Position numbers and translations under genes: made by a program. Under the pieces are notes generated by a model, which made no database searches, was not told the origin of the DNA, and saw only the letters and a program-made list of their open reading frames with translations. Source: a candidate division NC10 bacterium CSP1-5 (GTDB taxonomy: Bacteria > Methylomirabilota > Methylomirabilia > Methylomirabilales > CSP1-5). Taken from it: a DNA stretch of 64,000 bases. Location of the stretch: positions 315,306-379,305 of the forward strand of contig LDXR01000002.1 in the NCBI GenBank assembly GCA_001443495.1, read 5' to 3'. This document shows, in pieces, positions 1 to 64,000 of this stretch (its first letter is position 1; each line of letters begins with the position of its first letter).

Positions 1-495
1 ACCTACCATTTGATTAAAGGCCTGACGGAGGAGGAGATCATTGACAAGTTGGTCCAGCGGTTCTTAAGGACGTTCAGCGGCGAGGACGAATTCCGGGCCC
101 GCAAGCTCGGAATGAATCGCTACAGGATCGTGACGCTCGCCTCCATTATTGAGAAAGAAGCGGTGGTAGATCAGGAAAAGCCCATCATCGCCGGGGTCTT
201 TTACAACCGCCTGCGGCGGGGGATGCGACTGCAGGCCGATCCCACCGTCCTCTATGGCAAGCGCAACGGGGGCCGGATTACCCGCCGCGACCTCCAGGCA
301 AAGCACCCCTATAACACGTACGTGCAGAACGGACTCCCCCCAGGGCCCATCGCCAGCCCCGGAGAAGCAGCCCTGAAGGCGGCGCTGTACCCGGCCCGGG
401 TGAGCTATCTCTACTTCGTCTCCAAGAATGATGGGACCCATCAGTTCTCCCGGACCCTGGAGGAACACCAGCAGGCTGTTCGCAAGTACCAGTAG
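1..495 (+). CDS. mltG: Endolytic transglycosylase MltG, C-terminal part (cut by window start)
   Basis: MltG is an inner-membrane lytic transglycosylase that cleaves nascent peptidoglycan strands and limits their length. The frame is open from base 1, so the 5' part with the membrane anchor and LysM-like domain lies outside the window. The visible part has the YceG core: the stretch around IIEKEA carries the family's catalytic Glu, followed by AGVFYNRLRRGMRLQADPTV, the Tyr-Asn-Thr-Tyr block and GLPPGPI.SPG. The C-terminus (YLYFVSKNDGTHQFS) is typical of the family, so the protein ends normally. The TPR lipoprotein gene begins 43 bases downstream on the same strand. Family assignment is sure; only the N-terminus is missing. 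Confidence 0.95.
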   Translation, partial: TYHLIKGLTEEEIIDKLVQRFLRTFSGEDEFRARKLGMNRYRIVTLASIIEKEAVVDQEKPIIAGVFYNRLRRGMRLQADPTVLYGKRNGGRITRRDLQAKHPYNTYVQNGLPPGPIASPGEAALKAALYPARVSYLYFVSKNDGTHQFSRTLEEHQQAVRKYQ

Positions 496-538
496 AGGAA
501 CATGGTGTCGAAGAAGCACAGCATCTGAGGAGGAAAGG

Positions 539-1296
539 ATGAGGATGGTTCGGGTCTTCCTGCGGACGGCTCCAATGGCCCTGCTCCTCGTGGCCTGTGT
601 CACCACACCTCCGCCTGAACAACCGCCGGCATCGGCGGCCACCTACTATGAGCTGGGGAGGGCGTATTTCGAGGGGGGCAATTTTCGCCTAGCCATCCCG
701 GAGTTTTCCAAGGCGGTGGAGCTCAAGCCTTCCGATCCCATCTATCGGTCTGACCTGGGCATGGCGTTCATGTTTAACCGAAACCTCGACGAGGCGATCA
801 AGCAGTTCGAAGAAGCGATCACGCTTGACAAACGATATACGCCGGCCAAGAACAATCTGGCCAGTGCCTATATGCTGAAAGGCGATCTGGAAAAGGCGCG
901 AATCCTCCTCACGGAGGTGCTCAACGATCCCTTGTATCCTACACCCCATTTTGCCTATTTCAATCTGGCCAAAATCTATGAGCGCCAGGGAAAGATCGAT
1001 CAGGCGGTTGAGCATTATAAGTTTGCCCTGGACGTTCAACGCGACTATGCGGACGCCCACAACAACTTGGGATTCCTGTATCTGCAGCAGGGTAAGACGG
1101 ACCTCGCCATTTCGGCGTTTGGCGAGGCGACCCGCTTGAGCCCCAAGGTGCCGGTCTATCACCGAAACCTGGGGATTGCGTACACTGAGGCCGGCAGGCG
1201 TCGCGAGGCCCGCAAGGCGTTTGAGAGGGTGCTCGAGCTGGAATCCACTGGGCCCTCGGCGGAGTATGCCCGAAAGGCCCTGGACGAGCTGAAGCG

Positions 1297-1300
<4 letters not shown>
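539..1300 (+). CDS. TPR-repeat lipoprotein (PilF/PilW-like)
   Basis: A predicted 253-residue lipoprotein. The chosen ATG follows a GAGGAGGAAAGG ribosome site and gives a short signal peptide ending in a lipobox (LLLVAC, Cys about residue 18); a longer frame upstream would bury this signal inside the mltG gene. After a Pro-rich linker come five to six tetratricopeptide repeats (about residues 35-250), with repeated patterns such as NNLASAYMLKGDLEKA, FNLAKIYERQGKIDQA and NNLGFLYLQQGKTDLA. TPR lipoproteins of this size often act as pilotins for type IV pili or as envelope assembly scaffolds; no pilus genes are visible here, so the partner is unknown. It overlaps rlmN by four bases (ATGA), which suggests translational coupling. 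Confidence 0.85.
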
Positions 1301-2471
<1,171 letters not shown>

Positions 2472-2490
2472 AAAAGACCACGCACTCATC

Positions 2491-2523
2491 AAGGGGGTGA
2501 CTTCGGTCACCCCCTTTATCTTT
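2491..2523 (+). terminator. Rho-independent terminator after the initiator tRNA
   Basis: A perfect 9-bp stem GGGGGTGAC/GTCACCCCC closes a TTCG tetraloop, extended by flanking AA/TT and followed by a T-rich tail (TTTATCTTT). It lies 20 bases past the tRNA CCA end and would end the mltG-TPR-rlmN-tRNA transcript. Confidence 0.9.
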
Positions 2524-2556
2524 CGGCAAGCCAGCCGCCGCAATCCTCTGGTCGGC

Positions 2557-2865
2557 TCAGGTGTCCGGGGAGCTTTTGTCGGGAACAGCAGGGGGGCGTC
2601 GGATCTTTTTCCGTCGGTCGAGTACCTCGGCGAGAATAGGCAAGAGCACCGAGCCGCCCGGGAGCAGGAAGATGATCAGGGCCGGGACGAGCATGGCGAT
2701 GTGCTTCAGATGGACCCGAATCTCGCGGATTTCGTCCCTCGTCCATTTCTCGCCCGTGTTGCGGTTCTTCATCAAGAGCCGCATCAGATCCTTGACGGCG
2801 AGCACCTGGGAAAGAATAAGCTCTTTGTTCGTCGCGATCAGTCTCTTCAGGAATCTCTTTATCAT
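2557..2865 (-). CDS. Small LETM1-like membrane protein
   Basis: A 102-residue protein with a charged N-terminus rich in Lys/Arg, an amphipathic middle (EIREIRVHLKHIAMLVPA), one hydrophobic segment (about residues 59-81, MLVPALIIFLLPGGSVLLPIL) and the closing AEVLDRRKK. The HLKH...VPALIIFLLPGGSVLLPILAEVLDRR pattern resembles the core helix of LETM1-domain proteins, which occur in bacteria as short single-helix forms. Start ATG has an AGGGA about seven bases upstream. It lies 18 bases downstream of the phosphatase gene on the same strand, so the two are probably cotranscribed. Function in bacteria is not known. Confidence 0.65.
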   Translation of the reverse strand: MIKRFLKRLIATNKELILSQVLAVKDLMRLLMKNRNTGEKWTRDEIREIRVHLKHIAMLVPALIIFLLPGGSVLLPILAEVLDRRKKIRRPPAVPDKSSPDT

Positions 2866-2883
2866 CCGATTCCCTGATCCGGT

Positions 2884-3678
2884 TCAGACTGTGGTGTCTT
2901 GAGCCTCGCTGCGCAGCACGTTGATCACCGCGTTGAAGAGCAGACCGTTGGTTGAGATTGCGTTGCCGCCACGTACGGTCCGCACGCCGCTCCAGTCCGA
3001 GAATCGTCCGCCGGCCTCCTCCAGTATGGGCAGGAGCGCGCAGGCATCCCACTCGCTCATGATGGGATCGAGCATGATGTCCGCGCGCCCGGTCGCCACG
3101 AGGGCATGCCCGTAGCAATCGCCCCACGTCCGCTCGAACTTCACCCGCGCCCGCAGTCGGTCAAACGCCGCCCGGAGTCCCGCATCCTCGAAGAGACGGG
3201 TATCCGTCGTGAGGAGGGTCGCGTCCTCCAAGCGACCCACCGAGGAGACCCGGGCGCGCTTGCCGTTCCACCACGCCCCACCGCCCGCCCGCGCCCAGAC
3301 CGTCTCCCTGAGGGCGGGAAAGTGAACTACGCCCACGATCGGCTCCCTGTTCTTTTCCACGCCAACCATCACGCCCCAAAGGGGCACGCCGCGGATGAAC
3401 GACTGGGTGCCGTCGATCGGGTCGAGGGTCCATCGATATGGCGCATCCTCGCGCGCCGGACCGAACTCTTCACCGAGGATCCCATGGCTCGGGAAGCGTT
3501 CCTCGATTCGGGACCGCAACAGTTTTTCGGCCTCCCGGTCCGCGACGGTCACAGGAGTCTGGTCGGATTTCCACTCCACGTGGACATCGCGCTCGAAATA
3601 CCGCAGCGCGACCTCGCCTGCCTCGCGGGCGGCGGCGAGGGCCAGCTCCAGAAGCTCGTCAAGTGTCGGCGTGTGCAT
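2884..3678 (-). CDS. Inositol-monophosphatase family phosphatase (HisN-like)
   Basis: A Mg2+-dependent phosphatase of the IMPase superfamily, 264 aa. The metal sites are visible: GEEFG near residue 75, LDPIDGTQSFIRG near residue 90 (the DPxDGT motif), and SEWDACALLPILEEAGG near residue 210 (the WD motif). The sequence style, in particular TQSFIRGVPLWGVMVG, is closer to HisN-type histidinol-phosphate phosphatases than to SuhB or CysQ, so histidinol phosphatase is the best guess, but no his genes are adjacent. Start ATG at the 3' end of the interval is the first in frame. Downstream of it lies the LETM1-like gene. Confidence 0.85.
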   Translation of the reverse strand: MHTPTLDELLELALAAAREAGEVALRYFERDVHVEWKSDQTPVTVADREAEKLLRSRIEERFPSHGILGEEFGPAREDAPYRWTLDPIDGTQSFIRGVPLWGVMVGVEKNREPIVGVVHFPALRETVWARAGGGAWWNGKRARVSSVGRLEDATLLTTDTRLFEDAGLRAAFDRLRARVKFERTWGDCYGHALVATGRADIMLDPIMSEWDACALLPILEEAGGRFSDWSGVRTVRGGNAISTNGLLFNAVINVLRSEAQDTTV

Positions 3679-3898
3679 TGTTCTGCTTGCTCACCACTCC
3701 GTGTTCCGGCTAGTCTATCATGGTCTGGCGGTCTGACGCGGCCCCTTGCCCTTCTCTGAGGTGCTTACGGCGCCCCTCGATACCGTGGGCAAGATGGGCT
3801 ACTGGGACTGGCGCCCCCTGAACCCTTCGGGTATAGTAGGACATCTAAGAAGGGGAGGGTACGCCGTCGCAGCGACGGGCCCCAAGGAGGCGTGGCCG

Positions 3899-4528
3899 AT
3901 GAAAGCGTATACACTATCGCGTTTCTTCGTGACAGGGGGGCTCCTTGTCATGAGCCTGGTGAGCACTGCGGTCGCCGCGGAGCACGGGGCGGGGGGTGAG
4001 GAACGCGCCATCGCGACGTTTGCCGGTGGCTGCTTCTGGTGCATGGAGCCCCCGTTCGATGAGCTGGAGGGGGTCATCTCGACGACCTCTGGCTACACCG
4101 GCGGGCACAAGAAAGATCCGACGTACAAGGAGGTGTCGGCGGGTGGCACCGGGCATACCGAAGCCGTGCAGATCGTCTACAATCCGAAGAGGATCAGCTA
4201 CGCGAAGTTGCTGGAGGTCTTCTGGCGCAATATCGATCCGCTGACCAAGGACGCACAATTCTGCGACAAGGGCAGCCAGTATCGCTCGGGGATCTTTTAC
4301 CACGACGGAGAGCAGAGGCGCCTGGCCGAGCAGTCAAAACAGGCGCTCGAAGGGTCGAAGCGATTTCGCCAGTCCATCGTCACCGAAATTACGGCCGCCT
4401 CGGAGTTTTACGCCGCCGAGGAGTACCACCAGGATTATTACCAGAAGAATTCCCTTCGATATAAGTTCTACCGCTTCGGCTGTGGCCGAGACCAGCGGCT
4501 CAAAGACCTCTGGGGTCAGCCTAAATAA
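3899..4528 (+). CDS. msrA: Peptide-methionine (S)-S-oxide reductase MsrA, exported form
   Basis: Reduces the S-epimer of methionine sulfoxide in proteins. The active-site motif GGCFWCMEPPF is at about residues 44-54, followed by GVISTTSGYTGG, GGTGHTEAV and the HxDYYxKN-type tail (YHQDYYQKNSLRYKFY). The chosen ATG has AAGGAGG ten bases upstream and gives a signal peptide (SRFFVTGGLLVMSLVSTAVAA), so this enzyme is predicted to work in the periplasm. A longer frame from 3746 lacks a ribosome site. 209 aa fits exported MsrA. The next gene follows after 30 bases and also encodes an exported protein. Confidence 0.95.
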   Translation: MKAYTLSRFFVTGGLLVMSLVSTAVAAEHGAGGEERAIATFAGGCFWCMEPPFDELEGVISTTSGYTGGHKKDPTYKEVSAGGTGHTEAVQIVYNPKRISYAKLLEVFWRNIDPLTKDAQFCDKGSQYRSGIFYHDGEQRRLAEQSKQALEGSKRFRQSIVTEITAASEFYAAEEYHQDYYQKNSLRYKFYRFGCGRDQRLKDLWGQPK

Positions 4529-4558
4529 AAAAACGTCGTAGAAGGAGGAGGGTGATCC

Positions 4559-5710
4559 ATGAAACGGCGGACACTCTTGCTTATCGGAAGCCTCGTGGTG
4601 GCGAGTGGACTTCCCTCGATGCTGCACGCCGAGATCCTGGCGATGCTGAATTACGAGACCAAGCGCGAGCAGACGATCCGGCGTGAGGGGATCGCCATCA
4701 TCGACGTGGATCCGAAATCCGAGCAGTTCGGCCAGATCGTGATGGACATCCCGTTGCCACCCGACGTGGTCGCCCATCACATCTTTTACAACCAGGATAC
4801 GAGCAAGGCCTACGTGACGGCACTGGGGCAGAGCGTCCTGTACGTCATGGACATGAAGAGATTTCCGTATCGGATGAAGAAGGTCCCAGTCCCCGAATGC
4901 AAGGTGGGGGAGGATGTGGTCTTCTCCGGTGACAAGAAGACCTGGTACCTCACGTGCATGGGGTCCCAGAACGTCATCGTCGGCGACGCCACCGCTGACC
5001 GTCCCATCAAGGCGATTCCCCTCCCCGGTACGCACCCGCACGGGATCGCCATCCACGACGGTATCGATCGCCTTCTCGTGACCAGCACGGTGCACCCTCC
5101 CGACCTCGGCAATCCGGGCGAGACGGTGACGGTCATCGAGGCGAGTAGCGGTAAGGTGCTTTCGAGCCACACGGTCTCGAACAAGCCATCGCCGTCCGGC
5201 GAAGCTCCGGTGGAGATCCTGTTTGTTCCTGGCTCGAACCCGCCAGTGGCCTACATCGCGAACATGTTCGGCGGGACGCTGTGGGCGGCGGTTTGGGCTC
5301 CGGCGAAGAAGGCGTTCGAGTTCAGCCAGGCCTTCGACTTCACGCCGATCGGCAGCGGGGTGCCGCTCGAGATGTACTTCAACAAGAAGGGCGACCGTTT
5401 CTACGTGACCACGGCCAAGCCCGGCCATTTCCACATCTTTGATATCAGCCAGGATCCGAGGAAGCCCAAGCTGCTCAAGACGATCCCTGCTGCGGCTGGG
5501 GCTCATCACGTGGCCTTCACCCTGGATGAGCGGTACGCCTTCGTGCAGAACAGTCTCCTGAACCTCCCAGGCATGAGTGACGGTTCCGTCACGGTGATAG
5601 ATCTGGTCAAGGAAGAACTGGTGGCGAGCGTGGACACGTTGAAGAATCAGGGCTTCAATCCCAACTGCATCGTCCTGTTGCCCGAATGGAATTATCCCGC
5701 CGGCCACTGA
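4559..5710 (+). CDS. Exported YVTN-type beta-propeller protein
   Basis: A 383-residue protein with a signal peptide (KRRTLLLIGSLVVASGLPSMLHA) and repeated beta-propeller blades, for example AIIDVDP, VLYVMDM, TVTVIEASSGKVLSS, DRFYVTTAKPGHFHIFDIS and GSVTVIDLVKEELVASV. This resembles the YncE/YVTN and cytochrome-d1-like seven-bladed propellers found in the periplasm, though no haem motif (CxxCH) is seen. The ATG follows a GGAGGAGGG ribosome site. It sits directly behind msrA and may be cotranscribed. Substrate or partner unknown. Confidence 0.8.
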   Translation: MKRRTLLLIGSLVVASGLPSMLHAEILAMLNYETKREQTIRREGIAIIDVDPKSEQFGQIVMDIPLPPDVVAHHIFYNQDTSKAYVTALGQSVLYVMDMKRFPYRMKKVPVPECKVGEDVVFSGDKKTWYLTCMGSQNVIVGDATADRPIKAIPLPGTHPHGIAIHDGIDRLLVTSTVHPPDLGNPGETVTVIEASSGKVLSSHTVSNKPSPSGEAPVEILFVPGSNPPVAYIANMFGGTLWAAVWAPAKKAFEFSQAFDFTPIGSGVPLEMYFNKKGDRFYVTTAKPGHFHIFDISQDPRKPKLLKTIPAAAGAHHVAFTLDERYAFVQNSLLNLPGMSDGSVTVIDLVKEELVASVDTLKNQGFNPNCIVLLPEWNYPAGH

Positions 5711-5757
5711 GCACAGGGTGGTTCCACGAACGCCACGGTGTCACCTCTGTTGTTCTT

Positions 5758-6405
5758 TCATTCCGTGGGGGGGCGCTCCGCCCCATACTTTCCCGGAAAA
5801 TGGCAGGCCGCTATCTGCCAGAAGTCGGGGGAGCGCCATACAAATACGGGGTTATGTTCCGTATCCCTGAGTTCGACACCGATGAGATGCTTTGAGGTGC
5901 TGTCTTTCTCCAAGACAAACAATGCCGTTCCAAGGGTTTCCTCGCGCGACCCCCTGCTGAGGAGTGTCCGTTGAATATTTGGACAGCCGTCTTTCCTCAG
6001 CAAGCGCCCGTCCGCTTCGATAAACGTTACCCCGAATCCTTCTAGCTTCGCGTAGATCTCTTTCGGCATGCTGTCGCGGAAGTCCAGGGCGGCGCCCCCG
6101 ATCTTCGTGATCTCCGTCAGGACTGTCGCCGACCCCTCGGCCTTGAGGGTAAACTGTACCCGGTCCCCCCGCTTCAGCTCCTTCAGCAGATCGGGCGAGG
6201 CGACCCGGAAAGCCATCCTCATCGGGGGCATCAGGCCCGGGATCTCCTGGTGGTCGAGGGCGATCATCCCCTCCGACGGATCGAGGGCCAAGACAGTCCC
6301 CACCCCCTGAAACTCCTCACCGAACCCTTTCCCGATGGCCAGGAGGCAGAGACTGATGGCCAAGGCAGTTGTCAACATGCGGTTTCTGTACCGGGACCTG
6401 TTCAC
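5758..6405 (-). CDS. Exported CusF-like copper-binding domain protein
   Basis: A 215-residue protein with a signal peptide (about residues 1-29) and then a CusF-type OB-fold domain: GVGTVLALDPSEGMIALDHQEIPGLM followed by PPMRMAF. His in HQEIPGL and the Met pair in MRM match the copper(I) ligands of CusF-like proteins. A C-terminal extension (residues about 115-215) with Cys at CPNIQ and IAACHFPG has no family I recognise. The GTG start has GGAGG just upstream. It converges with the propeller gene. A role in periplasmic copper binding is likely, not shown. Confidence 0.75.
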   Translation of the reverse strand: MNRSRYRNRMLTTALAISLCLLAIGKGFGEEFQGVGTVLALDPSEGMIALDHQEIPGLMPPMRMAFRVASPDLLKELKRGDRVQFTLKAEGSATVLTEITKIGGAALDFRDSMPKEIYAKLEGFGVTFIEADGRLLRKDGCPNIQRTLLSRGSREETLGTALFVLEKDSTSKHLIGVELRDTEHNPVFVWRSPDFWQIAACHFPGKYGAERPPTE

Positions 6406-6645
6406 AGAGCCTCCTTAACCGAGCACTGCAAGGGGTTGCGCGTAATTTTTGAGCACTCACCGCCTCAGGCGCGGCAGGGGAACCCACGCCATGTGGTCAT
6501 TTGGACATCTTAATCGCGCTCTAAGATAGCGTCAAGCCTCTAGTGAAGCGTGGGCGACCCGAATTGGCCCGGGACTCACACGGTTCCTCCCTGCCTTCCC
6601 TCTCTAGGCATAAGTATTGCACCTTTACTCTGCGGGGTGACAAGG

Positions 6646-7584
6646 GTGAGGCAATTTCGTACAAGGGAAAGACCCTCGATCCCGCAGGGCGGAAGAGGAC
6701 GGAGGACGCTTACGGCGGGAGGGGCCAAGAATCGCTGCCTAGCGATCGCGATTCTGAGCGGAACGCTGATCGTCGGCCTCGTGCCGACCGCCTTTCCCGC
6801 TGACGCGCCATCGGCCGATCTGAGTCCACGCGTCGCGACCCTGCAGGCTGAAGTACCGGTAGCCTACGACCTGCCCGTCCTGCTCGCTACCTTGACCGAG
6901 TTGACCGGCTGGCCTGTCCTCGATTGGCCTCTCCCGAGGATCGTACAGCTTCAGCCCGAGGCCTTTCAGCAATTGACGCAGCTCAGCCGCCGCAGCGTCT
7001 TCGGCCTATACGTTCCCGAGACAAATCAGGTCTTCCTCAACCTCCACTGTCGATCCCAGTGGCCAGATGAACCGGAAGTATTCTGCCGCGCCACCCTCTT
7101 CCACGAGATGGTCCATTGGGGGCAGCACCATTCCGGGATCGACGAAATGCTCAGTGGGCCAGAGGAGGAGCAGCAGGCTCTTGAGTATGAGATCCATTAT
7201 GTCGAGACCAAGTTAGGATTCCCGGATCTATACCCACCAGCTCGCCCGAGCCTCGACGCACTTCCACCGCTGACGATGCCGCTCCGCCTCTCCCAGGGGC
7301 CTTGGCGGGTCTCGATCCAGGACGCGGCCGGTCAGCGCCAGTGGGTCTGGGTGGCGACCGGAACCTGGCTGCAGATGCCCGCCATGAAGCGCTATCACGG
7401 GCAGCTCGTCTATCATGATGCCCATTGGATCGGCGTGGAGATCTTCGAAGTTGATCGCTCGACGGAAAGGCATCTCGTTGAAGCGTGGTGGGATGCGGGC
7501 TATGTCCCCCAGACGGGCGGCAGCCTCGATGTCGTCTTCCCCGTCCATCCGACCTACCAGGGGCGCTGGGTGCGGTCCCGCTGA
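6646..7584 (+). CDS. Exported HExxH putative metalloprotease
   Basis: About 312 aa. A hydrophobic signal-like stretch (LAIAILSGTLIVGLVPTAFPA) begins roughly 30 codons after the chosen GTG. GTG codons at 6550 and 6637 are alternatives and none has a clear ribosome site, so the start is uncertain. The middle carries FHEMVHWGQHHSGID, an HExxH zinc-peptidase motif with further His residues, then EEEQQALEYEIHYVETKLGF, whose Glu residues could supply the third ligand. The C-terminal third (WVWVATGTWLQMP, WIGVEIFEVDRST) looks like a beta-rich domain. I do not recognise a named family. Confidence 0.6.
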   Translation: MRQFRTRERPSIPQGGRGRRTLTAGGAKNRCLAIAILSGTLIVGLVPTAFPADAPSADLSPRVATLQAEVPVAYDLPVLLATLTELTGWPVLDWPLPRIVQLQPEAFQQLTQLSRRSVFGLYVPETNQVFLNLHCRSQWPDEPEVFCRATLFHEMVHWGQHHSGIDEMLSGPEEEQQALEYEIHYVETKLGFPDLYPPARPSLDALPPLTMPLRLSQGPWRVSIQDAAGQRQWVWVATGTWLQMPAMKRYHGQLVYHDAHWIGVEIFEVDRSTERHLVEAWWDAGYVPQTGGSLDVVFPVHPTYQGRWVRSR

Positions 7585-7605
7585 GGGCGGAAGGCAACGC
7601 CTGCC

Positions 7606-8076
7606 TTACTCCGGAATCTCGACGACGCGCTCAGTGACAACCGAAGCGGGATCATCGGGATCCGTAAGGACGGTAAAGGAGATCCTCCGCCAATCCGCAG
7701 AGAGCTTGTTCACCAGTAACCTGCTCCCGGCTACCCAGTCCCCTTTTTCTGTCTGGACCTCGAACGTGTAGGGGCCGCCCGGCGTCTCCTGGCATCCCCG
7801 GGCAATGGGACGGGGGTGATCCTTCTTGGCCATCCAATTTTCGGGGGAGGTAATCCAATATCCAACGCGTGGGGAGTTGTCGGGGAACAGCGGATCCCGA
7901 GCGATAATCCGGAGGAGGTGACCCCGAAAGGATTCGACATAGGTCACCACCCAGGCGTGGACTTCGGCGCATGTCCCGCCGGCGTGGGCCGCCTCGAGGC
8001 GTTTAGCCCCTGGGCCGATACTCAGTCCCGCCGCAAGGATGAGCCCGATGGGAAGAAGCAACCTCGGAGTCCGCAT
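7606..8076 (-). CDS. Exported protein of unknown function
   Basis: 156 aa with a clear signal peptide (LLLPIGLILAAGLSIGPGA). The mature part has two Cys (GTCAEVHAWV and ARGCQETPGG) that could form a disulfide, and a beta-rich pattern with many Trp and Pro. ATG is preceded by GGAAGGAGC. It converges with the HExxH protein gene with 21 bases between stops. No recognised domain. Confidence 0.6.
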   Translation of the reverse strand: MRTPRLLLPIGLILAAGLSIGPGAKRLEAAHAGGTCAEVHAWVVTYVESFRGHLLRIIARDPLFPDNSPRVGYWITSPENWMAKKDHPRPIARGCQETPGGPYTFEVQTEKGDWVAGSRLLVNKLSADWRRISFTVLTDPDDPASVVTERVVEIPE

Positions 8077-8158
8077 TGCACGCTCCTTCCTGACCGGTCA
8101 ACCTCCAGCGTAGCAGTGATTGGTCAATCGCGCGATGGCCCGGATGCATCTCCTAGAG

Positions 8159-8704
8159 TCAGAGGAGCGACATATGTCGTGGGATATCTTGCTCCAGGAG
8201 CCGCCTCATTGTGGCCATCTCCTCCGGGGGCAGAACTTCGGAGAGCTGGTGGAGGCGGAGGGGTTCACGGTCGGATACGAGCTTTACTTCGAGGACGTCG
8301 GCCAGGTAGAAGAGATGGGCACCGGCATCTAGGGCCGCCCGGACTTGACACTCCAAATGGCCTACCACCCCGGGGAGGAGGGGGCTTCCCGTCACCCCGT
8401 GCTCAAAGGGGACGGTCGCGAATTTGTCCACGTCCCGCCCCGACCGGAATCCGAAGTGGGGGACCCATGGCCATTGATCCTCCCCGAGCAGGTTCAGCGC
8501 AAACTTCCTGCTGGCCTCGATCAGCTCCCGCGTGTACGTCATCCGGCCGACGCCAACAAGGAGGCGGGGGACCTGCGGGACGATGGTCGCGGGCATCACC
8601 CAGCTCACGATCTGGCCGTTGCGCCGGCCCCCGTCGGCTGCAGTGAGGACGAAGACTTCGAAATCCATCTTGTCGAGCACGGCGGAAATGCAAGCCTGGT
8701 CCAT
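8159..8704 (-). CDS. Flavin reductase-like FMN-binding protein
   Basis: 181 aa with the flavin-reductase-like split-barrel fold: FEVFVLTAADGGRRNGQIVSWV at the start, RLLVGVGRMTYTRELI, KFALNLLGEDQW, and the closing HLFYLADVLEVKLVSDREPL. Such proteins bind FMN and either supply reduced flavin to monooxygenases or act as oxidoreductases themselves. The ATG at 8704 has GAGGGG upstream; a longer frame to 8764 adds an Arg-rich stretch unlike the family. No monooxygenase gene adjoins it. It could be a reductant source for the luciferase-like enzymes at 41-43 kb, but that is speculation. Confidence 0.8.
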   Translation of the reverse strand: MDQACISAVLDKMDFEVFVLTAADGGRRNGQIVSWVMPATIVPQVPRLLVGVGRMTYTRELIEASRKFALNLLGEDQWPWVPHFGFRSGRDVDKFATVPFEHGVTGSPLLPGVVGHLECQVRAALDAGAHLFYLADVLEVKLVSDREPLRLHQLSEVLPPEEMATMRRLLEQDIPRHMSLL

Positions 8705-8933
8705 GGATTCCCCTCGCTCCGCTCCACGACGCACCCGAAGCGGCTCGCGCTGCGTTCGCCCCATTATACACGCGGCCGCTCACTCTGGGGAGCGTCGTCG
8801 GCAGCAGGCTCAGATTGCAAGGGGAGTGTCAGGAGATACTGAGGATCAAGATCCCGCTCGCGGCCATAGGGCAGTCCCATCACCGCAAGATGATCAGGGG
8901 TGGGTGCGATGTAGGTCCCGAACAGCCGGGTCC

Positions 8934-10046
8934 TTACTGCCGCTCCGCTCTTTGCGGGGCCAACCCTCGGACGACCTCGGTCTCCGGGACCTCGGCGTAG
9001 CGAAAGCGGGTCTTTGCCCCCTCGAACTGCCTTCCCACCACCTCCACGTGGGGGTAGATAAAGTAGTTGAGCGGACCGGTGGTGTGGCCTTCGCCCAGCT
9101 CAAGGTCGCGCCCAATGGTGAACTGGATCCGATCCGCCGGATAGGTGCCGAAATAGAGGTCCCGGCGCTCCGGGTGTTTATCCGCTTCGGAGGCATCGAT
9201 CGGGAACCAGCCTACCCCGGGCAGGTGAAACTCCGTCCAGCAGTGGTAGCCGGCAATGGTGCCGGCGGGTTGGTCCTCCGGGATGGAGAACCCAATCTCG
9301 AACCGCGCCGGAATCCCTTCCGCACGGGCGAGGGAGATGAACAGGGCATGATAGTCGGTACAGTTGCCGTACCGCGCGGTGCAGGCCCAGAAGGTATCGC
9401 CGTTGCCCCAGCCGGTCCCGACCTTCTTGTACTCCATCGTGTCGATCACATAGTCATAGATGGCCCGCGCCCGCCCGAGCGGCGTGGGATCGCTCTTCGG
9501 AATGTCGGCCCGAACCTGGTCGATGAGGGGACCGGAGATCGGCACCCGCCGGTCTGGCCCGAGAAACAGCGCCAGCTCTTCCCGCTCCTTCGGGGTGTAT
9601 TCATTTACGGTTGAGGCGAGCCGTTGTTGCTGAAACACCCGGCGCCGTACCAAGTACTCCACCGTCACGGTGATGGGTTTGCCGTTGGAGCGGTCGAGGT
9701 GACCGTGCCAGAAGCGGTTACCATAGCGGCTCTCCGTTTTTTCCTGGCCGGGGATGCTCGCCTGCAGAGTTCGGCGGAGGATGTCCTGATGGGCATCGGA
9801 GGCAGCCAGGGGCACGAAGACATCGATGGGGCCGATACCGGGTGGCGGCGATGGAATCTCCACGTCGTAGGTGAAGGTGAAGGCGCGGACCCCTTGGCCC
9901 GCGTCGTAGACGACACGAGCTTCTGGCACCCCACACGTCCCTCCCGCACTCTCGGCGATGACGGCGCCCGCGGTCAGGGCCAGGGCCGCCGGCATCGCGA
10001 GCAAACATGTAAACACTCCTCGCCTCCCCTGGGGAATGCCTGGCAT
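8934..10046 (-). CDS. Exported transglutaminase-like protein
   Basis: 370 aa with a signal peptide (CLLAMPAALALTAGAVIAES). An N-terminal beta domain is followed by a transglutaminase-like papain-fold core: ARAIYDYVIDTMEYKK, then catalytic Cys in GNCTDYHALFISLARAEGIPAR, His in GYHCWTEFHLPG and Asp in WFPIDASEADKHP. This gives the Cys-His-Asp triad of microbial transglutaminase/protease-like proteins. The ATG at 10046 has GAGGAGAAGC upstream and is preferred over 10112. It follows the tandem-domain secreted protein on the same strand and may be cotranscribed. Function unknown; it may act on envelope proteins or peptidoglycan. Confidence 0.85.
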   Translation of the reverse strand: MPGIPQGRRGVFTCLLAMPAALALTAGAVIAESAGGTCGVPEARVVYDAGQGVRAFTFTYDVEIPSPPPGIGPIDVFVPLAASDAHQDILRRTLQASIPGQEKTESRYGNRFWHGHLDRSNGKPITVTVEYLVRRRVFQQQRLASTVNEYTPKEREELALFLGPDRRVPISGPLIDQVRADIPKSDPTPLGRARAIYDYVIDTMEYKKVGTGWGNGDTFWACTARYGNCTDYHALFISLARAEGIPARFEIGFSIPEDQPAGTIAGYHCWTEFHLPGVGWFPIDASEADKHPERRDLYFGTYPADRIQFTIGRDLELGEGHTTGPLNYFIYPHVEVVGRQFEGAKTRFRYAEVPETEVVRGLAPQRAERQ

Positions 10047-10108
10047 TGCTGCTTCTCCTCGCTGACGGTTGGGGATCGTAGCTTTCAGCCGATCCTCGTG
10101 ACCAGCGG

Positions 10109-10924
10109 TCACGGGATCTCCACGGGGTTGTCTTGCTCAAACGTGTAACGGAGCTTTTGGACCCACCCGGTCCCTTCCTTCGTGGGCTCCTTGTGAATGC
10201 GGGTCTTGGTGACGGCCAGCTTGTCCTTCTCCTCATTGAGCCAGAAATCAATATCATACACCCTTTCGGACTCGCCTTGGACGCGAAAGTCCGTGCAGGC
10301 GAAGTATCCTTGCCCCTTGATCCTGCGGATGGGATCGTGGATCTTCACGAACTCGAGGGCTAACTCTTCACCGGTCTTCTCGTCCTTCAGCCGGTAGACG
10401 CCCCCGCCTTCCCTAGCCTTCTCGGCGATATGCGTATGGATCGCGGCCTTGACCTGCCAGGCCTTCGCATCCGCCGTCTCGCCGGGATGCTCCTGGGCGA
10501 CAGCCCACCACCACGGCAAAGGAGTGACGGTCGTCAGGACCCATTCGTTACCCTCCTTCTTCGGGTATCTGTGGGTGCGGGCGTCGACGATGGTCAGCTT
10601 TTCCCCCTTGGGCCTGACCCAAAAGTCTATGTCGTAGAACCTTTCGGGCTCGCCCTGGACGCGAAAGTCCACGTCGGCGAAATAGCCATGACCCTCGATC
10701 TTGCGGACGATCCGAATCTTCACGAACTCCAGAGCCAGGTCTTTCCCGGTCGCCTCATCCTTGAACTTGAAGACACCGCCCCCTTCTTTGACCTTCTGGG
10801 CGATGTGTTCTTGAATGGCGGCCTTGATCTCGTCGGTCGTGAAGGCGTGTGCCCCGGCGAGCGGCCCGAGGAAGGCGCCCACCGCCACCAAAACGCCGAT
10901 GAAAAGCACTCCCAGACTCCGCAT
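10109..10924 (-). CDS. Exported protein with two tandem homologous domains
   Basis: 271 aa with a signal peptide ending near AGAHAF. The mature protein is an internal duplication. Domain 1 (about residues 29-135) and domain 2 (about 155-265) share EIKAAIQEHIAQKVKEGGGVF versus QVKAAIHTHIAEKAREGGGVY, then DLALEFVKI versus ELALEFVKI, GHGYFADVDFRVQGE versus GQGYFACTDFRVQGE and RFYDIDFWV versus RVYDIDFWL. ATG follows GGGAGG. No family recognised. A Trp-rich linker (PLPWWWAV) joins the copies. It lies upstream of the transglutaminase-like gene. Confidence 0.75.
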   Translation of the reverse strand: MRSLGVLFIGVLVAVGAFLGPLAGAHAFTTDEIKAAIQEHIAQKVKEGGGVFKFKDEATGKDLALEFVKIRIVRKIEGHGYFADVDFRVQGEPERFYDIDFWVRPKGEKLTIVDARTHRYPKKEGNEWVLTTVTPLPWWWAVAQEHPGETADAKAWQVKAAIHTHIAEKAREGGGVYRLKDEKTGEELALEFVKIHDPIRRIKGQGYFACTDFRVQGESERVYDIDFWLNEEKDKLAVTKTRIHKEPTKEGTGWVQKLRYTFEQDNPVEIP

Positions 10925-11106
10925 GCAAGCCTCCCTTCTTTCAGGACCCTCGTACCGTGCCCAGACTTCCCCTTCCTCTCTAAAGACAGATTATGGTGCC
11001 GGTGTAAAGATGGTCAAGGGGAAACTTGCCTATTGGGCGGCTCTTGCGCGCACTCCTCTGAAATTTCGATGAAATCTATGTAAAATTCAACCCCTGACGC
11101 GAGAGG

Positions 11107-11463
11107 CTACCGGACCCACTTATTGGGTGTCCCTTCCATCGCTGAGCCCTCCTCGGGTCGCCACAGCAGCGCGTCCTCGAACTTCTTCGCCAGGGCGAAG
11201 TCTCGCTCGGTGATGCCGCCAGAGGCATGGGTCCGGAGCTTGACCCAGACCTTGCCCCAGGTCACCTCCAGGTCCGGGTGGTGCCAGGCCGCCTCTGAGA
11301 GATAGCCAATGGCATTCACGAGCATCACAGTGGTCGGCCACCCATCGGTGTTGAATTTCCGCCGGATCCAGCGCCCCTCGAGAGTCCAGTTGGGAAGCTC
11401 CTTCTCGAGGCGCTTCATCACCTCGTCATCAGAGATCACCGGCAGCTTCTTTTCCTTTTCCAT
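11107..11463 (-). CDS. Pterin-4a-carbinolamine dehydratase family protein
   Basis: 118 aa, typical PCD length. The family signature is clear: EAAWHHPDLEVTWGKVWVKL followed by RTHASGGITERDFALAKKFE, with the paired His and the Asp/Glu motif. PCD dehydrates 4a-hydroxypterins. No phenylalanine hydroxylase gene is nearby. PCD-like genes have been noted among the genes linked to H4MPT in methylotrophs, so a role in pterin handling is plausible here, next to pabB and the C1 island. ATG follows GGGAGG. Confidence 0.92.
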   Translation of the reverse strand: MEKEKKLPVISDDEVMKRLEKELPNWTLEGRWIRRKFNTDGWPTTVMLVNAIGYLSEAAWHHPDLEVTWGKVWVKLRTHASGGITERDFALAKKFEDALLWRPEEGSAMEGTPNKWVR

Positions 11464-11538
11464 CGTACGATCCTCCCTGTAAAGGTTCCACGGTCTCTTC
11501 GGAGGCCTGGCGTCTTTCTCCTCCTCTCCGCTGGGAAC

Positions 11539-12969
11539 TCACGAGAAGAGCGCCTCGATCAGGGCCTTGGCCTTCACCAGCGTTTCTTCGTACTCTGCCT
11601 CGGGATCAGAGTCGGCCACGATGCCGCCGCCAACCTGAAAGTAGGCCCGGCCCCCTCGACAAATGATGGTGCGGATGGCGATGTTCAGGTCCAGGTCTCC
11701 GCCAAAGTCCAGATAGCCGATGGAGCCGGTGTAAATCCCCCGCCGGGTCGGCTCGAGCTCCTCGATGATCTCCATCGCCCGAATTTTTGGCGCCCCGGTC
11801 ACCGATCCCCCCGGAAAACAGGCCCGCAGGAGGTCGATACGGTCGCGGTCCCGCCGCAATCGACCCAGGATGCTGGCGGTGGTCTGGAAGACCGTGGCGT
11901 AGGTCTCGAGGGCCCGGAGGGTCCTCACCCGGACCGAACCGTACTCGCAGACCCGGCCCAGGTCGTTCCGCTCCAGGTCGACGATCATGACGAGCTCCGC
12001 CTGGTCTTTCGCACTCCTCAGCAATTCCTGTTTCAGATACCGATCCTCGGCCGGGCTCTTGCCGCGGGGGCGGGTCCCCTTCATGGGGCGCGTCTCCACC
12101 CGGCGATCGCGGAGTCGGAGGAATCGCTCGGGCGATCCCCCGACGACAGCGACCTCGCCGTAGTCGAGGAAGCAGCCGAACGGCGCCGGATTGATTCGAT
12201 GGAGGCGCCGATAGAGGGGGAAGGGGTCCTCGTCGAAGCGGGTGGAAAACCGCTGCGAAAGATTGACTTGATAGATGTCCCCGGCGGCGATGTACTCCTT
12301 GGCCTTGCGGACCGCGTCCAGATACCCTTCCTTCGTGAAGGTGCCCTCGAGGCCGCTCCGCGGGCGTTCCCGCTGTGCAGGTGAGCCCCATCGCCTGCGT
12401 CCGTCCTCAAGGCGCCGGAGCTGCCGGATAAGCTCTTGCCCCCGCCAGGTCGCCCGGCGGTGGGCCGCTCTCGGGTTGAGCTCCGGCAGACCGGTGGAGG
12501 CGACAAACAGCCGTCCCTTGACATGGTCAAAGATGAGCGCCCGATCGTAAAGACCCAGGAGGCAGTCCGGCACCTGCAGGTCATCCGTACTGAGGGAGGG
12601 GAGTCGCTCGATGAAGCGGTTCAGATCGTAGCTCAAGAAACCGACGGCCCCGGCGAGAAAGGGGGCCGGTTGAGCCGTCCAGCGCACCTGGAACCGCGCC
12701 AGGAGAGAGCGGAGGGCCTCCAGGGGGTCGGCTTGAAAGGTGACCGAGTGATCACCCTCCCGGACCTCGATCCTTTGCCCCCGCGCCCGGAAGGTCAGGA
12801 AGGGGTCAGTCCCCAGGAAGGAAAAGCGACCCAGCTGGAAAAGGTTCATGCCACTTTCCAGCAGGAAGCTCCAGGGGGTCTCCCGAAATATCGTGAAGAC
12901 CTCACCGGGGGAGATGTCCAGTGGATAGTCCTTCAGGAAAGGGGTCAGGGTCGGGGGGGTGGCCACCAT
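11539..12969 (-). CDS. pabB: Aminodeoxychorismate synthase component I (PabB)
   Basis: 476 aa, makes 4-amino-4-deoxychorismate from chorismate, the precursor of p-aminobenzoate. The chorismate-binding domain shows GGSPERFLRLRDRRVETRP followed by MKGTRPRG; Lys here, rather than the Ala of TrpE, marks PabB. DLERNDLGRVCEYGSV, FPGGSVTGAPKIRAMEII and RRGIYTGSIGYLDFGG complete the family pattern. The ATG at 12969 has GAGAAG upstream; the longer frame starts with TTG. pABA is needed both for folate and for the beta-RFAP synthase encoded at 24.8 kb, so this gene fits the H4MPT island. Promoter TTGCAG-N18-TATAAT lies upstream. Confidence 0.93.
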   Translation of the reverse strand: MVATPPTLTPFLKDYPLDISPGEVFTIFRETPWSFLLESGMNLFQLGRFSFLGTDPFLTFRARGQRIEVREGDHSVTFQADPLEALRSLLARFQVRWTAQPAPFLAGAVGFLSYDLNRFIERLPSLSTDDLQVPDCLLGLYDRALIFDHVKGRLFVASTGLPELNPRAAHRRATWRGQELIRQLRRLEDGRRRWGSPAQRERPRSGLEGTFTKEGYLDAVRKAKEYIAAGDIYQVNLSQRFSTRFDEDPFPLYRRLHRINPAPFGCFLDYGEVAVVGGSPERFLRLRDRRVETRPMKGTRPRGKSPAEDRYLKQELLRSAKDQAELVMIVDLERNDLGRVCEYGSVRVRTLRALETYATVFQTTASILGRLRRDRDRIDLLRACFPGGSVTGAPKIRAMEIIEELEPTRRGIYTGSIGYLDFGGDLDLNIAIRTIICRGGRAYFQVGGGIVADSDPEAEYEETLVKAKALIEALFS

Positions 12970-13063
12970 CGCTTTTCTTCTCGGCGGGCACCGGTTCAAC
13001 GGGGTCGCGGGTCCCGCTCCCCAGGGTCTCTCTCGTTCTTCAAGATGATCAATTTATAACGGG

Positions 13064-13093
13064 ATTATAACGCCACTGCCTCGGAGGCTGCAA
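13064..13093 (-). promoter_or_regulatory. Sigma70-type promoter for pabB
   Basis: Read on the minus strand: TTGCAG at 13093-13088, an 18-base spacer, and a perfect TATAAT at 13069-13064. It points at pabB, whose start is about 95 bases further on. Confidence 0.65.
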
Positions 13094-13132
13094 GTTCAAA
13101 GGCGATCTGTGCCCTATCGCCGCTGACGGGGT

Positions 13133-13161
13133 TTGACAGAGGATCGCCGCTGCCATATCAT
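13133..13161 (+). promoter_or_regulatory. Sigma70-type promoter for the decarboxylase-like gene
   Basis: TTGACA at 13133-13138, a 17-base spacer, and TATCAT at 13156-13161. It is divergent from the pabB promoter 40 bases away, so the two operons share a short regulatory region. Confidence 0.7.
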
Positions 13162-13204
13162 CCGAGGCCGGAAAATCTGGAGGTGAGAGTCTCGTCATCA
13201 CTCC

Positions 13205-14536
13205 GTGCGGTTGGGGGCGTGTATGCCCTGGTCAAGGTCGGTGCTCCGCTTTCCTCCCCGGAGGCAAATCCTCCTGGCCTCGCGGCCATTCCGCTATCGG
13301 CATGGGCGGTTCTGGATCGAGGGGGTGCCGTGGGAAGGGGTGGTTGAGTCGCTTGGGACCCCGGTCCTCATTTACTCTCGAGAACGGCTCCTGAGCAATA
13401 TTGCCTCGCTGGAGAAAACGGCAAAGGCCCTCCCCATTCCGGTCCGAATCCATGCCGCCCTGAAGGCGTGCACCCTTCCCGGTATTGCAACCATCCTTCG
13501 GGAGGCCGGCCTCGGGGTCGAGGTCATGTCGGAGTTCGAATACCAGCTCAGCCGCAAGGCCGGCTTTACCCCGGGCCAGATGGTGGTGAATGCTCCTGCG
13601 AAAGCGCGGGCGTTCCTTGACCGGGCCGTGGCCGAGAAGGTCGCCCTGCTCAATGTGGAATCGGAGGAGGAGCTGGAGGTCATAGATGCCCTTGGTAGGA
13701 GGATTGGGGCCCCCGTCCGAATCGGGGTCCGCGTGAATCCGCCGCTCGGGCGGGAGCCCCCCCGTGGCTTCGGCGGCCGTGGGTCTAAGTTCGGGTTCGA
13801 CATCGATTCCGGGGATGCGCGCCGGGCGGTAAAACGCGCCGCAAGCCTCCCGGGAGTTGAACTCATGGCGATCCACTGTCATGCCTGGACCCGACAATAT
13901 GCTCCCCGTCGGTACCTTGCCGGGGTCCGACCAGTCCTCCGGTTCCTGGCCGAGGTTGAGCGCGAGATCGATCGTCGGATTCCCTGGATTGACCTGGGGG
14001 GAGGATTTGGGAGTCGGAACCTGCTCGAGGCTTCCGGGCGTCGCATTGCCGATTTCCTGGGCCCTCTGGGGGAAGAGATCCGGGGGTTGGGGGGTCACCG
14101 GGAACTTCTCTTGGAACCGGGTCGCTATCTGCTCAACGATGCGGCCGTCTGCATCGGCCAGGTCCTGACCCGAAAGCGAAACGCCAGGCGTCACTGGGTC
14201 TTGACCGATGCTGGCTCCCACATCCTCCCCCTGCGGGACAACGTCGAGTACTACGCCGCCCCTGCCCAGCTGAACCGGGGAAGTCAGCGTTTCTGCATCG
14301 GCGACGCCCTGTGCATTCCCAGCGGGGTCTTGCCAGGTTCTTTTGCTCTCGGGGAGATCCGATCGGGGGATAGCCTGGTCATTTTCAATTGCGGAGCCTA
14401 CACCTTCTCACTCGCCCAGCACTTCGGAGGCCTCGCCCCGGCGGTGGCCCTGGTGGAGGGCGACACGTGGAGGCTCCTGTTCCGGCGGCGGTCGCCAGAC
14501 GAGTGGTTGAGGTGGATTGAAGACCAGAGACCGTAA
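13205..14536 (+). CDS. PLP-dependent decarboxylase, DAP/Orn/Arg decarboxylase family (divergent)
   Basis: 443 aa, alanine-racemase-like barrel plus beta domain. The PLP lysine is in HAALKACTLPG (YALKAN in true LysA). The HIGSQ motif is replaced by HAWTRQY, and the glycine loop is LGGGFGS. EPGRYLLNDA and a late Cys motif (NCGAYTFSLAQHFGG) remain, but the usual CESGD is RFCIGDALCIPSG. So it is a family member with altered substrate residues, and I would not call it diaminopimelate decarboxylase. It has its own strong promoter, and fae begins about 160 bases downstream, so a part in the C1 island is possible. The start (GTG 13205 or ATG 13223) is unsure; a GGAGGTGA at 13179 is too far for either. 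Confidence 0.75.
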   Translation: MRLGACMPWSRSVLRFPPRRQILLASRPFRYRHGRFWIEGVPWEGVVESLGTPVLIYSRERLLSNIASLEKTAKALPIPVRIHAALKACTLPGIATILREAGLGVEVMSEFEYQLSRKAGFTPGQMVVNAPAKARAFLDRAVAEKVALLNVESEEELEVIDALGRRIGAPVRIGVRVNPPLGREPPRGFGGRGSKFGFDIDSGDARRAVKRAASLPGVELMAIHCHAWTRQYAPRRYLAGVRPVLRFLAEVEREIDRRIPWIDLGGGFGSRNLLEASGRRIADFLGPLGEEIRGLGGHRELLLEPGRYLLNDAAVCIGQVLTRKRNARRHWVLTDAGSHILPLRDNVEYYAAPAQLNRGSQRFCIGDALCIPSGVLPGSFALGEIRSGDSLVIFNCGAYTFSLAQHFGGLAPAVALVEGDTWRLLFRRRSPDEWLRWIEDQRP

Positions 14537-14585
14537 AGGTGTGCGAGAGAGGGCCAAGACCGAGGCCTATCAACGAAAAAGGGGG

Positions 14586-14614
14586 TTGACAAAGCTGGGG
14601 CTTTCGGCTAGGTA
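14586..14614 (+). promoter_or_regulatory. Candidate fae promoter
   Basis: A perfect TTGACA at 14586-14591, a 17-base spacer, then TAGGTA at 14609-14614, about 80 bases ahead of fae. The -10 is imperfect. Fae is usually very abundant, and a strong promoter here would fit. Confidence 0.5.
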
Positions 14615-14695
14615 TTCCTTATCTGAATCGAACGGGGTTTTACGAGCCGGAGTCTGGTGTTGCTCTTCACACTCTTTCTTTGAGGGAGGGGAACC

Positions 14696-15190
14696 ATGGC
14701 ATCAATAATGGTCGGGGAATCGTTGGTCGGAGACGGGAACGAGGTTGCCCACATTGACCTCATGATCGGCCGAAAGGACGGACCGGTCGGAGTGGCGTTT
14801 GCCAACCGCCTGGCCGCGCAGACGGCGGGACACAACGGTCTCCTCGCGGTGCTCGAGCCAAACCTTCCGGCAAAGCCCGACACGGTGATGTTCAACAAGG
14901 TCACCATCAAGGGGGCGACTCAGGCGGTCCAGATGTTCGGTCCGGCTCAGATGGCGGTGGCAAAAGCCGTCGCGGACAGCGTCGCCGCAGGGATCATTCC
15001 AAAGAAGGACGCGGAGGATCTCTGCATCGTCTGCGGGGTCTTCATCCACTGGGAGGCCAAGGACACGAAGAAGATCTACGAGTATAATTACCAAGCCGTC
15101 AAGGAGTCGATCCAGCGCGCCTTTGCCCAGAAGCCGACGGTCGACGAGGTCCTCGCTAAGAAGGACAAGGCCAAGCATCCCTTCGCCTAA
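14696..15190 (+). CDS. fae: Formaldehyde-activating enzyme (Fae)
   Basis: Fae catalyses condensation of formaldehyde with H4MPT to methylene-H4MPT in the cytoplasm. 164 aa, matching the family. EVAHIDLMIGRKDGPVG near the N-terminus holds the catalytic His (residue 19 here, equivalent to His17 of the Methylorubrum enzyme). GHNGLLAVLEPNLPAKP, TVMFNKVTIKGATQAVQMFG and QMAVAKAVADSVAAGIIP are nearly invariant in true Fae, unlike the more divergent Fae2/Fae3 homologs. ATG follows GGGAGGGG. A hairpin and then mtdB lie downstream. Confidence 0.98.
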   Translation: MASIMVGESLVGDGNEVAHIDLMIGRKDGPVGVAFANRLAAQTAGHNGLLAVLEPNLPAKPDTVMFNKVTIKGATQAVQMFGPAQMAVAKAVADSVAAGIIPKKDAEDLCIVCGVFIHWEAKDTKKIYEYNYQAVKESIQRAFAQKPTVDEVLAKKDKAKHPFA

Positions 15191-15217
15191 CCAACCGAGT
15201 TCGTGAGAGCGTGACGG

Positions 15218-15244
15218 GAGAGCACACGGGAGTCGTGTGCTCTC
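15218..15244 (+). other. Intercistronic hairpin between fae and mtdB
   Basis: A perfect 10-bp inverted repeat, GAGAGCACAC at 15218-15227 and GTGTGCTCTC at 15235-15244, with a 7-base loop, fills the 66-base gap between fae and mtdB. No T-run follows, so it is not a classical terminator. It could partly end transcription or protect the 3' end of the fae message, giving more Fae than MtdB. Confidence 0.7.
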
Positions 15245-15256
15245 AACGCTATTCGA

Positions 15257-16132
15257 ATGGAGCGGAAGCACCTTCTGTATCTCTTTAGTACCGATGCCTC
15301 GGCCAGCCCCTTTGACATCAACATGGCCTACGACGCGGGGTTTCATGCGGTCATCCCGTACGGGAACGTGACCGAGGAGACGGGCACCCTCCTCATCCAG
15401 GACATCATCTTTTCCCGCGGTCCAAAGGGGGCCAAGTTTACGGCCCTCTTCATCGGCGGCAACGACGTGGACCTCGCCGAGACGATCCGTGCGGCCGCCA
15501 TCAAGAGCATGTTCCCACCCTTCCAGGTCTCGGTGATGATCGACCCTAAGGGCGCGTACACCACTGCCGCCGCCCTCGTGGCCAAGGTGGAGAAAGCCCT
15601 GGGAGGTCTGAGCGGGAGGAAGGCCGCGATCCTCGGCGGAACGGGCCCCGTGGGCAGAGTGGCGGCGACGCTCTGCGCGAAGAACGGGTGCGAGGTGATC
15701 GTCGGGTCGCGTTCGAGAGAGGCGGCGGATCGTCTCGCGAAGGGGATCGCGGAGAAAGCCGGTGGGAAGATCGCAGGCGCCCAGATGGGGACAGACGACG
15801 AGAAACTTCCCATCTTAAAGGGGGTCGACGTGATCCTAGCGACGGCAAAGGCCGGGGTCGAGATCCTGTCCCGGTCGGCCTTAGAGGTACTGCCCGCGGG
15901 CAAGGTGGTGGCCGACGTCAACGCCGTCCCGCCGAGCGGCGTGGCAGGGCTCAAGCCGGAAGACGATCTGAAGGAGATCGCTCCGGGGATCAGGGGGATC
16001 GGGGCGTTAGCCACCGGGGTCTTGAAGTACGACGTCGAGATGGAGATGTTGGAGACGATCAGGACCTCCAAGGAGTTTATCGTCCTGGACGATGGCTCTG
16101 CGATGGACATCGCCAGGAGACGACTTCGGTAA
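15257..16132 (+). CDS. mtdB: NAD(P)-dependent methylene-H4MPT dehydrogenase
   Basis: Oxidises methylene-H4MPT to methenyl-H4MPT with NAD(P)+. 291 aa. The N-terminal domain (YLFSTDASASPFDINMAYDAG) and the SRGPKGAKFTALFIGGNDVDLA block match MtdA/MtdB. The Rossmann part has ILGGTGPVGRVAATLCAKNG near residue 135, followed by VGSRSREAADRLA. The island has fae, mch and fwd genes, which supports the H4MPT-linked MtdB rather than folate-linked MtdA. The start has no clear Shine-Dalgarno and sits 12 bases past the hairpin. The SDR gene follows after 8 bases. Confidence 0.93.
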   Translation: MERKHLLYLFSTDASASPFDINMAYDAGFHAVIPYGNVTEETGTLLIQDIIFSRGPKGAKFTALFIGGNDVDLAETIRAAAIKSMFPPFQVSVMIDPKGAYTTAAALVAKVEKALGGLSGRKAAILGGTGPVGRVAATLCAKNGCEVIVGSRSREAADRLAKGIAEKAGGKIAGAQMGTDDEKLPILKGVDVILATAKAGVEILSRSALEVLPAGKVVADVNAVPPSGVAGLKPEDDLKEIAPGIRGIGALATGVLKYDVEMEMLETIRTSKEFIVLDDGSAMDIARRRLR

Positions 16133-16140
16133 GGAGCCTG

Positions 16141-16872
16141 ATGGATTTGTCCGGCAGAGTTGTTATCGTGACGGGGGCAAGCCGACAAGGCCAGATGGGG
16201 GAGCATCTCGCCCAGGCCTTCGCGGGGCGGGGAGTATCCGTCGTGGTTGCCGCCAGGACGGAGGCCAACGTCGCGAGGGTCGCTGAGGGGATCAAGGCCA
16301 AAGGAGGCAGAGCCATTGGTCTCCAGGTGGACGGGACGGTTGAAGCTGATGTCCTTCGCATGGTGGACCGAACGCTTCAGGCGTATAAGCGGATCGACGT
16401 CCTGGTGAACCTGGCCGGGGGTCTGACCCGGTACAAGCCGGTGGCTGAGATGACTGTGAGGGATTGGGAGGAGGAACTGAAGAATAATCTCACCACAGCA
16501 TTCCTGTGCTCCCGGGCTGCGATCAAGCCCATGGCTGACGCCAAATATGGGAAGATCATTAATTTCGCTTCGGTAGGCGGTTTGAATCCCATGGCGCAGA
16601 TGGCGCCTTACAACTGTGCCAAGGCCGCGATCATCGCGCTGACGAAGACGCTGGCCCTCGAGCTGAAGAAGCATAATATCTATGTCAACGCCGTGGCCCC
16701 GGGGCTGATCCAGACGCAGGCCAACCTCGAGGCGATGAAGCCCTCCCCGGAAGATCTGGAGAAGAAGTGGGTGAGTCGGGAGGCGGTTGCCAACGCGGTC
16801 CTGTTCCTGGCCTCGAGGGCCTCTGACGGGATCACCGGTCAGGTGATCCCGGTCATGGGAAAAGGGATTTAA
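16141..16872 (+). CDS. Short-chain dehydrogenase/reductase in the fae-mtdB operon
   Basis: 243 aa classical SDR: an altered glycine motif (TGASRQGQMGEHLAQAF), the NLAGG equivalent of NNAG, a Ser in NFASVGG, the YNCAK catalytic pair (YxxxK) and NAVAPGLIQT. ATG has AAGGAG just before it. It is the last gene ahead of a terminator, so it is probably cotranscribed with fae and mtdB. Substrate unknown. A pterin reductase role (dihydromethanopterin reduction is otherwise unassigned in the window) is possible, but FabG-like reductases look much the same. Confidence 0.8.
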   Translation: MDLSGRVVIVTGASRQGQMGEHLAQAFAGRGVSVVVAARTEANVARVAEGIKAKGGRAIGLQVDGTVEADVLRMVDRTLQAYKRIDVLVNLAGGLTRYKPVAEMTVRDWEEELKNNLTTAFLCSRAAIKPMADAKYGKIINFASVGGLNPMAQMAPYNCAKAAIIALTKTLALELKKHNIYVNAVAPGLIQTQANLEAMKPSPEDLEKKWVSREAVANAVLFLASRASDGITGQVIPVMGKGI

Positions 16873-16883
16873 GCGGAGGCTCT

Positions 16884-16939
16884 AAGCTCCTTCTCAGACC
16901 TGCCGGCTGGCGTCAGCCAAAGCAGAAGGGGCTTTTTCC
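16884..16939 (+). terminator. Rho-independent terminator after the fae-mtdB-SDR operon
   Basis: An 11-bp stem, 16884-16894 (AAGCTCCTTCT) with 16924-16934 (AGAAGGGGCTT), one G:T pair, with a GC-rich inner loop that can itself fold (GCTGGCGTCAGC), followed by TTTTT. It separates the fae operon from the fwd operon. Confidence 0.85.
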
Positions 16940-16994
16940 TTGTGTGGTTGCTGTGGTAACATAACCGGACGGGGGTTGGGATCAAGGACTAAAG

Positions 16995-17336
16995 GTGGCC
17001 AAGTCATTTATCTTGATCACCGGTCGGACGACGAAGCAGGGACGGACCATCCACCTGGGCAAGCAGGCCAAAGACTACATCGACGAGGTCAGCGCCCTCG
17101 AGATGAACCCGGCGGACATGGAAGCCCTTCAGGTCAAGGAGGGGGACCGGGTGCGCCTGAGGACTGACCATGGCTCGAGCGTGGTCCGGTGCAAGAAGGG
17201 GACGGTGCCGCCCGGGCTCCTCTTCATCGCCTACGGTCAATTTGTCAATGCCCTGGTTGGGCCGGATACGCAGGGGACCGGGATGCCAAACACGAAAGGG
17301 ATCGAGGTGGAGGTAGAGAAAGATGACAGTGGCTAA
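16995..17336 (+). CDS. fwdD: Formylmethanofuran dehydrogenase subunit D (molybdopterin-dinucleotide binding)
   Basis: 113 aa, the size of methanogen FwdD, a separate subunit equal to the C-terminal MGD-binding domain of formate dehydrogenases. Visible are FILITGRTTKQG near the N-terminus, ALEMNPADMEALQVKEGDRVRLRT and GLLFIAYGQFVNALVGPDTQGTGMP, matching the MGD-binding beta-barrel. The GTG start has only a weak AAGGA upstream. It overlaps fwdB by 14 bases. The well-studied formyltransferase/hydrolase complex of Methylorubrum (FhcABCD) has no subunit of this kind, so its presence here suggests a pterin cofactor is bound. Confidence 0.88.
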   Translation: MAKSFILITGRTTKQGRTIHLGKQAKDYIDEVSALEMNPADMEALQVKEGDRVRLRTDHGSSVVRCKKGTVPPGLLFIAYGQFVNALVGPDTQGTGMPNTKGIEVEVEKDDSG

Positions 17337-18657
17337 AGAGATGCGGGTGGTGAAGGACGTCACCTGCCCCTTCTGCGGGGTGACCTGTGACGATCTGGAG
17401 GTCCATGTCGAGGATGGCAAGATCCGCGACGTCAAAAATGCCTGTGTCCTCGGCAAGGATACCTTCCTCCATCACCTCGAGGGGTTGGCGACTCCCCGGA
17501 TCGATGGAAAGCCGGCCTCCATCGAGGCGTGCATTGAGGCGGCGGCGGATATCCTCGCCCGGGCGAAGTACCCTCTCATCTATGGCCTGGATTCGACTGA
17601 GCTCCATGCCCACCGCAAGGCGATCGAACTCGCGGACCTGATTGGGGCCAACATCGACCACACCTCTTCGGTCTGCCATGCCCCCAGCCTCCAGGCGGTG
17701 CAGACCGTCGGGATTCCAAGCTGCACGGTTGGCGAGGTCAAGAACCGGGCCGATCTGGTGATCTTCTGGGGGGCCAACCCGGCCGAGGCCCATCCGCGGC
17801 ACGCAACCCGGTATTCCGTGACGGTGAAAGGCATGTTCACCCCTCAGGGGAGGAAGGATCGGACCGTCATTCACATCGATGTGCGGCGCACGCCAACCAG
17901 CCGCATGGCCGATACGTTCATCCAGATCAAGCCCCACTCCGATTACGAAGTCTTCTCCACCCTGACCGCCCTGGTCAACGGGCATGACCTCGATGTCTCG
18001 GAAGTCGGGGGCGTTCCCCTGCAGGAATGGCGCGACCTGGTTGAAGTGATGAAGGGAGCGAAGTTTGGGATTCTCTACTGGGGCATGGGACTCACCATGA
18101 CCCGGGGGAAGTATCTGAACGTGGTGGCACTGCTCCGGCTCTGCCAGGAGTTGAACCGCTTTACCAAGTTTCTGGGGGCGCCGCTCAGGGGTCACGGCAA
18201 CGTGGTCGGCATGGCCCAGGTCCTCACCTGGCAGACGGGGTTCCCGTTCGCCGTGAATATGAGCCGCGGGTATCCGCGATTCAACCCGGGCGAGTTCTCG
18301 GTGGCGGACCTGCTGGGCCGGGGGGAGGTCGATGCCGCGCTGATCATCGCGGCCGACGCCATCGGCAACTTCCCCGCCAAAGCGGCCCAGCATCTGAAGT
18401 CCATTCCGCTCATTGCCGTGGATCCGAAGGAGAGTGAGACGACGAAGGTCGCTCAGGTAGTCATCCCCGCAGCCCAGGCGGCGGTGGCCGCTGAGGGCGT
18501 AGCGTACCGCATGGATCACATCCCCCTCCCCCTCAAAAAGGTCGTCGATTCCCCGTATCCCTCGGACCGCGAAATCCTCGACCGGATCATCGCGCGGGTG
18601 CTGGCGAAGCGGCCGGACGATGGGGCCAAGCGCGCAGCTCCTCTTCCGCGCGGGTAG
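17323..18657 (+). CDS. fwdB: Formylmethanofuran dehydrogenase subunit B with intact metal-site residues
   Basis: 444 aa. In methanogens FwdB carries the tungsten- or molybdenum-pterin and one [4Fe-4S] cluster and interconverts CO2 and formate. Here the cluster ligands are Cys15, Cys18, Cys22 (CPFCGVTC) and Cys41. SSVCHAPSLQ places Cys118 and His119 exactly at the metal ligand and catalytic His of methanogen FwdB, and Arg289 in PLRGHGN matches the catalytic Arg (288 there). EVKNRADLVIFWGANPAEAHPR and SRGYPRFNPGEFS are family blocks. It overlaps fwdD and precedes fwdA by 6 bases. A paralog at 52428 lacks the Cys, His and Arg. No FwdF/G/H polyferredoxin gene is seen. Confidence 0.95.
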   Translation: MTVAKEMRVVKDVTCPFCGVTCDDLEVHVEDGKIRDVKNACVLGKDTFLHHLEGLATPRIDGKPASIEACIEAAADILARAKYPLIYGLDSTELHAHRKAIELADLIGANIDHTSSVCHAPSLQAVQTVGIPSCTVGEVKNRADLVIFWGANPAEAHPRHATRYSVTVKGMFTPQGRKDRTVIHIDVRRTPTSRMADTFIQIKPHSDYEVFSTLTALVNGHDLDVSEVGGVPLQEWRDLVEVMKGAKFGILYWGMGLTMTRGKYLNVVALLRLCQELNRFTKFLGAPLRGHGNVVGMAQVLTWQTGFPFAVNMSRGYPRFNPGEFSVADLLGRGEVDAALIIAADAIGNFPAKAAQHLKSIPLIAVDPKESETTKVAQVVIPAAQAAVAAEGVAYRMDHIPLPLKKVVDSPYPSDREILDRIIARVLAKRPDDGAKRAAPLPRG

Positions 18658-18663
18658 TCGCCT

Positions 18664-20304
18664 ATGGCCTCAGCCATCCGGATCAAGGGGGGCCGCGTCT
18701 ATGACCCGCTCCACGGTCTCAACGGAGTGGTCAAGGACCTCTGCGTTGAAGACGGCAAGATCGTCCAAGAGTGCCACGGGGCGGCCGAGGTCATTGACGC
18801 CACGAACCTGGTGATCCTGCCTGGTGGCGTCGACATCCACACCCACATCGCGTCTCCGGCGGTGAATGCGGCCCGGGGGCTCAGACCCGAGGATCACCGG
18901 CTCCTGTGCTGTCCCCGCAAGCCAGGCCTGCGATCGGGGGTCGGCTTCACGGTTCCCTCCACCTTCACCACCGGATACCTCTATGCCCAGCTCGGGTATA
19001 CGACAGTCATGGAGGCGGCGACGCCTCCCATCGGGACCCGGCACACCCATGAGGAGCTGAACGACATCCCGATGGTGGACAAGGGGTGTTATCTCCTGAT
19101 GGGGAACAACGAGTTCATCCTGCAATACCTCAAGTCGGGCGACCTGGAGAAGATCAAGCGGTATGTGGCGTGGCTCCTCCATTCCCTCAAGGGGTTCGGA
19201 CTCAAGCTCGTCAATCCCGGGGGCGTCGAGCAATGGAAATATGGGAAGGATGTCGAGGGCCTGGATGAGAAGGTGAATCATTTCGATGTGACGCCGCGCC
19301 AGATCCTGCAGGCCCTGACCTGGGTGAACGAGGAGCTCGGCCTCCCGCATTCGATCCACATCCACGCGAACCGGCTCGGGGTCCCCGGCAATTACCAGGT
19401 CACGCTCGAGACGATGCGGGCCTTGGAGGGAAAGCGGGTCCACATGGCCCATGTGCAGTTCCATAGCTACGGGGGAGAGGATTATGTGAGCTTTACCTCG
19501 AAGGCCAAGGAGATGGCCGACTATATCAACGGCCACCCCAACGTGACGGTGGATGTGGGGCAGGTGGTTTTTGGGGACGCCACGACCATTACCGCGGATG
19601 GGCCGTGGCAGTACCGTCTCCACAAGCTCACCAAGAACAAGTGGTACAATCTCGATGTGGAGGTTGAGACCGGCTCTGGGATCGTGCCGTATACCTATCG
19701 CGAGAAGAATTACGTCAACGCCCTGCAATGGGCCATCGGCCTCGAGACCTTCCTCCTGATCAAGGATCCCTGGCGCGTCTTTCTCTCCACGGACCATCCG
19801 AACGGCGGCCCTTTCCTCTATTATCCCTGGATCATCAAGCTCCTGATGGATGCCGAATTTCGGTCCCAGATGCTCAAGCGGGTCCATAAGCGGGTCCTGA
19901 GCCATACGATGCTTCCACACCTCTCCCGAGAGTATTCCCTGTACGAGATCGCCATCATCACCCGGGCCGGTCCTGCCCGGGCCCTCGGGTTGCGAAACAA
20001 GGGGCATCTCGGCCCCGGGGCGGATGCCGACATCGCCATCTATGTCGATGCCAAGGACAAAGAGGAGATGTTCGAGCGTGCAGCCTACGTCCTCAAGGAT
20101 GGAAAGATCGTCGTCCGCGACGGCGAGGTGGTGGAGTCCTGCCCGGGCCGGACTATCTTCGCTGAGGTCCCCGGGGACGACGACCTCCTGACCGAGCTCC
20201 GCGACAAGTTCGAGAAGTACTACACCGTGGAGATCGGGAACTTCCCGATCCCTCTAGAGGATCTTCCTTTCCACCAAGCGGTCCCCACGGGCCGCCCTGT
20301 GTAA
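18664..20304 (+). CDS. fwdA: Formylmethanofuran dehydrogenase / hydrolase subunit A
   Basis: 546 aa amidohydrolase that hydrolyses formyl-MFR to formate and MFR (FwdA/FhcA). The binuclear zinc site starts with DIHTHIA (His59, His61). The carboxylated Lys candidate lies in GFGLKLVNPGG, and later ligands in HIHANRLGVPGNY, HMAHVQFHSYGG and STDHPNGGPFLYYPW, whose Asp is the likely catalytic residue. The C-terminus ends in a beta domain (GPGADADIAIYVDAKD). ATG lies 6 bases behind fwdB. In Fhc complexes this subunit produces formate; with an active FwdB the formate could be oxidised on to CO2. Confidence 0.97.
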   Translation: MASAIRIKGGRVYDPLHGLNGVVKDLCVEDGKIVQECHGAAEVIDATNLVILPGGVDIHTHIASPAVNAARGLRPEDHRLLCCPRKPGLRSGVGFTVPSTFTTGYLYAQLGYTTVMEAATPPIGTRHTHEELNDIPMVDKGCYLLMGNNEFILQYLKSGDLEKIKRYVAWLLHSLKGFGLKLVNPGGVEQWKYGKDVEGLDEKVNHFDVTPRQILQALTWVNEELGLPHSIHIHANRLGVPGNYQVTLETMRALEGKRVHMAHVQFHSYGGEDYVSFTSKAKEMADYINGHPNVTVDVGQVVFGDATTITADGPWQYRLHKLTKNKWYNLDVEVETGSGIVPYTYREKNYVNALQWAIGLETFLLIKDPWRVFLSTDHPNGGPFLYYPWIIKLLMDAEFRSQMLKRVHKRVLSHTMLPHLSREYSLYEIAIITRAGPARALGLRNKGHLGPGADADIAIYVDAKDKEEMFERAAYVLKDGKIVVRDGEVVESCPGRTIFAEVPGDDDLLTELRDKFEKYYTVEIGNFPIPLEDLPFHQAVPTGRPV

Positions 20305-20331
20305 TACAGATTCGTCCCGAAAGGGTGCGAC

Positions 20332-21240
20332 ATGGAGCTGAACGGCGTTCCCATCGAAGACACGTATGCCGAGGCCTTCTCGGCTATCGGGGCCCGGCTC
20401 CTCATCACGGCCGAGAATGAGCGCTGGGCCCGGGAGGCGGCGGCGAGCTTCACCGGCTTTGCCACCTCGGTGATCGGGTCCGGCTGTGAGGCAGGAGTCG
20501 AGGGGGTCGCCAGTGAGACCCCGGACGGCCGGCCGGGCGTCACGGTCCTGATCTTCGCCATGTCGAAGAAGGGCCTGCACGAGCAGCTGATCAAGCGGAT
20601 CGGTCAGTCGGTGATGACCTGTCCGAGCACCGCCTGCTACAACGCCCTGGCCGGAGAGTCGTGGGTCTCCGTCGGCGGCAAGCTCCGCTTCTTCGGGGAC
20701 GGCTTTCAATCCAGTAAGCTGCTGGATGGAGTCTTCAATCCACCCGTCGGGCGCGCCCGGCGGTTCTGGCGGATCCCCGTGATGGATGGGGAGTTCGTGG
20801 TGGAGGACCGATTCGGCATGGTCAAAGGGGTCGCGGGAGGGAACTTTTTGCTCCTCGGGGAGGAACCGCAGGCCGTACTGCAGGCTGCCGAGCTTGCCGT
20901 AGGGGCGATGCGTCAGGTCCCCGGAGTCATCCTCCCCTTCCCGGGCGGGGTCGTTCGGAGCGGGAGCAAAGTCGGATCGCAGTATAAATTCTTGACGGCA
21001 TCAACCAATACCGCCTATTGCCCGACGATTCGGCGGCAGGTCGAGAGCGTCCTCCCGGACGAGGTGAGGGCCGTGCTGGAGATCGTCATCGACGGCCTGA
21101 CGCCCGATGGAGTGGCTGAAGCGATGCGGGTGGGGATCCGCGCCGCATGTCGTCCCGGCATTAAGGGAATCTCGGCTGGCAATTACGGTGGCAAACTGGG
21201 GAAATATCACTTTCGCCTCCACGAGGTCTTGAGGAGCTAA
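20332..21240 (+). CDS. ftr: Formylmethanofuran:H4MPT formyltransferase
   Basis: Moves the formyl group between H4MPT and methanofuran (Ftr/FhcD). 302 aa, as in the family. ELNGVPIEDTYAEAFSAIGARLLITA at the start, GSGCEAGVEG, GVTVLIFAMSKKGLHEQLIKRIGQSVMTCPST, FFGDGFQSSKLL, and the closing GIKGISAGNYGGKLGKYHFRLHEVL are near-invariant. It lies between fwdA and fwdC, as expected for a complex-forming enzyme. The gene starts 27 bases after fwdA. Confidence 0.98.
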   Translation: MELNGVPIEDTYAEAFSAIGARLLITAENERWAREAAASFTGFATSVIGSGCEAGVEGVASETPDGRPGVTVLIFAMSKKGLHEQLIKRIGQSVMTCPSTACYNALAGESWVSVGGKLRFFGDGFQSSKLLDGVFNPPVGRARRFWRIPVMDGEFVVEDRFGMVKGVAGGNFLLLGEEPQAVLQAAELAVGAMRQVPGVILPFPGGVVRSGSKVGSQYKFLTASTNTAYCPTIRRQVESVLPDEVRAVLEIVIDGLTPDGVAEAMRVGIRAACRPGIKGISAGNYGGKLGKYHFRLHEVLRS

Positions 21241-21255
21241 CGCCCGGGTACGCTC

Positions 21256-22071
21256 ATGGGAGAGATCATCCTCACCTTCAAAGGGATGGGCGGGTCGACG
21301 GTTCCGCTCGAGGCCGATCCCATTACGCCGGATCTGCTCCAGCTCAAGGTCCGGGCGGAGATCGAGCGACTGCCGCTCTACCACGGGAACGAGCAGTTGC
21401 TGCTCGGCGACTTCTTCTCCGTCAAGGGAGAGCGGTCGAACCAGATCCGCCTCCGGGGGGATTTGTCCCAGGTCAAGAACATCGGGGTCGGGATGCAGAC
21501 CGGGCGCATCGTGATCGAGAGCAGTATCGGGATGCACGTCGGGGCCCGGATGACCGGAGGCGAGATCCAGGTTCACGGAAATGCGGGTGACTGGGCAGGG
21601 GCGGAGATGACCGGTGGCCTCCTCTGGATCAATGGAAGCGCGGGTAACCGGGCCGGCTCGGCCTATCGCGGCAGCAAGTACGGGATGCGGGGTGGGGTGA
21701 TCCTGATCGAAGGGAGCGGTGGGCACGAGGTGGGGGGCTACATGCGCCGCGGACTGATCGTCGTTCGCGGGAATCTGGAGGATCACGCGGGCGCGCGGAT
21801 GGTGGCGGGATCGATCTTCGTGTTTGGTCGGGTCGGTGGCCGAACCGGTGGCGGGATGAAACGGGGGAGCATCGTCTGCTTCAACCCGCTGGACGTCTTG
21901 CCTACCTTTCGCCTGACCTCCACCTACGCGCCGCTCTTTGTCACGATCTATCTCCGGGCCCTCCGGAGCAGAGGGTTTTCGGTTCCAGAGATCGGCGGCG
22001 GACGCTTCGCCCGATACTGCGGAGACCTGGCCGAATCCGGCAAGGGGGAGATCCTGGTGTGGCAGGGGTAG
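21256..22071 (+). CDS. fwdC: Formylmethanofuran dehydrogenase / hydrolase subunit C
   Basis: 271 aa beta-helix protein homologous to the GXGXG domain of glutamate synthase. The repeated GXXXG turns are visible, for example GDLSQVKNIGVGMQTGRIVIE, GARMTGGEIQVHGNAGDWAG, GSAGNRAGSAYRGSKYGMRGG and GSGGHEVGGYMRRGLIVVRG. This subunit holds the complex together and is thought to carry the MFR arm between active sites. It starts 15 bases after ftr, and its end overlaps mch by 13 bases. Confidence 0.96.
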   Translation: MGEIILTFKGMGGSTVPLEADPITPDLLQLKVRAEIERLPLYHGNEQLLLGDFFSVKGERSNQIRLRGDLSQVKNIGVGMQTGRIVIESSIGMHVGARMTGGEIQVHGNAGDWAGAEMTGGLLWINGSAGNRAGSAYRGSKYGMRGGVILIEGSGGHEVGGYMRRGLIVVRGNLEDHAGARMVAGSIFVFGRVGGRTGGGMKRGSIVCFNPLDVLPTFRLTSTYAPLFVTIYLRALRSRGFSVPEIGGGRFARYCGDLAESGKGEILVWQG

Positions 22072-23027
22072 CGGGAACGGGACGGATCAGCGTGAATCGC
22101 CGTGCTGCCGCGTTCGTCGAGCAGCTCGCAGCCGATACGGCAGCGCTGGGGGTCGACGTGCATCGACTGGCGAATGGCACGCGCGTGGTGGACGCCGGCG
22201 TCCGCGCCCCCGGGGGTTTCGGGGCCGGAAAGGCCGTCGCCCTGATCTGTCTGGGCGGCCTCGGCGACGTCAGTTTTATCCCGTACGACCTCGGTGGGCT
22301 GACCATCCCGGCCGTGAGTGTGACGGTCGACCGGCCTGTGATCGGGTGCATGGCGTCCCAATATGCGGGGTGGAAGATCAGCGTTGGGAAGTTCTTCGGC
22401 ATGGGGTCGGGGCCGGCCCGCGCCATCGCGGTTGTGGAAAAGCTCTACGCCGAACTCGATTATCGGGACGAGGCCGACGAGGCGGTGCTGGTCCTCGAGA
22501 CGGATGCGATGCCGACCGAAGAAGTGGCCGCCTACGTTGCGGGAAAATGCGGGCTTGCTCCGGAACGGCTCACCCTGGTCGTGGCCGCGACCACGAGCGT
22601 CGTGGGGGGCATTCAGATCGCCGCCCGATCGGTGGAGACGGCGATGCACAAGATGATGGAGCTGGGGTTCGACCTCCACAAGGTACAGGCGGGCTCCGGG
22701 GTGAGTCCTATCGCGACCCCGATCCGCGACACGCTACGGGCCATTGGCCGGACCAACGACTGTGTGCTGTACGGGGCGACCGCGGCGTTAGTCGTGGATG
22801 CAACCGATGACGAGGTCGAACAGATCCTGGACCGGATCCCTTCCTCTGCCTCTCGGGATTACGGTACCCCTTTTTACGAGCTCTTCAAGCGCTATGGGGA
22901 CTTCTACAAGATCGACCCGATGCTGTTCAGCCCCGCGCGGGTGACGATTACCAACGCGGCCACCGGGCGTACCTGGTCCGCTGGCCAGTTGAACCTCGAG
23001 CTGCTGCGGAGCTCCCTTGGCGCGTAG
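22059..23027 (+). CDS. mch: Methenyl-H4MPT cyclohydrolase
   Basis: Hydrolyses methenyl-H4MPT to N5-formyl-H4MPT. 322 aa. RISVNRRAAAFVEQL at the start, GGFGAGKAVALICLGGLGDVSF, VTVDRPVIGCMASQYAGWKIS, FGMGSGPARA and the long C-terminal GRTNDCVLYGATAALVV, FKRYGDFYKIDPMLFSPARVTITNAATGRTW are diagnostic. The GTG at 22059 overlaps fwdC; GTG 22092 is the alternative but would cut the conserved ISVN. Cotranscription with the fwd genes is very likely. Confidence 0.97.
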   Translation: MAGVAGTGRISVNRRAAAFVEQLAADTAALGVDVHRLANGTRVVDAGVRAPGGFGAGKAVALICLGGLGDVSFIPYDLGGLTIPAVSVTVDRPVIGCMASQYAGWKISVGKFFGMGSGPARAIAVVEKLYAELDYRDEADEAVLVLETDAMPTEEVAAYVAGKCGLAPERLTLVVAATTSVVGGIQIAARSVETAMHKMMELGFDLHKVQAGSGVSPIATPIRDTLRAIGRTNDCVLYGATAALVVDATDDEVEQILDRIPSSASRDYGTPFYELFKRYGDFYKIDPMLFSPARVTITNAATGRTWSAGQLNLELLRSSLGA

Positions 23028-23075
23028 GGCTGGACGCGCCCGCGGCCATCGCTCCCCTTTCCGGTTGCACCTCCG

Positions 23076-23948
23076 ATGCGGGTAGGCATCCTCGGACACA
23101 AGATGGGATGGCATATCTCGGTCCTGCAACGGGCCTTCGCCCGCCGCGGCGCGGCCGCGGACCACCTGTCGATCACGGCCATCACTGCTGGCGTTGGCAT
23201 CGGGCGTTCCTTCGAAGCGGAAGGGCGGGTCCTCGAGGCGTACGAGGGGCTGCTGATTCGCATCATCCCTGACGGCTCCCTCGAGCAGATCATCTTTCGG
23301 ATGGACGCGCTCCACTGTCTCGAGGCCAGGGGGATCACAGTCATGAACTCGCCGAAGGCGATTGAGAAGACGGTCGACAAGTTCTACACCTCGAGCCTCC
23401 TCGAACACTCCGGGGTCCCCACGCCCCGCACCGTGGTCACCGAGGACTTCGACGAGGCCATGGCCGCCTTTGAGAAATTCGGCGACGTGATCGTGAAGCC
23501 GCTCTTCGGCTCCGGGGGACGGGGGATGGTCCGGGTGAGCGATTGGGAGGTGGCCTACCGGACGTTCCGCGCCTTGGAAATGGGTCGGTACGTCTTCTAT
23601 CTGCAGGAGTATGTGCCCCACGGCGATCACGATATCCGGGCCTTCGTCGTGGGCGACCGCGTGGTGGCCGCGATGATCCGGCGATCCACCGGGTGGCGGC
23701 ACAACGTCGCCCGTGGCGCCCGGGTGGAGGCGTGCCAGCTCGACGGCGAGGCGGAGGAACTTTGTCTCCGCGCCTCGGCGCTCCTCCGCGTCGACTACGC
23801 GGGCGTGGATCTGCTCCGCACTTCCGACGGGCGTACCGTGGTCATCGAAGTGAACAGCATCCCCGGTTGGTCGGGCCTCCAGACCACCACCTCCACCGAC
23901 ATCGCGGACGCGATCGCCGGCCACCTGGTTGCCTCCCTTCGCCGTTGA
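23076..23948 (+). CDS. RimK-family ATP-grasp ligase (MptN-like, H4MPT glutamate ligase candidate)
   Basis: 290 aa ATP-grasp enzyme. It has the RimK-type preface (MRVGILGHKMGW), GITVMNSPKAIEKTVDKFYTS, VIVKPLFGSGGRGMVRV, LQEYVPHGDHDIRAFVVGD and the metal motif VVIEVNSIPGWSGLQ. Archaeal MptN of this family adds glutamate to tetrahydrosarcinapterin; in H4MPT-using bacteria a homolog sits in the C1 island. Here it follows mch by 48 bases and could glutamylate H4MPT or methylofuran. Exact acceptor not provable from sequence. Confidence 0.85.
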   Translation: MRVGILGHKMGWHISVLQRAFARRGAAADHLSITAITAGVGIGRSFEAEGRVLEAYEGLLIRIIPDGSLEQIIFRMDALHCLEARGITVMNSPKAIEKTVDKFYTSSLLEHSGVPTPRTVVTEDFDEAMAAFEKFGDVIVKPLFGSGGRGMVRVSDWEVAYRTFRALEMGRYVFYLQEYVPHGDHDIRAFVVGDRVVAAMIRRSTGWRHNVARGARVEACQLDGEAEELCLRASALLRVDYAGVDLLRTSDGRTVVIEVNSIPGWSGLQTTTSTDIADAIAGHLVASLRR

Positions 23949-23955
23949 GCCTCAG

Positions 23956-24822
23956 ATGCGGGACCCGCGCGACGTTGCTCTCGCCGCCCAGCTCGCATGT
24001 CTCATTGAGGTGAGCACCCCGAAGCCCGGCAACGTCCATCCGCAGGCCGACTTCGCCGACACCCGCTACGAGGATTTTGTGGCCAGCGCCCTCGCCATCG
24101 GAGATGCCATGGGTCAGGCCCACCGGATGGGCGTCGGGAAGATCGTCTGGGCGGCAGTGCGAGACACTCGGCGCCGGGTCGGGGTGAACACGAACCTCGG
24201 CCTAGTCCTGCTGCTGGCGCCACTCGCCAAGGCAGCGGTGATGCAGGGCGGGGGCGGCCTCCGGACGCGGCTCCGTCGGGTGCTCCAGGGGCTCACGGTT
24301 CAGGACGCCCGCGATGTCTACAGGGCCATCCGCCTGGCCAAGCCCGGAGGCCTCGGGACGGTCGATCGGTGGGACGTGCGGGAAACCCGGGTTGGGGTGA
24401 ATCTCCTGACGGTGATGCGGGCGGCAGCCGACCGGGACACGGTGGCCCGAGAATACGCGACCGGCTTCGCGGTGAGCTTCGACGTCGGCCTGCCGTGCCT
24501 ACAACGCTCCTTCGACGTGACCCGAGATCTCCGGGCCGCCACCCTCCAGACCTACCTGACCATCCTCGCGACGGTTCCCGATAGCCTGATCGCCAGAAAA
24601 GCGGGGCCGCGGCAGGCCAGCGAGGTTTCACGGGAGGCCGCCCGGATCCTCAGCGCTGGCGGAGCCCAGACGGCGGCCGGCAGACGGTGGTTGGCGAGGT
24701 TCGACCGCCAGTTGCGCCGCCGACGGAATCTCCTCAATCCCGGGACGACCGCCGACCTCACGGGGGCGACCCTTTTCGTGGAGCTCCTTCGGAACGGGAT
24801 CCGCCGCTTCCTTGGCCACTGA
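23956..24822 (+). CDS. CitG/MdcB-like triphosphoribosyl-dephospho-CoA synthase family protein
   Basis: 288 aa. The family signature is visible: AAQLACLIEVSTPKPGNVHPQADF near the start, GVNTNLGLVLLLAPLAKAA, LAKPGGLGTVDRWDVRE, DSLIARKAG and the end LNPGTTADLTGATLFV. True CitG/MdcB make the citrate or malonate lyase prosthetic group, but no lyase genes are present. A homolog of this family is a known member of H4MPT gene islands in methylotrophs, with no assigned step. ATG 23956 is 7 bases after the ligase gene. Its 3' end overlaps the opposite-strand beta-RFAP synthase gene by 65 bases. Confidence 0.85.
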   Translation: MRDPRDVALAAQLACLIEVSTPKPGNVHPQADFADTRYEDFVASALAIGDAMGQAHRMGVGKIVWAAVRDTRRRVGVNTNLGLVLLLAPLAKAAVMQGGGGLRTRLRRVLQGLTVQDARDVYRAIRLAKPGGLGTVDRWDVRETRVGVNLLTVMRAAADRDTVAREYATGFAVSFDVGLPCLQRSFDVTRDLRAATLQTYLTILATVPDSLIARKAGPRQASEVSREAARILSAGGAQTAAGRRWLARFDRQLRRRRNLLNPGTTADLTGATLFVELLRNGIRRFLGH

Positions 24823-25768
24823 CCCCCTCGACCGTTGCCCCGTGGTTGTTCGCCCCGGCCGTGAAAGTCATGACCTTTCCTCTCCGCTCGAGCGCCTCTC
24901 GAAGACGTGCCTCAAGGCGCCATGCTATCTCCGCTCCGCCGACGAGGCCATACACCGCCGGACCCCAAGAACTCTGGCCCCCTCCGGCTGCCCCCTCGGC
25001 CACCATCAGCGCCAGGATATCCTCAGCCATCGCGGTGGCGTAGGTCCCCCGCTGGATGGGAGCGAACCAGCGCCCGATGATGCGCTGGATCGCGGTGAGC
25101 GCCTGTCCGAAGGATCCCAGGTCTTTTTCGATCAGCGATGGCAGGAGCTGCATGAGAACCACGTGGCAGACGGCGGCGACCTCCTCCTGGGGGGGACTTG
25201 CCAGCTGACCAAATGCCTTCTCCTCCGCTGCACCATGCAGCGCCTCCCCGAGGTCCGGCACCACGACGACAAATCGCCACTCCTCAGGAAACGGGTGACG
25301 GAAGATGACCGTCGGGATGTCGCTGACCTTCCCTCCGCCGCTGTCGAGGATAAAACCCCCGCGCGCAAAGGCAGTCACTCCGATCCCGGAACGCCTTCCC
25401 CGCCCGGTCAGACGGGCCAGCTCTGCAAGGGTGACGTCCAGCTTGAACAGGCGGGCGACCGCCGTCGCGACCGCGAGACTGAGTTGTGTCCCCGAGCCGA
25501 GCCCCACGTGCGCCGGGATCGTCTCGCGACAGTGAATTGAGACACCTTGATCGAGGGCGAAATGTCTCAAGAGACGCCGAAGGAGAGGCTCTACCCGGCC
25601 GTCAAGGTCACCCTCGACGCTGACTGTCGGGGCGGTCCGCGCTTCGAGCACAAGCTGGGGCGTATCGATCGCGACGCCGAGGCTGCCAAAGCGGCGCCCC
25701 AGAGACCCGTCGGGGTCGATGAATCCCAGGTGAAGTCTGGCTGGGGCAGTCACGACGACGCTAGCCAT
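24758..25768 (-). CDS. mptG: Beta-ribofuranosylaminobenzene 5'-phosphate synthase
   Basis: Joins p-aminobenzoate-type substrate and PRPP with decarboxylation to beta-RFAP, the committed step of H4MPT synthesis. 336 aa, GHMP-kinase fold: VTAPARLHLGFIDPDGSLGRRFGSLGVAI, PAHVGLGSGTQLSLAVATAVARL, GRGRRSGIGVTAFARGGFILDSGG and QSSWGPAVYGLV. These match beta-RFAP synthases of methanogens and methylotrophs. The ATG at 25768 overlaps the stop of the DUF447 gene (ATGGCTAG), so the two are translationally coupled. The C-terminal 25 residues are low-complexity and lie over the opposite-strand citG-like gene. Confidence 0.95.
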   Translation of the reverse strand: MASVVVTAPARLHLGFIDPDGSLGRRFGSLGVAIDTPQLVLEARTAPTVSVEGDLDGRVEPLLRRLLRHFALDQGVSIHCRETIPAHVGLGSGTQLSLAVATAVARLFKLDVTLAELARLTGRGRRSGIGVTAFARGGFILDSGGGKVSDIPTVIFRHPFPEEWRFVVVVPDLGEALHGAAEEKAFGQLASPPQEEVAAVCHVVLMQLLPSLIEKDLGSFGQALTAIQRIIGRWFAPIQRGTYATAMAEDILALMVAEGAAGGGQSSWGPAVYGLVGGAEIAWRLEARLREALERRGKVMTFTAGANNHGATVEGVSGQGSGGSRSEGAPRKGSPP

Positions 25769-26318
25769 GGGACCCACTCACGTGTTCGGAAAGATACCTG
25801 AAGGCGGCGTGCTCTTGCTCCCCGCCCGTCTTGTCGACGATGAGGCGGAGCCGTTCGAACTCCTTCAACACGTGCTCCCGGCCCAGGAATCTTAGCCGCG
25901 TGGCAACGATGGCGGCCTCGATGACTGCGTTCTGGGCGCGGTTGAACCCGATGAACTCGCGCAGGACACCCTTTTTGACCACGGCGCAGACGAAGCGTGC
26001 GCGCTCCCCTTCCTCCTGCAAGTCCCGGACGGTGCACTCATAGTACATGCAAGCGTCTTTGAGGACGAGGCCGTCAACGCGTTCAGCGGGGATCGCGGGA
26101 AACTGGGGCCGTCCCACTGCCCCCTCGGCAAACAGCAGGACGTTATCGGTCAAATTAATCACGGCCTGTCCTGTCGCGACAAGGTTCACGTACGTTGTGG
26201 TTTCCTTGTACGGGCGCAGGAGGATCGGTTCCCGGTCGAAGGTGACGCCCATGGGGGCGAAGTTCGGGAGGCCGCTCTGGTCTTGCGTGATGACGATGCT
26301 CTCGACGATGAAGGGCAC
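25761..26318 (-). CDS. DUF447 family flavin-like protein
   Basis: 185 aa. It belongs to the DUF447 family, an FMN-binding split-barrel-like group in methanogens and H4MPT-using bacteria: VESIVITQDQSGLPNFAPMGVTF, LRPYKETTTYVNLVATGQAVINLTDNVLLFAEGAVG, ACMYYECTV and GFNRAQNAVIEAAIVATRLRFL. The GTG at 26318 has an excellent AAGGGGGA site; a TTG at 26339 is less likely. It is coupled to mptG. The step is unknown; a flavin-dependent step in cofactor synthesis is possible. Confidence 0.85.
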   Translation of the reverse strand: MPFIVESIVITQDQSGLPNFAPMGVTFDREPILLRPYKETTTYVNLVATGQAVINLTDNVLLFAEGAVGRPQFPAIPAERVDGLVLKDACMYYECTVRDLQEEGERARFVCAVVKKGVLREFIGFNRAQNAVIEAAIVATRLRFLGREHVLKEFERLRLIVDKTGGEQEHAAFRYLSEHVSGSHG

Positions 26319-26335
26319 GACTCCCCCTTGGTCCC

Positions 26336-26600
26336 TCAATGCTTCCGGGTCACTGTGACGAAGCCACCGTCTGGAAGGCTGGCCGCCCCCACCACGAGCC
26401 GGGGTGCGGCCCCGGTGGCCGTTTCCACTTCCCCGCGGGCAACAATCCTATCTCCTGGATCGGCCGCATTACAGTACAGCCCCTCGAACGAAACCAGGGT
26501 TTCCACATCGCTGGCAGCCGGGTGGGTGGAGGTAGCCGACGACACAGAAGATCAACCCCTCGATCGTCTCAAGAAAGTCTCGGTCCTTCGGACGCCTCAT
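26336..26600 (-). pseudogene. Possible internally deleted nucleotidyltransferase remnant
   Basis: Between DUF1464 and DUF447 lies a 265-base stretch with two short out-of-frame ORFs. The first (26600 to 26469, 43 codons) starts with an ATGA overlap with the DUF1464 stop and reads RRPKDRDFLETIEGLIFCVV, which resembles the N-terminus of archaeal-type nucleotidyltransferases. The second (GTG 26545 to 26336, 69 codons) reads EGLYCNAADPGDRIVARGEV and PRLVVGAASLPDGGFVTV, resembling the C-terminal domain of the same family. The catalytic middle is missing. I read this as one gene reduced by an internal deletion and frameshift; family recall is tentative. Confidence 0.35.
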
Positions 26601-27547
26601 ATCTCGATCCAGTCAAGAACCCGCTCTGTCGTGTCTCGAAGGCCCAGATGGTCCACGAGTCCCTGAAACTGACCCCCCGCGATCCCATCCGCAAGGATGG
26701 CCGCCCCGAGCGCTGCCTCGAATCCCTCCCCATCCTCCAAAGGGAGCTCCATCGGATAACGCTTCTCGAGTCGCTCCATCACCGCTTCTTTCCGCCGGCC
26801 CGCCACGAGGATGCGCCGGAGGCCGTAATAGTTGAGAAAGAGGACGATCTCCTTCTCAAGCCCCTCCCAGAAGGCGTCGTGACCGTATTGGCCGAAGCGC
26901 GCTTCGATGTCGAGCGCCCCCCCACGGTACACCATCGCCTTGCTGAATGGGTACAGACACGCCAGCTCGCCATCGATCGCGCCCCGGGCCCTTGGCCCGA
27001 GATGTCCCGCCGTTCCGCCGAGACCGTCCACGACCCGGCCGCCGCGGACGACAAGGATCGCCTTGAAGCCTTCCCCGACCTCCACGCTCAGGAAATCCTG
27101 GGTCTCCAGGGATTCGCCACGGGCCATCTGAAGGTGGAGCAGGCACGCCACGGCGCACAGCTTATCAGCCGTGCCCATGTCGATCCGGTTCACCTTGCGA
27201 TGGACCGGAACCGACCGTAACAACTTGACCGACGGGATGCAATAGGCGCGCAGGTCGCTTTCGCGCAGCCTGGAGAGGAACTGTCCCAGTCCTTTTTCGC
27301 TCGGATCACCTCGGCGGAGCGTCATCTCGAACAGGTCCCGGTCATCCACCTCCTGAATGCGCCTCAGGGGGATCCCGAAGCCGGAGGGGAGAACTATCGG
27401 GAGATGGGGGTATGTTCGGGTTGTCTCCTCAAGCATGGGGTACAGCTCGGCGGGATCAGGAAACCACTTCAGGGCAAGGACCCGGGGGCCCTCGATGAGG
27501 GCGAATTTCCACGAGCCGGTCCCATAATCAATCCCCAGGGAGGCCAT
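26597..27547 (-). CDS. DUF1464 family protein (ASKHA/sugar-kinase-like)
   Basis: 316 aa. It shows an actin-like ATPase fold start (LGIDYGTGSWKFALI) and later LSVEVGEGFKAILVVRGGRVVDGLGGTAG, RRILVAGRRKEAVMERLE and FEAALGAAILADGIAGG. This is the DUF1464 pattern (once called predicted butyrate kinase) conserved in methanogens and in H4MPT gene islands. It overlaps the DHPS-like gene by 20 bases, so they are coupled. It probably phosphorylates or activates an intermediate of cofactor synthesis; the substrate is not known. Confidence 0.85.
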   Translation of the reverse strand: MASLGIDYGTGSWKFALIEGPRVLALKWFPDPAELYPMLEETTRTYPHLPIVLPSGFGIPLRRIQEVDDRDLFEMTLRRGDPSEKGLGQFLSRLRESDLRAYCIPSVKLLRSVPVHRKVNRIDMGTADKLCAVACLLHLQMARGESLETQDFLSVEVGEGFKAILVVRGGRVVDGLGGTAGHLGPRARGAIDGELACLYPFSKAMVYRGGALDIEARFGQYGHDAFWEGLEKEIVLFLNYYGLRRILVAGRRKEAVMERLEKRYPMELPLEDGEGFEAALGAAILADGIAGGQFQGLVDHLGLRDTTERVLDWIEI

Positions 27548-28871
27548 GGGTGAGATACCCCCAGTCCAGGTCCTCCTCCTGGATGTACTTCTTGCCGAGC
27601 CTGAGCGCGATCTGTGCCTTCATCAGCTCGCGCCCGAGATAGAAGGCATGGGACACAGGATTCGGCCCCAACTCACCGGCGATCTGGTGGAACATGCGCT
27701 GGATGTCGGTGTCCTTGATGAATCGGTCCTTGTTGAAGAGGTAGATGCTCTTCCCGTCGATCATGATCCGGAAATTGGGGTCGGTGATGCGGCGCTGCAA
27801 TGCACGGACCTCCTCTTCCGTCGGCCAGTCGACCTTGCGGTCCTTGATGGTGAGGAGGCTGTCGTCGATGTCCTTCGGGAGGACTCCCCGGCTCCGGGCA
27901 TAGTGCATCAACCGCCGGGCCCGGTCCAGTTCGCGGACCGTGCCCCGCGTCCAGTGGGCGACCTCTGTCGTGAGCACGTAGCGGATGTCCAGTTCAGCCA
28001 TGACCCCGACCATGAGGGCGTTGATCCCGGTGCTATCAGCATCGATGAGTTCGGTGAGGTTGCCCACGCCGATGAGCATTTCGGCCTTTGGGTACCGCTG
28101 GCGGACCTCATACAGCCGGTGGAGAAAGCGCGTGAAACCGAAGTTAAGCGGATCCAGGATCGGGTCCACCAGGTACCGGGTGATCCCCATCTGTTCGAGC
28201 GCGGCGATGTTCCGTTCGAGCGATTCAATCCCGGCGCCGAAGTCCGGGATGACGACGGGGATACAGGACAGCTCCGGGGCCAGGTGGATATTCTGTCCGT
28301 TGAGACTCAGCAGAAAATCGACACCGGCCTTGTTCGCCTGGCGGATCTCCTCTTCGTTAAAGGTGTCGACGCTGACCGTGAATCCCTCCGTTTTGAGCCG
28401 CGCCACGATCTCTCCCACGTTGTCGGCCGTGCGGCCCGGCGTGCATCCGATGTCGATGATATCGGCACCGCAGGTCTGGTAATACTTGGCCTTTTGCAGG
28501 ATCGCCTCCCACGAGAGCAGGGGGGCATCATTGATCTCGGCGAGGATCTGGATGGTGTACTGACCATACCCCTCGCGCTTTCGCTCGACGCCAAAGTGAT
28601 AGGGGATGTCGCGGAGATCCCGCGGGCCCTTCTCGACCCGCACCCCGAGGGCTTCGGTCAACAGGCCGGGCTCGGCCTGACACAGGCCGGGGATCATGAT
28701 CAGATCGCAGGGGCCAGGTTTGAGGGAGCGGAGGATAAAAGGGTTGGTCATCAGGGCCGCGACGCTGATCCGCAGGGTGGCCACCTCGTACGCGAAATCG
28801 GGGCGCATCGCCTCCAGGGTTTCCCGAAGCGCCCGGTCTGCCAGCTTTCCCGTCACGAAAAGGACCTTCAC
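27528..28871 (-). CDS. Archaeal-type dihydropteroate synthase-like protein
   Basis: 447 aa. An N-terminal domain of about 120 residues (VLFVTGKLADRALRETLEAM) precedes a TIM-barrel DHPS-like domain with AEINDAPLLSWEAILQKAKY, CGADIIDIGCTPGRTADNVGEIV, VSVDTFNEEEIRQANKAGVDFLLSLNGQN and YLVDPILDPLNFGFTRFL. Methanogens and H4MPT bacteria carry this longer DHPS-related protein, thought to condense the pterin with beta-RFAP or a derivative. It is 17 bases behind the SDR gene and overlaps DUF1464. Start is GTG with GAGGA upstream. Confidence 0.9.
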   Translation of the reverse strand: MKVLFVTGKLADRALRETLEAMRPDFAYEVATLRISVAALMTNPFILRSLKPGPCDLIMIPGLCQAEPGLLTEALGVRVEKGPRDLRDIPYHFGVERKREGYGQYTIQILAEINDAPLLSWEAILQKAKYYQTCGADIIDIGCTPGRTADNVGEIVARLKTEGFTVSVDTFNEEEIRQANKAGVDFLLSLNGQNIHLAPELSCIPVVIPDFGAGIESLERNIAALEQMGITRYLVDPILDPLNFGFTRFLHRLYEVRQRYPKAEMLIGVGNLTELIDADSTGINALMVGVMAELDIRYVLTTEVAHWTRGTVRELDRARRLMHYARSRGVLPKDIDDSLLTIKDRKVDWPTEEEVRALQRRITDPNFRIMIDGKSIYLFNKDRFIKDTDIQRMFHQIAGELGPNPVSHAFYLGRELMKAQIALRLGKKYIQEEDLDWGYLTHGLPGD

Positions 28872-28888
28872 TTTCGTGTCCTCGCCCC

Positions 28889-29650
28889 TTAGACGAACAG
28901 GCCTCCATGGACGTGGAGGACCGCCCCGGTGATATATCGGGCGTCGTCAGAGACCAAGAAGCTGACCGCGCCGGCCACGTCACCTGGCCGACCGAAGGCC
29001 CCCGCGGGGATCAACCGGGCCCAGCGGGCCCTTTCGGCCTCCGAATATTTAGCGTACTCTTCCGTTTCGATGAAGCCGGGACTCACCGCATTCACGCGGA
29101 TCTTGAAGGGGGCCTCGGAGTGGGCAAGCCATCGCGTTAGCATCATGAGACCGGCCTTCGCCACGTAATACGCGGGCGCCTCAAAAACCCCCATCTGGAG
29201 CGCCTCGGTGTTCAAGGCCCCGATGTTGATGATGCTGCCCCGCTGACGGGCCCGCATCGACGGCAGGGCGGCCCGGCTGCAGTAAAAGGCGCTCCCGAGG
29301 TTGCCCTCGAGTGTCTCCCGCCATTCGCGATCGCTGGTCTCCACGAGGGGCTTGACCAGAAAGGGCCCGACGTTATTCACGAGCACATCGAGACCCCCAA
29401 AGGTCTCCATCGTCCTCCCGATGAGGGTTTCCGCCCCCTCCGGTGTCGAGACGTCGGCCTGCACGGCGATAGAGAACGGGGAGGCCGGCCGGATTTCCTC
29501 AAGGACCGATGCCGCCGCGCTCTCGTCCGTCCGGTAGTTCACCACGACGGTGTACCCGTCACGGACGAGCCGCAAGGCGATGGCCCGGCCGATGCCCCGA
29601 CTACCACCGGTGACGACGGCCACCCTGTCTGTTGCCGATTTATGCACCAT
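28889..29650 (-). CDS. Short-chain dehydrogenase/reductase heading the H4MPT biosynthesis operon
   Basis: 253 aa classical SDR: TGGSRGIGRAIALRLV, NNVG, IINIGALN (the usual catalytic Ser is replaced around here), YYVAK and NAVSPGFIET. FolM-type pterin reductases are SDRs, and a dihydromethanopterin reductase is needed; being first gene of the DHPS-like, DUF1464, DUF447, mptG operon makes a pterin reductase role attractive but unproven. The ATG has no Shine-Dalgarno and lies only 13 bases past a strong -10 box, so the message may be nearly leaderless. Confidence 0.82.
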   Translation of the reverse strand: MVHKSATDRVAVVTGGSRGIGRAIALRLVRDGYTVVVNYRTDESAAASVLEEIRPASPFSIAVQADVSTPEGAETLIGRTMETFGGLDVLVNNVGPFLVKPLVETSDREWRETLEGNLGSAFYCSRAALPSMRARQRGSIINIGALNTEALQMGVFEAPAYYVAKAGLMMLTRWLAHSEAPFKIRVNAVSPGFIETEEYAKYSEAERARWARLIPAGAFGRPGDVAGAVSFLVSDDARYITGAVLHVHGGLFV

Positions 29651-29663
29651 GGAAATTACACGG

Positions 29664-29692
29664 ATTCTATGGGCTCCCCGGGACACTGTCAA
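29664..29692 (-). promoter_or_regulatory. Strong sigma70-type promoter for the reverse H4MPT operon
   Basis: On the minus strand: TTGACA (29692-29687), exactly 17 bases, TAGAAT (29669-29664). The SDR start codon begins 13 bases after the -10, so the predicted 5' leader is about six bases. Confidence 0.75.
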
Positions 29693-29875
29693 GCAACGCA
29701 CCCCCGCAGTGGCCGCTTTGACGCCTTCCGCCACGTCCGGAGGGAGATGGCTAGAAAACTGCTTGACCCGGGGGGCGGGCCACGGAAGAATGTGACATTA
29801 CAGTTAGTCAGGTTCTTTCTTGTCTAATCCTCCTTGTGCGAAACCACCGGCGCAACGTGTGTGTTTGGAGAGGGA

Positions 29876-30547
29876 ATGAGGGCAGGGGAAAACTTGGTAC
29901 CGGCACGCACCGCTGTGGATCATTTGCTGCTGGGTACCGCTGATCTCGAGCGTGGAATCGCATGGGTTGAGCGCAGGACCGGAGTGAAAGCCGTCAGAGG
30001 CGGAAGCCACCCGGGCGTCGGCACGCAGAACGCGCTCATTTCGCTCGGCCGCAGGCAGTATCTTGAAATCATTGCGCCCGATCCGGCGCAGACGGTGTAC
30101 ACCTTTCCCATTGATGTGCGAACACTGACCGAGCCTCGATTGATGACATGGGCGGCTGTGACAGGCGACATCAATGCCCTGGCGAAGACCGCTCGCGAAG
30201 CCGGTCATCACATCCTCGGCCCTCGCGACGGTTCTCGCGCAAGACCTGATGGAAAAGTGCTCAAGTGGAAGATCCTCGGAGTGCTGAACACATTGGGCCT
30301 ACAGGGCGTGGAACCGATTCCATTCTTCATCGAATGGTCTACTGATTCGTTGCATCCATCGCAGGATTCGCCAACAGGGTGTGAGCTTCAGTCGTTTGAA
30401 ATCGAACATCCGGATCCTGCACGCGTGATAGACGCGCTGAAAGGGCTGGGCATCGAAGCACAAGTAAAGCGGGCAAGACACGTCAAACTCAACGCGACGC
30501 TCAAAACGCCGAAAGGCGAGGTAGAATTGATTGAGGCGCTCGGCTGA
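29876..30547 (+). CDS. Glyoxalase-like (VOC fold) protein
   Basis: 223 aa. It starts TAVDHLLLGTADLERGIAWVER, then GTQNALISLGRRQYLEIIAPDP, and ends ATLKTPKGEVELIEAL, the pattern of the glyoxalase-like VOC superfamily with metal-ligand candidates His (VDHLL), Glu (LEII) and Glu (VELIE). ATG has GGAGAGGG just upstream. Its codon use is less GC-biased than neighbouring genes, so it may be a recent insertion into the C1 island. mfnB starts 22 bases downstream. Function unknown. Confidence 0.78.
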   Translation: MRAGENLVPARTAVDHLLLGTADLERGIAWVERRTGVKAVRGGSHPGVGTQNALISLGRRQYLEIIAPDPAQTVYTFPIDVRTLTEPRLMTWAAVTGDINALAKTAREAGHHILGPRDGSRARPDGKVLKWKILGVLNTLGLQGVEPIPFFIEWSTDSLHPSQDSPTGCELQSFEIEHPDPARVIDALKGLGIEAQVKRARHVKLNATLKTPKGEVELIEALG

Positions 30548-30569
30548 TTTCAAGGCAGGGGCAAGCGAG

Positions 30570-31316
30570 ATGAAACTCTTGGTCAGTGTCGTGGATCCGC
30601 TTGAGGTGGAAGAGGCGGTCCTGGGCGGGGCAGCGATCATTGACATCAAGAATCCGCGCGAGGGGTCCCTCGGAGCGCAGCCACCCCGAAAGATCAGGGA
30701 GATCGTGGGGGCAATTCCTCCAGGGGTCGAGTCCAGTGCGGCCATCGGCGATGTCCCCAACCTGCCTGGGACGGCGGCCCTCGCGGCAGCCGGAGCAGCC
30801 CAGTGTGGGGTTGACTATGTGAAGGTGGGGCTCCTTCACGTGACCGCGGAGGCCGATGTCGTGCGCCTTCTGACCGAAGTCCGCTTCGCGGTGCAGGCCT
30901 GTAGTCCAACGACCCGGGTGATCGCCTGCGCCTACGCCGACACGATACTCAGGGGAGGCTTTCCGCCTCTCGAGCTACCGGCAGTGGCGGTACTCGCTGG
31001 TGTAGATGGGTGTATGCTCGACACGGCCCACAAGGACGGGAGAAGCCTGCGGAAATGGCTCGGGACCGAGCAACTGCGGGACTTCGTCGCCGCCTGCCGG
31101 CAGGCCTCACTGCTGTGTGCACTCGCGGGATCGCTGCAGGCGACAGATTTTGAATGGGTGCGTGGGCTCAAGCCCGACGTCGTGGGAGTCCGGGGCGCCG
31201 CCTGTACGGGAGACCGGGTCACGGGCCGGATCTCTTCGCTTCGGGTCCGACAGCTTCGGGAGGCCCTACTGGTCCCGAGTGTCGACCTCCGTCCCCATAG
31301 TCTGCCCAGAGCGTAG
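30570..31316 (+). CDS. mfnB: 4-(hydroxymethyl)-2-furancarboxaldehyde-phosphate synthase (MfnB)
   Basis: Makes the furan precursor of methanofuran from two glyceraldehyde-3-phosphate molecules. 248 aa TIM-barrel, DUF556 family. Both active-site lysines seen in archaeal MfnB are present: DIKNPREGSLGA near residue 27 and DTAHKDGRSLRKWL near residue 155. LLVSVVDPLEVEEAVLGGA and ACTGDRVTGRISSLRV match family ends. ATG at 30570 is chosen because LLVSV must be at the N-terminus. Its end overlaps the opposite-strand mfnE by 51 bases. Confidence 0.95.
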   Translation: MKLLVSVVDPLEVEEAVLGGAAIIDIKNPREGSLGAQPPRKIREIVGAIPPGVESSAAIGDVPNLPGTAALAAAGAAQCGVDYVKVGLLHVTAEADVVRLLTEVRFAVQACSPTTRVIACAYADTILRGGFPPLELPAVAVLAGVDGCMLDTAHKDGRSLRKWLGTEQLRDFVAACRQASLLCALAGSLQATDFEWVRGLKPDVVGVRGAACTGDRVTGRISSLRVRQLREALLVPSVDLRPHSLPRA

Positions 31317-31964
31317 CAGGGTAACCAGTCGGTCGGGGTGCCGTCCGTTCAGGATCCAGCAGCAGCGGAGGCGTGCTGCCTCCCGGGCGAAGGCCGCATC
31401 CACACAGGCGTACCCCGCCAGGCGGGAGAGGCTGAGGCGGGGGATCAGCACGGCATCCGGATCCTTGCGGGGGTCGGCGGTCAAGATGCCGTCCACGTCC
31501 TTCAGGAGGACAAGCAGCTCCGCACCAAAAGAGACAGCGAGGTGCGCCGCGATAGCGTCTGAGGTTACCTCCCAGGAGTGGGGCAGTGAGTCGGCCGCAA
31601 GTAAGAGCGTGGAGGGCAGCAGGATCGGGACCGCCCCATCCTGAAGCGCCTCTTCGATCTGTGCAGGGGTCCTGACCGTCCGGGTCGCCTGGCCAAGATC
31701 GGCAAGGAGGTAACCGTACTGGTCCATCGCCAGAATCGCCATCCAGTGAGCCGCCGTCTCCCCGAGGTGAAAAACTGCCGTCTCCGTTCGGACGGCGTCG
31801 GCGAACGCACCGCCCCCGGGCACCACCACGATACGGTGTTCGGCACGTACTGCCTCGAGAGTCTTGAGCAGCGGGCGGAGGACCTCGGGCTTGCCCAAGC
31901 TCCCACCGATTTTGCAGACCAGGTCGATTTTCGAGTCCGCCTTCGCCCCCCGAGGCATCCTCAT
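31266..31964 (-). CDS. mfnE: Amino-acid-kinase family furan phosphate kinase (MfnE-like)
   Basis: 232 aa amino-acid kinase fold: LVCKIGGSLGKPEVLRPLL, VVVPGGGAFADAVR, a substrate loop around HWMAILAMDQYGYLLADL, TSDAIAAHLAVSFGAELLVLLKDVDGILTADP. Archaeal MfnE phosphorylates the aminomethylfuran phosphate to the diphosphate. Position next to mfnF (ATGA overlap at 31964) and mfnB supports the call; the family also includes aspartokinase-like proteins of other functions. A longer start at 31979 is possible. Confidence 0.87.
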   Translation of the reverse strand: MRMPRGAKADSKIDLVCKIGGSLGKPEVLRPLLKTLEAVRAEHRIVVVPGGGAFADAVRTETAVFHLGETAAHWMAILAMDQYGYLLADLGQATRTVRTPAQIEEALQDGAVPILLPSTLLLAADSLPHSWEVTSDAIAAHLAVSFGAELLVLLKDVDGILTADPRKDPDAVLIPRLSLSRLAGYACVDAAFAREAARLRCCWILNGRHPDRLVTLLRSGQTMGTEVDTRDQ

Positions 31965-33004
31965 CTCTCCGTGAGCCATTCCGCCAAGAGGTACGCAGCG
32001 CCGACGGGAGGCGTGTGATGGGATGCACCCCTGCCGAGCGAGACGGCGATGTTCTCCACTGGCCAGCCGAGGGTGCGGGCACAGTCGCGCGCCAGAAAGC
32101 TCCCGAGACCGGTCGCGATAACCGGCAACGTACGCCGCCGGTGCCAGCGCACGACCCGCCGCATGGCCTCCACGATCTGAGCACGTTGCGTTTCATGGAC
32201 AAAGCGCGCCATGCCGATCACCTCGCGCTCGGAGAAATCCTTTGCATCAGCGCAGACCATCCTGACCAGCCGCCGGCGGGCGGCCGCCTGGCTCTTTCCT
32301 CGCCCATCAGGAGTGGAGCAGGAGTAGTCGTGGGGCTCGAGGCGGCCCAGGATGCGATAGACGTCTGCACTGATCGCGAAATATTCGCTCGCGACAGGAC
32401 AGCGCGCATGTCCCAACGGGAGGACTGCCGTGATGGCGCTGACAGGGGTGCGGAGCACTCCAGTGTAGATCAGTTCTCCAGCGAGGAGCCGATCCGTGTC
32501 GCTCCTCCCGCGGGCAACAATCCGCCCTTCCAGAATCGGGATGATGTCTGTCGTGGTGCTCCCGATATCGACGAGGAGGCAGTTGGGGCGGGACCTGGCG
32601 AGGAGCATTGCCGTGGCCAGCCAGTTAGTGGCCGCCAGGGAGAGAGGATCCTTCAGCGGTCGGCGCAGGTCCAGGAAACCGCCGTCCACATCCAGGCCGT
32701 AAATCGGCAGATCGGGAAAGGCCTTCCGCACGCATCGGACGACGTACCGGACCCCGTGCGTCTTCGTCGGGAAGACATCGGATAATTCAGCCGTCATGGT
32801 TACCGCCATCGCATCGGCCGGGCCGAGGGCTTTGGAGAGCGTGCGGAGGACTGATGGGAGGCGTTCCTTCCCCTTCCAGATCTCGAAATACTGATCCGCC
32901 GTCTGGAGGGTTTTGATCCTCCGCTGATGATAAACCAATCGAGCCGCCTTCGTGCTGACGCCACCGATGTCCCAGCCGACCGTGACGCACGCGTTTCCTC
33001 TCAC
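31961..33004 (-). CDS. mfnF: Methanofuran condensing enzyme MfnF-like (H4MPT-linked C1 pathway protein)
   Basis: 347 aa, hydantoinase/oxoprolinase-like ASKHA fold: VTVGWDIGGVSTKAARL, MTAELSDVFPTKTHGVRYVV, NWLATAMLLARSRPNCLLVDIGSTTTDIIPILEGRI, YTGVLRTPVSAI and a late GLGSFLARDC. Archaeal MfnF joins the furan diphosphate to the tyramine-glutamate part. The GTG start overlaps the mfnD stop (GTGA), and its stop overlaps mfnE, giving a tight mfnD-mfnF-mfnE operon. Confidence 0.93.
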   Translation of the reverse strand: MRGNACVTVGWDIGGVSTKAARLVYHQRRIKTLQTADQYFEIWKGKERLPSVLRTLSKALGPADAMAVTMTAELSDVFPTKTHGVRYVVRCVRKAFPDLPIYGLDVDGGFLDLRRPLKDPLSLAATNWLATAMLLARSRPNCLLVDIGSTTTDIIPILEGRIVARGRSDTDRLLAGELIYTGVLRTPVSAITAVLPLGHARCPVASEYFAISADVYRILGRLEPHDYSCSTPDGRGKSQAAARRRLVRMVCADAKDFSEREVIGMARFVHETQRAQIVEAMRRVVRWHRRRTLPVIATGLGSFLARDCARTLGWPVENIAVSLGRGASHHTPPVGAAYLLAEWLTER

Positions 33005-34038
33005 CCTCGCACCCTACCGGTCCCTCGTCCGCGGCCCACGAAGAACCGAACGGGTCCCTTGGGTTCGGGCAGGCTCGGAAGTTCTCCCAAGACGCTCGTC
33101 ACAATCGCCTCGGCGAGGTTCACAGAAAAGGCTCGCCGGAGCCCAATGTAGGACGTCGTCAGGCGCGGATTCACCTCGATGAACACCGGCCCGGATCGGC
33201 TGAGGACGAGATCGACGCCGAAGTACCCCTTGAGGCCCGGGAAGGCCTGTTGAAGATGGTGCGCCACTTCGAAGGCCGCGGACCGGCTCGGGTGGTCGAT
33301 GCGTACCGTCCCGCCACGATAGCTGAAGCTGCTCCCGGCGCGGATGTACTGGGTGTTGAGCGTGAGGGGGAGGACGCGCGTCCCATCGGAGAGGCAGCAG
33401 AGGCTGGCGGGGGTTCCCGGGACGTATTCCTGGATGAGGAAACCCTCACGCCGTGTCGCCCGTTGCAGGCGTCGCAAGGCTGGAGGGATTTCCGCCGGAC
33501 GTCGAATCAGGGAAATACCTTCGCACCCAGCCCCGTCCACCGGTTTCACCACTGCGGGGTAGCCAAAGGCAGTTACCCGATGGGTCGGCTCGTCGTCGAG
33601 GCGAATCCTGCCGGTGCGCGGGGTTGGAAATCCGCAAAAGCGAAATCGGGCATCGGCCATGGCCTTGTCTCCCGCCGCCGCCACCGCTTTGCTGCTTGAG
33701 CCGAGAAGGTGTTTCCCCGCGCGCTCGACCTCGGAGGAGAGGCGCTCCAGGATCCCATCGGTTTCAGGCGCGATGAGGAGAACCGCCTCGGCCCAGGCGA
33801 GAGAGGCGGCGAAGATTTCATCGTAGCGGTGGCGATCGATGATGGTCACCGGGAGGTTGCTGGGGAGCCAGTTGCTGAGCCGGCTGTCGATGGTCGCACG
33901 AATCTCATGCTCTTTCGAGGCCTGGAAATCCTCAAGGATCGCACGGAGCATCAGGAGCCCTTCACGGGCCATTCCTTTTGGCAGAGGTTTGCCGCTCAGG
34001 CCACCGCCGCTCACATATTCGTGGATGAAAATTCTCAT
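33001..34038 (-). CDS. mfnD: ATP-grasp ligase, MfnD-like (tyramine/tyrosine-glutamate ligase)
   Basis: 345 aa ATP-grasp: MRIFIHEYVSGGG at the start, typical of the MfnD family, GDKAMADARFRFCGFPTPRTG, PAVVKPVDGAGCEGISLI, LIQEYVPGTPASLCCLSDG and VFIEVNPRLTTSYIGLRRA. In archaea MfnD adds glutamate to tyramine. The Methylorubrum cofactor (methylofuran) is reported to contain tyrosine instead, and no tyrosine decarboxylase (MfnA) is seen here, so the acceptor may be tyrosine. The ATG is 23 bases from the start of the divergent HisA-like gene. Confidence 0.9.
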   Translation of the reverse strand: MRIFIHEYVSGGGLSGKPLPKGMAREGLLMLRAILEDFQASKEHEIRATIDSRLSNWLPSNLPVTIIDRHRYDEIFAASLAWAEAVLLIAPETDGILERLSSEVERAGKHLLGSSSKAVAAAGDKAMADARFRFCGFPTPRTGRIRLDDEPTHRVTAFGYPAVVKPVDGAGCEGISLIRRPAEIPPALRRLQRATRREGFLIQEYVPGTPASLCCLSDGTRVLPLTLNTQYIRAGSSFSYRGGTVRIDHPSRSAAFEVAHHLQQAFPGLKGYFGVDLVLSRSGPVFIEVNPRLTTSYIGLRRAFSVNLAEAIVTSVLGELPSLPEPKGPVRFFVGRGRGTGRVRG

Positions 34039-34061
34039 GGCCGTGCTAGACTGCGGACGCG

Positions 34062-34835
34062 ATGCGGGTGATTCCGGTCATCGACATCCGGCAAGGAATT
34101 GCGGTGCACGCGCGGCGCGGCGACCGGGACAGGTATGGGCCGGTGCAGAGCTGCCTCGCGCCGAGCGCGGATCCGCTGGTCCTGCTCGAGCGGTTGCACG
34201 CAGCCCTCGGGTGCCAGGAGGTCTACGTGGCGGATCTGGATGCCCTTGAAGAGACCGGCGACAACCTGGTCCTGGTGGCAGCGCTGGTAAATCACGTGGG
34301 AGGGGTTCACCTGCTGGTCGACGCGGGGCTCCGTTCGGCAGCGGATGCGCGCCGTCTCCTCGACATCGGGGTGGGACGCGTCGTCTTGGCATCCGAGTCG
34401 AGCGGGGGACCCCACCAGATCGCCGAGATCGGACGTGCGGTCGGCTTCGAGCATGTAGTCTGTAGTCTTGACCTGCGACAGCGGTCGGTCGTGTGGGGAA
34501 CTGCGGCGAGTTCCATCCAGAGCGTAGACGCTGTCCTCACGTCTCTCAGCGCCAGCGGGATCCGGTCCGTAATCATCCTGGAGATGGACCGGATCGGGGC
34601 AGAGACAGGGGTGGATAGCCATTTTTTGGCTCCCCTGATCCAGTGTCATCAGGGGATAGAGATCCTGGTCGGCGGCGGGGTGCGGGACATCCGGGACCTG
34701 CTCATCCTGCGTGACATCGGGGCGGCCGGCGCCCTGGTGGGGACCGCCCTCCATCGGGGAACGATCTCGAGAGAGGACCTGGCGGTCCTTGCGAGGGAGG
34801 CCTGCCACGGGCCAGCTCAGGCGGGATCCTGGTAG
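34062..34835 (+). CDS. HisA-like (beta/alpha)8-barrel protein of the H4MPT/MFR island
   Basis: 257 aa. It looks like HisA/HisF (VIPVIDIRQGIAVHARRGDR, LYVADLDALE-type start, LLVDAGLRSAADARRLLDIGVGRVVLAS and ILVGGGVRDIRDLLILRDIGAAGALVGTALH), with the two phosphate-binding loops intact. This HisA-related family is found in methanogens and in bacterial H4MPT islands and is distinct from histidine HisA; no other his genes surround it. Its substrate is unknown. It overlaps the opposite-strand PTPS gene by 19 bases at the 3' end. Confidence 0.83.
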   Translation: MRVIPVIDIRQGIAVHARRGDRDRYGPVQSCLAPSADPLVLLERLHAALGCQEVYVADLDALEETGDNLVLVAALVNHVGGVHLLVDAGLRSAADARRLLDIGVGRVVLASESSGGPHQIAEIGRAVGFEHVVCSLDLRQRSVVWGTAASSIQSVDAVLTSLSASGIRSVIILEMDRIGAETGVDSHFLAPLIQCHQGIEILVGGGVRDIRDLLILRDIGAAGALVGTALHRGTISREDLAVLAREACHGPAQAGSW

Positions 34836-35317
34836 CGCTCTTCGTACACCGCTGCCTGGCCGAACGATTCTTCGACGCCTACGCGGATCACATCGATGTG
34901 CACGATCCGGAACCGACGGCTCAGCTCTTCCTTGAACTCCCTGCAGATATACTGGGCCAACAGCTCCGCGGAGGTGTTGTGGATCGGGAGGAGGACCACA
35001 TCAGCGGCGGGAAAACGATAGCTGAGATCCCGGAATCGCACCTCAATCGATCGCTCGACCTCGTCAATCTTCAGGTGGGGGTTGTCCTTGGGCAGCAACA
35101 CCCGATGATCGAGACGATCGCAAATCGCTTTCATGATCGGCTTGACAGCGAGGAAGTCGAGCACGTAATCGTTCTCAGCAAGGGCCCCCTCCAGCTCGAT
35201 CCACGCCCGGTAGTTGTGCCCGTGCACCCGCTCGCACCCTCCGTCATGGAAGAGCAGGAAGTGCGCTGCGCAGAAGACGAACGCGTCCTTTTCCACCCGG
35301 ATGCTGAACTGCCCCAT
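34817..35317 (-). CDS. 6-pyruvoyl-tetrahydropterin synthase/QueD family protein
   Basis: 166 aa. The zinc ligands are visible: His19 (FCAAHFLLF), His32 and His34 (VHGHNYRAWIE). Cys28 (GGCERVHGH) is at the catalytic Cys position. DFLAVKPIMKAICDRLDHRVLLP and PTSE-like NTSAELLAQYIC are family blocks. In the island it likely acts on a dihydroneopterin phosphate derivative from FolE to make the H4MPT side chain (6-hydroxymethylpterin), but a queuosine role cannot be excluded. ATG has an AGGAGAG site. Confidence 0.88.
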   Translation of the reverse strand: MGQFSIRVEKDAFVFCAAHFLLFHDGGCERVHGHNYRAWIELEGALAENDYVLDFLAVKPIMKAICDRLDHRVLLPKDNPHLKIDEVERSIEVRFRDLSYRFPAADVVLLPIHNTSAELLAQYICREFKEELSRRFRIVHIDVIRVGVEESFGQAAVYEERYQDPA

Positions 35318-35436
35318 GCGACTCTCCTCTTTCGTCTCTCTTGCTCAGGGCGGGCAAGGCTTGTGGGAACGATAACACATGCCTTCTGCCGCGGTCAAGA
35401 CGCGGGGCAGGCGTATTCACGGGCCGGAGCCAGCGA

Positions 35437-36570
35437 ATGAGAATCCTCATTACGGGCGTGAGTGCCAGGGCGCTGGCGGAGTCTGCCTGTCGGGCCGGAT
35501 GGACCCAGCGCATCGTGACTGTCGACTATTTCGGGGACTGGGATCTCCAACGCTCGTGCGAGAACTACTCTCTCCGACGCGATGCCCGTTGCCGGTATAG
35601 CGTACGCCGCCTCCTCGAGGCCTGTCGCCGATTCCAGTGGGACACGGTCGTCTATACTGCCAACCTCGAAAACTACCCGGACGCGGTGAGCCGTGTGGCG
35701 GCGGCGGGACACCTCTTGGGGAATTCTCCGACGACCCTGGCTGCAGGGCGGAATCCGCAACGGTTTCTGGATTGTCTGCAGCGCGCCGGCGTCCCCGTCC
35801 CTCGCATGCCCGCTTCGTCCGAGGACCGCGGCCTTGCTCCAGCAGTGCTGGAGAAACCCAGGCGGGGAGGAGGGGGGCAGGGGATCGCGGTGGTTTCATC
35901 GCGGGCGCGCCGGCGGCGGGGCACCTATCTTCAGGAGTACGTCCCGGGTCTCCCCTGTGGCGTTGCGTTCGTCGCAGATGGACGCCGGGCCACACTCCTC
36001 GGCGTGTCGCAGCAACTGATCGGTGATGCCGCCTTCGGGGCGAAAGGGTTCCAGTATTGCGGCAGCCTCCTCGGCAAGGACCTGCCCGGCCTCTTCGGCT
36101 TCGACCGCCTTCTCAGCCGGCTCGAAGAAATCGTCAACCACCTCACATTTACTTTCCATCTCGTGGGTGTCAATGGGATGGACTTCATTCTCAATGAGGG
36201 CGAGATCTATCCCCTCGAAGTCAACCCGCGTTACACCGCCTCGATGGAACTCATCGAGATGGCCTACGGACTCAATATCTTTTCGATCCACCTCGACGCC
36301 TGCCATGGGACCCTCCCGCCCTTTGATGTGCGAAACGCGCCAGACGCCTACTGTGGTAAGGCAATTCTTTTTGCGGAACGGGCCGCCGTCGCGCTAGCGA
36401 CTGAAGGCTGGTGGGAGCGGGGGATTCGCGATATCCCCTTTCCCGGCGAGCGAATCCGGGCCGGCAGCCCGATCTGTACCCTCCTGGTCAGCGGTTCCAG
36501 CCTGGAGGCCTGCTACGAGGCCCTTCGAGAGAAGGCGGACTCGATCCGTCAGGAACTGCAGTGCCTTTAA
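35437..36570 (+). CDS. ATP-grasp carboligase-like protein of the C1 island
   Basis: 377 aa. It starts MRILITGVSARALAESACRAG, followed by TVDYFGDWD, then ATP-grasp blocks VLEKPRRGGGGQGIAVV, YLQEYVPGLPCGVAFVADG, NGMDFILNEGEIYPLEVNPR and YTASMELIEMAYG, ending with a biotin-carboxylase-C-like part (GKAILFAER). This is the predicted ATP-dependent carboligase family seen in methanogens and H4MPT bacteria (OrfY-like). It may add glutamates to methylofuran or H4MPT. The ATG at 35437 matches the family start; the longer frame is not supported. Confidence 0.83.
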   Translation: MRILITGVSARALAESACRAGWTQRIVTVDYFGDWDLQRSCENYSLRRDARCRYSVRRLLEACRRFQWDTVVYTANLENYPDAVSRVAAAGHLLGNSPTTLAAGRNPQRFLDCLQRAGVPVPRMPASSEDRGLAPAVLEKPRRGGGGQGIAVVSSRARRRRGTYLQEYVPGLPCGVAFVADGRRATLLGVSQQLIGDAAFGAKGFQYCGSLLGKDLPGLFGFDRLLSRLEEIVNHLTFTFHLVGVNGMDFILNEGEIYPLEVNPRYTASMELIEMAYGLNIFSIHLDACHGTLPPFDVRNAPDAYCGKAILFAERAAVALATEGWWERGIRDIPFPGERIRAGSPICTLLVSGSSLEACYEALREKADSIRQELQCL

Positions 36571-36597
36571 CGCCCAGGACGGCCTGAAGAATGGCCC

Positions 36598-36626
36598 TTG
36601 ACAGCGCCTTCGATCCTGCCTAGAAT
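36598..36626 (+). promoter_or_regulatory. Sigma70-type promoter upstream of the SnoaL-like gene
   Basis: TTGACA at 36598-36603, 17 bases, TAGAAT at 36621-36626, about 65 bases ahead of the ATG. The same hexamers and spacing occur in the reverse H4MPT operon promoter. Confidence 0.7.
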
Positions 36627-36692
36627 CCTCGCCGATTCCCCCGACCTTCGTCTCAGTACGGGTCACTCAACCTCACACCGGAGGACCGAGCC

Positions 36693-37187
36693 ATGAAATC
36701 ACCCGTGTGCCTTGTCTCGAAAAGCCGCATCTCCCATGTTTTGATCCTTTCCCTCCTGCTGTTGGGCATTGCCGGGGCGGCGTGGGCCGGGGACAAGGAG
36801 GACGTCGCCGCCGCGATGGACATGTGGAGGGATAACCTCGCCGCGAGCAATGCCGAAAAACCCGACAAGGTCGTCTCCCTCTATGCCCAGGACGCCGTCC
36901 TCTGGGGAACGATATCCCCCACTCTGCGCGCGACGCCGGCGGAGATTAAGGACTATTTTGTGAACGCCCTTCAAAAACTCCCCAAGCTCACGGTGGCGTT
37001 CAAGGATCCCCACATACGGGTGTACGGCAATACCGCGATTAATTCCGGCTATTACACGTTCTCGTACCTGAAGGATGGCAACCCCACAACGCTTCCCGCG
37101 CGGTATAGTTTCGTCTATGTGAAGCGTGACGGAAAGTGGCTCATCGTGGATCACCACTCGTCCGCCATGCCTGCACCGGCCAAGTAA
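36693..37187 (+). CDS. Exported SnoaL-like / CaMKII-association-domain protein
   Basis: 164 aa with a signal peptide (HVLILSLLLLGIAGAAWA). The mature part has an NTF2-like fold typical of SgcJ/EcaC proteins: VAAAMDMWRDNLAASNAEKPDKVVSLYAQDAVLWGTISPTLRA, KDYFVNAL, YNTAINSGYYTF-type beta strands, RYSFVYVKRDGKWLIVDHHSSAMP. The His pair near the end (DHHSS) is a family hallmark. Ribosome site CGGAGGA. Function unknown. Confidence 0.82.
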   Translation: MKSPVCLVSKSRISHVLILSLLLLGIAGAAWAGDKEDVAAAMDMWRDNLAASNAEKPDKVVSLYAQDAVLWGTISPTLRATPAEIKDYFVNALQKLPKLTVAFKDPHIRVYGNTAINSGYYTFSYLKDGNPTTLPARYSFVYVKRDGKWLIVDHHSSAMPAPAK

Positions 37188-37420
37188 GAGCAGAGCCGCG
37201 AGCAACCAAAAGGGGGGGGTGGCCCGCATGGGTCATCCCCCGCGCACCTTCGCCCGCCAATCTCCGCTCCCGGATCTCTTCCGCCCGAGGTCGCTGCCCG
37301 CCTTCTTCCCACGCTGCATCCGACAATTTCATTGACAGGAGAGGCCTCCAGAGCTAGAAAAAGAGCACAATCGGCGCCGTCCCGAAGCGGCGGCACGCGG
37401 GAATCCGCGAGGAGGCCAAG

Positions 37421-38278
37421 GTGTTGATTCCGAATATCCTGCAACTGGGATGGGGGGCGATCCGAGAAAAACTGCACGGGCAGGGGTGCGATACGATCCT
37501 TATCCCCATCGGCAGCTGTGAACGCCACGGGAATCCCTATACACCGCTCGGACTCGATGGGATGGTGACCCTGCGCGTGGTCGAGCGGGCGGCCCGCCGG
37601 GCCGACGTCCTGCACACCCCACTGATGCCCTTCGGGTACGCCCCGCATCATATGGGAAGGGTGAACGAGGGAACCGGCACCGTGTCGCTGTCGGTCGAGA
37701 CCTACCGGAGGGTCCTCCTGGACATCGGCCGCAGCCTCATCTACCACGGCTTCAATAAACTCGTCTTTGTCTCCTTCCATAGCTTCAATGTCACCAACGC
37801 GGAGGAGGTCCTCTTCGCGCTGCGACATCGGACCGGGGCCTTCGTGGCCTTCTACGGGGGGCGGGAGACTCCCGAGGCGCAGCGGATCCTGGGATGTCCG
37901 CCCGACCAGATGGCGGGTGATCTGGAGGCCTCGTTGGCATTGGCCCTTCTGGAGCCGGACGCGGCCGGGCGGCCGGAGGATTACGCTCGGACCTTTACCA
38001 TCCATGCCCCGGAGTGGCTTGGTCCCGCCTTCTCGAAGCGGCCGGGGACAGGGATGGCCGTGGGTTTTCAAGGGGAGGAGAACATCTGGGTCGCCATGGA
38101 AGACTACGAATTCGTTGAGCCACCGGGGGAGGAGAGGGAGAGGGCCTCCCTGGCGAGCCGTGAAAAGGGCGTGCGGGTGCTCGACGCCTTGGCGGAGCAC
38201 CTCGCTCTGTTCGTGCTCGAAGTGAAGAAGTTGGCCATCACGGCGGAAAACCGGGATTTCCCTGATCGGGTCCGGTAG
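37421..38278 (+). CDS. Creatininase-family amidohydrolase
   Basis: 285 aa. Metal ligands are visible in LIPIGSCERHGNPYTPLGLDGM (Glu, His, Asp), then PFGYAPHHMG, VFVSFHSFN (normally HGGN) and DQMAGDLEASLAL (normally HAGE). Two of the later motifs are altered: the usual GNGGN and HAGxxET glycine/His sites differ. So it may have different chemistry from creatininase; relatives act in pterin or riboflavin breakdown (FAPy deformylase-like) and mycofactocin MftE. The GTG start has GAGGAGG upstream. No clear pathway partner. Confidence 0.8.
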   Translation: MLIPNILQLGWGAIREKLHGQGCDTILIPIGSCERHGNPYTPLGLDGMVTLRVVERAARRADVLHTPLMPFGYAPHHMGRVNEGTGTVSLSVETYRRVLLDIGRSLIYHGFNKLVFVSFHSFNVTNAEEVLFALRHRTGAFVAFYGGRETPEAQRILGCPPDQMAGDLEASLALALLEPDAAGRPEDYARTFTIHAPEWLGPAFSKRPGTGMAVGFQGEENIWVAMEDYEFVEPPGEERERASLASREKGVRVLDALAEHLALFVLEVKKLAITAENRDFPDRVR

Positions 38279-38336
38279 CCGCCCCCGCACAGCCCGCGCT
38301 GGCCTCCCTCCGGTGATTTGAGGACGCCATACGGAC

Positions 38337-39803
38337 ATGACGTTGCGGCGGAAGCTCCTCGTGGCCTTTTCCATCATGACCGTCCCCCTACTGGTCATCG
38401 GAGGCCTGACGCTGTGGAACATCCGAGAGGAGAACCAGGCCCTGAGGGCGCTGGAGGAGGGCCTGGGGAGGGTCCGGATCTTCGCGGAGCTCGAGTCGGC
38501 AGTCCATCGGCAGGTCCTGAAGATCCGCGATTACCTCACTGGATGGGACAGGGGGGCCAAGCGGGAGTTTGACTGGCTGGACCGCGTGGTCCGTGAGCTG
38601 GCGGAGGAATGGAAGGGGGCCGTTTCGCATCCCGAGGATGTCCAACTCGCCGAGGACTTCGATCGTCTTTACAGGGAGATCAAGGATCTCGCCGAGAGGG
38701 CGTTCAATGCATACGACGGAGGGAGGAGGGATGAGGCGATTCGGCTCGTTCAGCAGGAGCTCGACGGCCGGCTGTTTGCCGACCTCGACAGAAAGATCAA
38801 GGCCATCTACCGGTCGTCCAGGACCCACAATGTCAAGAGTGCCCTCGACCGGCTCGAGGCCATCCAGGGTTTCACGAGGATGTTTCTAATCGTGAGTGTC
38901 CTCTCGTCCGTGGTGTTGGTCGCCCTGTCGTCCATCCTGATCTCCCGCAATCTCGCCCGCCCGGTCGAGGAGCTGAAGCGGGCGATGGATATCGTGGGGG
39001 CAGGGCGCTTGGACGCGGCGATCGAGGTGCGCTCCCGGGACGAGATCGGCGACCTCGCCCGCTCCTTTATCGACATGACACAAAAGCTGAAGGAAACGCA
39101 AGATCAGTTGATCCAATCCGAGAAGCTAGCCTCCCTGGGACAGATGGCGGCGGCGGTCGCCCACGGGCTGAGAAATCCCTTGGCGAGCATCCGGGCAGCG
39201 ACCCAGCTCAGCCTCCGTCGCGTGCCTCGGGAAGATCCGCTGCGTGAGCAGCTCGGATCTGTCATCGGCGAGGTCGACCGCCTGGAGAAACGCATCACAC
39301 ACCTCCTCGATTTCACCAAGCCATCGCCGTACCGTCCGGTTACCGAGAAGCCAGAGCAATTGTTCCAGGACGTCTTACCCACTTTCTCGGAGAAGTTCAC
39401 GCAGCAGGAGATCCAGCTCCGGGTCGATTATGCCGGGGACCTCCCGGAGGTCTGGGTCGATCCCTTCCAGATCGAGCTGGCACTGCTCGAGGTCATCGCC
39501 AACGCCGTGGAAGCGATGCCCAAAGGAGGCATGCTCACCATCTCCGCGTGCCGTCGTGAGCAGGGAGGCTCAACACACGGGGGCACCGACGTCGAAATCG
39601 TCATCGTGGACACGGGAGGGGGGATCCCCGAAGACGTGCGCACACATGTCTTTGAACCCTTCTTCACCACGAAGGCGGACGGAACGGGCCTCGGTTTGGC
39701 CATCGCCAAGCGATTGATTGAGCAGAATAAAGGCACCCTGACCATTGCCAGTACAGGTGGACAGGGGACGTCGGTGCGGATCACCCTGCCTATAGCCTCC
39801 TGA
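38337..39803 (+). CDS. Membrane sensor histidine kinase (NtrB/AtoS-like)
   Basis: 488 aa. TM1 near residues 8-27, a mostly helical sensor region of about 150 residues, TM2 near residues 183-205, HAMP domain (SRNLARPVEELKRAMDIVG), HisKA with AAAVAHGLRNPLASIRAA (phospho-His), and HATPase with N box VIANAVEAMPKGG, G1 DTGGGIPEDVR and G2 [13 protein letters not shown]. The next gene, 16 bases on, is its NtrC-type regulator. The sensor domain looks like a helical-bundle ligand-binding type; the signal is unknown, but the sigma54 operon downstream is the obvious target. Confidence 0.93.
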   Translation: MTLRRKLLVAFSIMTVPLLVIGGLTLWNIREENQALRALEEGLGRVRIFAELESAVHRQVLKIRDYLTGWDRGAKREFDWLDRVVRELAEEWKGAVSHPEDVQLAEDFDRLYREIKDLAERAFNAYDGGRRDEAIRLVQQELDGRLFADLDRKIKAIYRSSRTHNVKSALDRLEAIQGFTRMFLIVSVLSSVVLVALSSILISRNLARPVEELKRAMDIVGAGRLDAAIEVRSRDEIGDLARSFIDMTQKLKETQDQLIQSEKLASLGQMAAAVAHGLRNPLASIRAATQLSLRRVPREDPLREQLGSVIGEVDRLEKRITHLLDFTKPSPYRPVTEKPEQLFQDVLPTFSEKFTQQEIQLRVDYAGDLPEVWVDPFQIELALLEVIANAVEAMPKGGMLTISACRREQGGSTHGGTDVEIVIVDTGGGIPEDVRTHVFEPFFTTKADGTGLGLAIAKRLIEQNKGTLTIASTGGQGTSVRITLPIAS

Positions 39804-39819
39804 CAGGAGCTCTCTCCGG

Positions 39820-41226
39820 ATGGCACATTTCACCGTCCTCATCGTAGATGATGAAAAGACGCTGGCCCGATCCATCAAGCTCTTTCTCCTCGAGCAGGGC
39901 TACGAGGCGGAGGTCGCCGAGGATGGCGAAGCGGCCCTCAGGCTCCTTTCGGAGATCCATCCCGACCTGGTCTTCTTGGATGTCCGGCTGCCCAAGGTGA
40001 CCGGGATCGAGCTGCTGAAAAGGATCCGGGAGTTCGACCCGCACATCTACGTCGTCCTGATGACGGCGTACGGCTCCATCGAAGGGGCGGTGGAGGCCAT
40101 CAAGCTGGGCGCCTACGACTACCTCAAGAAGCCGGTGGATCTCGAGGAACTGAAGATCTTGCTGGAGCGGGCTCAGGAGGACTGCCGCCTCAGGCAGGAG
40201 CTCTCGTATTACCGCGAGCGACAGACGCGGACGTTACCGCTCTCCTTTGAGGGCCTCATCGGCAAGTGTGACGCCATGCGACAGGTCTTTGAGCGGATCC
40301 AACAGATCGCGTCGGTGGAGGAGTCCCCCACGGTCCTCATTACCGGGGAGACGGGTACAGGAAAAGGGTTGGTGGCCCGGGCCATCCACATGCAGAGCCC
40401 CCGGGCCTCGGGACCCTTCATTGAAGTCGACTGCACTGCCCTGCCCGCCACCCTGGTCGAGAGCGAGCTGTTCGGCCACGAGAAGGGGGCCTTCACCGAT
40501 GCCCGGGAATCAAAAATAGGGCTTGTGGAGGCCGCCGATGCGGGAACCTTGTTCCTCGACGAGGTCGGGGACCTGGAGCTCCCCCTGCAGGGGAAGCTCC
40601 TCCGCGCGATCGAGGAGCGCAAGGTTCGCCGGATTGGAAGCGTGAAGGATCGCACGGTCGACGTGCGGATCACTGCGGCGACCAATAAGGATCTCGGGGC
40701 GGAGGTCACCAGGGGCACCTTTCGGAAGGAACTCTACTACCGCCTCGCCGTGCTGACCATCCATCTCCCCCCTTTACGGGAGCGGGGCGAGGACATCCCT
40801 TTGCTCGCGACGCACTTCGTGGAGCGGTTCAGTACGAAATACGGCAGGCCAAACGCAAGGCTCAGCGAGGGAGCCATGAGAGCCCTCTCCGAGTACCACT
40901 GGCCGGGGAACGTGCGGGAGCTGAAGCACGTGGTGGAGCGCGCGATCATTTCAAGCCCGCAAGAGGTCATCGACCTCGACGGGCTCTCCGTCGGGGGCCG
41001 GTCGGCCTCCGGGAATAAGACACTGCTCGAAGAGACGCCGCACGGACTCAAGGTCCAATTCCCCCCTGAAGGCATCGATCTTCGGCAGTGGGAGAAGGTG
41101 TTGATCGAAAAGGCCCTCCAATCGACGGAAGGAAATCGTACTCGCGCAGCACAACTCCTGGGTATCAGCAGGTATGCCCTCCGATACCGGATGAAGAAGC
41201 TTAGGATCCGAGAACGCACACCTTAA
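39820..41226 (+). CDS. NtrC-family sigma54-dependent response regulator
   Basis: 468 aa. Receiver (about 1-120, phospho-Asp in LVFLDVRLPKV), AAA+ domain with Walker A GETGTGKG, the sigma54-contact loop GAFTDA, Walker B GTLFLDEVGDL and the arginine finger region, then a Fis-type HTH (GNRTRAAQLLGISRYALRYRMKKL) at the end. GAFTDA replaces the commonest GAFTGA but occurs in active EBPs. Right behind its stop are two tandem 17-bp repeats and a sigma54 promoter, so it very likely controls the LLM/flavoprotein operon. Confidence 0.95.
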   Translation: MAHFTVLIVDDEKTLARSIKLFLLEQGYEAEVAEDGEAALRLLSEIHPDLVFLDVRLPKVTGIELLKRIREFDPHIYVVLMTAYGSIEGAVEAIKLGAYDYLKKPVDLEELKILLERAQEDCRLRQELSYYRERQTRTLPLSFEGLIGKCDAMRQVFERIQQIASVEESPTVLITGETGTGKGLVARAIHMQSPRASGPFIEVDCTALPATLVESELFGHEKGAFTDARESKIGLVEAADAGTLFLDEVGDLELPLQGKLLRAIEERKVRRIGSVKDRTVDVRITAATNKDLGAEVTRGTFRKELYYRLAVLTIHLPPLRERGEDIPLLATHFVERFSTKYGRPNARLSEGAMRALSEYHWPGNVRELKHVVERAIISSPQEVIDLDGLSVGGRSASGNKTLLEETPHGLKVQFPPEGIDLRQWEKVLIEKALQSTEGNRTRAAQLLGISRYALRYRMKKLRIRERTP

Positions 41227-41227
41227 G

Positions 41228-41261
41228 TGGGCCAAATCGCACACTGGGCCAAATCGCACAC
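41228..41261 (+). repeat. Tandem perfect 17-bp repeat, candidate activator binding sites
   Basis: TGGGCCAAATCGCACAC occurs at 41228-41244 and again directly at 41245-41261. It sits two bases after the regulator stop and about 55-85 bases ahead of the sigma54 -24 box, the usual place of enhancer-binding sites. The unit is not a clear palindrome, unlike many NtrC-type sites. Confidence 0.7.
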
Positions 41262-41313
41262 TATTTCATATTCATCAAGCTTTTGAATTCAATGACTTAA
41301 CTGCTCTCTGGGT

Positions 41314-41329
41314 TGGCACGAAGCGTGCT
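41314..41329 (+). promoter_or_regulatory. Sigma54 (-24/-12) promoter
   Basis: TGGCACG, four bases (AAGC), then GTGCT: GG at 41315-41316 and GC at 41327-41328 have the exact 12-base register of the consensus TGGCACGN4TTGCW, with one mismatch. It lies about 125 bases ahead of the first LLM gene and just after an NtrC-type regulator gene. A TATAAT at 41329 overlaps it by chance or as a second promoter, but no -35 fits. Confidence 0.82.
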
Positions 41330-41455
41330 ATAATGTTAACTGTTAGCTTGTCTCCATCGGGAGCCATGCGACCTGGGCAGGCGATTCCTCGGCCGTCCGG
41401 TGGTTGATACCGTCAGATCCAACGTTTCCCGCAGAGGCAGAAAAGGGAGGGCTTC

Positions 41456-42454
41456 ATGAAGATCGGTTTCTACGCAACCGGATCCGGGACGTCTACCCAT
41501 GTGGATCTGCTGAGGCAGATTGAGTACGCGGACGAGACCGGTTTCGATTCCGCCTGGCTCCGGGAGCGCCACTTTCATCCTGATCATCAGGGGCGGAACT
41601 TCTTTACGTCACCGCTCGTGGCTGCCTCATACATCGCCGCCCGGACCAAGCATATCCGGATCGGCATCGCCTCGCGGATCCTTCCCCTGGACCATCCGAT
41701 TCACATTGCGGAAGATGGTGCGACTGTCGATGTGATCAGCGACGGACGGTTGGATCTGGGGATCGCCCGGGTGGGCGAAAACGAGCTCTACCAGCTTGCC
41801 TTCGGGGTAACGACGGAGGAGACGCGAGGCCGGTTCGAGGAGGCCGTGGAGATCCTCATCAAGGCGTGGACGTTGCCGCAGTTTTCATACCACGGTACCT
41901 ATTACAGCATTCCCGATATCTCGGTGTATCCCAAGCCCGTGCAGAAGCCGCATCCCCCGATCTACCTTGTCGGCATCAGCAGCGGAACCTTCAAATTTGG
42001 GGCAACGCGCGGCTTTCCCCTCATCCTCGCAGGCGCGCAGCCGGTTGCGATCGTGAAACGGACCCAGGAGGAGTATTACCGGCTCCTCTCGGATCACGGG
42101 TTTCCCGCGCGCGAGATCGAGCTTCCAGTGAATCGGTTTCTGTATGTCGCTGAGTCGAACCAGCAGGCCATCGACGAAACCCGGGAGGCGCTCAACACGT
42201 TCATCCATCGCGGCGCGACGGCGATCAGGGACTATCTGTTCCGCGCGCCCGAGGAGATCACGCCCGAGTGGCTCTATGACGAGGTCTGTATCTTTGGCGA
42301 TCCGGACACCTGTGTCAAGAAGCTCAACGAGCTTAAGCAGGCCATCGACCTCCGGCACATCATCTGTACCTTCAACTACTACACGATCGATCATGAGCGG
42401 TGTCGAAAATCGATGGAGCGCTTCGTGAAATACGTCCTACCCTACGTGCGATGA
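41456..42454 (+). CDS. LLM-class flavin-dependent monooxygenase 1
   Basis: 332 aa bacterial-luciferase-like TIM barrel: MKIGFYATGSGTSTH, ADETGFDSAWLRERHFHPDHQGRN, TKHIRIGIASRILPLDHPIHIAEDGATVDVISDGRLDLGIARVG and a GAT.GFPLILAG segment. It uses reduced FMN (or F420) and O2. First gene of the sigma54 operon; GGGAGG ribosome site. Substrate not predictable. Confidence 0.9.
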   Translation: MKIGFYATGSGTSTHVDLLRQIEYADETGFDSAWLRERHFHPDHQGRNFFTSPLVAASYIAARTKHIRIGIASRILPLDHPIHIAEDGATVDVISDGRLDLGIARVGENELYQLAFGVTTEETRGRFEEAVEILIKAWTLPQFSYHGTYYSIPDISVYPKPVQKPHPPIYLVGISSGTFKFGATRGFPLILAGAQPVAIVKRTQEEYYRLLSDHGFPAREIELPVNRFLYVAESNQQAIDETREALNTFIHRGATAIRDYLFRAPEEITPEWLYDEVCIFGDPDTCVKKLNELKQAIDLRHIICTFNYYTIDHERCRKSMERFVKYVLPYVR

Positions 42455-42510
42455 CAGGGAATTCTCCGTCGCAGCGTGATGGACGGATGAAACAGGAAGA
42501 GGGGATGGTG

Positions 42511-43545
42511 ATGCGGTTCGGCCTGTTCATCATGGGAACCGAGTCCGGGACGTATCAGGACATCTTGGAACAGGTCCAGGTCGCCGAGGAGCTCGGCTTC
42601 GACGGTGTCTGGCTGGGAGAGCGCCATTTCGAACACGGCCAGCTCCTGTACTCTTCCCCTTTCCACGCCGCGGCGGCCATGGCGGCGAAGACCAATCGGA
42701 TTCGAATCGGGACGGCAGGGCGCATTCTCGCCCTGGACCATCCGATTCATGTTGCGGAGGACGCGGCCACCCTGGACATCCTGAGCGGGGGGCGCCTCGA
42801 CCTCGGGGTGACCCGGGCCGGCCTGGACGAGCGGTTCCATCAGATCTTTGAGCGCCCGGTAGAGGACACACGACAGGGCCAGTTCGAAGAGGCGTTGGAG
42901 ATCATCGTGAAGGCCTGGACCTGTGAGCGGTTCGCCTATGAAGGCCGGTACTACCAGATCCCTGAAATCTCCGTCTTGCCAAAGCCGCTCCAAAAGCCGC
43001 GCCCGCCGATCTACGTCGTTGCCGTAAGCCGCCTGACCATGGCCTTCGCGGCCCAGAAAGGATATCCGGTCTTTATCGGGGCGCTCCAAACTCCCCGAGA
43101 ACTGAAAGAGACCCTCACCTTTTACTGGCAGACGTTCCGGGAAGCCGGCCATAATGGGGTCGCCGTCGATCTCCCGGTGAACCGGTTCCTGTGCGTTGGC
43201 GAGTCGAATGCCAAGGCACGGGAGGTGATCGCGGAGCCCTTCTGGTCGTTCATTCAGCATAAGGCGCCGGATCTGAAGCTGGCCCTTCAGGGGAAGTATG
43301 GCGAGAAAGGGTTCAGGTTAGAACGATTTCTGGAGGATTTCTGCATCTTTGGTGACCCCGACCTGTGCGTCACGAGAATCAAAGAGCTGCAGGACATCGG
43401 GGTCACCTACCTGATGTGTACCCTGAACTTCATCACTATGGAACACAAGCTCTGTCTCAAGTCGATGGAGCGGTTTGCCACAGAGGTGATGCCGCATTTC
43501 AAGGAGGCACCGCACGGTGAGCTCCTCGCAGGCGTGACCCGGTGA
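42511..43545 (+). CDS. LLM-class flavin-dependent monooxygenase 2
   Basis: 344 aa, paralog of the preceding gene: MRFGLFIMGTESGTYQD, EELGFDGVWLGERHFEHGQ, NRIRIGTAGRILALDHPIHVAEDAATLDILSGGRLDLGVTRAG, PPIYVVAVSRLTMAFAAQKGYP. The ATG at 42511 follows GAGGGG and aligns with the start of the first copy. Its end overlaps the next gene (GTGA). Two adjacent LLM paralogs could act on successive steps or form a heteromer as in LuxAB, although the two differ clearly. Confidence 0.9.
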   Translation: MRFGLFIMGTESGTYQDILEQVQVAEELGFDGVWLGERHFEHGQLLYSSPFHAAAAMAAKTNRIRIGTAGRILALDHPIHVAEDAATLDILSGGRLDLGVTRAGLDERFHQIFERPVEDTRQGQFEEALEIIVKAWTCERFAYEGRYYQIPEISVLPKPLQKPRPPIYVVAVSRLTMAFAAQKGYPVFIGALQTPRELKETLTFYWQTFREAGHNGVAVDLPVNRFLCVGESNAKAREVIAEPFWSFIQHKAPDLKLALQGKYGEKGFRLERFLEDFCIFGDPDLCVTRIKELQDIGVTYLMCTLNFITMEHKLCLKSMERFATEVMPHFKEAPHGELLAGVTR

Positions 43546-44504
43546 GCAAACTCCCGCTCACATTAGCCTGCCTCGACTATGACCGGGTCAAGCCGCTGAT
43601 GCTGAGGCAGGTGGAGCCGGCCGGTATCGACCTGAACATCCTGCCGTACTCCCCTGACGATTCCGTCTGGCCGATGGTCCGGTACGGGGAGTTCGACGCC
43701 TCGGAGATGACCCTCGCCACCTACGCGATCCTCCGCACACGGGGCGAGGCACCCTATATCGCCATTCCCGTCTTCGTCTCACGAGCGTTTCCCCACGGCG
43801 CGATCTTCGTCCACACAAAGGCGGATATCCACCAACCCCAGGATCTTAAAGGAAAACGGATCGGCTCGGGGCAGTTTCAGATGTCGATCGCGGTGTGGGC
43901 ACGGGGCATCCTACAACACGATTACGGGGTGGATCCCAGGGAGGTGCACTGGTATACCGGCCGGGCGGAGGTGGGGCTCAATCTTCCGCCGGACTTTAAG
44001 GCGACCCTCTTCCCGCCGGGGAAGATGCTGGCAGATCGGCTCGAGGAGGGGGAGCTTGATGCCCTCATTGTTCCCACCATCCCCGCAAAATTCCGGGGCA
44101 ACCATCCCCACGTTCGCCGACTCTTTCCCGACCCGAAAGCCATCGAGCTCGAATACTTTCAGCGGACGCGGATTTTTCCCATGTTGCACCTCATCGTCAT
44201 CAAGCAGGAAGTCTACGACAAGCACCCCTGGGTCGCCTCGAGCCTCTACCGCGCGTTCGTGCAGGCCAAAGAGATCTGCTATCGGGATCTGAGCGAGACC
44301 ATGGAGCGGTTGCGCTATACAGTCCCATGGTTGGATTCGCATGTGGAGGACCTGTGGAGGACCATGGGGCAGGACTTCTGGCCGTACGGTCTCAAGGCAA
44401 ACACGCACGCCCTCGAGACCTACATCCAGTACCTTTCCGAACAGCACCTCATCGATCGAAAGCCCGCGTTCGAGGAGCTGTTCGCCCGCAATGCCTTGGA
44501 TTGA
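43542..44504 (+). CDS. Substrate-binding-protein-fold protein, 4,5-dihydroxyphthalate decarboxylase-like, no signal peptide
   Basis: 320 aa. It begins directly with LPLTLACLDYDRVKPLML and has no signal peptide or lipobox. WPMVRYGEFDASEMTLATYAI, GEAPYIAIPVFVSRAFPHGAIFVH, DLKGKRIGSGQFQMSIAVWARGIL and FPMLHLIVIKQEVYDKHPW match the NMT1/Pht5-type family, where 4,5-dihydroxyphthalate decarboxylase is a cytoplasmic enzyme with this fold. A cytosolic enzyme is therefore more likely than a transporter part; no ABC permease or ATPase is near. Overlaps the LLM2 stop. Confidence 0.8.
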   Translation: MSKLPLTLACLDYDRVKPLMLRQVEPAGIDLNILPYSPDDSVWPMVRYGEFDASEMTLATYAILRTRGEAPYIAIPVFVSRAFPHGAIFVHTKADIHQPQDLKGKRIGSGQFQMSIAVWARGILQHDYGVDPREVHWYTGRAEVGLNLPPDFKATLFPPGKMLADRLEEGELDALIVPTIPAKFRGNHPHVRRLFPDPKAIELEYFQRTRIFPMLHLIVIKQEVYDKHPWVASSLYRAFVQAKEICYRDLSETMERLRYTVPWLDSHVEDLWRTMGQDFWPYGLKANTHALETYIQYLSEQHLIDRKPAFEELFARNALD

Positions 44505-44547
44505 TCCTCCCTCGGTAGATCCATCCCAAGGTTTCCACGAGGCAGCA

Positions 44548-46194
44548 ATGCAGGTGAGACACCCATGTGACGTGCTCGTCATCGGAGGCGGGGGAGCCGC
44601 GCTGAGGGCCGTGATCGCGGCGAAAGAGGTCGTCTCCGACGTGGTGGTGTGCTGCAAGGGAGAGGCGGGGCGGAGCGGGAGTACCATGTACGCTGGCTGC
44701 TCGATGATCGCTGCGCTTCCCACCGACCCCCCCGAGGCCGTTCAGAGCCACTTCAAGGACACCATGGTCGTCGGGAAGTTCCTCAACGACGGGGCCCTTG
44801 TCGAGGAACTCGTGACTCACGCCGGCGTGGAGATTCCGCGCCTAGAGGGTTTTGGCGTCAAGCTCCACATCAAGAAGGGAGACTTCCTCCTGGGCAAGGG
44901 CCCTGACGCCGTCCTGCCGAGTGGGGTGGAACCGGACTACACCGGCTACGACTTTGCCGTGCGGGGATTGGCCCTCACGCAGCCCCTGGCGGTCGAGGCC
45001 GCTCGGCGCGGCGTTGAGATTCTCAATCAGGTCGCGGTGATCAGGCTGGTTCTTTCCCACGGGGAGGTTTTCGGGGCCCTTGGGGTGGATCTTGCGACGG
45101 GAGAACTCCTCCTCTTCCCCGCAAAGGCGGTCGTCCTGGCAAGCGGTGGTGGGGGATGGCTGTATGCCCAGACCTCGAACAGCCCCGACCTCACTGGCGA
45201 TTCTTTCACCCTTGCCCTCGAGGCCGGGGCTACCCTGCGCGACATGGAGTTCGTGGAGTTTAATCCCTGTCGCCTCCTGTATCCTGACATGCCGACGAAT
45301 CTGCCGCCTGACCTCTTTAGCTACGGAGGGGTCTTGCGGAACGCGGAGGGGGAGCGCTTCATCCTGAATCACAACCCGAAGGGAGAAGAGGCCTCGTTCC
45401 GCGAGGAGATGCCGCGCCTCCTCGCACGGGAGGTCGAAGAGGGCCGGGGCGTGAGGGGCGGGGTCTGGCTTGACGCCACCATGGTTCCCCCGGAGGTCTG
45501 GGAGGATCGGTACCCGTTTCTCTACGCGGCCCTCAGGCAGCACGGTGTTGATCCGCAGAAGGAGTTCCTCGTCTTTGGTGTACGGGCCAACCTCTTCGCA
45601 GGCGGGGTAAAGGTGGGGATTCGAGGGCGGACGGAACTCCCCGGTCTTTTCGCCGCCGGAGAGGCGGTCGGTGGGGTGCATGGTGCTAAGCGTTTTGGCG
45701 GAAACTCCGTAGCACACGCCATCGTGTCCGGGGCGCTTGTTGGGAGAGAAGCCGCCGAGGAAGCCAAGGGGCCGAGGCGTGTCCCGGATCTTTCCGCAAC
45801 GCCCGTGCCCCGCTTCGTCCAGCGCGCGGGTGCCATACGGATCCCCGATATTGAGGGTGAACTCCGCAGGGTGATGTGGGAGGACGTGGGGTTGATCCGA
45901 TCAGCGAATTCCCTTGGATTGGCCCTCGAAAAGATCGAGTCGTGCCAGAAGGCGTTGGCGGAGTGCGACCTTTCATCACGGCAGGACCACATCAGGGCCT
46001 TCACGCTCCACAGTATGCTTCTGACGGCCGAAGGGGTGACGCGATCAGCCCTCCTCCGGCGGGAAAGTCGCGGACCCCATTACCGGGACGATTTTCCGGC
46101 CCAGGAGCGGTCCTGGCTCGGGAGCGTTGACGTGCGGCAATCGCCATCGGGATTGGATGTAGCCTTTAAGGCGAAGGAGAAGAGGGAATCATGA
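44548..46194 (+). CDS. FAD-dependent fumarate reductase/succinate dehydrogenase-like flavoprotein
   Basis: 548 aa. FAD-binding start CDVLVIGGGGAALRAVIAAKE, GRSGSTMYAGCSMIAAL, a middle fumarate-reductase-like capping part, AKAVVLASGGGGWLYAQTSN, and the C-terminal FAD block GLFAAGEAVGGVHGAKRFGGNSVAHAIVSG. It resembles L-aspartate oxidase/SdhA-type enzymes but no iron-sulfur subunit gene is adjacent. A start at ATG 44491 is possible; 44548 gives a normal N-terminus. Its stop overlaps the next gene (ATGA). A dehydrogenase or desaturase acting on a small carboxylate is likely. Confidence 0.85.
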   Translation: MQVRHPCDVLVIGGGGAALRAVIAAKEVVSDVVVCCKGEAGRSGSTMYAGCSMIAALPTDPPEAVQSHFKDTMVVGKFLNDGALVEELVTHAGVEIPRLEGFGVKLHIKKGDFLLGKGPDAVLPSGVEPDYTGYDFAVRGLALTQPLAVEAARRGVEILNQVAVIRLVLSHGEVFGALGVDLATGELLLFPAKAVVLASGGGGWLYAQTSNSPDLTGDSFTLALEAGATLRDMEFVEFNPCRLLYPDMPTNLPPDLFSYGGVLRNAEGERFILNHNPKGEEASFREEMPRLLAREVEEGRGVRGGVWLDATMVPPEVWEDRYPFLYAALRQHGVDPQKEFLVFGVRANLFAGGVKVGIRGRTELPGLFAAGEAVGGVHGAKRFGGNSVAHAIVSGALVGREAAEEAKGPRRVPDLSATPVPRFVQRAGAIRIPDIEGELRRVMWEDVGLIRSANSLGLALEKIESCQKALAECDLSSRQDHIRAFTLHSMLLTAEGVTRSALLRRESRGPHYRDDFPAQERSWLGSVDVRQSPSGLDVAFKAKEKRES

Positions 46195-47132
46195 CCGAGC
46201 CCAAGATTTTCCGAGGTGCGTTCGAGACGACGGGGACGCCCCGGTTCGTTATGTACACGATCCAGAAGCTGGGACTGGACAAGAAGCACGGCTTCACGCT
46301 CCAGATCAGCTACGCCGTCGATCAGATAGAACGGTCGCTCGAATCGGTCGAGATCGCGCTCCAGAAGGGGACCGCGGACCTGATCGACATTGACTGGATC
46401 TCCATCGCCCGCGAGCGCGCCCACGGCGCCCCCATCGTCGCTTTCTTCCCCTACGGTCAGACGGTCGGGTCTTTGGTCGTTCGCGCCGACTCCTCGATTC
46501 GGGACCTCCGGGACCTGAAGGGCCGGCGCGTCGGTGTTGTCCGGATCATGGACAAGAACTGGGTCATTGCCCGAGCCTACTGCCGCAAAGTTCACGGCTT
46601 TGATCCCCAGGAGGAGGTGAGCGTCGTCGAGGCCTTGTCGAAGGCGAGGCTGAGCCATCTCCTGGAGCAGGGGGAGGTGGAGGCCGGCTTTCAGTTCTGG
46701 CAGATGGTCCCCCCGCTGGTTCTCACCGGAAAATTCCGGACGGTCGTGGATGTGGCCGATCTCATCCAGGAGCTGGCCGGGACGGCAGCCCGGGTTCCCA
46801 TATCGGCATTCATCACCAGGGATGAGGTCCTGCGGGATCACCCCGAGGTCCTGCGGGGATTTGCGCGCGCCTTTCGTGAGGTGGCCGCCTTCATGACCTC
46901 GAATGATCAGATCTGGGATGAGCTGGGACAGGTCATGATGGGTGGGGCCGACCGGGCACTCGTCCACGCGATCCGAGATGGGTGGCGCCGGATGGTCATG
47001 ACGGAGTGGACGGAAGAGACCATCCGCGGGATCGAGCAGCTCTTCCGCGAACTCCTGGCGGTGGGGGGGAAGGACGTCCTGGGGGTCGACCGCATTCCTC
47101 CCGGCACCTTTACCACCTCCGTTTCCGGATGA
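46191..47132 (+). CDS. Second SBP-fold protein without signal peptide
   Basis: 313 aa. IFRGAFETTGTPRFVMYTIQKLGLDKKHGF, QKGTADLIDIDWISIARERAHGAPIVAFFPYGQTVGSLVVRADS, DLKGRRVGVVRIMDKNW and ITRDEVLRDHPEVLRGFARAF fit the NMT1/THI5/SsuA-like periplasmic-binding fold, but there is no signal peptide. Some proteins with this fold (THI5, Pht5) are cytosolic enzymes. It is coupled to the flavoprotein gene and is the last gene of the operon. Confidence 0.78.
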   Translation: MTEPKIFRGAFETTGTPRFVMYTIQKLGLDKKHGFTLQISYAVDQIERSLESVEIALQKGTADLIDIDWISIARERAHGAPIVAFFPYGQTVGSLVVRADSSIRDLRDLKGRRVGVVRIMDKNWVIARAYCRKVHGFDPQEEVSVVEALSKARLSHLLEQGEVEAGFQFWQMVPPLVLTGKFRTVVDVADLIQELAGTAARVPISAFITRDEVLRDHPEVLRGFARAFREVAAFMTSNDQIWDELGQVMMGGADRALVHAIRDGWRRMVMTEWTEETIRGIEQLFRELLAVGGKDVLGVDRIPPGTFTTSVSG

Positions 47133-47511
47133 GTTGGACAGCTTCGCTGGAGTCGAGTCCACCCAGTACTCTGCAACTAGATCCTCTTAAGCCCATCAAG
47201 CAAGGGACATAAATCTCCCCCCATGCCCGTCTATGGGGGACCCAAAAGACCGGTTGCTTTGCTCTGGAGACCCCGTTTCCATTGTGGCGAGAGGTCCGGT
47301 TTACGCTTGACAGCGCGCATGCGTATTTGGATAATCTGCTCGCGATATTTCGCGTTATCGAGTGTGTGATCGATCGGGATCTACGGTATAAAGAACTTGC
47401 TTGCCTCCTTGCCCGTGCTCGGGGCACTAGTCGAGGTAGTGAAAAGTTGAACCGGGGTGACCATAGCCTTCGCGCCCACATCGGGCTCAAGCGACGGCAG
47501 ACCACAGAGCG

Positions 47512-47557
47512 AAACGCCTTCCCCGGTGCAGTTTGGCCGAGAAGGCGTTTTCATTTT
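47512..47557 (+). terminator. Rho-independent terminator downstream of the sigma54 operon
   Basis: A perfect 10-bp stem, AAACGCCTTC (47512-47521) with GAAGGCGTTT (47541-47550), 19-base loop, followed by TCATTTTC. It is 380 bases past the last gene of the operon. Confidence 0.8.
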
Positions 47558-47629
47558 CACAGCACCCATTCGCGGAAACCGTGACACAATGCGATCCCCT
47601 GGTTCGTCACAAACACCGGAGGGAGACTT

Positions 47630-47653
47630 TCGGTGGGCGTATCGGTGGGCGTA
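47630..47653 (+). repeat. Tandem 12-bp direct repeat
   Basis: TCGGTGGGCGTA occurs twice in direct succession (47630-47641 and 47642-47653), 60 bases ahead of the cyclic-nucleotide-binding gene. Could be a regulator site or a slippage duplication. Confidence 0.6.
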
Positions 47654-47711
47654 AATGGTGATTGGCGAATGGGATCCGAGCTAACCTGAGCGGCAAAGGC
47701 GGAGGCGGGTC

Positions 47712-48287
47712 ATGGAAATTATCTCGAGGAAAGAGAAGATCAAGGACGGTGAAGCCATCCTAGAGGAAGGCACCTGGGCCTATTATGCCTATGTTCTGAA
47801 GGCTGGCAAGGCAAAGGTGTTCAAAAATATCGATGGCAAGCCAGTACTGTTAGGCACACTAAACCAAGGAGATATCTTCGGGGAAGTTGCCTTCCTTGGG
47901 GGAGCCAAGAGAACCGCGTCGGTGATCGCGGACGGCGATGTAGAAGTAGACATGATCCCCAGGGATAGCTTTTTCGACGCCCTGAATCAGCTGCCCCGGG
48001 GCCTGCGATCAAAGCTAAACGCCTTAGTCAGTGATCTGACATTCATGGATGAAGTCAGGGGCCGTTTAACGGCCTTCCTCCATGAACTGCAGAACGTGCG
48101 GGCGAAGATGATCGATCTGAAGTCTTTCGAAAGAGAAGTCGAGAACATGCCCGAGCTTCTGCGCCGTGTGGTCATCGCGTTTGCTAAACGTCTCAATGCA
48201 TCCGTTGAAGGCTGCACCGAACTCGGGGCCCAGGCCGAAGAAACGGTGAAGGTGATCGACTCGCTCTCGTTGCCGTTAACAAAATAA
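47712..48287 (+). CDS. Cyclic-nucleotide-binding-domain protein without DNA-binding domain
   Basis: 191 aa. The N-terminal 120 residues are a cNMP-binding domain: KDGEAILEEGTWAYYAYVLKAGKAKVF, LLGTLNQGDIFGEVAFLGGAKRTASVIADGD. The phosphate-binding cassette keeps the Glu (FGEVA) and Arg (KRTAS) used for cAMP. The C-terminal 75 residues are helical and lack a helix-turn-helix, so this is not a CRP-type regulator. A receiver-adenylate cyclase is encoded 3.5 kb downstream, suggesting a local cAMP circuit. ATG follows GGAGGCGGG. Confidence 0.82.
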   Translation: MEIISRKEKIKDGEAILEEGTWAYYAYVLKAGKAKVFKNIDGKPVLLGTLNQGDIFGEVAFLGGAKRTASVIADGDVEVDMIPRDSFFDALNQLPRGLRSKLNALVSDLTFMDEVRGRLTAFLHELQNVRAKMIDLKSFEREVENMPELLRRVVIAFAKRLNASVEGCTELGAQAEETVKVIDSLSLPLTK

Positions 48288-48323
48288 ATGCAGCAACACC
48301 GCTGTCCTAGGCGACCCGCTTAA

Positions 48324-48494
48324 AGGTCGACTGTTCCAGCACCCGGCAAAAGGGCGGGACCGGCCTTGGGCTTGCCATGGCCAAGAAGATCATCGAGCTA
48401 CATGGAGGGCGCATCTGCGTGGAGTCGAGCCCGGGACAGGGTCCATCTTCTGGCTCATGCTGCCGATTCGCGTTGAGGGGCAAACGGAGGCGTA
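48324..48494 (+). pseudogene. Fragment of a histidine kinase C-terminus (decayed duplicate)
   Basis: About 170 bases that closely match the end of the kinase gene at 50.69-50.86 kb: [20 protein letters not shown] then KIIELHGG and VESSPGQG. Against the intact copy it has many substitutions and a one-base deletion near 48440 that shifts the frame before [10 protein letters not shown]. Nothing of the kinase upstream of the G2 box remains. Confidence 0.85.
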
Positions 48495-48538
48495 GGCGAG
48501 GGCGAGACCCGTCGTATGGCTGAAATAAGAGGGCTACC

Positions 48539-50863
48539 ATGAGAAACGACATCACCGAGCGCAAGATGGCGGAGGAGACCTTCCAGGTCCTATACCAGGC
48601 GAGCCTTCAGATCCAGGAGCCGCTGGGGCTTAAAGAGCGGCTCGACCGCTTCCTCCAGACGGGCCGGGAGGTTCTCCACTTGGACCGGCTCAACATCCTT
48701 CTCGCCGATCCCAAGGGCCAGTGGCTTCAGGCGGTGGCGAGCACCGAGACTAAGGACGCTTTGGAGGCGATCCGGGTCCCGATCGGGCCGGAGGGCGGGG
48801 GGCTAGCGCAGGCCTACCTCACCCAGCAGCGGATCATCTCTGATGGCCACGCCCCGGTGCCGGAGGATTTCCGGCTCAAACCTCCCTATGACCGGATCGA
48901 GGCCTTCCGGTCTCGGGTTTTCGCCATCATACCCCTGGTCGTCCAGGGCCGGGCGATCGGGGTCCTGGGGGCGGATCGGAAGCAGAGCCGTCGGCCCTTC
49001 GAGCCGGCCACGCTGGAGCTGCTCCAGCTCTTAGCGACCCAAGCGGCCCTAGCCATCGAACACGACCGGCTCTATGCGGCGGCCGCCCAGCAGGCGGCCC
49101 GGTGGGAGGCGCTCTTCCGGCTGGGTCAGCTCCTGAGCCGGTCCCTTGAGCTCACGGAGGTCTACCCGGCCTTTGCCGAGGCGGTTAAGGCGAACCTCCC
49201 CTACGATCGGATCGGGGTGGTGGTGCCGGAGGGGGAGCAGCTGGTTATGGCCCTGTCGGTGGCCGAGCCGCCGCTTCCCTCCTGGCAGGGGGCGTCATGG
49301 CTCCAGACGGAGGGGACCGCCGTCGGGTGGGTGCTGGACCAGAAGAGCCCCCGCGTCGTCCGAGATCTGGCGACGGAGCAGACCTTTTCGGATGAGGGGT
49401 TTATCGCCCGAGAGGGGGTCCGCGCGACCCTGATGCTCCCCTTGCTGGTCGGGGGGGAGGCAGTCGGGGTCTTCTTCCTGGACAGCCGGACACCGGGCGC
49501 CTATGCGGAGCGGGACCTGGAGCTGCTGGGCCCCTTGGCCGAAAAGCTTGCCCTTGCCCTCCAGAACGCCCGCCTGTTCCAGGAGCTGCAAGCGCGGACC
49601 CGCGAACTGGCTCGATCCGTGGAGGAACTGAAAGCCTTGGGGGAGGTCGGCCAGGCGGTCAGCTCCACCCTGGACCTCCAGAAGGTACTCACTACGATCG
49701 TTGCCCATGCGGTTCAGCTCTCGGGCACAGACGGGGGGGCGATCTATGAGTTCGATGAGACAACCCAGGAGTTCCAGCTCCGGGCGACCCATCAGACGAG
49801 CCAGGAACTGATCGAGGCACTCCGAGAGGCGCGGATCGGCCTCGGGGGACACACCACCATGGGTCGCGCGGCCCTGAACCGTGTGGCGGTGCAGATCCCG
49901 GACATCCTGAACGAGCCAGCCTATCCCTTTCGGGAGACCATGGAGCGGGCCGGTTACAGGGCCTTGCTGGCGGTCCCGCTCCTGCGCGAGGACCGAATCA
50001 TCGGGGCGCTGATCGTCCGGCGAAGGGCGCCTGGCCAGTTCCCAAAGGAAACGGCGGACCTCCTTCAGACGTTCGCGACCCAGTCCGTCCTCGCCATCCA
50101 GAACGCGCGGCTCTTCCGCGAGATCGAGGACAAGAGCCGCCAGCTCGAGGCCGCCAGCCGCCACAAGTCCCAGTTCCTCGCCAACATGAGCCACGAGCTC
50201 CGGACTCCGCTGAACGCCATCCTGGGCTACACCGAGCTGATCCTGGACAACATCTACGGCGAGGTGCCCGGGAAGATCCGGGACATCCTGGAGCGCCTGG
50301 GCAAAAGTGGGCGCCATCTCCTCGGCCTGATCAACGACGTCCTCGATCTGTCCAAGATCGAGGCGGGGCAGCTCACGCTCTCCCTGACCGACTACTCCAT
50401 GAAGGAGGTCGTGCAGATGGTCATCACTGCGGTGGAATCCTTGGCGGCGGAGAAGAGCCTCGCGCTGAAGGTCGCGCTGCCGCCGGACCTGCCCCTGGGC
50501 AGAGGCGACGAACGGCGGCTCACCCAGGTGCTCCTCAATCTCGTCGGCAATGCGATTAAGTTCACCGCGGTCGGCGAGGTCCGGGTGGAGGTGCGGGCAT
50601 CCGACGGGGCCTTCCTGGTCTCGGTGGCCGACACCGGCCCGGGCATCGCAGAGGCCGACCAGCAAAAGATCTTCGAAGAGTTCCAGCAGGTCGACAGTTC
50701 CAGCACGCGGCAAAAGGGCGGGACCGGCCTCGGTCTCGCCATCGCCAAGAAGATCATCGAGCTCCATGCAGGGCACATCGGGGTGGAGTCGAGCCTCGGG
50801 AAAGGATCCACGTTCTGGTTCTCGCTGCCGATTCGCGTCGAGCGACGGCCGGAGGCGACATGA
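48539..50863 (+). CDS. GAF-domain sensor histidine kinase
   Basis: 774 aa, soluble. It begins with [18 protein letters not shown], which is the tail of a PAS/PAC domain normally preceded by the PAS fold, so the gene looks 5'-truncated. Then come three GAF domains (about residues 20-175, 190-350, 370-530), HisKA with [23 protein letters not shown] near residue 550, and HATPase with [20 protein letters not shown] and [21 protein letters not shown] overlap with the receiver gene. A decayed copy of its end lies just upstream. Confidence 0.93.
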
Positions 50864-51225
50864 GCAAGCGGATCCTGGTGATCGAGGACCAAGAGGATAA
50901 CCGGCGCATCGTGCGCGACCTCCTGACGAGCGTCGGCTATGAGCTGATCGAGGCGGTCACCGGGGAAGAGGGGGTGGCCATGGCGGAGATGCATCGCCCC
51001 GAGCTGATCCTCATGGACATCGAGCTCCCGGGCCTTGACGGGTACGAGGCGACGCGTCGGATTAAGGCCAACCCGGCACTGCGCCAGATCCCGATCATCG
51101 TGGTGACCTCGTATGCGCTGAGCGGCGACGATATCAAGGCGCACGACGCCGGCTGCGATGCCTACATCGCGAAGCCCTTCAGCCCGCGGGTCCTCTTGGC
51201 GAAGATCCGCGAGTACGTCCCTTAG
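50860..51225 (+). CDS. Single-domain response regulator (CheY/DivK-like)
   Basis: 121 aa receiver: ILVIEDQEDNRRIVRDLL (acidic pair), ELILMDIELPGLDGYEATRRIK (phospho-Asp), VVTSYALSGDD, AYIAKPFSPRVL (Lys). It is translationally coupled to the kinase. No output domain, so it probably passes the phosphate on or acts by protein contact. Confidence 0.95.
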   Translation: MSKRILVIEDQEDNRRIVRDLLTSVGYELIEAVTGEEGVAMAEMHRPELILMDIELPGLDGYEATRRIKANPALRQIPIIVVTSYALSGDDIKAHDAGCDAYIAKPFSPRVLLAKIREYVP

Positions 51226-51243
51226 GCGATTCCTCGGGAACTC

Positions 51244-52383
51244 ATGGTGAGAACGCCGCCACAAATCCTCATCGCGGACGACAACCCCGAGAACCTGGAC
51301 ATCTTCCAGACTCGCCTCGCCGTCCACGGCTACGAGATCCTCACGGCGACCGACGGGGAACAGGCGCTTGCTATCGCCCGAGAGAAGCAGCCAGACTTGA
51401 TCTTGCTGGACGTTATGATGCCCAAGATGGACGGGATCGAGGTCTGCCGACGCCTCAAAGCAGACCCCTCCTTCCCGTTTGTACCGATCATCATGATCAC
51501 CGCGAAGGCGGGCTCGCAGGACGTCGTCGCTGGCCTCGAGGCGGGCGCCGACGAATACTTGACGAAGCCCGTGGACCATACGGCGCTGGTCGCCAGGGTC
51601 AAGTCGGTGCTGCGGATCAAGGCGCTCCACGATAGCGTCCAGGAGCAGGCCGCTCAACTCGAAGCTCAGACGGTTCAGCTCGCAGAGTGGAACAGGACCC
51701 TGGAGCAACGGGTCCAGGAGCAGGTGGCCCAGCTCGAGCGCCTAGGGCGGCTCAAGCGTTTTTTCTCGCCCCAGCTTGCCGAGCTGATCGTGGCTGGCGG
51801 GGCCGAGGACCCCCTCAAGAGCCACCGTCGGGAGGTGACGGTGGCCTTCCTGGATCTCCGGGGCTTTACCGCCTTCGCCGAGACCTCCGAGCCCGAGGAG
51901 GTCATGGGGGTCCTCCGGGAGTACCATGCCGAGATGGGCAAGCTGATCCTCGCCTACGAGGGGACCCTCGAGCGCTTCACCGGCGACGGTATGATGATCT
52001 TCTTCAACGACCCGGTACCCACGCCGAACCCGGCGGAACGGGCGATTCGCATGGCGCTGGCGATGCGGGACCGCGTGGCGGAGCTGATCGTCAAATGGCG
52101 CAAGCGAGGGTACGAGCTCGACTTCGGCGTCGGCATTGCCCAGGGCTACGCGACTATCGGCGCCATCGGCTTCGAGGGACGCTGGGACTACGGAGCGATC
52201 GGCACGGTCACCAACCTCGCCGCGCGCCTCTGCGGCGAGGCCAAACCCGGCCAGATTCTGATCCCGCAGCGCCTCTTGGGAACGGTGGAAGCGCTGATAG
52301 AGGTGGAGCCCGTCGGCGAGCTCACCCTGAAGGGTTTCCAGCGCCCCGTCACCACCTACAACGTCCTGCGCCTGAAAGCGTAA
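51244..52383 (+). CDS. Receiver domain fused to class III adenylate/guanylate cyclase
   Basis: 379 aa. Receiver (about 1-125: LIADDNPENLDIF, LILLDVMMPKMDGIEVCRRL, EYLTKPVDHTAL), a coiled-coil linker (about 130-175, EQAAQLEAQTVQLAEWNRTL), then a class III cyclase domain: VTVAFLDLRGFTAFAET (first metal Asp), FTGDGMMIFFNDP (second metal Asp), GIAQGYATIGAIGFEGRWDYGAIGTVTNLAARL. With the kinase and receiver upstream and the cNMP-binding protein at 47.7 kb this forms a likely signalling set. Product (cAMP or cGMP) not decided from sequence. Confidence 0.93.
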   Translation: MVRTPPQILIADDNPENLDIFQTRLAVHGYEILTATDGEQALAIAREKQPDLILLDVMMPKMDGIEVCRRLKADPSFPFVPIIMITAKAGSQDVVAGLEAGADEYLTKPVDHTALVARVKSVLRIKALHDSVQEQAAQLEAQTVQLAEWNRTLEQRVQEQVAQLERLGRLKRFFSPQLAELIVAGGAEDPLKSHRREVTVAFLDLRGFTAFAETSEPEEVMGVLREYHAEMGKLILAYEGTLERFTGDGMMIFFNDPVPTPNPAERAIRMALAMRDRVAELIVKWRKRGYELDFGVGIAQGYATIGAIGFEGRWDYGAIGTVTNLAARLCGEAKPGQILIPQRLLGTVEALIEVEPVGELTLKGFQRPVTTYNVLRLKA

Positions 52384-52427
52384 AGGCCAGCCCTGCCTGT
52401 CTCACATCCTCTCCGGAAGAAGAACTG

Positions 52428-53849
52428 ATGATGAATGCCGTCCAGAGCGAAGGCCAGTCTGGTCGGGGGCCTGATCCCCAGAGGACGGGACCGATCGTCG
52501 TTCGGGACGTCATCTGTCCTGGGTGCGCCGATCTGTGCGATGATCTGGAGCTCACCATTGAGGGGGATCGGATTGTCGGCATGCAGATCGACTGTCCAGG
52601 GGCCCGGGAATTTTTTCTGGATTACCGGATAGAGCAAATAAGCCCCATAGTACGGGGGAACGAGGTCACGTCGGAGGAGGCGTTGGAGGAGGCCGCGAGG
52701 ATTCTCGCCAAAGCGCGATACCCTCTCATCATGGGACTCAGCGCGACCGCCGCCGAGGCGCAGCGCCGGGCCGTCGAGCTGGCTGAGGCTCTCGGCGGTT
52801 GCCTCGATGTCCCCTATTCCGCCTTTTACGGCGCGAGGGCGCTGGCCCTCCAGGAAGTTGGGGAGTCGACGTGCACCTTGGGCGAGGTCAAGAACCGGGC
52901 CGATCTGGTCGTCTTCTGGGGCTCGGAGCCCCGTGACACGCATCCTCGCCATTTGGCCCGGTATGCAGTCCATCCGCCTGGGATGTTTCTGCCTCATGGC
53001 CGGACAGATCGAACACTCATCGTCGTGGATGTGCGACAGACCCCCACGGCCGAGGAGGCCGACCTCTTTCTCGAGGTGCGCCCCGGCGAGGATTATGAGA
53101 TTCTCACCGCACTCCGGGCCAGGCTGAAAGGGAGGGAGCTGGACAGGGCCGAGGTCGCCGGCGTCCCTCTCAAGGAGCTGGAATCCCTCCTCGCGCGGAT
53201 GAAGCGGTGCCGGTACGGGATCGTCTTTTACGGGACAGGCCTCAGCATGTCCCGGGGCTGGGAGCAAAACATCCACGAGCTCCTGCTCCTCGTGAGGGAG
53301 CTGAATGCCTTTACGCGATTCTCTGTGATGGCGATGCGGGGGCCGTTAGCCCACGGGAACGCGGCCGGGGCCTTCAAGGTCCTTTCCTGGCAAACGGGAT
53401 ACCCTTTCGCTCTGAGCTTTGCCCGCGGCTTTCCCCAGTACAACCCTGGTGAGTTCACCGCCTCCGAGCTCCTGGACAGGGGAGAGGTTGACGCCGCCCT
53501 CGTGGTCGGCGCCGATGCGTTGAGTTTTCTTCCCCCCCGGGCGGCTGCTGCCTTGAGAGAGCTTCCGACCATCGTTCTGGCCCCCCGGCTCCACGCGACG
53601 GCCCAGATCGCCACGGTCTTCTTCCCGACGGCCACCTACGGGATTGGCGCGAAGGGCACCATGTTCCGCATCGATCGGATCCCGCTCCGGGCGCGGCGGG
53701 TGGTTGATTCTCCTCTCCCCACCGACGAAGCGGTCTTGCTTGAGCTTCTCTCCCGCCTCCGGGATCGCCATGTGAATTTGGCGCCCACGGCGAGAGATGA
53801 GCTCCGAGTGTCCCTCCGGCACTTGAAAGAGATGAGAGGCCTGCGTTGA
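52428..53849 (+). CDS. FwdB paralog lacking the metal-site residues
   Basis: 473 aa, clearly homologous to the fwdB of the C1 operon (EVKNRADLVVFWGSEPRDTHPRH, WQTGYPFALSFARGFPQYNPGEF). The [4Fe-4S] ligands are kept with identical spacing (Cys30, 33, 37, 56). But the Cys118-His119 pair of FwdB is Phe-Tyr here (YSAFYGAR), and the Arg at 289 is Leu (PLAHGN). No fwdD lies beside it. It may be a structural subunit of a hydrolase-type Fhc complex, or have another role. The start ATG (52428 or 52431) follows GGAAGAAG. It follows the cyclase gene by 44 bases and may be cotranscribed with it. Confidence 0.92.
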   Translation: MMNAVQSEGQSGRGPDPQRTGPIVVRDVICPGCADLCDDLELTIEGDRIVGMQIDCPGAREFFLDYRIEQISPIVRGNEVTSEEALEEAARILAKARYPLIMGLSATAAEAQRRAVELAEALGGCLDVPYSAFYGARALALQEVGESTCTLGEVKNRADLVVFWGSEPRDTHPRHLARYAVHPPGMFLPHGRTDRTLIVVDVRQTPTAEEADLFLEVRPGEDYEILTALRARLKGRELDRAEVAGVPLKELESLLARMKRCRYGIVFYGTGLSMSRGWEQNIHELLLLVRELNAFTRFSVMAMRGPLAHGNAAGAFKVLSWQTGYPFALSFARGFPQYNPGEFTASELLDRGEVDAALVVGADALSFLPPRAAAALRELPTIVLAPRLHATAQIATVFFPTATYGIGAKGTMFRIDRIPLRARRVVDSPLPTDEAVLLELLSRLRDRHVNLAPTARDELRVSLRHLKEMRGLR

Positions 53850-53954
53850 AGCATTCCGGCAATCCGCGCCGGGCGGACCTCTTCGGGCCATGAAAAAGAC
53901 TCTTGATCCTTACCTCTAGGGCAAGGTTTACCCTGGCATCCGGGAGGAAACAAA

Positions 53955-54494
53955 ATGGGCGAAGGGACGCTCAGCATCCGGCAGGTAGCCCAGAAAGCGG
54001 GAGTCTCGTCGAAGACCCTCCGCTATTGGGAGTCCCAGGGGCTCATTGCCCCGGCCGGGCGGACGCATACCAACTACCGCCGTTACACGCAGGCCCACCT
54101 AGAGCGGGTCCTTTTCATCCGGAAGGCCCAGAGCCTCGGTTTCACGCTGGCCGAGATACGACAGGTGTTCGAGCTCGCCCGGTCCCGACAGGCTCCCTGC
54201 GACGCCGTCATCCGATGGGCGGGAGAGAAGGCCCGCGAATTAGAAGGGCAGATCCGGATGCTACAGGATCTAAAGGCGCGGCTTCAAAGGTATCGGCGAC
54301 GTTGGGTGGCGGAAAAGAGGCCCTCTACCCTCGGCCCGGATGAGGTCTGCCGATGCATCGAGTCGGTCGCTCTCGAGGACCTGCGCGAACCCCTATCGCC
54401 CCTTCCCGGAAAAGGAGGTGAAAAAAGTGGAAGCCAAACAGATCGTGAGTCTTTGCCCCGCCTGCGACGCCTGTCCGGTCGTCGAGGTCTATGA
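53955..54494 (+). CDS. MerR-family transcriptional regulator
   Basis: 179 aa. Winged HTH at residues 5-70 (LSIRQVAQKAGVSSKTLRYWESQGLI followed by NYRRYT), effector-coil region (GFTLAEIRQVFELARS, then a long helix), and Cys residues at APCDAVI and EVCRCIES, positions like those of metal-sensing members (ZntR, CueR, MerR). The last 60 residues are basic and poorly conserved in style and overlap the next small gene. ATG follows GGGAGG. Metal response is likely, metal unknown. Confidence 0.9.
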   Translation: MGEGTLSIRQVAQKAGVSSKTLRYWESQGLIAPAGRTHTNYRRYTQAHLERVLFIRKAQSLGFTLAEIRQVFELARSRQAPCDAVIRWAGEKARELEGQIRMLQDLKARLQRYRRRWVAEKRPSTLGPDEVCRCIESVALEDLREPLSPLPGKGGEKSGSQTDRESLPRLRRLSGRRGL

Positions 54495-54600
54495 GGAGGG
54501 AGTCCGGATAGGTGAGGCAAACAATCAGGTGGACCTCGCCAAGGCCGCGTGGAACGCCCTCGTCGAGGCGATCCTGGAGAATAAACTGACCAAACTTTGA
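54427..54600 (+). CDS. 57-residue Cys-rich small protein
   Basis: Starts with GTG after a perfect AGGAGGTG seven bases upstream; a frame from 54340 is longer but lacks a site. The protein reads SLCPACDACPVVEVYEEGVR near its N-terminus, with a CxxCxxC metal or cluster-binding pattern, then GEANNQVDLAKAAWNALVEA. It overlaps the last 68 bases of the MerR gene in another frame. A metal-carrier or sensor partner of the regulator is a reasonable guess. The ribosome site is the strongest in the region, which supports a real gene. Confidence 0.75.
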   Translation: MEAKQIVSLCPACDACPVVEVYEEGVRIGEANNQVDLAKAAWNALVEAILENKLTKL

Positions 54601-54630
54601 CGGCCAGGATTGGGGCGAGACAAATCACTT

Positions 54631-54674
54631 AAACGCCCTCCCCGTCTAATGTGGGCTGGGAGGGCGTTTTGCTT
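54631..54674. terminator. Bidirectional terminator between convergent operons
   Basis: A 12-bp perfect stem, AAACGCCCTCCC (54631-54642) and GGGAGGGCGTTT (54658-54669), 15-base loop, T-run on the plus strand (GTTTTGC) and a shorter one on the minus strand. It would end the MerR/small-protein transcript and the ABC exporter transcript. Confidence 0.88.
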
Positions 54675-54695
54675 CATCGATCCCACGAAAGGGGG

Positions 54696-55487
54696 TTAGC
54701 GGGCGGCGAGACGGACCAGGCGAGCCTCCTTGTCGAAGAGACTCGTCGCCGCGGCGATGGTGACGGCGGAGAAGGCCACGAGCACGCCGAGATTCGAGGC
54801 CAGGGGGAAGTCCGGGCCGAGGGTCATCGCCTCGACGGGGAGGAGGGCGTGCTTGAACAGATCAATCCCGTAGGCGAGGGGATTGACATAAATTACCCAC
54901 TGGAGCGTGGCCGGGAGGAGCTTCACCGGATAGAGGCCGCCGCTCAGGAAGAACATGGGGAAGACGACGAAGTTCATCACCCCCGCGAAGTTTTCCAGGG
55001 AGTCAATGCGGGAGGCGAGGAGCATCCCCACCCCCGTAATGGCCACTGCCGTCAGCAGCACATAGACGGTGAGCAGGAGGATCTGCCCGAGCCCCAAGGG
55101 AAGGCCGATCAGCGGCGCCAGGCAGAGGAGGATGGCTGCCTGGAAGAGGGAGAGCAGCGAGCCGCTCGCGACCTTGGCGCTCACGATCGTGAGCCGCGAG
55201 ATGGGCGCCACGAGGATGAGGCGCATCACGCCGAACTCCCGGTCATAGACGGTCGACAACGCGGAATGAATGGAGCTGAAGAGCACGACCATCCCGAGGA
55301 CGCCGGGGAAGAGGAACTGCAGGTACGAGACCCCGGCGGGTGTCTCGACGATCCGGGTGATACCGGTCCCCAGGATGAAGAGCCACAGCAGGGGCCGGGC
55401 GAGCGCGCTGAGGAGGCGTCCGCGCTGCCGGAAAAATCGCTTGAATTCCCGGACGACAATGCTCTGAATGGGGCGGAGCGGGATCAT
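54696..55487 (-). CDS. ABC-2 type exporter permease
   Basis: 263 aa with six predicted membrane segments, e.g. LLWLFILGTGI, FLFPGVLGMVVLFSSIHSAL, ILLLTVYVLLTAVAITGVGMLL, FVVFPMFFLSGGLYPVKLLP. The EFGVMRLILVAPISR loop is typical of ABC-2 permeases (DrrB/NodJ/daunorubicin-type). It overlaps the ATPase gene stop by four bases, forming one transporter. Substrate unknown. Confidence 0.92.
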   Translation of the reverse strand: MIPLRPIQSIVVREFKRFFRQRGRLLSALARPLLWLFILGTGITRIVETPAGVSYLQFLFPGVLGMVVLFSSIHSALSTVYDREFGVMRLILVAPISRLTIVSAKVASGSLLSLFQAAILLCLAPLIGLPLGLGQILLLTVYVLLTAVAITGVGMLLASRIDSLENFAGVMNFVVFPMFFLSGGLYPVKLLPATLQWVIYVNPLAYGIDLFKHALLPVEAMTLGPDFPLASNLGVLVAFSAVTIAAATSLFDKEARLVRLAAR

Positions 55488-56401
55488 GGCTTAAATTCCC
55501 GTCCCGTGAGATGGAGGAAGACTTCGTTCAGGGATGGGCGCTGGATGTTGATGCCCGCGATCTGGTCCCCGAAGCTCCGGATCAGCATCGGCAAGAACGC
55601 CTCTCCGTCCGTGACCTCCAGGAGGAGACCTCGGTCGGTCACCTGGGGCGAGAGTTGGAATTCCTCGCGAATCGCCCGGGCCAGCTCGTTCAGCCGGTCG
55701 CTTCGGATCTGGACCACGTCCCCTTTAAATACCTGTTTGAGTTCCTCGGGGGTATCGAGGGCAATGAGGCGGCCGTGGTCAATGATCCCCACCCGGTCAC
55801 AGGTCTCTGCCTCCTCCAGATAGTGCGTGGTCACGAAGAGGGTCGTCTCCTCCTGCCGGCGCAGCGTGTCGAGGAATTGCCAGATCTGTCGACGGGCCTG
55901 CGGGTCGAGGCCGACCGTCGGTTCATCGAGGAAGAGGATCCGCGGCCGATGAAGCACCCCGCGGGCGATGTCGAGTCGCCGACGCAGACCGCCGGACAGA
56001 TGCTTTGTCATGTGATCCTTCCGATCGGTCAGCTCGAAAAGCCGGAGAATCTCGGCAATCCGCTCGGTGGCGACGCGGGACGTCAGGTTTTGCAGGCAGC
56101 AGGCGAACCAGAGGTTTTCGTACGCCGTCAGGTCTTTGTCGAGGGTGCTCTCCTGAAAGACGAGCCCGATGGCCCGCCGGACCGCCCAGGCCTCCTTCAC
56201 GCAATCATGACCCGCGACGCGGGCGGAGCCGGCGGTCGGCCGAAGCAACGTGCACAGCATGTGAATCGTGGTGGTCTTCCCGGCGCCGTTGGGGCCCAAG
56301 AAGGCGAACAGCTCTCCCGGACGGACCTCGATGGTGAGCCCGTCCACCGCAGTGAGATCGCCAAAGCGTTTGACCAGATTTTCTGTCACGATGGCGGGCA
56401 C
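55484..56401 (-). CDS. ABC exporter ATP-binding protein (DrrA-like)
   Basis: 305 aa: Walker A GPNGAGKTTTIHML, signature LSGGLRRRLDIARG, Walker B RILFLDEPTVGLDP, H-loop FVTTHYLEEAETC, then the DrrA-type C-terminal domain (about 220-305). GTG at 56401 has AGGAAA upstream; GTG 56413 overlaps the aldehyde dehydrogenase stop and is an alternative. The open frame reaches 57007 only because it runs antiphase through the upstream gene. Works with the permease downstream. Confidence 0.93.
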   Translation of the reverse strand: MPAIVTENLVKRFGDLTAVDGLTIEVRPGELFAFLGPNGAGKTTTIHMLCTLLRPTAGSARVAGHDCVKEAWAVRRAIGLVFQESTLDKDLTAYENLWFACCLQNLTSRVATERIAEILRLFELTDRKDHMTKHLSGGLRRRLDIARGVLHRPRILFLDEPTVGLDPQARRQIWQFLDTLRRQEETTLFVTTHYLEEAETCDRVGIIDHGRLIALDTPEELKQVFKGDVVQIRSDRLNELARAIREEFQLSPQVTDRGLLLEVTDGEAFLPMLIRSFGDQIAGINIQRPSLNEVFLHLTGREFKP

Positions 56402-56409
56402 GCTTTTCC

Positions 56410-57879
56410 TCACACCCCCCACGAGACCAGTTTCGTTTCCAGAAAACTCTCGAGACCCATCTGACCCCCCTCCTTGCCGATCCCGCTCGCCTTCCATCCG
56501 CCAAAGGGGGCCTGGGGGGTTCCCGGGAACGGGTCGTTGATCCCTACCACCCCGAACCGGAGCTGCTCCGCCATGCGAAAGACCCGGCTGACGTTCCGCG
56601 TGTAGCAATAAGCGGCCAGCCCGTACGGCGTGGCGTTCGCCGCCGCGATCACGTCGGCTTCCCCGGAAAAGGAGAGGAGTGGAGCGACCGGACCAAAGGT
56701 CTCCTCTTGCATGATGACCATCTGGTCTGTCACTCCGGTAAGTACGGTTGGCTCGAAATAAAATCCTCCGGCGAAGGCTCCGCCCGTGAGGCGGCGCCCT
56801 CCGCAGAGGACTGTGGCTCCCTTGCCGCGGGCGTCTTCCACGTGGTGCGCGACCTTTTCGTAGCCCTCCTTGTTGATTAACGGTCCAACCCTGACCGTCT
56901 CGTCCTGGGGATCCCCGACATGCAGCGCGCGGGCCAGCTCGGTGAATCGCGCCGCAAAGGGCTCGAAGATTCGCTCGTGGATGTAGATCCGGTTCGCGCA
57001 GATGCACGTCTGTCCGGCGTTTCGGAATTTGGATGCCACGGCGGCCTGGACGGAAGCCTCGGGGTCCGCGTCGTCAAAGACGATAAAAGGGGCGTGTCCC
57101 CCGAGCTCCAGGGTAAGTCGCTTGACCCGGTCGGCGGCATGACGCATCAAATATCGTCCGACTTCGGTCGAGCCGGTAAAGTTGATTTTCCCGACGGCGG
57201 GATGCTCCAAGAAGGCCTGTCCGATCGCCGGGGCATCTCCCGTCACGAGGTTCAGCACTCCCGGCGGCAGCCCGCTCTCCTGGAGGGCCTCGCAGACTGC
57301 TATGGCGCTGAGGGGTGTGCGCTCATCCGGTTTGACGACGACGGTGCACCCGGCGGCCAAGGCGGGGGCGACCGGTCGCGTGATGGCCGCCGCGGGAAAG
57401 TTCCAGATGGTGATGGCGGCAGCGACGCCGATGGGGTGCCGCAGCGTCAGGAGGCGTTTGGAGGGGGAGGAGGCGGGGATCGTTCGTCCCCCGATCCGTT
57501 TGCACTCTTCGGCGGCGAACTGCAGAAAACCAGCAGTGTATGCGATCTCGCCCCGCGCCTCGGTGATCGGCTTGCCGGCCTCGGCCGTCAGAAGGCGAGC
57601 CAGGCGTTCGCGATCGGCGAGGAGCCGGTCAGCCGCGCGCTGCAGAAGACCTGCGCGCTCTGCTGCCGGGCGTTCCGCCCAACCCGGAAAGGCTTTCTGG
57701 GCTGACTCAATGGCTCTTCCCGCCTCTGCGGCTCCAGCATAGGGGACTTCGGCCAGCCGCTCGCCGGTGGCCGGATTGATCACCGGGAACGTGCGACCGC
57801 CCTCCGCCGGGAGCCACTCGCCACCGATCAACATCCGCTGGTGACGGCCCACCCATTTTGCGTATGGCACGTCAGTCAT
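56410..57879 (-). CDS. NAD(P)-dependent aldehyde dehydrogenase (GabD-like)
   Basis: 489 aa. Catalytic Glu in LTLELGGHAPFIVFDDAD and Cys in NAGQTCICANRIYI; cofactor segment ITIWNFPAAAITRPVAPALAAG and FTGSTEVGR. This fits succinate-semialdehyde dehydrogenase-type enzymes, but related aldehyde dehydrogenases share these features. It overlaps the SRPBCC gene by four bases upstream (ATGA) and lies just before the ABC exporter genes, so the four may form one operon. Confidence 0.9.
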   Translation of the reverse strand: MTDVPYAKWVGRHQRMLIGGEWLPAEGGRTFPVINPATGERLAEVPYAGAAEAGRAIESAQKAFPGWAERPAAERAGLLQRAADRLLADRERLARLLTAEAGKPITEARGEIAYTAGFLQFAAEECKRIGGRTIPASSPSKRLLTLRHPIGVAAAITIWNFPAAAITRPVAPALAAGCTVVVKPDERTPLSAIAVCEALQESGLPPGVLNLVTGDAPAIGQAFLEHPAVGKINFTGSTEVGRYLMRHAADRVKRLTLELGGHAPFIVFDDADPEASVQAAVASKFRNAGQTCICANRIYIHERIFEPFAARFTELARALHVGDPQDETVRVGPLINKEGYEKVAHHVEDARGKGATVLCGGRRLTGGAFAGGFYFEPTVLTGVTDQMVIMQEETFGPVAPLLSFSGEADVIAAANATPYGLAAYCYTRNVSRVFRMAEQLRFGVVGINDPFPGTPQAPFGGWKASGIGKEGGQMGLESFLETKLVSWGV

Positions 57880-58271
57880 TGCGATTCCAAAACGGACTTC
57901 AAGATTTGCAGTTCTTTCCGAACGTTTTCAACGAGGGTTTCGAACAAGCCAGGCGCAGCACCAGGGGGCTCGAACTGCGTAAAGATATACAGGACCCCGT
58001 CCCCGGTTCGGAAGAGTCGGCTTGGGGAGCACCGATACTGCCCATCCCGGCCGAAATGGAAGTCGATCACTCCCGTGTCGTGATCTGCCCGGATAAATAG
58101 ATCCAGTTCACCGCGGGGGGTCCGCACCCGAAAGGTGTCCCCGCGCGGCTCAGGTGGGGCGAGCGCGAAATCGACCGTCCAGAGGTGCAGACTGGTGGGG
58201 TCCGTAAGAAAGGCCCAGGCCCGATCGAAGGGAACTTTCATGGCGATGGATAGAGTTTCTGACCGCTCCAC
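57876..58271 (-). CDS. SRPBCC (START-like) domain protein
   Basis: 131 aa, single helix-grip domain: SIAMKVPFDRAWAFLTDPTSLHLWTVDF, GVIDFHFGRDGQYRCS, and a C-terminal helix ETLVENVRKELQILKSVLES. Such proteins bind hydrophobic ligands. Coupled to the aldehyde dehydrogenase gene. Ligand unknown. Confidence 0.8.
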   Translation of the reverse strand: MERSETLSIAMKVPFDRAWAFLTDPTSLHLWTVDFALAPPEPRGDTFRVRTPRGELDLFIRADHDTGVIDFHFGRDGQYRCSPSRLFRTGDGVLYIFTQFEPPGAAPGLFETLVENVRKELQILKSVLESQ

Positions 58272-58429
58272 AGTTCTGTCCCCTTGCCGGGGATCGCCCA
58301 GGCAGTTTGCGGCCTTCGCGCCCGCACCGCCTGCAGGTCAATGCGGGGCAGTGAGGCCTGACGACGACTATAGCGGACCGATGCCCCCAAGGCAAGCTGT
58401 CCAGCGGCCGGCTGGCAGCCGTCCGCACA

Positions 58430-58560
58430 CAGTGCTGAGGACTGAGGGCTGAGGGCCGAGCCGGAGAACAGGACTGAGGACTGAGTGCCGAGGTTTGAGC
58501 CTCAGTCCTCATGGCTGCCCTTGGCTCAGTCCTGAGATGGCTGACTGCTTATTGCTGACT
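58430..58560. repeat. Degenerate CTGAGGACTGAG-type repeat region
   Basis: The gap between the SRPBCC and folE genes holds many imperfect copies of the words CTGAGG, ACTGAGG and CTGACTGCT on both strands, including inverted copies (58436-58462, 58474-58492 and 58499-58560). No gene fits. A related motif lies at 62705-62760. Confidence 0.6.
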
Positions 58561-58561
58561 G

Positions 58562-59179
58562 CTACGGGGTGGGCCGGTCGGAGATCAACTGGATCAGTTG
58601 ATTTCGAGTGGTGGGGTCGCTTCGGAAGACGCCCAACATGGTGCTGGTGACGGCTTGGGCATTAGCCTTCTCCACCCCACGCATCATCATGCAGAGATGG
58701 GCAGCCTCGATCACCACCGCCACCCCGCGCGGTCTGGCCATCTCCCACAGGCTTCTGGCAACTTGGGCGGTCAGCCGCTCTTGAACGTGCAGCCGGCGGC
58801 AGAGGCTATCGATCAAGCGGGCCACCTTCCTAGGACGCAAGACCTGCCGGTTGGGGATGTACGCGACGTGACACCGCCCGAAGAAGGGGAGGATGTGATG
58901 TTCACAGAGGCTTGCAATCGGGATGTTGCGGACGAAGATCATCTCGTTCCGCCGCCCACTCTCGAGCTTCGCAGGAAGGGTTACCTTGACGCCCCGCAGG
59001 CCTCCACTCGTCAGATGCTGCAGAGCCCGGACAAACCGAGTCGGAGTCTGTCGAAGGCCTGCACGGTCTGGATTTTCCCCCAGGGCCCCGATGATCTTTC
59101 GGACCAGTGCCTCCATACTATTCCCGCGGGCACGGATACGCGACGATCGGGCGGATTTGCGTCTGGCGTTCATATCCAC
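58562..59179 (-). CDS. folE: GTP cyclohydrolase I
   Basis: Makes 7,8-dihydroneopterin triphosphate from GTP, the entry to folate and, here, probably to H4MPT. 205 aa with zinc ligands Cys in SLCEHHILPFFG, His of the same motif and Cys in AAHLCMMMRGV, plus VQERLTAQVARSLWEM and the ANAQAVTSTMLGVF segment. The basic N-terminal 20 residues are variable in the family. Archaea use MptA for this step, so this organism feeds an archaeal-type pterin pathway with a bacterial enzyme. The gene stands alone. Confidence 0.96.
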   Translation of the reverse strand: MDMNARRKSARSSRIRARGNSMEALVRKIIGALGENPDRAGLRQTPTRFVRALQHLTSGGLRGVKVTLPAKLESGRRNEMIFVRNIPIASLCEHHILPFFGRCHVAYIPNRQVLRPRKVARLIDSLCRRLHVQERLTAQVARSLWEMARPRGVAVVIEAAHLCMMMRGVEKANAQAVTSTMLGVFRSDPTTRNQLIQLISDRPTP

Positions 59180-59210
59180 GGTCCACCGATGGGGATCGCA
59201 CTCGTTGGCA

Positions 59211-59969
59211 TCACGGCCTCACGCCTGGACGAGGCTTCCTCCTCCCCAAGGGTTCGACGTCCTTCCCGGACATCTTGAGGATTCGCAAGAAGGCGGTCGG
59301 ATCACTCAGGTCTGATAGAAGATGATCAGGATTCGCAGCCGCCAACGTCTCATAGGAATCACCCCCGCTCGCCACTGCCACGGTACTGATCTTCAACCGC
59401 TTCCCCGCGGCGATGTCGAGGACCGTATCGCCCACAAGGATGACTCTGATCGGATGGCGCCGGCGCGGCAGGAGGGCCCTTCCGCGATCGATCGCCAGCC
59501 GCACGAGGGTTTCCCGATCTGCCGCATCCGACCCGAAGGCACCGAACCGGAAGTACGCAACGAGGCCGGCACGCCGGAGTTTCAATCGTGCGGCCCCTTC
59601 GAGGTTGCCCGTGGCCAGGCCCAGGGCGATCTTCGGGTCGGCGGTCAGCGTGTCGAGGAGGTCCGGGACGCCGGGCAAGACCTGGAAACCGGGCGACGCG
59701 GTCAGCTCCTCCTCCAGGTGGGCAAGGTAGCGACTATACAGCAGCCGGCGTTCAGTGCCGCGAAGAGATGTGCCGAGGCGCGCGCGGACAATCCCCTCGA
59801 TGATCTCTGGATCGGTCCGGCCATGGACCCGCAGGCCATCAACGGCCGCATCGACCCCCCAGAGCTCTCGGAAGGCGCGTAGCAGCGCCCGCCGGTCGGC
59901 CCCACCCGTCGTTACCAGGGTCCCATCCAGATCAAAAAGGACGAGCACTTCGAGGGTCACTCTGGACAT
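59211..59969 (-). CDS. HAD-superfamily phosphatase (phosphoglycolate phosphatase-like)
   Basis: 252 aa. Motif I VLVLFDLDGTLV, cap region of the beta-phosphoglucomutase type, motif II GLATGNLEG, motif III Lys near LKLRRAGL, motif IV VGDTVLDIAAGK. This resembles Gph-type phosphatases. ATG at 59969 places motif I near the N-terminus; the longer frame adds unrelated residues. It lies upstream of folE on the same strand, with 31 bases between; dephosphorylation of a pterin phosphate is possible but unproven. Confidence 0.85.
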   Translation of the reverse strand: MSRVTLEVLVLFDLDGTLVTTGGADRRALLRAFRELWGVDAAVDGLRVHGRTDPEIIEGIVRARLGTSLRGTERRLLYSRYLAHLEEELTASPGFQVLPGVPDLLDTLTADPKIALGLATGNLEGAARLKLRRAGLVAYFRFGAFGSDAADRETLVRLAIDRGRALLPRRRHPIRVILVGDTVLDIAAGKRLKISTVAVASGGDSYETLAAANPDHLLSDLSDPTAFLRILKMSGKDVEPLGRRKPRPGVRP

Positions 59970-60088
59970 GAGGCGCACAGGCGATTCCCCCGCGGCGAAT
60001 GCATGTATAGCTGGTATCGCCTCACCGCGAGGATGATGTATGGGGAGCCCACGCACCGCGGCGGCGGGTGCGTGGGCCCCGGAAGCTT

Positions 60089-62032
60089 TTAGGTGCCGAT
60101 GAGCCCTCCATCCTTCTTGCGGATGACGATGGTGGCCGAGCGCGGACGGCCACCATCGGGCCAAGAGCTGACACCCGTGGGATTGGCCGGGTCATTGCGG
60201 GCCGGATGCGGCTGGACCCCCTCGCCAGGGTGCTGGATGTTCACGAACAGGTGCCTCCCGTCGGACGTGACAAACGCCGCGGTGATCTCGCACCCGTTCG
60301 GTCCGGTCAGGAAGCGGCGGACCTCGCCGGTACTTGGATCAGCGGCCAGCATCTGATTGTTCCCGATGTTGACCCAGTCTTTCGTCCCCATGCTTGCTGC
60401 CGAGGAGTCGGTCTGGATCCACAGGACCCCACGCGGATCGATGACCAGGCCGTCGGGACATGCGAACGCCACGCCCCCCTTGACGTTGCCCCGCTTGTCG
60501 GGATCGCTATGCTGCGGGTCGCCGGCGAGCAGGAAGACGTCCCACTCGAAGCGGGTGGAGGTGGGGTCGTTGTTGGCCTCGCGCCAGCGGATCACGTGGC
60601 CGAATATGTTACTGGCCCTGGGGTTCGCCGCATCGGGGCCCCGCTTTCCCGGCTTGCCGCGGTCGCTGTTGTTGCTGAGGGCGGCATAGACCTCCTGCGT
60701 CGCGGGATGGACGGCGAACCACTCCGGGCGGTCGCACGGGGTAGCCTTGACCGTGTCGCCCGCGCCACGGCTGTTGATCAGGACCTCGGCCTGCGAATTG
60801 AACCCGTTGGCCGGGGTCAGGCCGTTCTTCCCGTACGTGAGCTCGATCCACTCCCCGGTGCCGTTGTCATTGAACTTGGCCGCGTAGAGTTTTCCCACGT
60901 CGAGGACGTGCCTGTTGGCATCGAAGTCCCCACCCGGGATGTAGGGGATGTCACTCACGTACTTGTAGATGTATTCGAACTTGGTCCGGAAATCGTCATC
61001 GCCCATGTAGTACACCACGCGCCGGTCGGGGGCAATGGCGAGCGCCGCCCCCTCGTGGGCCATGCGCCCCAAGGCGGTGCGCTTGATGGGCGCGCGGGTG
61101 GGCTCATAGGGATCGATCTCGACCACCCAGCCGTGGCGGTTCGGTTCATTTGGGTGCAGCGCGGCGTCGAAGCGGGGGTCGAACTCGTGCCAACGGAAGC
61201 CCCAGGTCTTCGCGTCGACGCCGTACCGATCCTGGAGGGGCGGGATCTTCTCGGACTTGTTGATGAAGTAGGGGGTGACGTTCTCCTCGCAAGTGAGGTA
61301 GGTCCCCCAGGGGGTCACGCCATGGGCGCAGTTGTTCCAGGTCCCCAGGGCCATCCGGCCGGTGGGGTCGAGGGCGGTCCGCACCAGGGGATGGCCGGCC
61401 GCCGGACCCGAGAGGAACATGGGGGTATCGGCGGTGATGCGCCTCGCGTACCGAGAGGGACGCACCACGGACCACTTCTCCCCTTTCCGGCGGACCTCGA
61501 TCACGCCGATCCCGTGCGCGTTCTTGGACTTCTGGACCTTTTCGGCCGACCAGGTTTTCATTCCGTCCGCATGGAGGAGCCCGTCATCGGTGTACTCGAA
61601 GTTGATGGCCAGCAGCCCTCGGTCGGTCAAGGGTGCCCCTTTGGGCAGGGGGAACAGGTGCATCCCGTCGTGGGCCATCCCGGCCTGCACGGCCTGATCT
61701 GCGGCCGAGTTGCTGGCATCGGCCTTCAGCTCCGGCCCGTCGGAGATGGGATCCCCCCAAGCGAAGAGCACGTCATAGGCATAGCCGGGCGGCAGGTGGA
61801 CCGCGTCATCTTTGGAGACCGGAACGCTGGTGAAACCGAGCAGGGGACTCGCGGCAAGGACCTGGCTTACGAAACGACCCGGTCCGCCCAGGAAGGTGAC
61901 GATGCCGGCGCCCAGGGCGCCTTTGAGGACCTGGCGGCGTGAAAGGTGCTTGACGGCCAGTGCTTCGAGCGGACTCACCTGTATACCTCTTGGCTCGTTG
62001 ACATTCACGTATGTTTTCTGTCTCTTCACCAT
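60089..62032 (-). CDS. PhoX-like (DUF839) Tat-exported phosphatase
   Basis: 647 aa. The Tat signal is SRRQVLKGALGAG near residue 32. The PhoX beta-propeller blocks are present: GPAAGHPLVRTALDPTGRMA, LGTWNNCAHGVTPWGTYLTCEENVTPYF, NRHGWVVEIDPYEPTRAPIK, RTALGRMAHEGAALA, VYYMGDDDFRTKFEYIYKYV. The Glu and Cys residues of these blocks are known calcium/iron ligands in PhoX. Active alkaline phosphatase is likely but DUF839 includes other proteins. ATG 62032 has AAGGAGAA. Confidence 0.9.
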   Translation of the reverse strand: MVKRQKTYVNVNEPRGIQVSPLEALAVKHLSRRQVLKGALGAGIVTFLGGPGRFVSQVLAASPLLGFTSVPVSKDDAVHLPPGYAYDVLFAWGDPISDGPELKADASNSAADQAVQAGMAHDGMHLFPLPKGAPLTDRGLLAINFEYTDDGLLHADGMKTWSAEKVQKSKNAHGIGVIEVRRKGEKWSVVRPSRYARRITADTPMFLSGPAAGHPLVRTALDPTGRMALGTWNNCAHGVTPWGTYLTCEENVTPYFINKSEKIPPLQDRYGVDAKTWGFRWHEFDPRFDAALHPNEPNRHGWVVEIDPYEPTRAPIKRTALGRMAHEGAALAIAPDRRVVYYMGDDDFRTKFEYIYKYVSDIPYIPGGDFDANRHVLDVGKLYAAKFNDNGTGEWIELTYGKNGLTPANGFNSQAEVLINSRGAGDTVKATPCDRPEWFAVHPATQEVYAALSNNSDRGKPGKRGPDAANPRASNIFGHVIRWREANNDPTSTRFEWDVFLLAGDPQHSDPDKRGNVKGGVAFACPDGLVIDPRGVLWIQTDSSAASMGTKDWVNIGNNQMLAADPSTGEVRRFLTGPNGCEITAAFVTSDGRHLFVNIQHPGEGVQPHPARNDPANPTGVSSWPDGGRPRSATIVIRKKDGGLIGT

Positions 62033-62143
62033 CTCGGTTCTCCTTGTAGGAATCAGAATCATTCCCGACACCCAACGTGTCGAACAGGAAGCCTCAGATC
62101 CCCCCTTTCCTAAAGTTTTTCGGCAAGCGGACCTGATGGGGCA

Positions 62144-62680
62144 TTAGCAGCACAGGCGGGCTAGAGTCGGAACCGGAAATCGACTCAAGATCCAGCCATC
62201 CAGGCCCCAGGTGCGTCCGGCCCTGGACGCGACGAAGACGATCATACACATAATGAGGAGAAGGTGGAAGCCCTGCGGGCCAGGGCCCATCCAGAAGGTG
62301 GCCAGAAAGTAGATCACCATCATGACCAGGCCGATCAGCCCCGCCAGCACTGACAGGAGGCCCAGGGTAAGCCCCACGCCGGCGCTGAATTCCCCCCAGG
62401 CGGTGAGACCGGCGAAGAGCTTGGGGTTGTGCAGGACCGTCCCCTCGAGGAATTCCTTGACCCACTCGATGGGATTGCCGCTGGCGAACTCGGCTATTCG
62501 CTTGGGCATGAAGCCGATCCACCGGTCGGTCGCCGTGGGGAGCGGCAGGAAGCCGCCCCAGAGGACAAAGGTGACCTTGCGGGTCCCCCCATGCAGGAAC
62601 CAGAGGCCCACGGCGATCCGCAGCAGGGCCAGCCAGCGGTCAGGATGTCTCATGCCTGCGGCGCCGTTCTGGAAATGCAT
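62144..62680 (-). CDS. DoxX-family membrane protein
   Basis: 178 aa with four membrane segments: LALLRIAVGLWFLHGG, AGVGLTLGLLSVLAGLIGLVMMVIYFLATFW, HLLLIMCMIVFVAS. DoxX/TQO small-subunit-like; the GEFSAGVGLTLGLL segment fits. The ATG follows GAGGAGG. Role in quinone-linked redox or thiol metabolism is suspected for the family only. Confidence 0.85.
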   Translation of the reverse strand: MHFQNGAAGMRHPDRWLALLRIAVGLWFLHGGTRKVTFVLWGGFLPLPTATDRWIGFMPKRIAEFASGNPIEWVKEFLEGTVLHNPKLFAGLTAWGEFSAGVGLTLGLLSVLAGLIGLVMMVIYFLATFWMGPGPQGFHLLLIMCMIVFVASRAGRTWGLDGWILSRFPVPTLARLCC

Positions 62681-62807
62681 CGCGATGACCTCCTCTGGTG
62701 ACGCCTGTCAGCCGTCAGCTGTCGGCTTTGTACTGTTCGGGCTGACTGCTGACCGCAGCATTCTAGCCCGACTCCCCCTCCCGAGGCAAGGGATCGAGCC
62801 CGAGACA

Positions 62808-62841
62808 ACAAAAGAAAAGGCAGGGCCGGAAGGCCCTGCCT
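62808..62841 (-). terminator. Rho-independent terminator for the outer-membrane protein gene
   Basis: A 10-bp perfect stem with a TTCC loop (62818-62841), followed on the minus strand by TTTTCTTTTG. It lies 21 bases past the stop of the outer-membrane gene. Confidence 0.88.
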
Positions 62842-62862
62842 CTTGATGGACTAGCCCCTCGC

Positions 62863-64000
62863 TCAGAATGCGGCCGAAAACTCCACGCCGGCGGTGAAGG
62901 CCGTTTCTTTGTCAATGGCTGTTCCCGTGGTCCCGAGGAATGCCTTGTTGATGGCTCCCACGCTCGACCCCGGGACGAACACGCTGAAGAAGGGCTGGAT
63001 CCGGAAGTTGTTGATGTTGTACCCGATGTTGCCGTTGATCTCGAAGCCCATATAGCTTTTGTCCAAGTCGGGCAGCGCATTCTTGATCGTAGTCTGGTTG
63101 GCGATGACGGTCGCATCGGTGCGGGGGTCACCCGCGACGCAACCGAAGGTCCCAAAGGCGGTACAGTTCTGGGCCGCCTCGGCTACGTTCGCCTCGGTCT
63201 TGTCCCACCATAAGAGGTTGAAGCCAAAGTGGGTGTCCCAGTTCTTGTCGATCTTCCCCAGCACGCCGCCAGAGACCTTCATGAAGCCCGGGTTGCCGCC
63301 CTTCCCGCCCCGGTTGTTGAAGCACTGGGGGTCGGCGCCGGCGCAATTGACGCCCAGCGTCTCGTCCGGGACGATGGTACCCAGGGTCGGCCCCGTGCCT
63401 CGACCGGTCACGTCAAAGCCCCAGCCATCCTCGGAGTTGGCCCCAAGGCTCGCTGGGCCAAAGCTCGAGATCGACTGGCCTTTAAAGCCGTCCTTCCGCA
63501 AGGCCGCCGTGAGGTTTGAGACCGGCACGTAGCCTTCATACTTATCGTCAAACGCGTCGCCGTCGCCTCTGTGCCACTCGAAGCTGACGTATGGGGTCCA
63601 GCCGGGTGCCCCGATCGCTGCGCCATCGAGGGCCAGCTCGAAGAAGATGGCGAAGGATACGAGGTCGTAATCATCTTTGTTTGTCGGCCCAGGGGCCAAA
63701 AGCGTGTTCGGCGCGGATTTACCCAAGAACCCGGCACCCACGTTCTCGATCTGGCCCAGGAGGCCCGCGGCCTCAGCTGTCAGGGTCACCGGACCACCAC
63801 CGAAGTTGCTTTTCACCACTACGGCAGGCCGGAACTGATCACTTGTCGACGTACTAGCATTGGCGGTGGGAAAGCCTCCAAGCCCTCCCACGGGAGCCGA
63901 GAACTCGTTTTGGAGCTCGGACTGCGGCACGTGACGTCTGTAATAGACGATCATGGGGGCGATGGTCGTGCCCTTAATTACGTTGATGTTGACTCGGCCC
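62863..64000 (-). CDS. Outer-membrane beta-barrel protein, partial (5' end beyond window)
   Basis: At least 378 codons visible; the frame is open through base 64000 and ATG 63954 lies inside it, so the true start is probably outside. Alternating hydrophobic/polar strands with aromatic ends, e.g. DLVSFAIFFELALDGAAIG, MGFEINGNIGYNINNFRIQPFFSVFVPG, and a C-terminal FSAAF ending in Phe, the mark of barrels recognised by BamA. Two Cys-containing loops are unusual. It resembles the alginate-export/porin-like class; substrate unknown. Confidence 0.75.
   Translation of the reverse strand, partial: GRVNINVIKGTTIAPMIVYYRRHVPQSELQNEFSAPVGGLGGFPTANASTSTSDQFRPAVVVKSNFGGGPVTLTAEAAGLLGQIENVGAGFLGKSAPNTLLAPGPTNKDDYDLVSFAIFFELALDGAAIGAPGWTPYVSFEWHRGDGDAFDDKYEGYVPVSNLTAALRKDGFKGQSISSFGPASLGANSEDGWGFDVTGRGTGPTLGTIVPDETLGVNCAGADPQCFNNRGGKGGNPGFMKVSGGVLGKIDKNWDTHFGFNLLWWDKTEANVAEAAQNCTAFGTFGCVAGDPRTDATVIANQTTIKNALPDLDKSYMGFEINGNIGYNINNFRIQPFFSVFVPGSSVGAINKAFLGTTGTAIDKETAFTAGVEFSAAF

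Follow-up and report, generated by a model that had tools for sequence, protein, structure and literature searches.

Archaeal-type formylmethanofuran dehydrogenase genes and divergent FwdB paralogues in the NC10 bacterium CSP1-5 and its relatives

Gene content and metal-site residues of the operon

The window, a 64,000-nucleotide stretch of contig LDXR01000002.1 (positions 315,306 to 379,305 of the forward strand) of the candidate division NC10 bacterium CSP1-5, carries a run of plus-strand genes in the order fae, mtdB-like, SDR, fwdD, fwdB, fwdA, ftr, fwdC, mch, mptN-like, and citG-like, followed by minus-strand cofactor genes (Table 1). FwdA, FwdC, and a separate FwdD are encoded together, and the position of ftr, after fwdA and before fwdC, makes the layout one of the Fhc type. 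The D-B-A-Ftr-C order is repeated in the complete genome G024 (locus L045), and in other genomes of the same taxonomic order FwdB is preceded by FwdD. The SDR gene situated between mtdB and fwdD in CSP1-5 is missing from that place in G024. The product of the mptN-like gene scores 272.9 bits with the MptN model, below its cut-off of 350. The CSP1-5 assembly (2.77 Mb, 40 contigs) contains one FwdA and one clear FwdD gene. Contamination is ruled out, as the contig to which the window belongs, 405 kb long, also bears the 16S gene (at about C2:245447-247009) at the position published for CSP1-5, i.e., contig LDXR01000002, 245454-247004, in a genome of 40 contigs, 2.8 Mb, and 62.4% GC (genome description in PMC6094997).

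Table 1. Positions of the genes and codons discussed in the text (in the window unless a locus is named)
Feature	Position	Strand	Basis
fae, formaldehyde-activating enzyme	14696..15190	+	PF08714 / TIGR03126 above cut-off
mtdB-like methylene-H4MPT dehydrogenase	15257..16132	+	PF09176 Mpt_N
Short-chain dehydrogenase (SDR), operon insert, start approximate	16138..16872	+	PF00106
fwdD, MGD-binding subunit	16995..17336	+	PDB FwdD matches, PF01568, phylum search
fwdB (FwdB1), catalytic subunit, C118-H119-R289 and four cluster Cys	17323..18657	+	
fwdA, archaeal-type amidohydrolase subunit, sole copy in the genome	18664..20304	+	TIGR03121, 777.8 bits
ftr/fhcD, formyltransferase	20332..21240	+	TIGR03119, PF01913/PF02741
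fwdC	21256..22071	+	TIGR03122, 259.6 bits (cut-off 130.65)
mch, methenyl-H4MPT cyclohydrolase	22059..23027	+	TIGR03120, PF02289
mptN-like ATP-grasp ligase (pterin glutamylation)	23076..23948	+	RimK family above cut-off
CitG-like gene, H4MPT/methanofuran gene set	23929..24822	+	PF01874
Cofactor genes: GHMP-kinase-fold protein (beta-RFAP synthase-like), DUF447, DUF1464, DUF6513/pterin-binding	24758..28871	-	
fwdB2, orphan FwdB paralogue, F133-Y134 for Cys-His, Arg304 and four cluster Cys kept	52428..53849	+	
Formate dehydrogenase-like gene broken by one TGA	L062 11334-14165 (G000 C2 about 38.3-41.2 kb)	-	
TGA at codon 118 of second FwdB	L034 9927		
TGA at codon 118 of second FwdB	L036 9364		
TGA at codon 118 of second FwdB	L037 10052	-	
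TGA at codon 118 of second FwdB	L038 4535	-	
TGA at codon 118 of second FwdB	L035 3726	-	
TGA at codon 118 of second FwdB	L039 10384	-	
tRNA-Sec-like gene	L066 1327-1424	+	
tRNA-Sec-like gene	L067 2106-2203	-	
tRNA-Sec-like gene	L068 2127-2224	-	

The fwdD and fwdB frames picked out in a sequence-only reading of the window are real; the first codes for 113 aa from a GTG start, the second for 444 aa, and they overlap by 14 bp. FwdD matches the archaeal FwdD chains 2ki8_A (E=2.6e-24), 8rja_D, 9sfi_S, and 5t5i_D and carries the Pfam MGD-binding domain PF01568. FwdB1, the FwdB of the operon, scores 538.6 bits with TIGR03129 (cut-off 327.8) and 340-435 bits with archaeal FwdB chains, 5t5i_B and 8rja_B giving 415-435, and its match to Methylorubrum FhcB (6s6y_B) is a partial one of 62 bits. 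The similarity of both subunits to their archaeal counterparts is far beyond chance. FwdA, too, scores higher with archaeal FwdA than with FhcA in the PDB search (559 vs. 395 bits). The residue numbers given for FwdB in the same reading are all right, as C15, C18, C22, C41, C118, H119, and R289 correspond to C9, C12, C16, C35, C118, H119, and R288 of Methanothermobacter FwdB in an alignment comprising 5T5I and four more archaeal chains. AlphaFold models, obtained from shallow alignments, are too poor for use, with a mean pLDDT of 57 for FwdB1 and 50 for its paralogue FwdB2.

The metal-site reading of FwdB1 was open to the objection that FhcB of classical methylotrophs might share the Cys-His-Arg set, and the alignment answers it: C118, H119, and R288 are absent from FhcB of Thiodictyon, Azospirillum, Aquabacterium, Azoarcus, Paraburkholderia, and Rhizobium, all encoded in plasmid-borne fhc clusters of the order B-A-D-C. 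The residue-level comparison comprises these six proteins, M. extorquens FhcB being compared by the 62-bit partial match alone; the latter protein has been reported to be devoid of Mo/W-bisPGD (PMC10100899). No FwdD is annotated before the proteobacterial FhcB genes where the annotation permits checking. Five of the six FhcB (L054, L055, L058, L059, and L056) keep the four N-terminal cluster cysteines despite the lost metal ligand, and the Rhizobium protein is shorter and lacks the N-terminal Cys domain.

Predicted reactions and alternative roles

The CSP1-5 operon codes for an archaeal-type FwdABCD core with Ftr in the Fhc order, which probably holds Mo/W-bisMGD on Cys118 and one [4Fe-4S] cluster and oxidises formyl-methanofuran via formate to CO2. 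Fae, MtdB, and Mch would produce formyl-H4MPT, from which Ftr would transfer the formyl group to methanofuran; FwdA would hydrolyse formyl-methanofuran to formate, and the channelled formate would be converted to CO2 by FwdB/D at a Mo/W-bisMGD centre held jointly by the two subunits, with Cys118 as a ligand. Electrons would exit via the [4Fe-4S] cluster to a carrier. The Fae, Mtd, Mch, Ftr, and FwdA steps are predicted from known families, and the FwdB/D step from residue conservation together with the selenocysteine variant described below; the sequences themselves show the residues, the subunits, the gene order, and the Sec exchange in sister genomes, and metal binding, CO2 formation, direction, and the electron acceptor are what we infer. 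In favour of this reading, the CSP1-5 genome also has a TupA-like gene, tRNA-Sec, and genes for other MGD enzymes. A point against it is the MobA score of 103.7 bits, below the family cut-off of 151.85, a threshold passed by only one of 14 control genomes.

The oxidative direction is the most likely one in the methanol-oxidising CSP1-5, which PMC6094997, in its passages on this organism, describes as aerobic and methylotrophic and as lacking methane monooxygenase; no match to AMO/pMMO is found in the CSP1-5 genome, and such genes are present in two sister-family genomes. The sequence-only reading had suggested a metal-dependent enzyme inside an Fhc-type operon that might either oxidise formate or fix CO2. 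The metal-dependent enzyme is supported insofar as no sequence feature expected of a Mo/W-bisMGD, [4Fe-4S] enzyme is missing from B and D; CO2 fixation is not supported. A complex running in reverse, from CO2 to formyl-methanofuran for a Wood-Ljungdahl pathway of the H4MPT type, would be in keeping with the reversibility of the archaeal chemistry and with the archaeal type of FwdB, but is highly improbable: no ACS/CdhC family match is found in the 99.7% complete genome, the Mer match is weak (57 bits vs. a cut-off of 348.7), no low-potential electron donor subunits are seen in the Fer4_7 search of the genome, and the organism is an aerobic methylotroph with the Calvin cycle, as stated in the same passages of PMC6094997. 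CO2 fixation as the main role is rejected on account of the ACS/CdhC absence and the Mer score.

In archaea, electron transfer beyond FwdB involves FwdG/F or FwdI (PMC11493965). The operon contains no redox partner or electron-transfer subunit of the FwdF/FwdG or FwdI-like kind, and no FwdF-like polyferredoxin is seen elsewhere in the genome, which also counts against the oxidative reading: the Fer4_7 search, in whose profile small FwdG-like ferredoxins are indistinguishable, gives 30 hits, with no frame having more than 4. The lack of an FwdF-like frame in the genome and of electron-transfer subunits in the operon would fit a complex working like Fhc, in which FwdA hydrolyses formyl-methanofuran and formate is passed to separate formate dehydrogenases, with FwdB/D metal-loaded or forming a vestigial scaffold that adds little. 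The placing of Ftr after A and before C, as in Fhc, points the same way, as does the presence of separate formate dehydrogenases in the genome, also mentioned in the relevant passages of PMC6094997. We nevertheless regard such working as quite unlikely, since FwdD and all the metal-site residues that FhcB has lost are retained, dN/dS of FwdB1 is about 0.09, and costly selenocysteine is maintained at the ligand position in the Sec paralogues.

Genes resembling SelB and FdhD, together with tRNA-Sec, lie no more than about 12 kb from the TGA-broken formate dehydrogenase-like gene of L062. The latter is probably a Sec formate dehydrogenase gene, which the published CSP1-5 list may omit.

Selenocysteine and Phe-Tyr paralogues of FwdB

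A search of 95 Methylomirabilota genomes gives FwdB above cut-off in 17 of them, several of the MAGs being incomplete, so that the absence of a copy from any one means little. Six genomes (G020, G024, G025, G030, G032, and G034), presumably of the sister family Methylomirabilaceae, have a further FwdB gene in which codon 118 is an in-frame TGA, the site reading SSV-U-HGPG (UHGP). This TGA is the predicted selenocysteine codon. The Sec FwdB copies form one clade in the tree (support 100/100), and all six genomes, as well as CSP1-5, have tRNA-Sec above cut-off. FwdD lies directly upstream of the Sec FwdB gene in G024, G025, G030, and G032, and in G020 with stop codons inside; TupA-like and molybdate-transport-like genes, named from their sequences, are found around it. 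An eight-bp hairpin following the TGA folds in five of the six copies, with z of -0.7 to -2.2 over the six, which is weakly significant, and an Rfam scan of the Sec FwdB genes gives no SECIS match. The selenocysteine predicted at position 118 of the sister paralogues provides an independent argument for a metal or redox role of this position in the lineage.

The Cys-type fwdD of three genomes is preceded, at a distance of less than 2 kb, by a second, divergent tRNA-Sec-like gene with the UCA anticodon. These genes score 54-57.9 bits (gathering threshold 47) and are not called by ARAGORN.

The second FwdB of CSP1-5, FwdB2, which the sequence-only reading does not mention although it lies in the window, shows 44-45% identity to FwdB1, scores 461.9 bits with TIGR03129, and has a three-residue insertion following Arg-Gly. 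The Phe-Tyr form is also found in G009 and G022, i.e., in three genomes in total. Its frame is intact, and dN/dS among the copies is 0.14-0.19, compared with 0.09 for FwdB1; FwdB2 is therefore constrained by purifying selection, but more loosely than FwdB1. In the tree it groups with the Cys-type FwdB of G084 (support 91/97), a long branch separating FhcB from it; a descent of FwdB2 separate from that of FhcB is suggested as a lead rather than proof, the FhcB branches being long.

One could tentatively propose, at less than even confidence, that FwdB2 is a metal-free scaffold B subunit which swaps for FwdB1 on the single FwdA/FwdC/Ftr core, giving a formate-releasing complex that parallels FhcB independently. 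The replacement of C118-H119 by Phe-Tyr in all three genomes, the intact and constrained frame, the single FwdA and single clear FwdD of the genome, and the position in the tree beside a Cys-type FwdB and away from FhcB would agree with such a swap. The gene, however, is located outside the operon with no adjoining FwdD; it is flanked by genes for a response-regulator/cyclase and a MerR regulator in CSP1-5 and has different neighbours in G022. The broader scheme, in which the Sec, Cys, and metal-less Phe-Tyr FwdB of one phylum would be interchangeable on a single FwdA/FwdC/Ftr core, directing the formyl group to CO2 and electrons or to formate release, with the metal-less form independent of proteobacterial FhcB, seems unlikely in its entirety.

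Relation to known systems

The characterised bacterial complex, Methylorubrum Fhc, is a metal-free hydrolase, and its archaeal counterpart a tungsten/molybdenum dehydrogenase; NC10 bacteria, methanotrophs included, appear to retain the metal enzyme. If so, the final step of formaldehyde oxidation in these consumers of methane or methanol would give CO2 and electrons directly and would depend on W or Mo, and sometimes on Se. Within one phylum, the three forms of FwdB (Sec, Cys, and Phe-Tyr) would constitute a natural series bearing on metal loss toward Fhc-like complexes.

The NC10 operon (Damo_0456-60; XU15_C0002G0330-34) has already been named a "formyl/formate oxidation system", with CSP1-5 included, and the M. 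oxyfera counterpart is the most transcribed of three such systems, according to the passages of PMC6094997 that deal with them; those passages do not discuss the metal-site residues or the Sec and Phe-Tyr paralogues. The operon in the window is very probably the published XU15_C0002G0330-34. Among bacteria, fwdD was listed in NC10, Synergistetes, and Firmicutes in 2016 (PMC5020050), and a MopB survey comprises 149 bacterial FwdB (PMC10100899). The core observation is thus well supported but largely in print already, and the Sec and Phe-Tyr paralogues are the new part as far as the literature searched shows. The comparison made here covers one phylum, Methylomirabilota, and a few plasmid-borne FhcB, with Synergistota, Firmicutes, and Actinobacteria lying outside it.

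Fhc (PDB 6S6Y) shares with the CSP1-5 complex the B-A-Ftr-C gene order and the context of H4MPT-dependent formaldehyde oxidation, but differs in FhcB, which is devoid of the metal ligand, His, and Arg retained in FwdB1, and in having no FwdD annotated before FhcB, while in the window FwdD overlaps FwdB. The fwdDBA-ftr-fwdC cluster of the Hakuba Actinobacteria, for which Cys118 and the [4Fe-4S] domain have been reported (PMC7325909), is alike in gene order, in both of these features, and in the lack of fwdF/G; its genome, however, has no H4MPT biosynthesis genes, whereas the CSP1-5 operon is situated amid a full H4MPT set. The methanogen Sec FwdB with the UHxP motif (PMC13188914) corresponds to the second FwdB of Methylomirabilaceae, with UHGP at the same site, but the host of the latter is bacterial, and no description of a bacterial Sec-FwdB was found in the literature searched. 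Finally, the archaeal FwdABCD/FmdABCD complexes (5T5I, 8RJA, and 9SFI) have in common with that of CSP1-5 the subunits FwdA, B, C, and D, the Cys118-His119-Arg288 set, and the four cluster cysteines near the N-terminus. They differ from it in that the CSP1-5 operon, found in a bacterial host with fae, mtdB, and mch alongside, has Ftr interposed after FwdA and before FwdC and codes for neither an FwdF polyferredoxin nor an FwdI-like partner.
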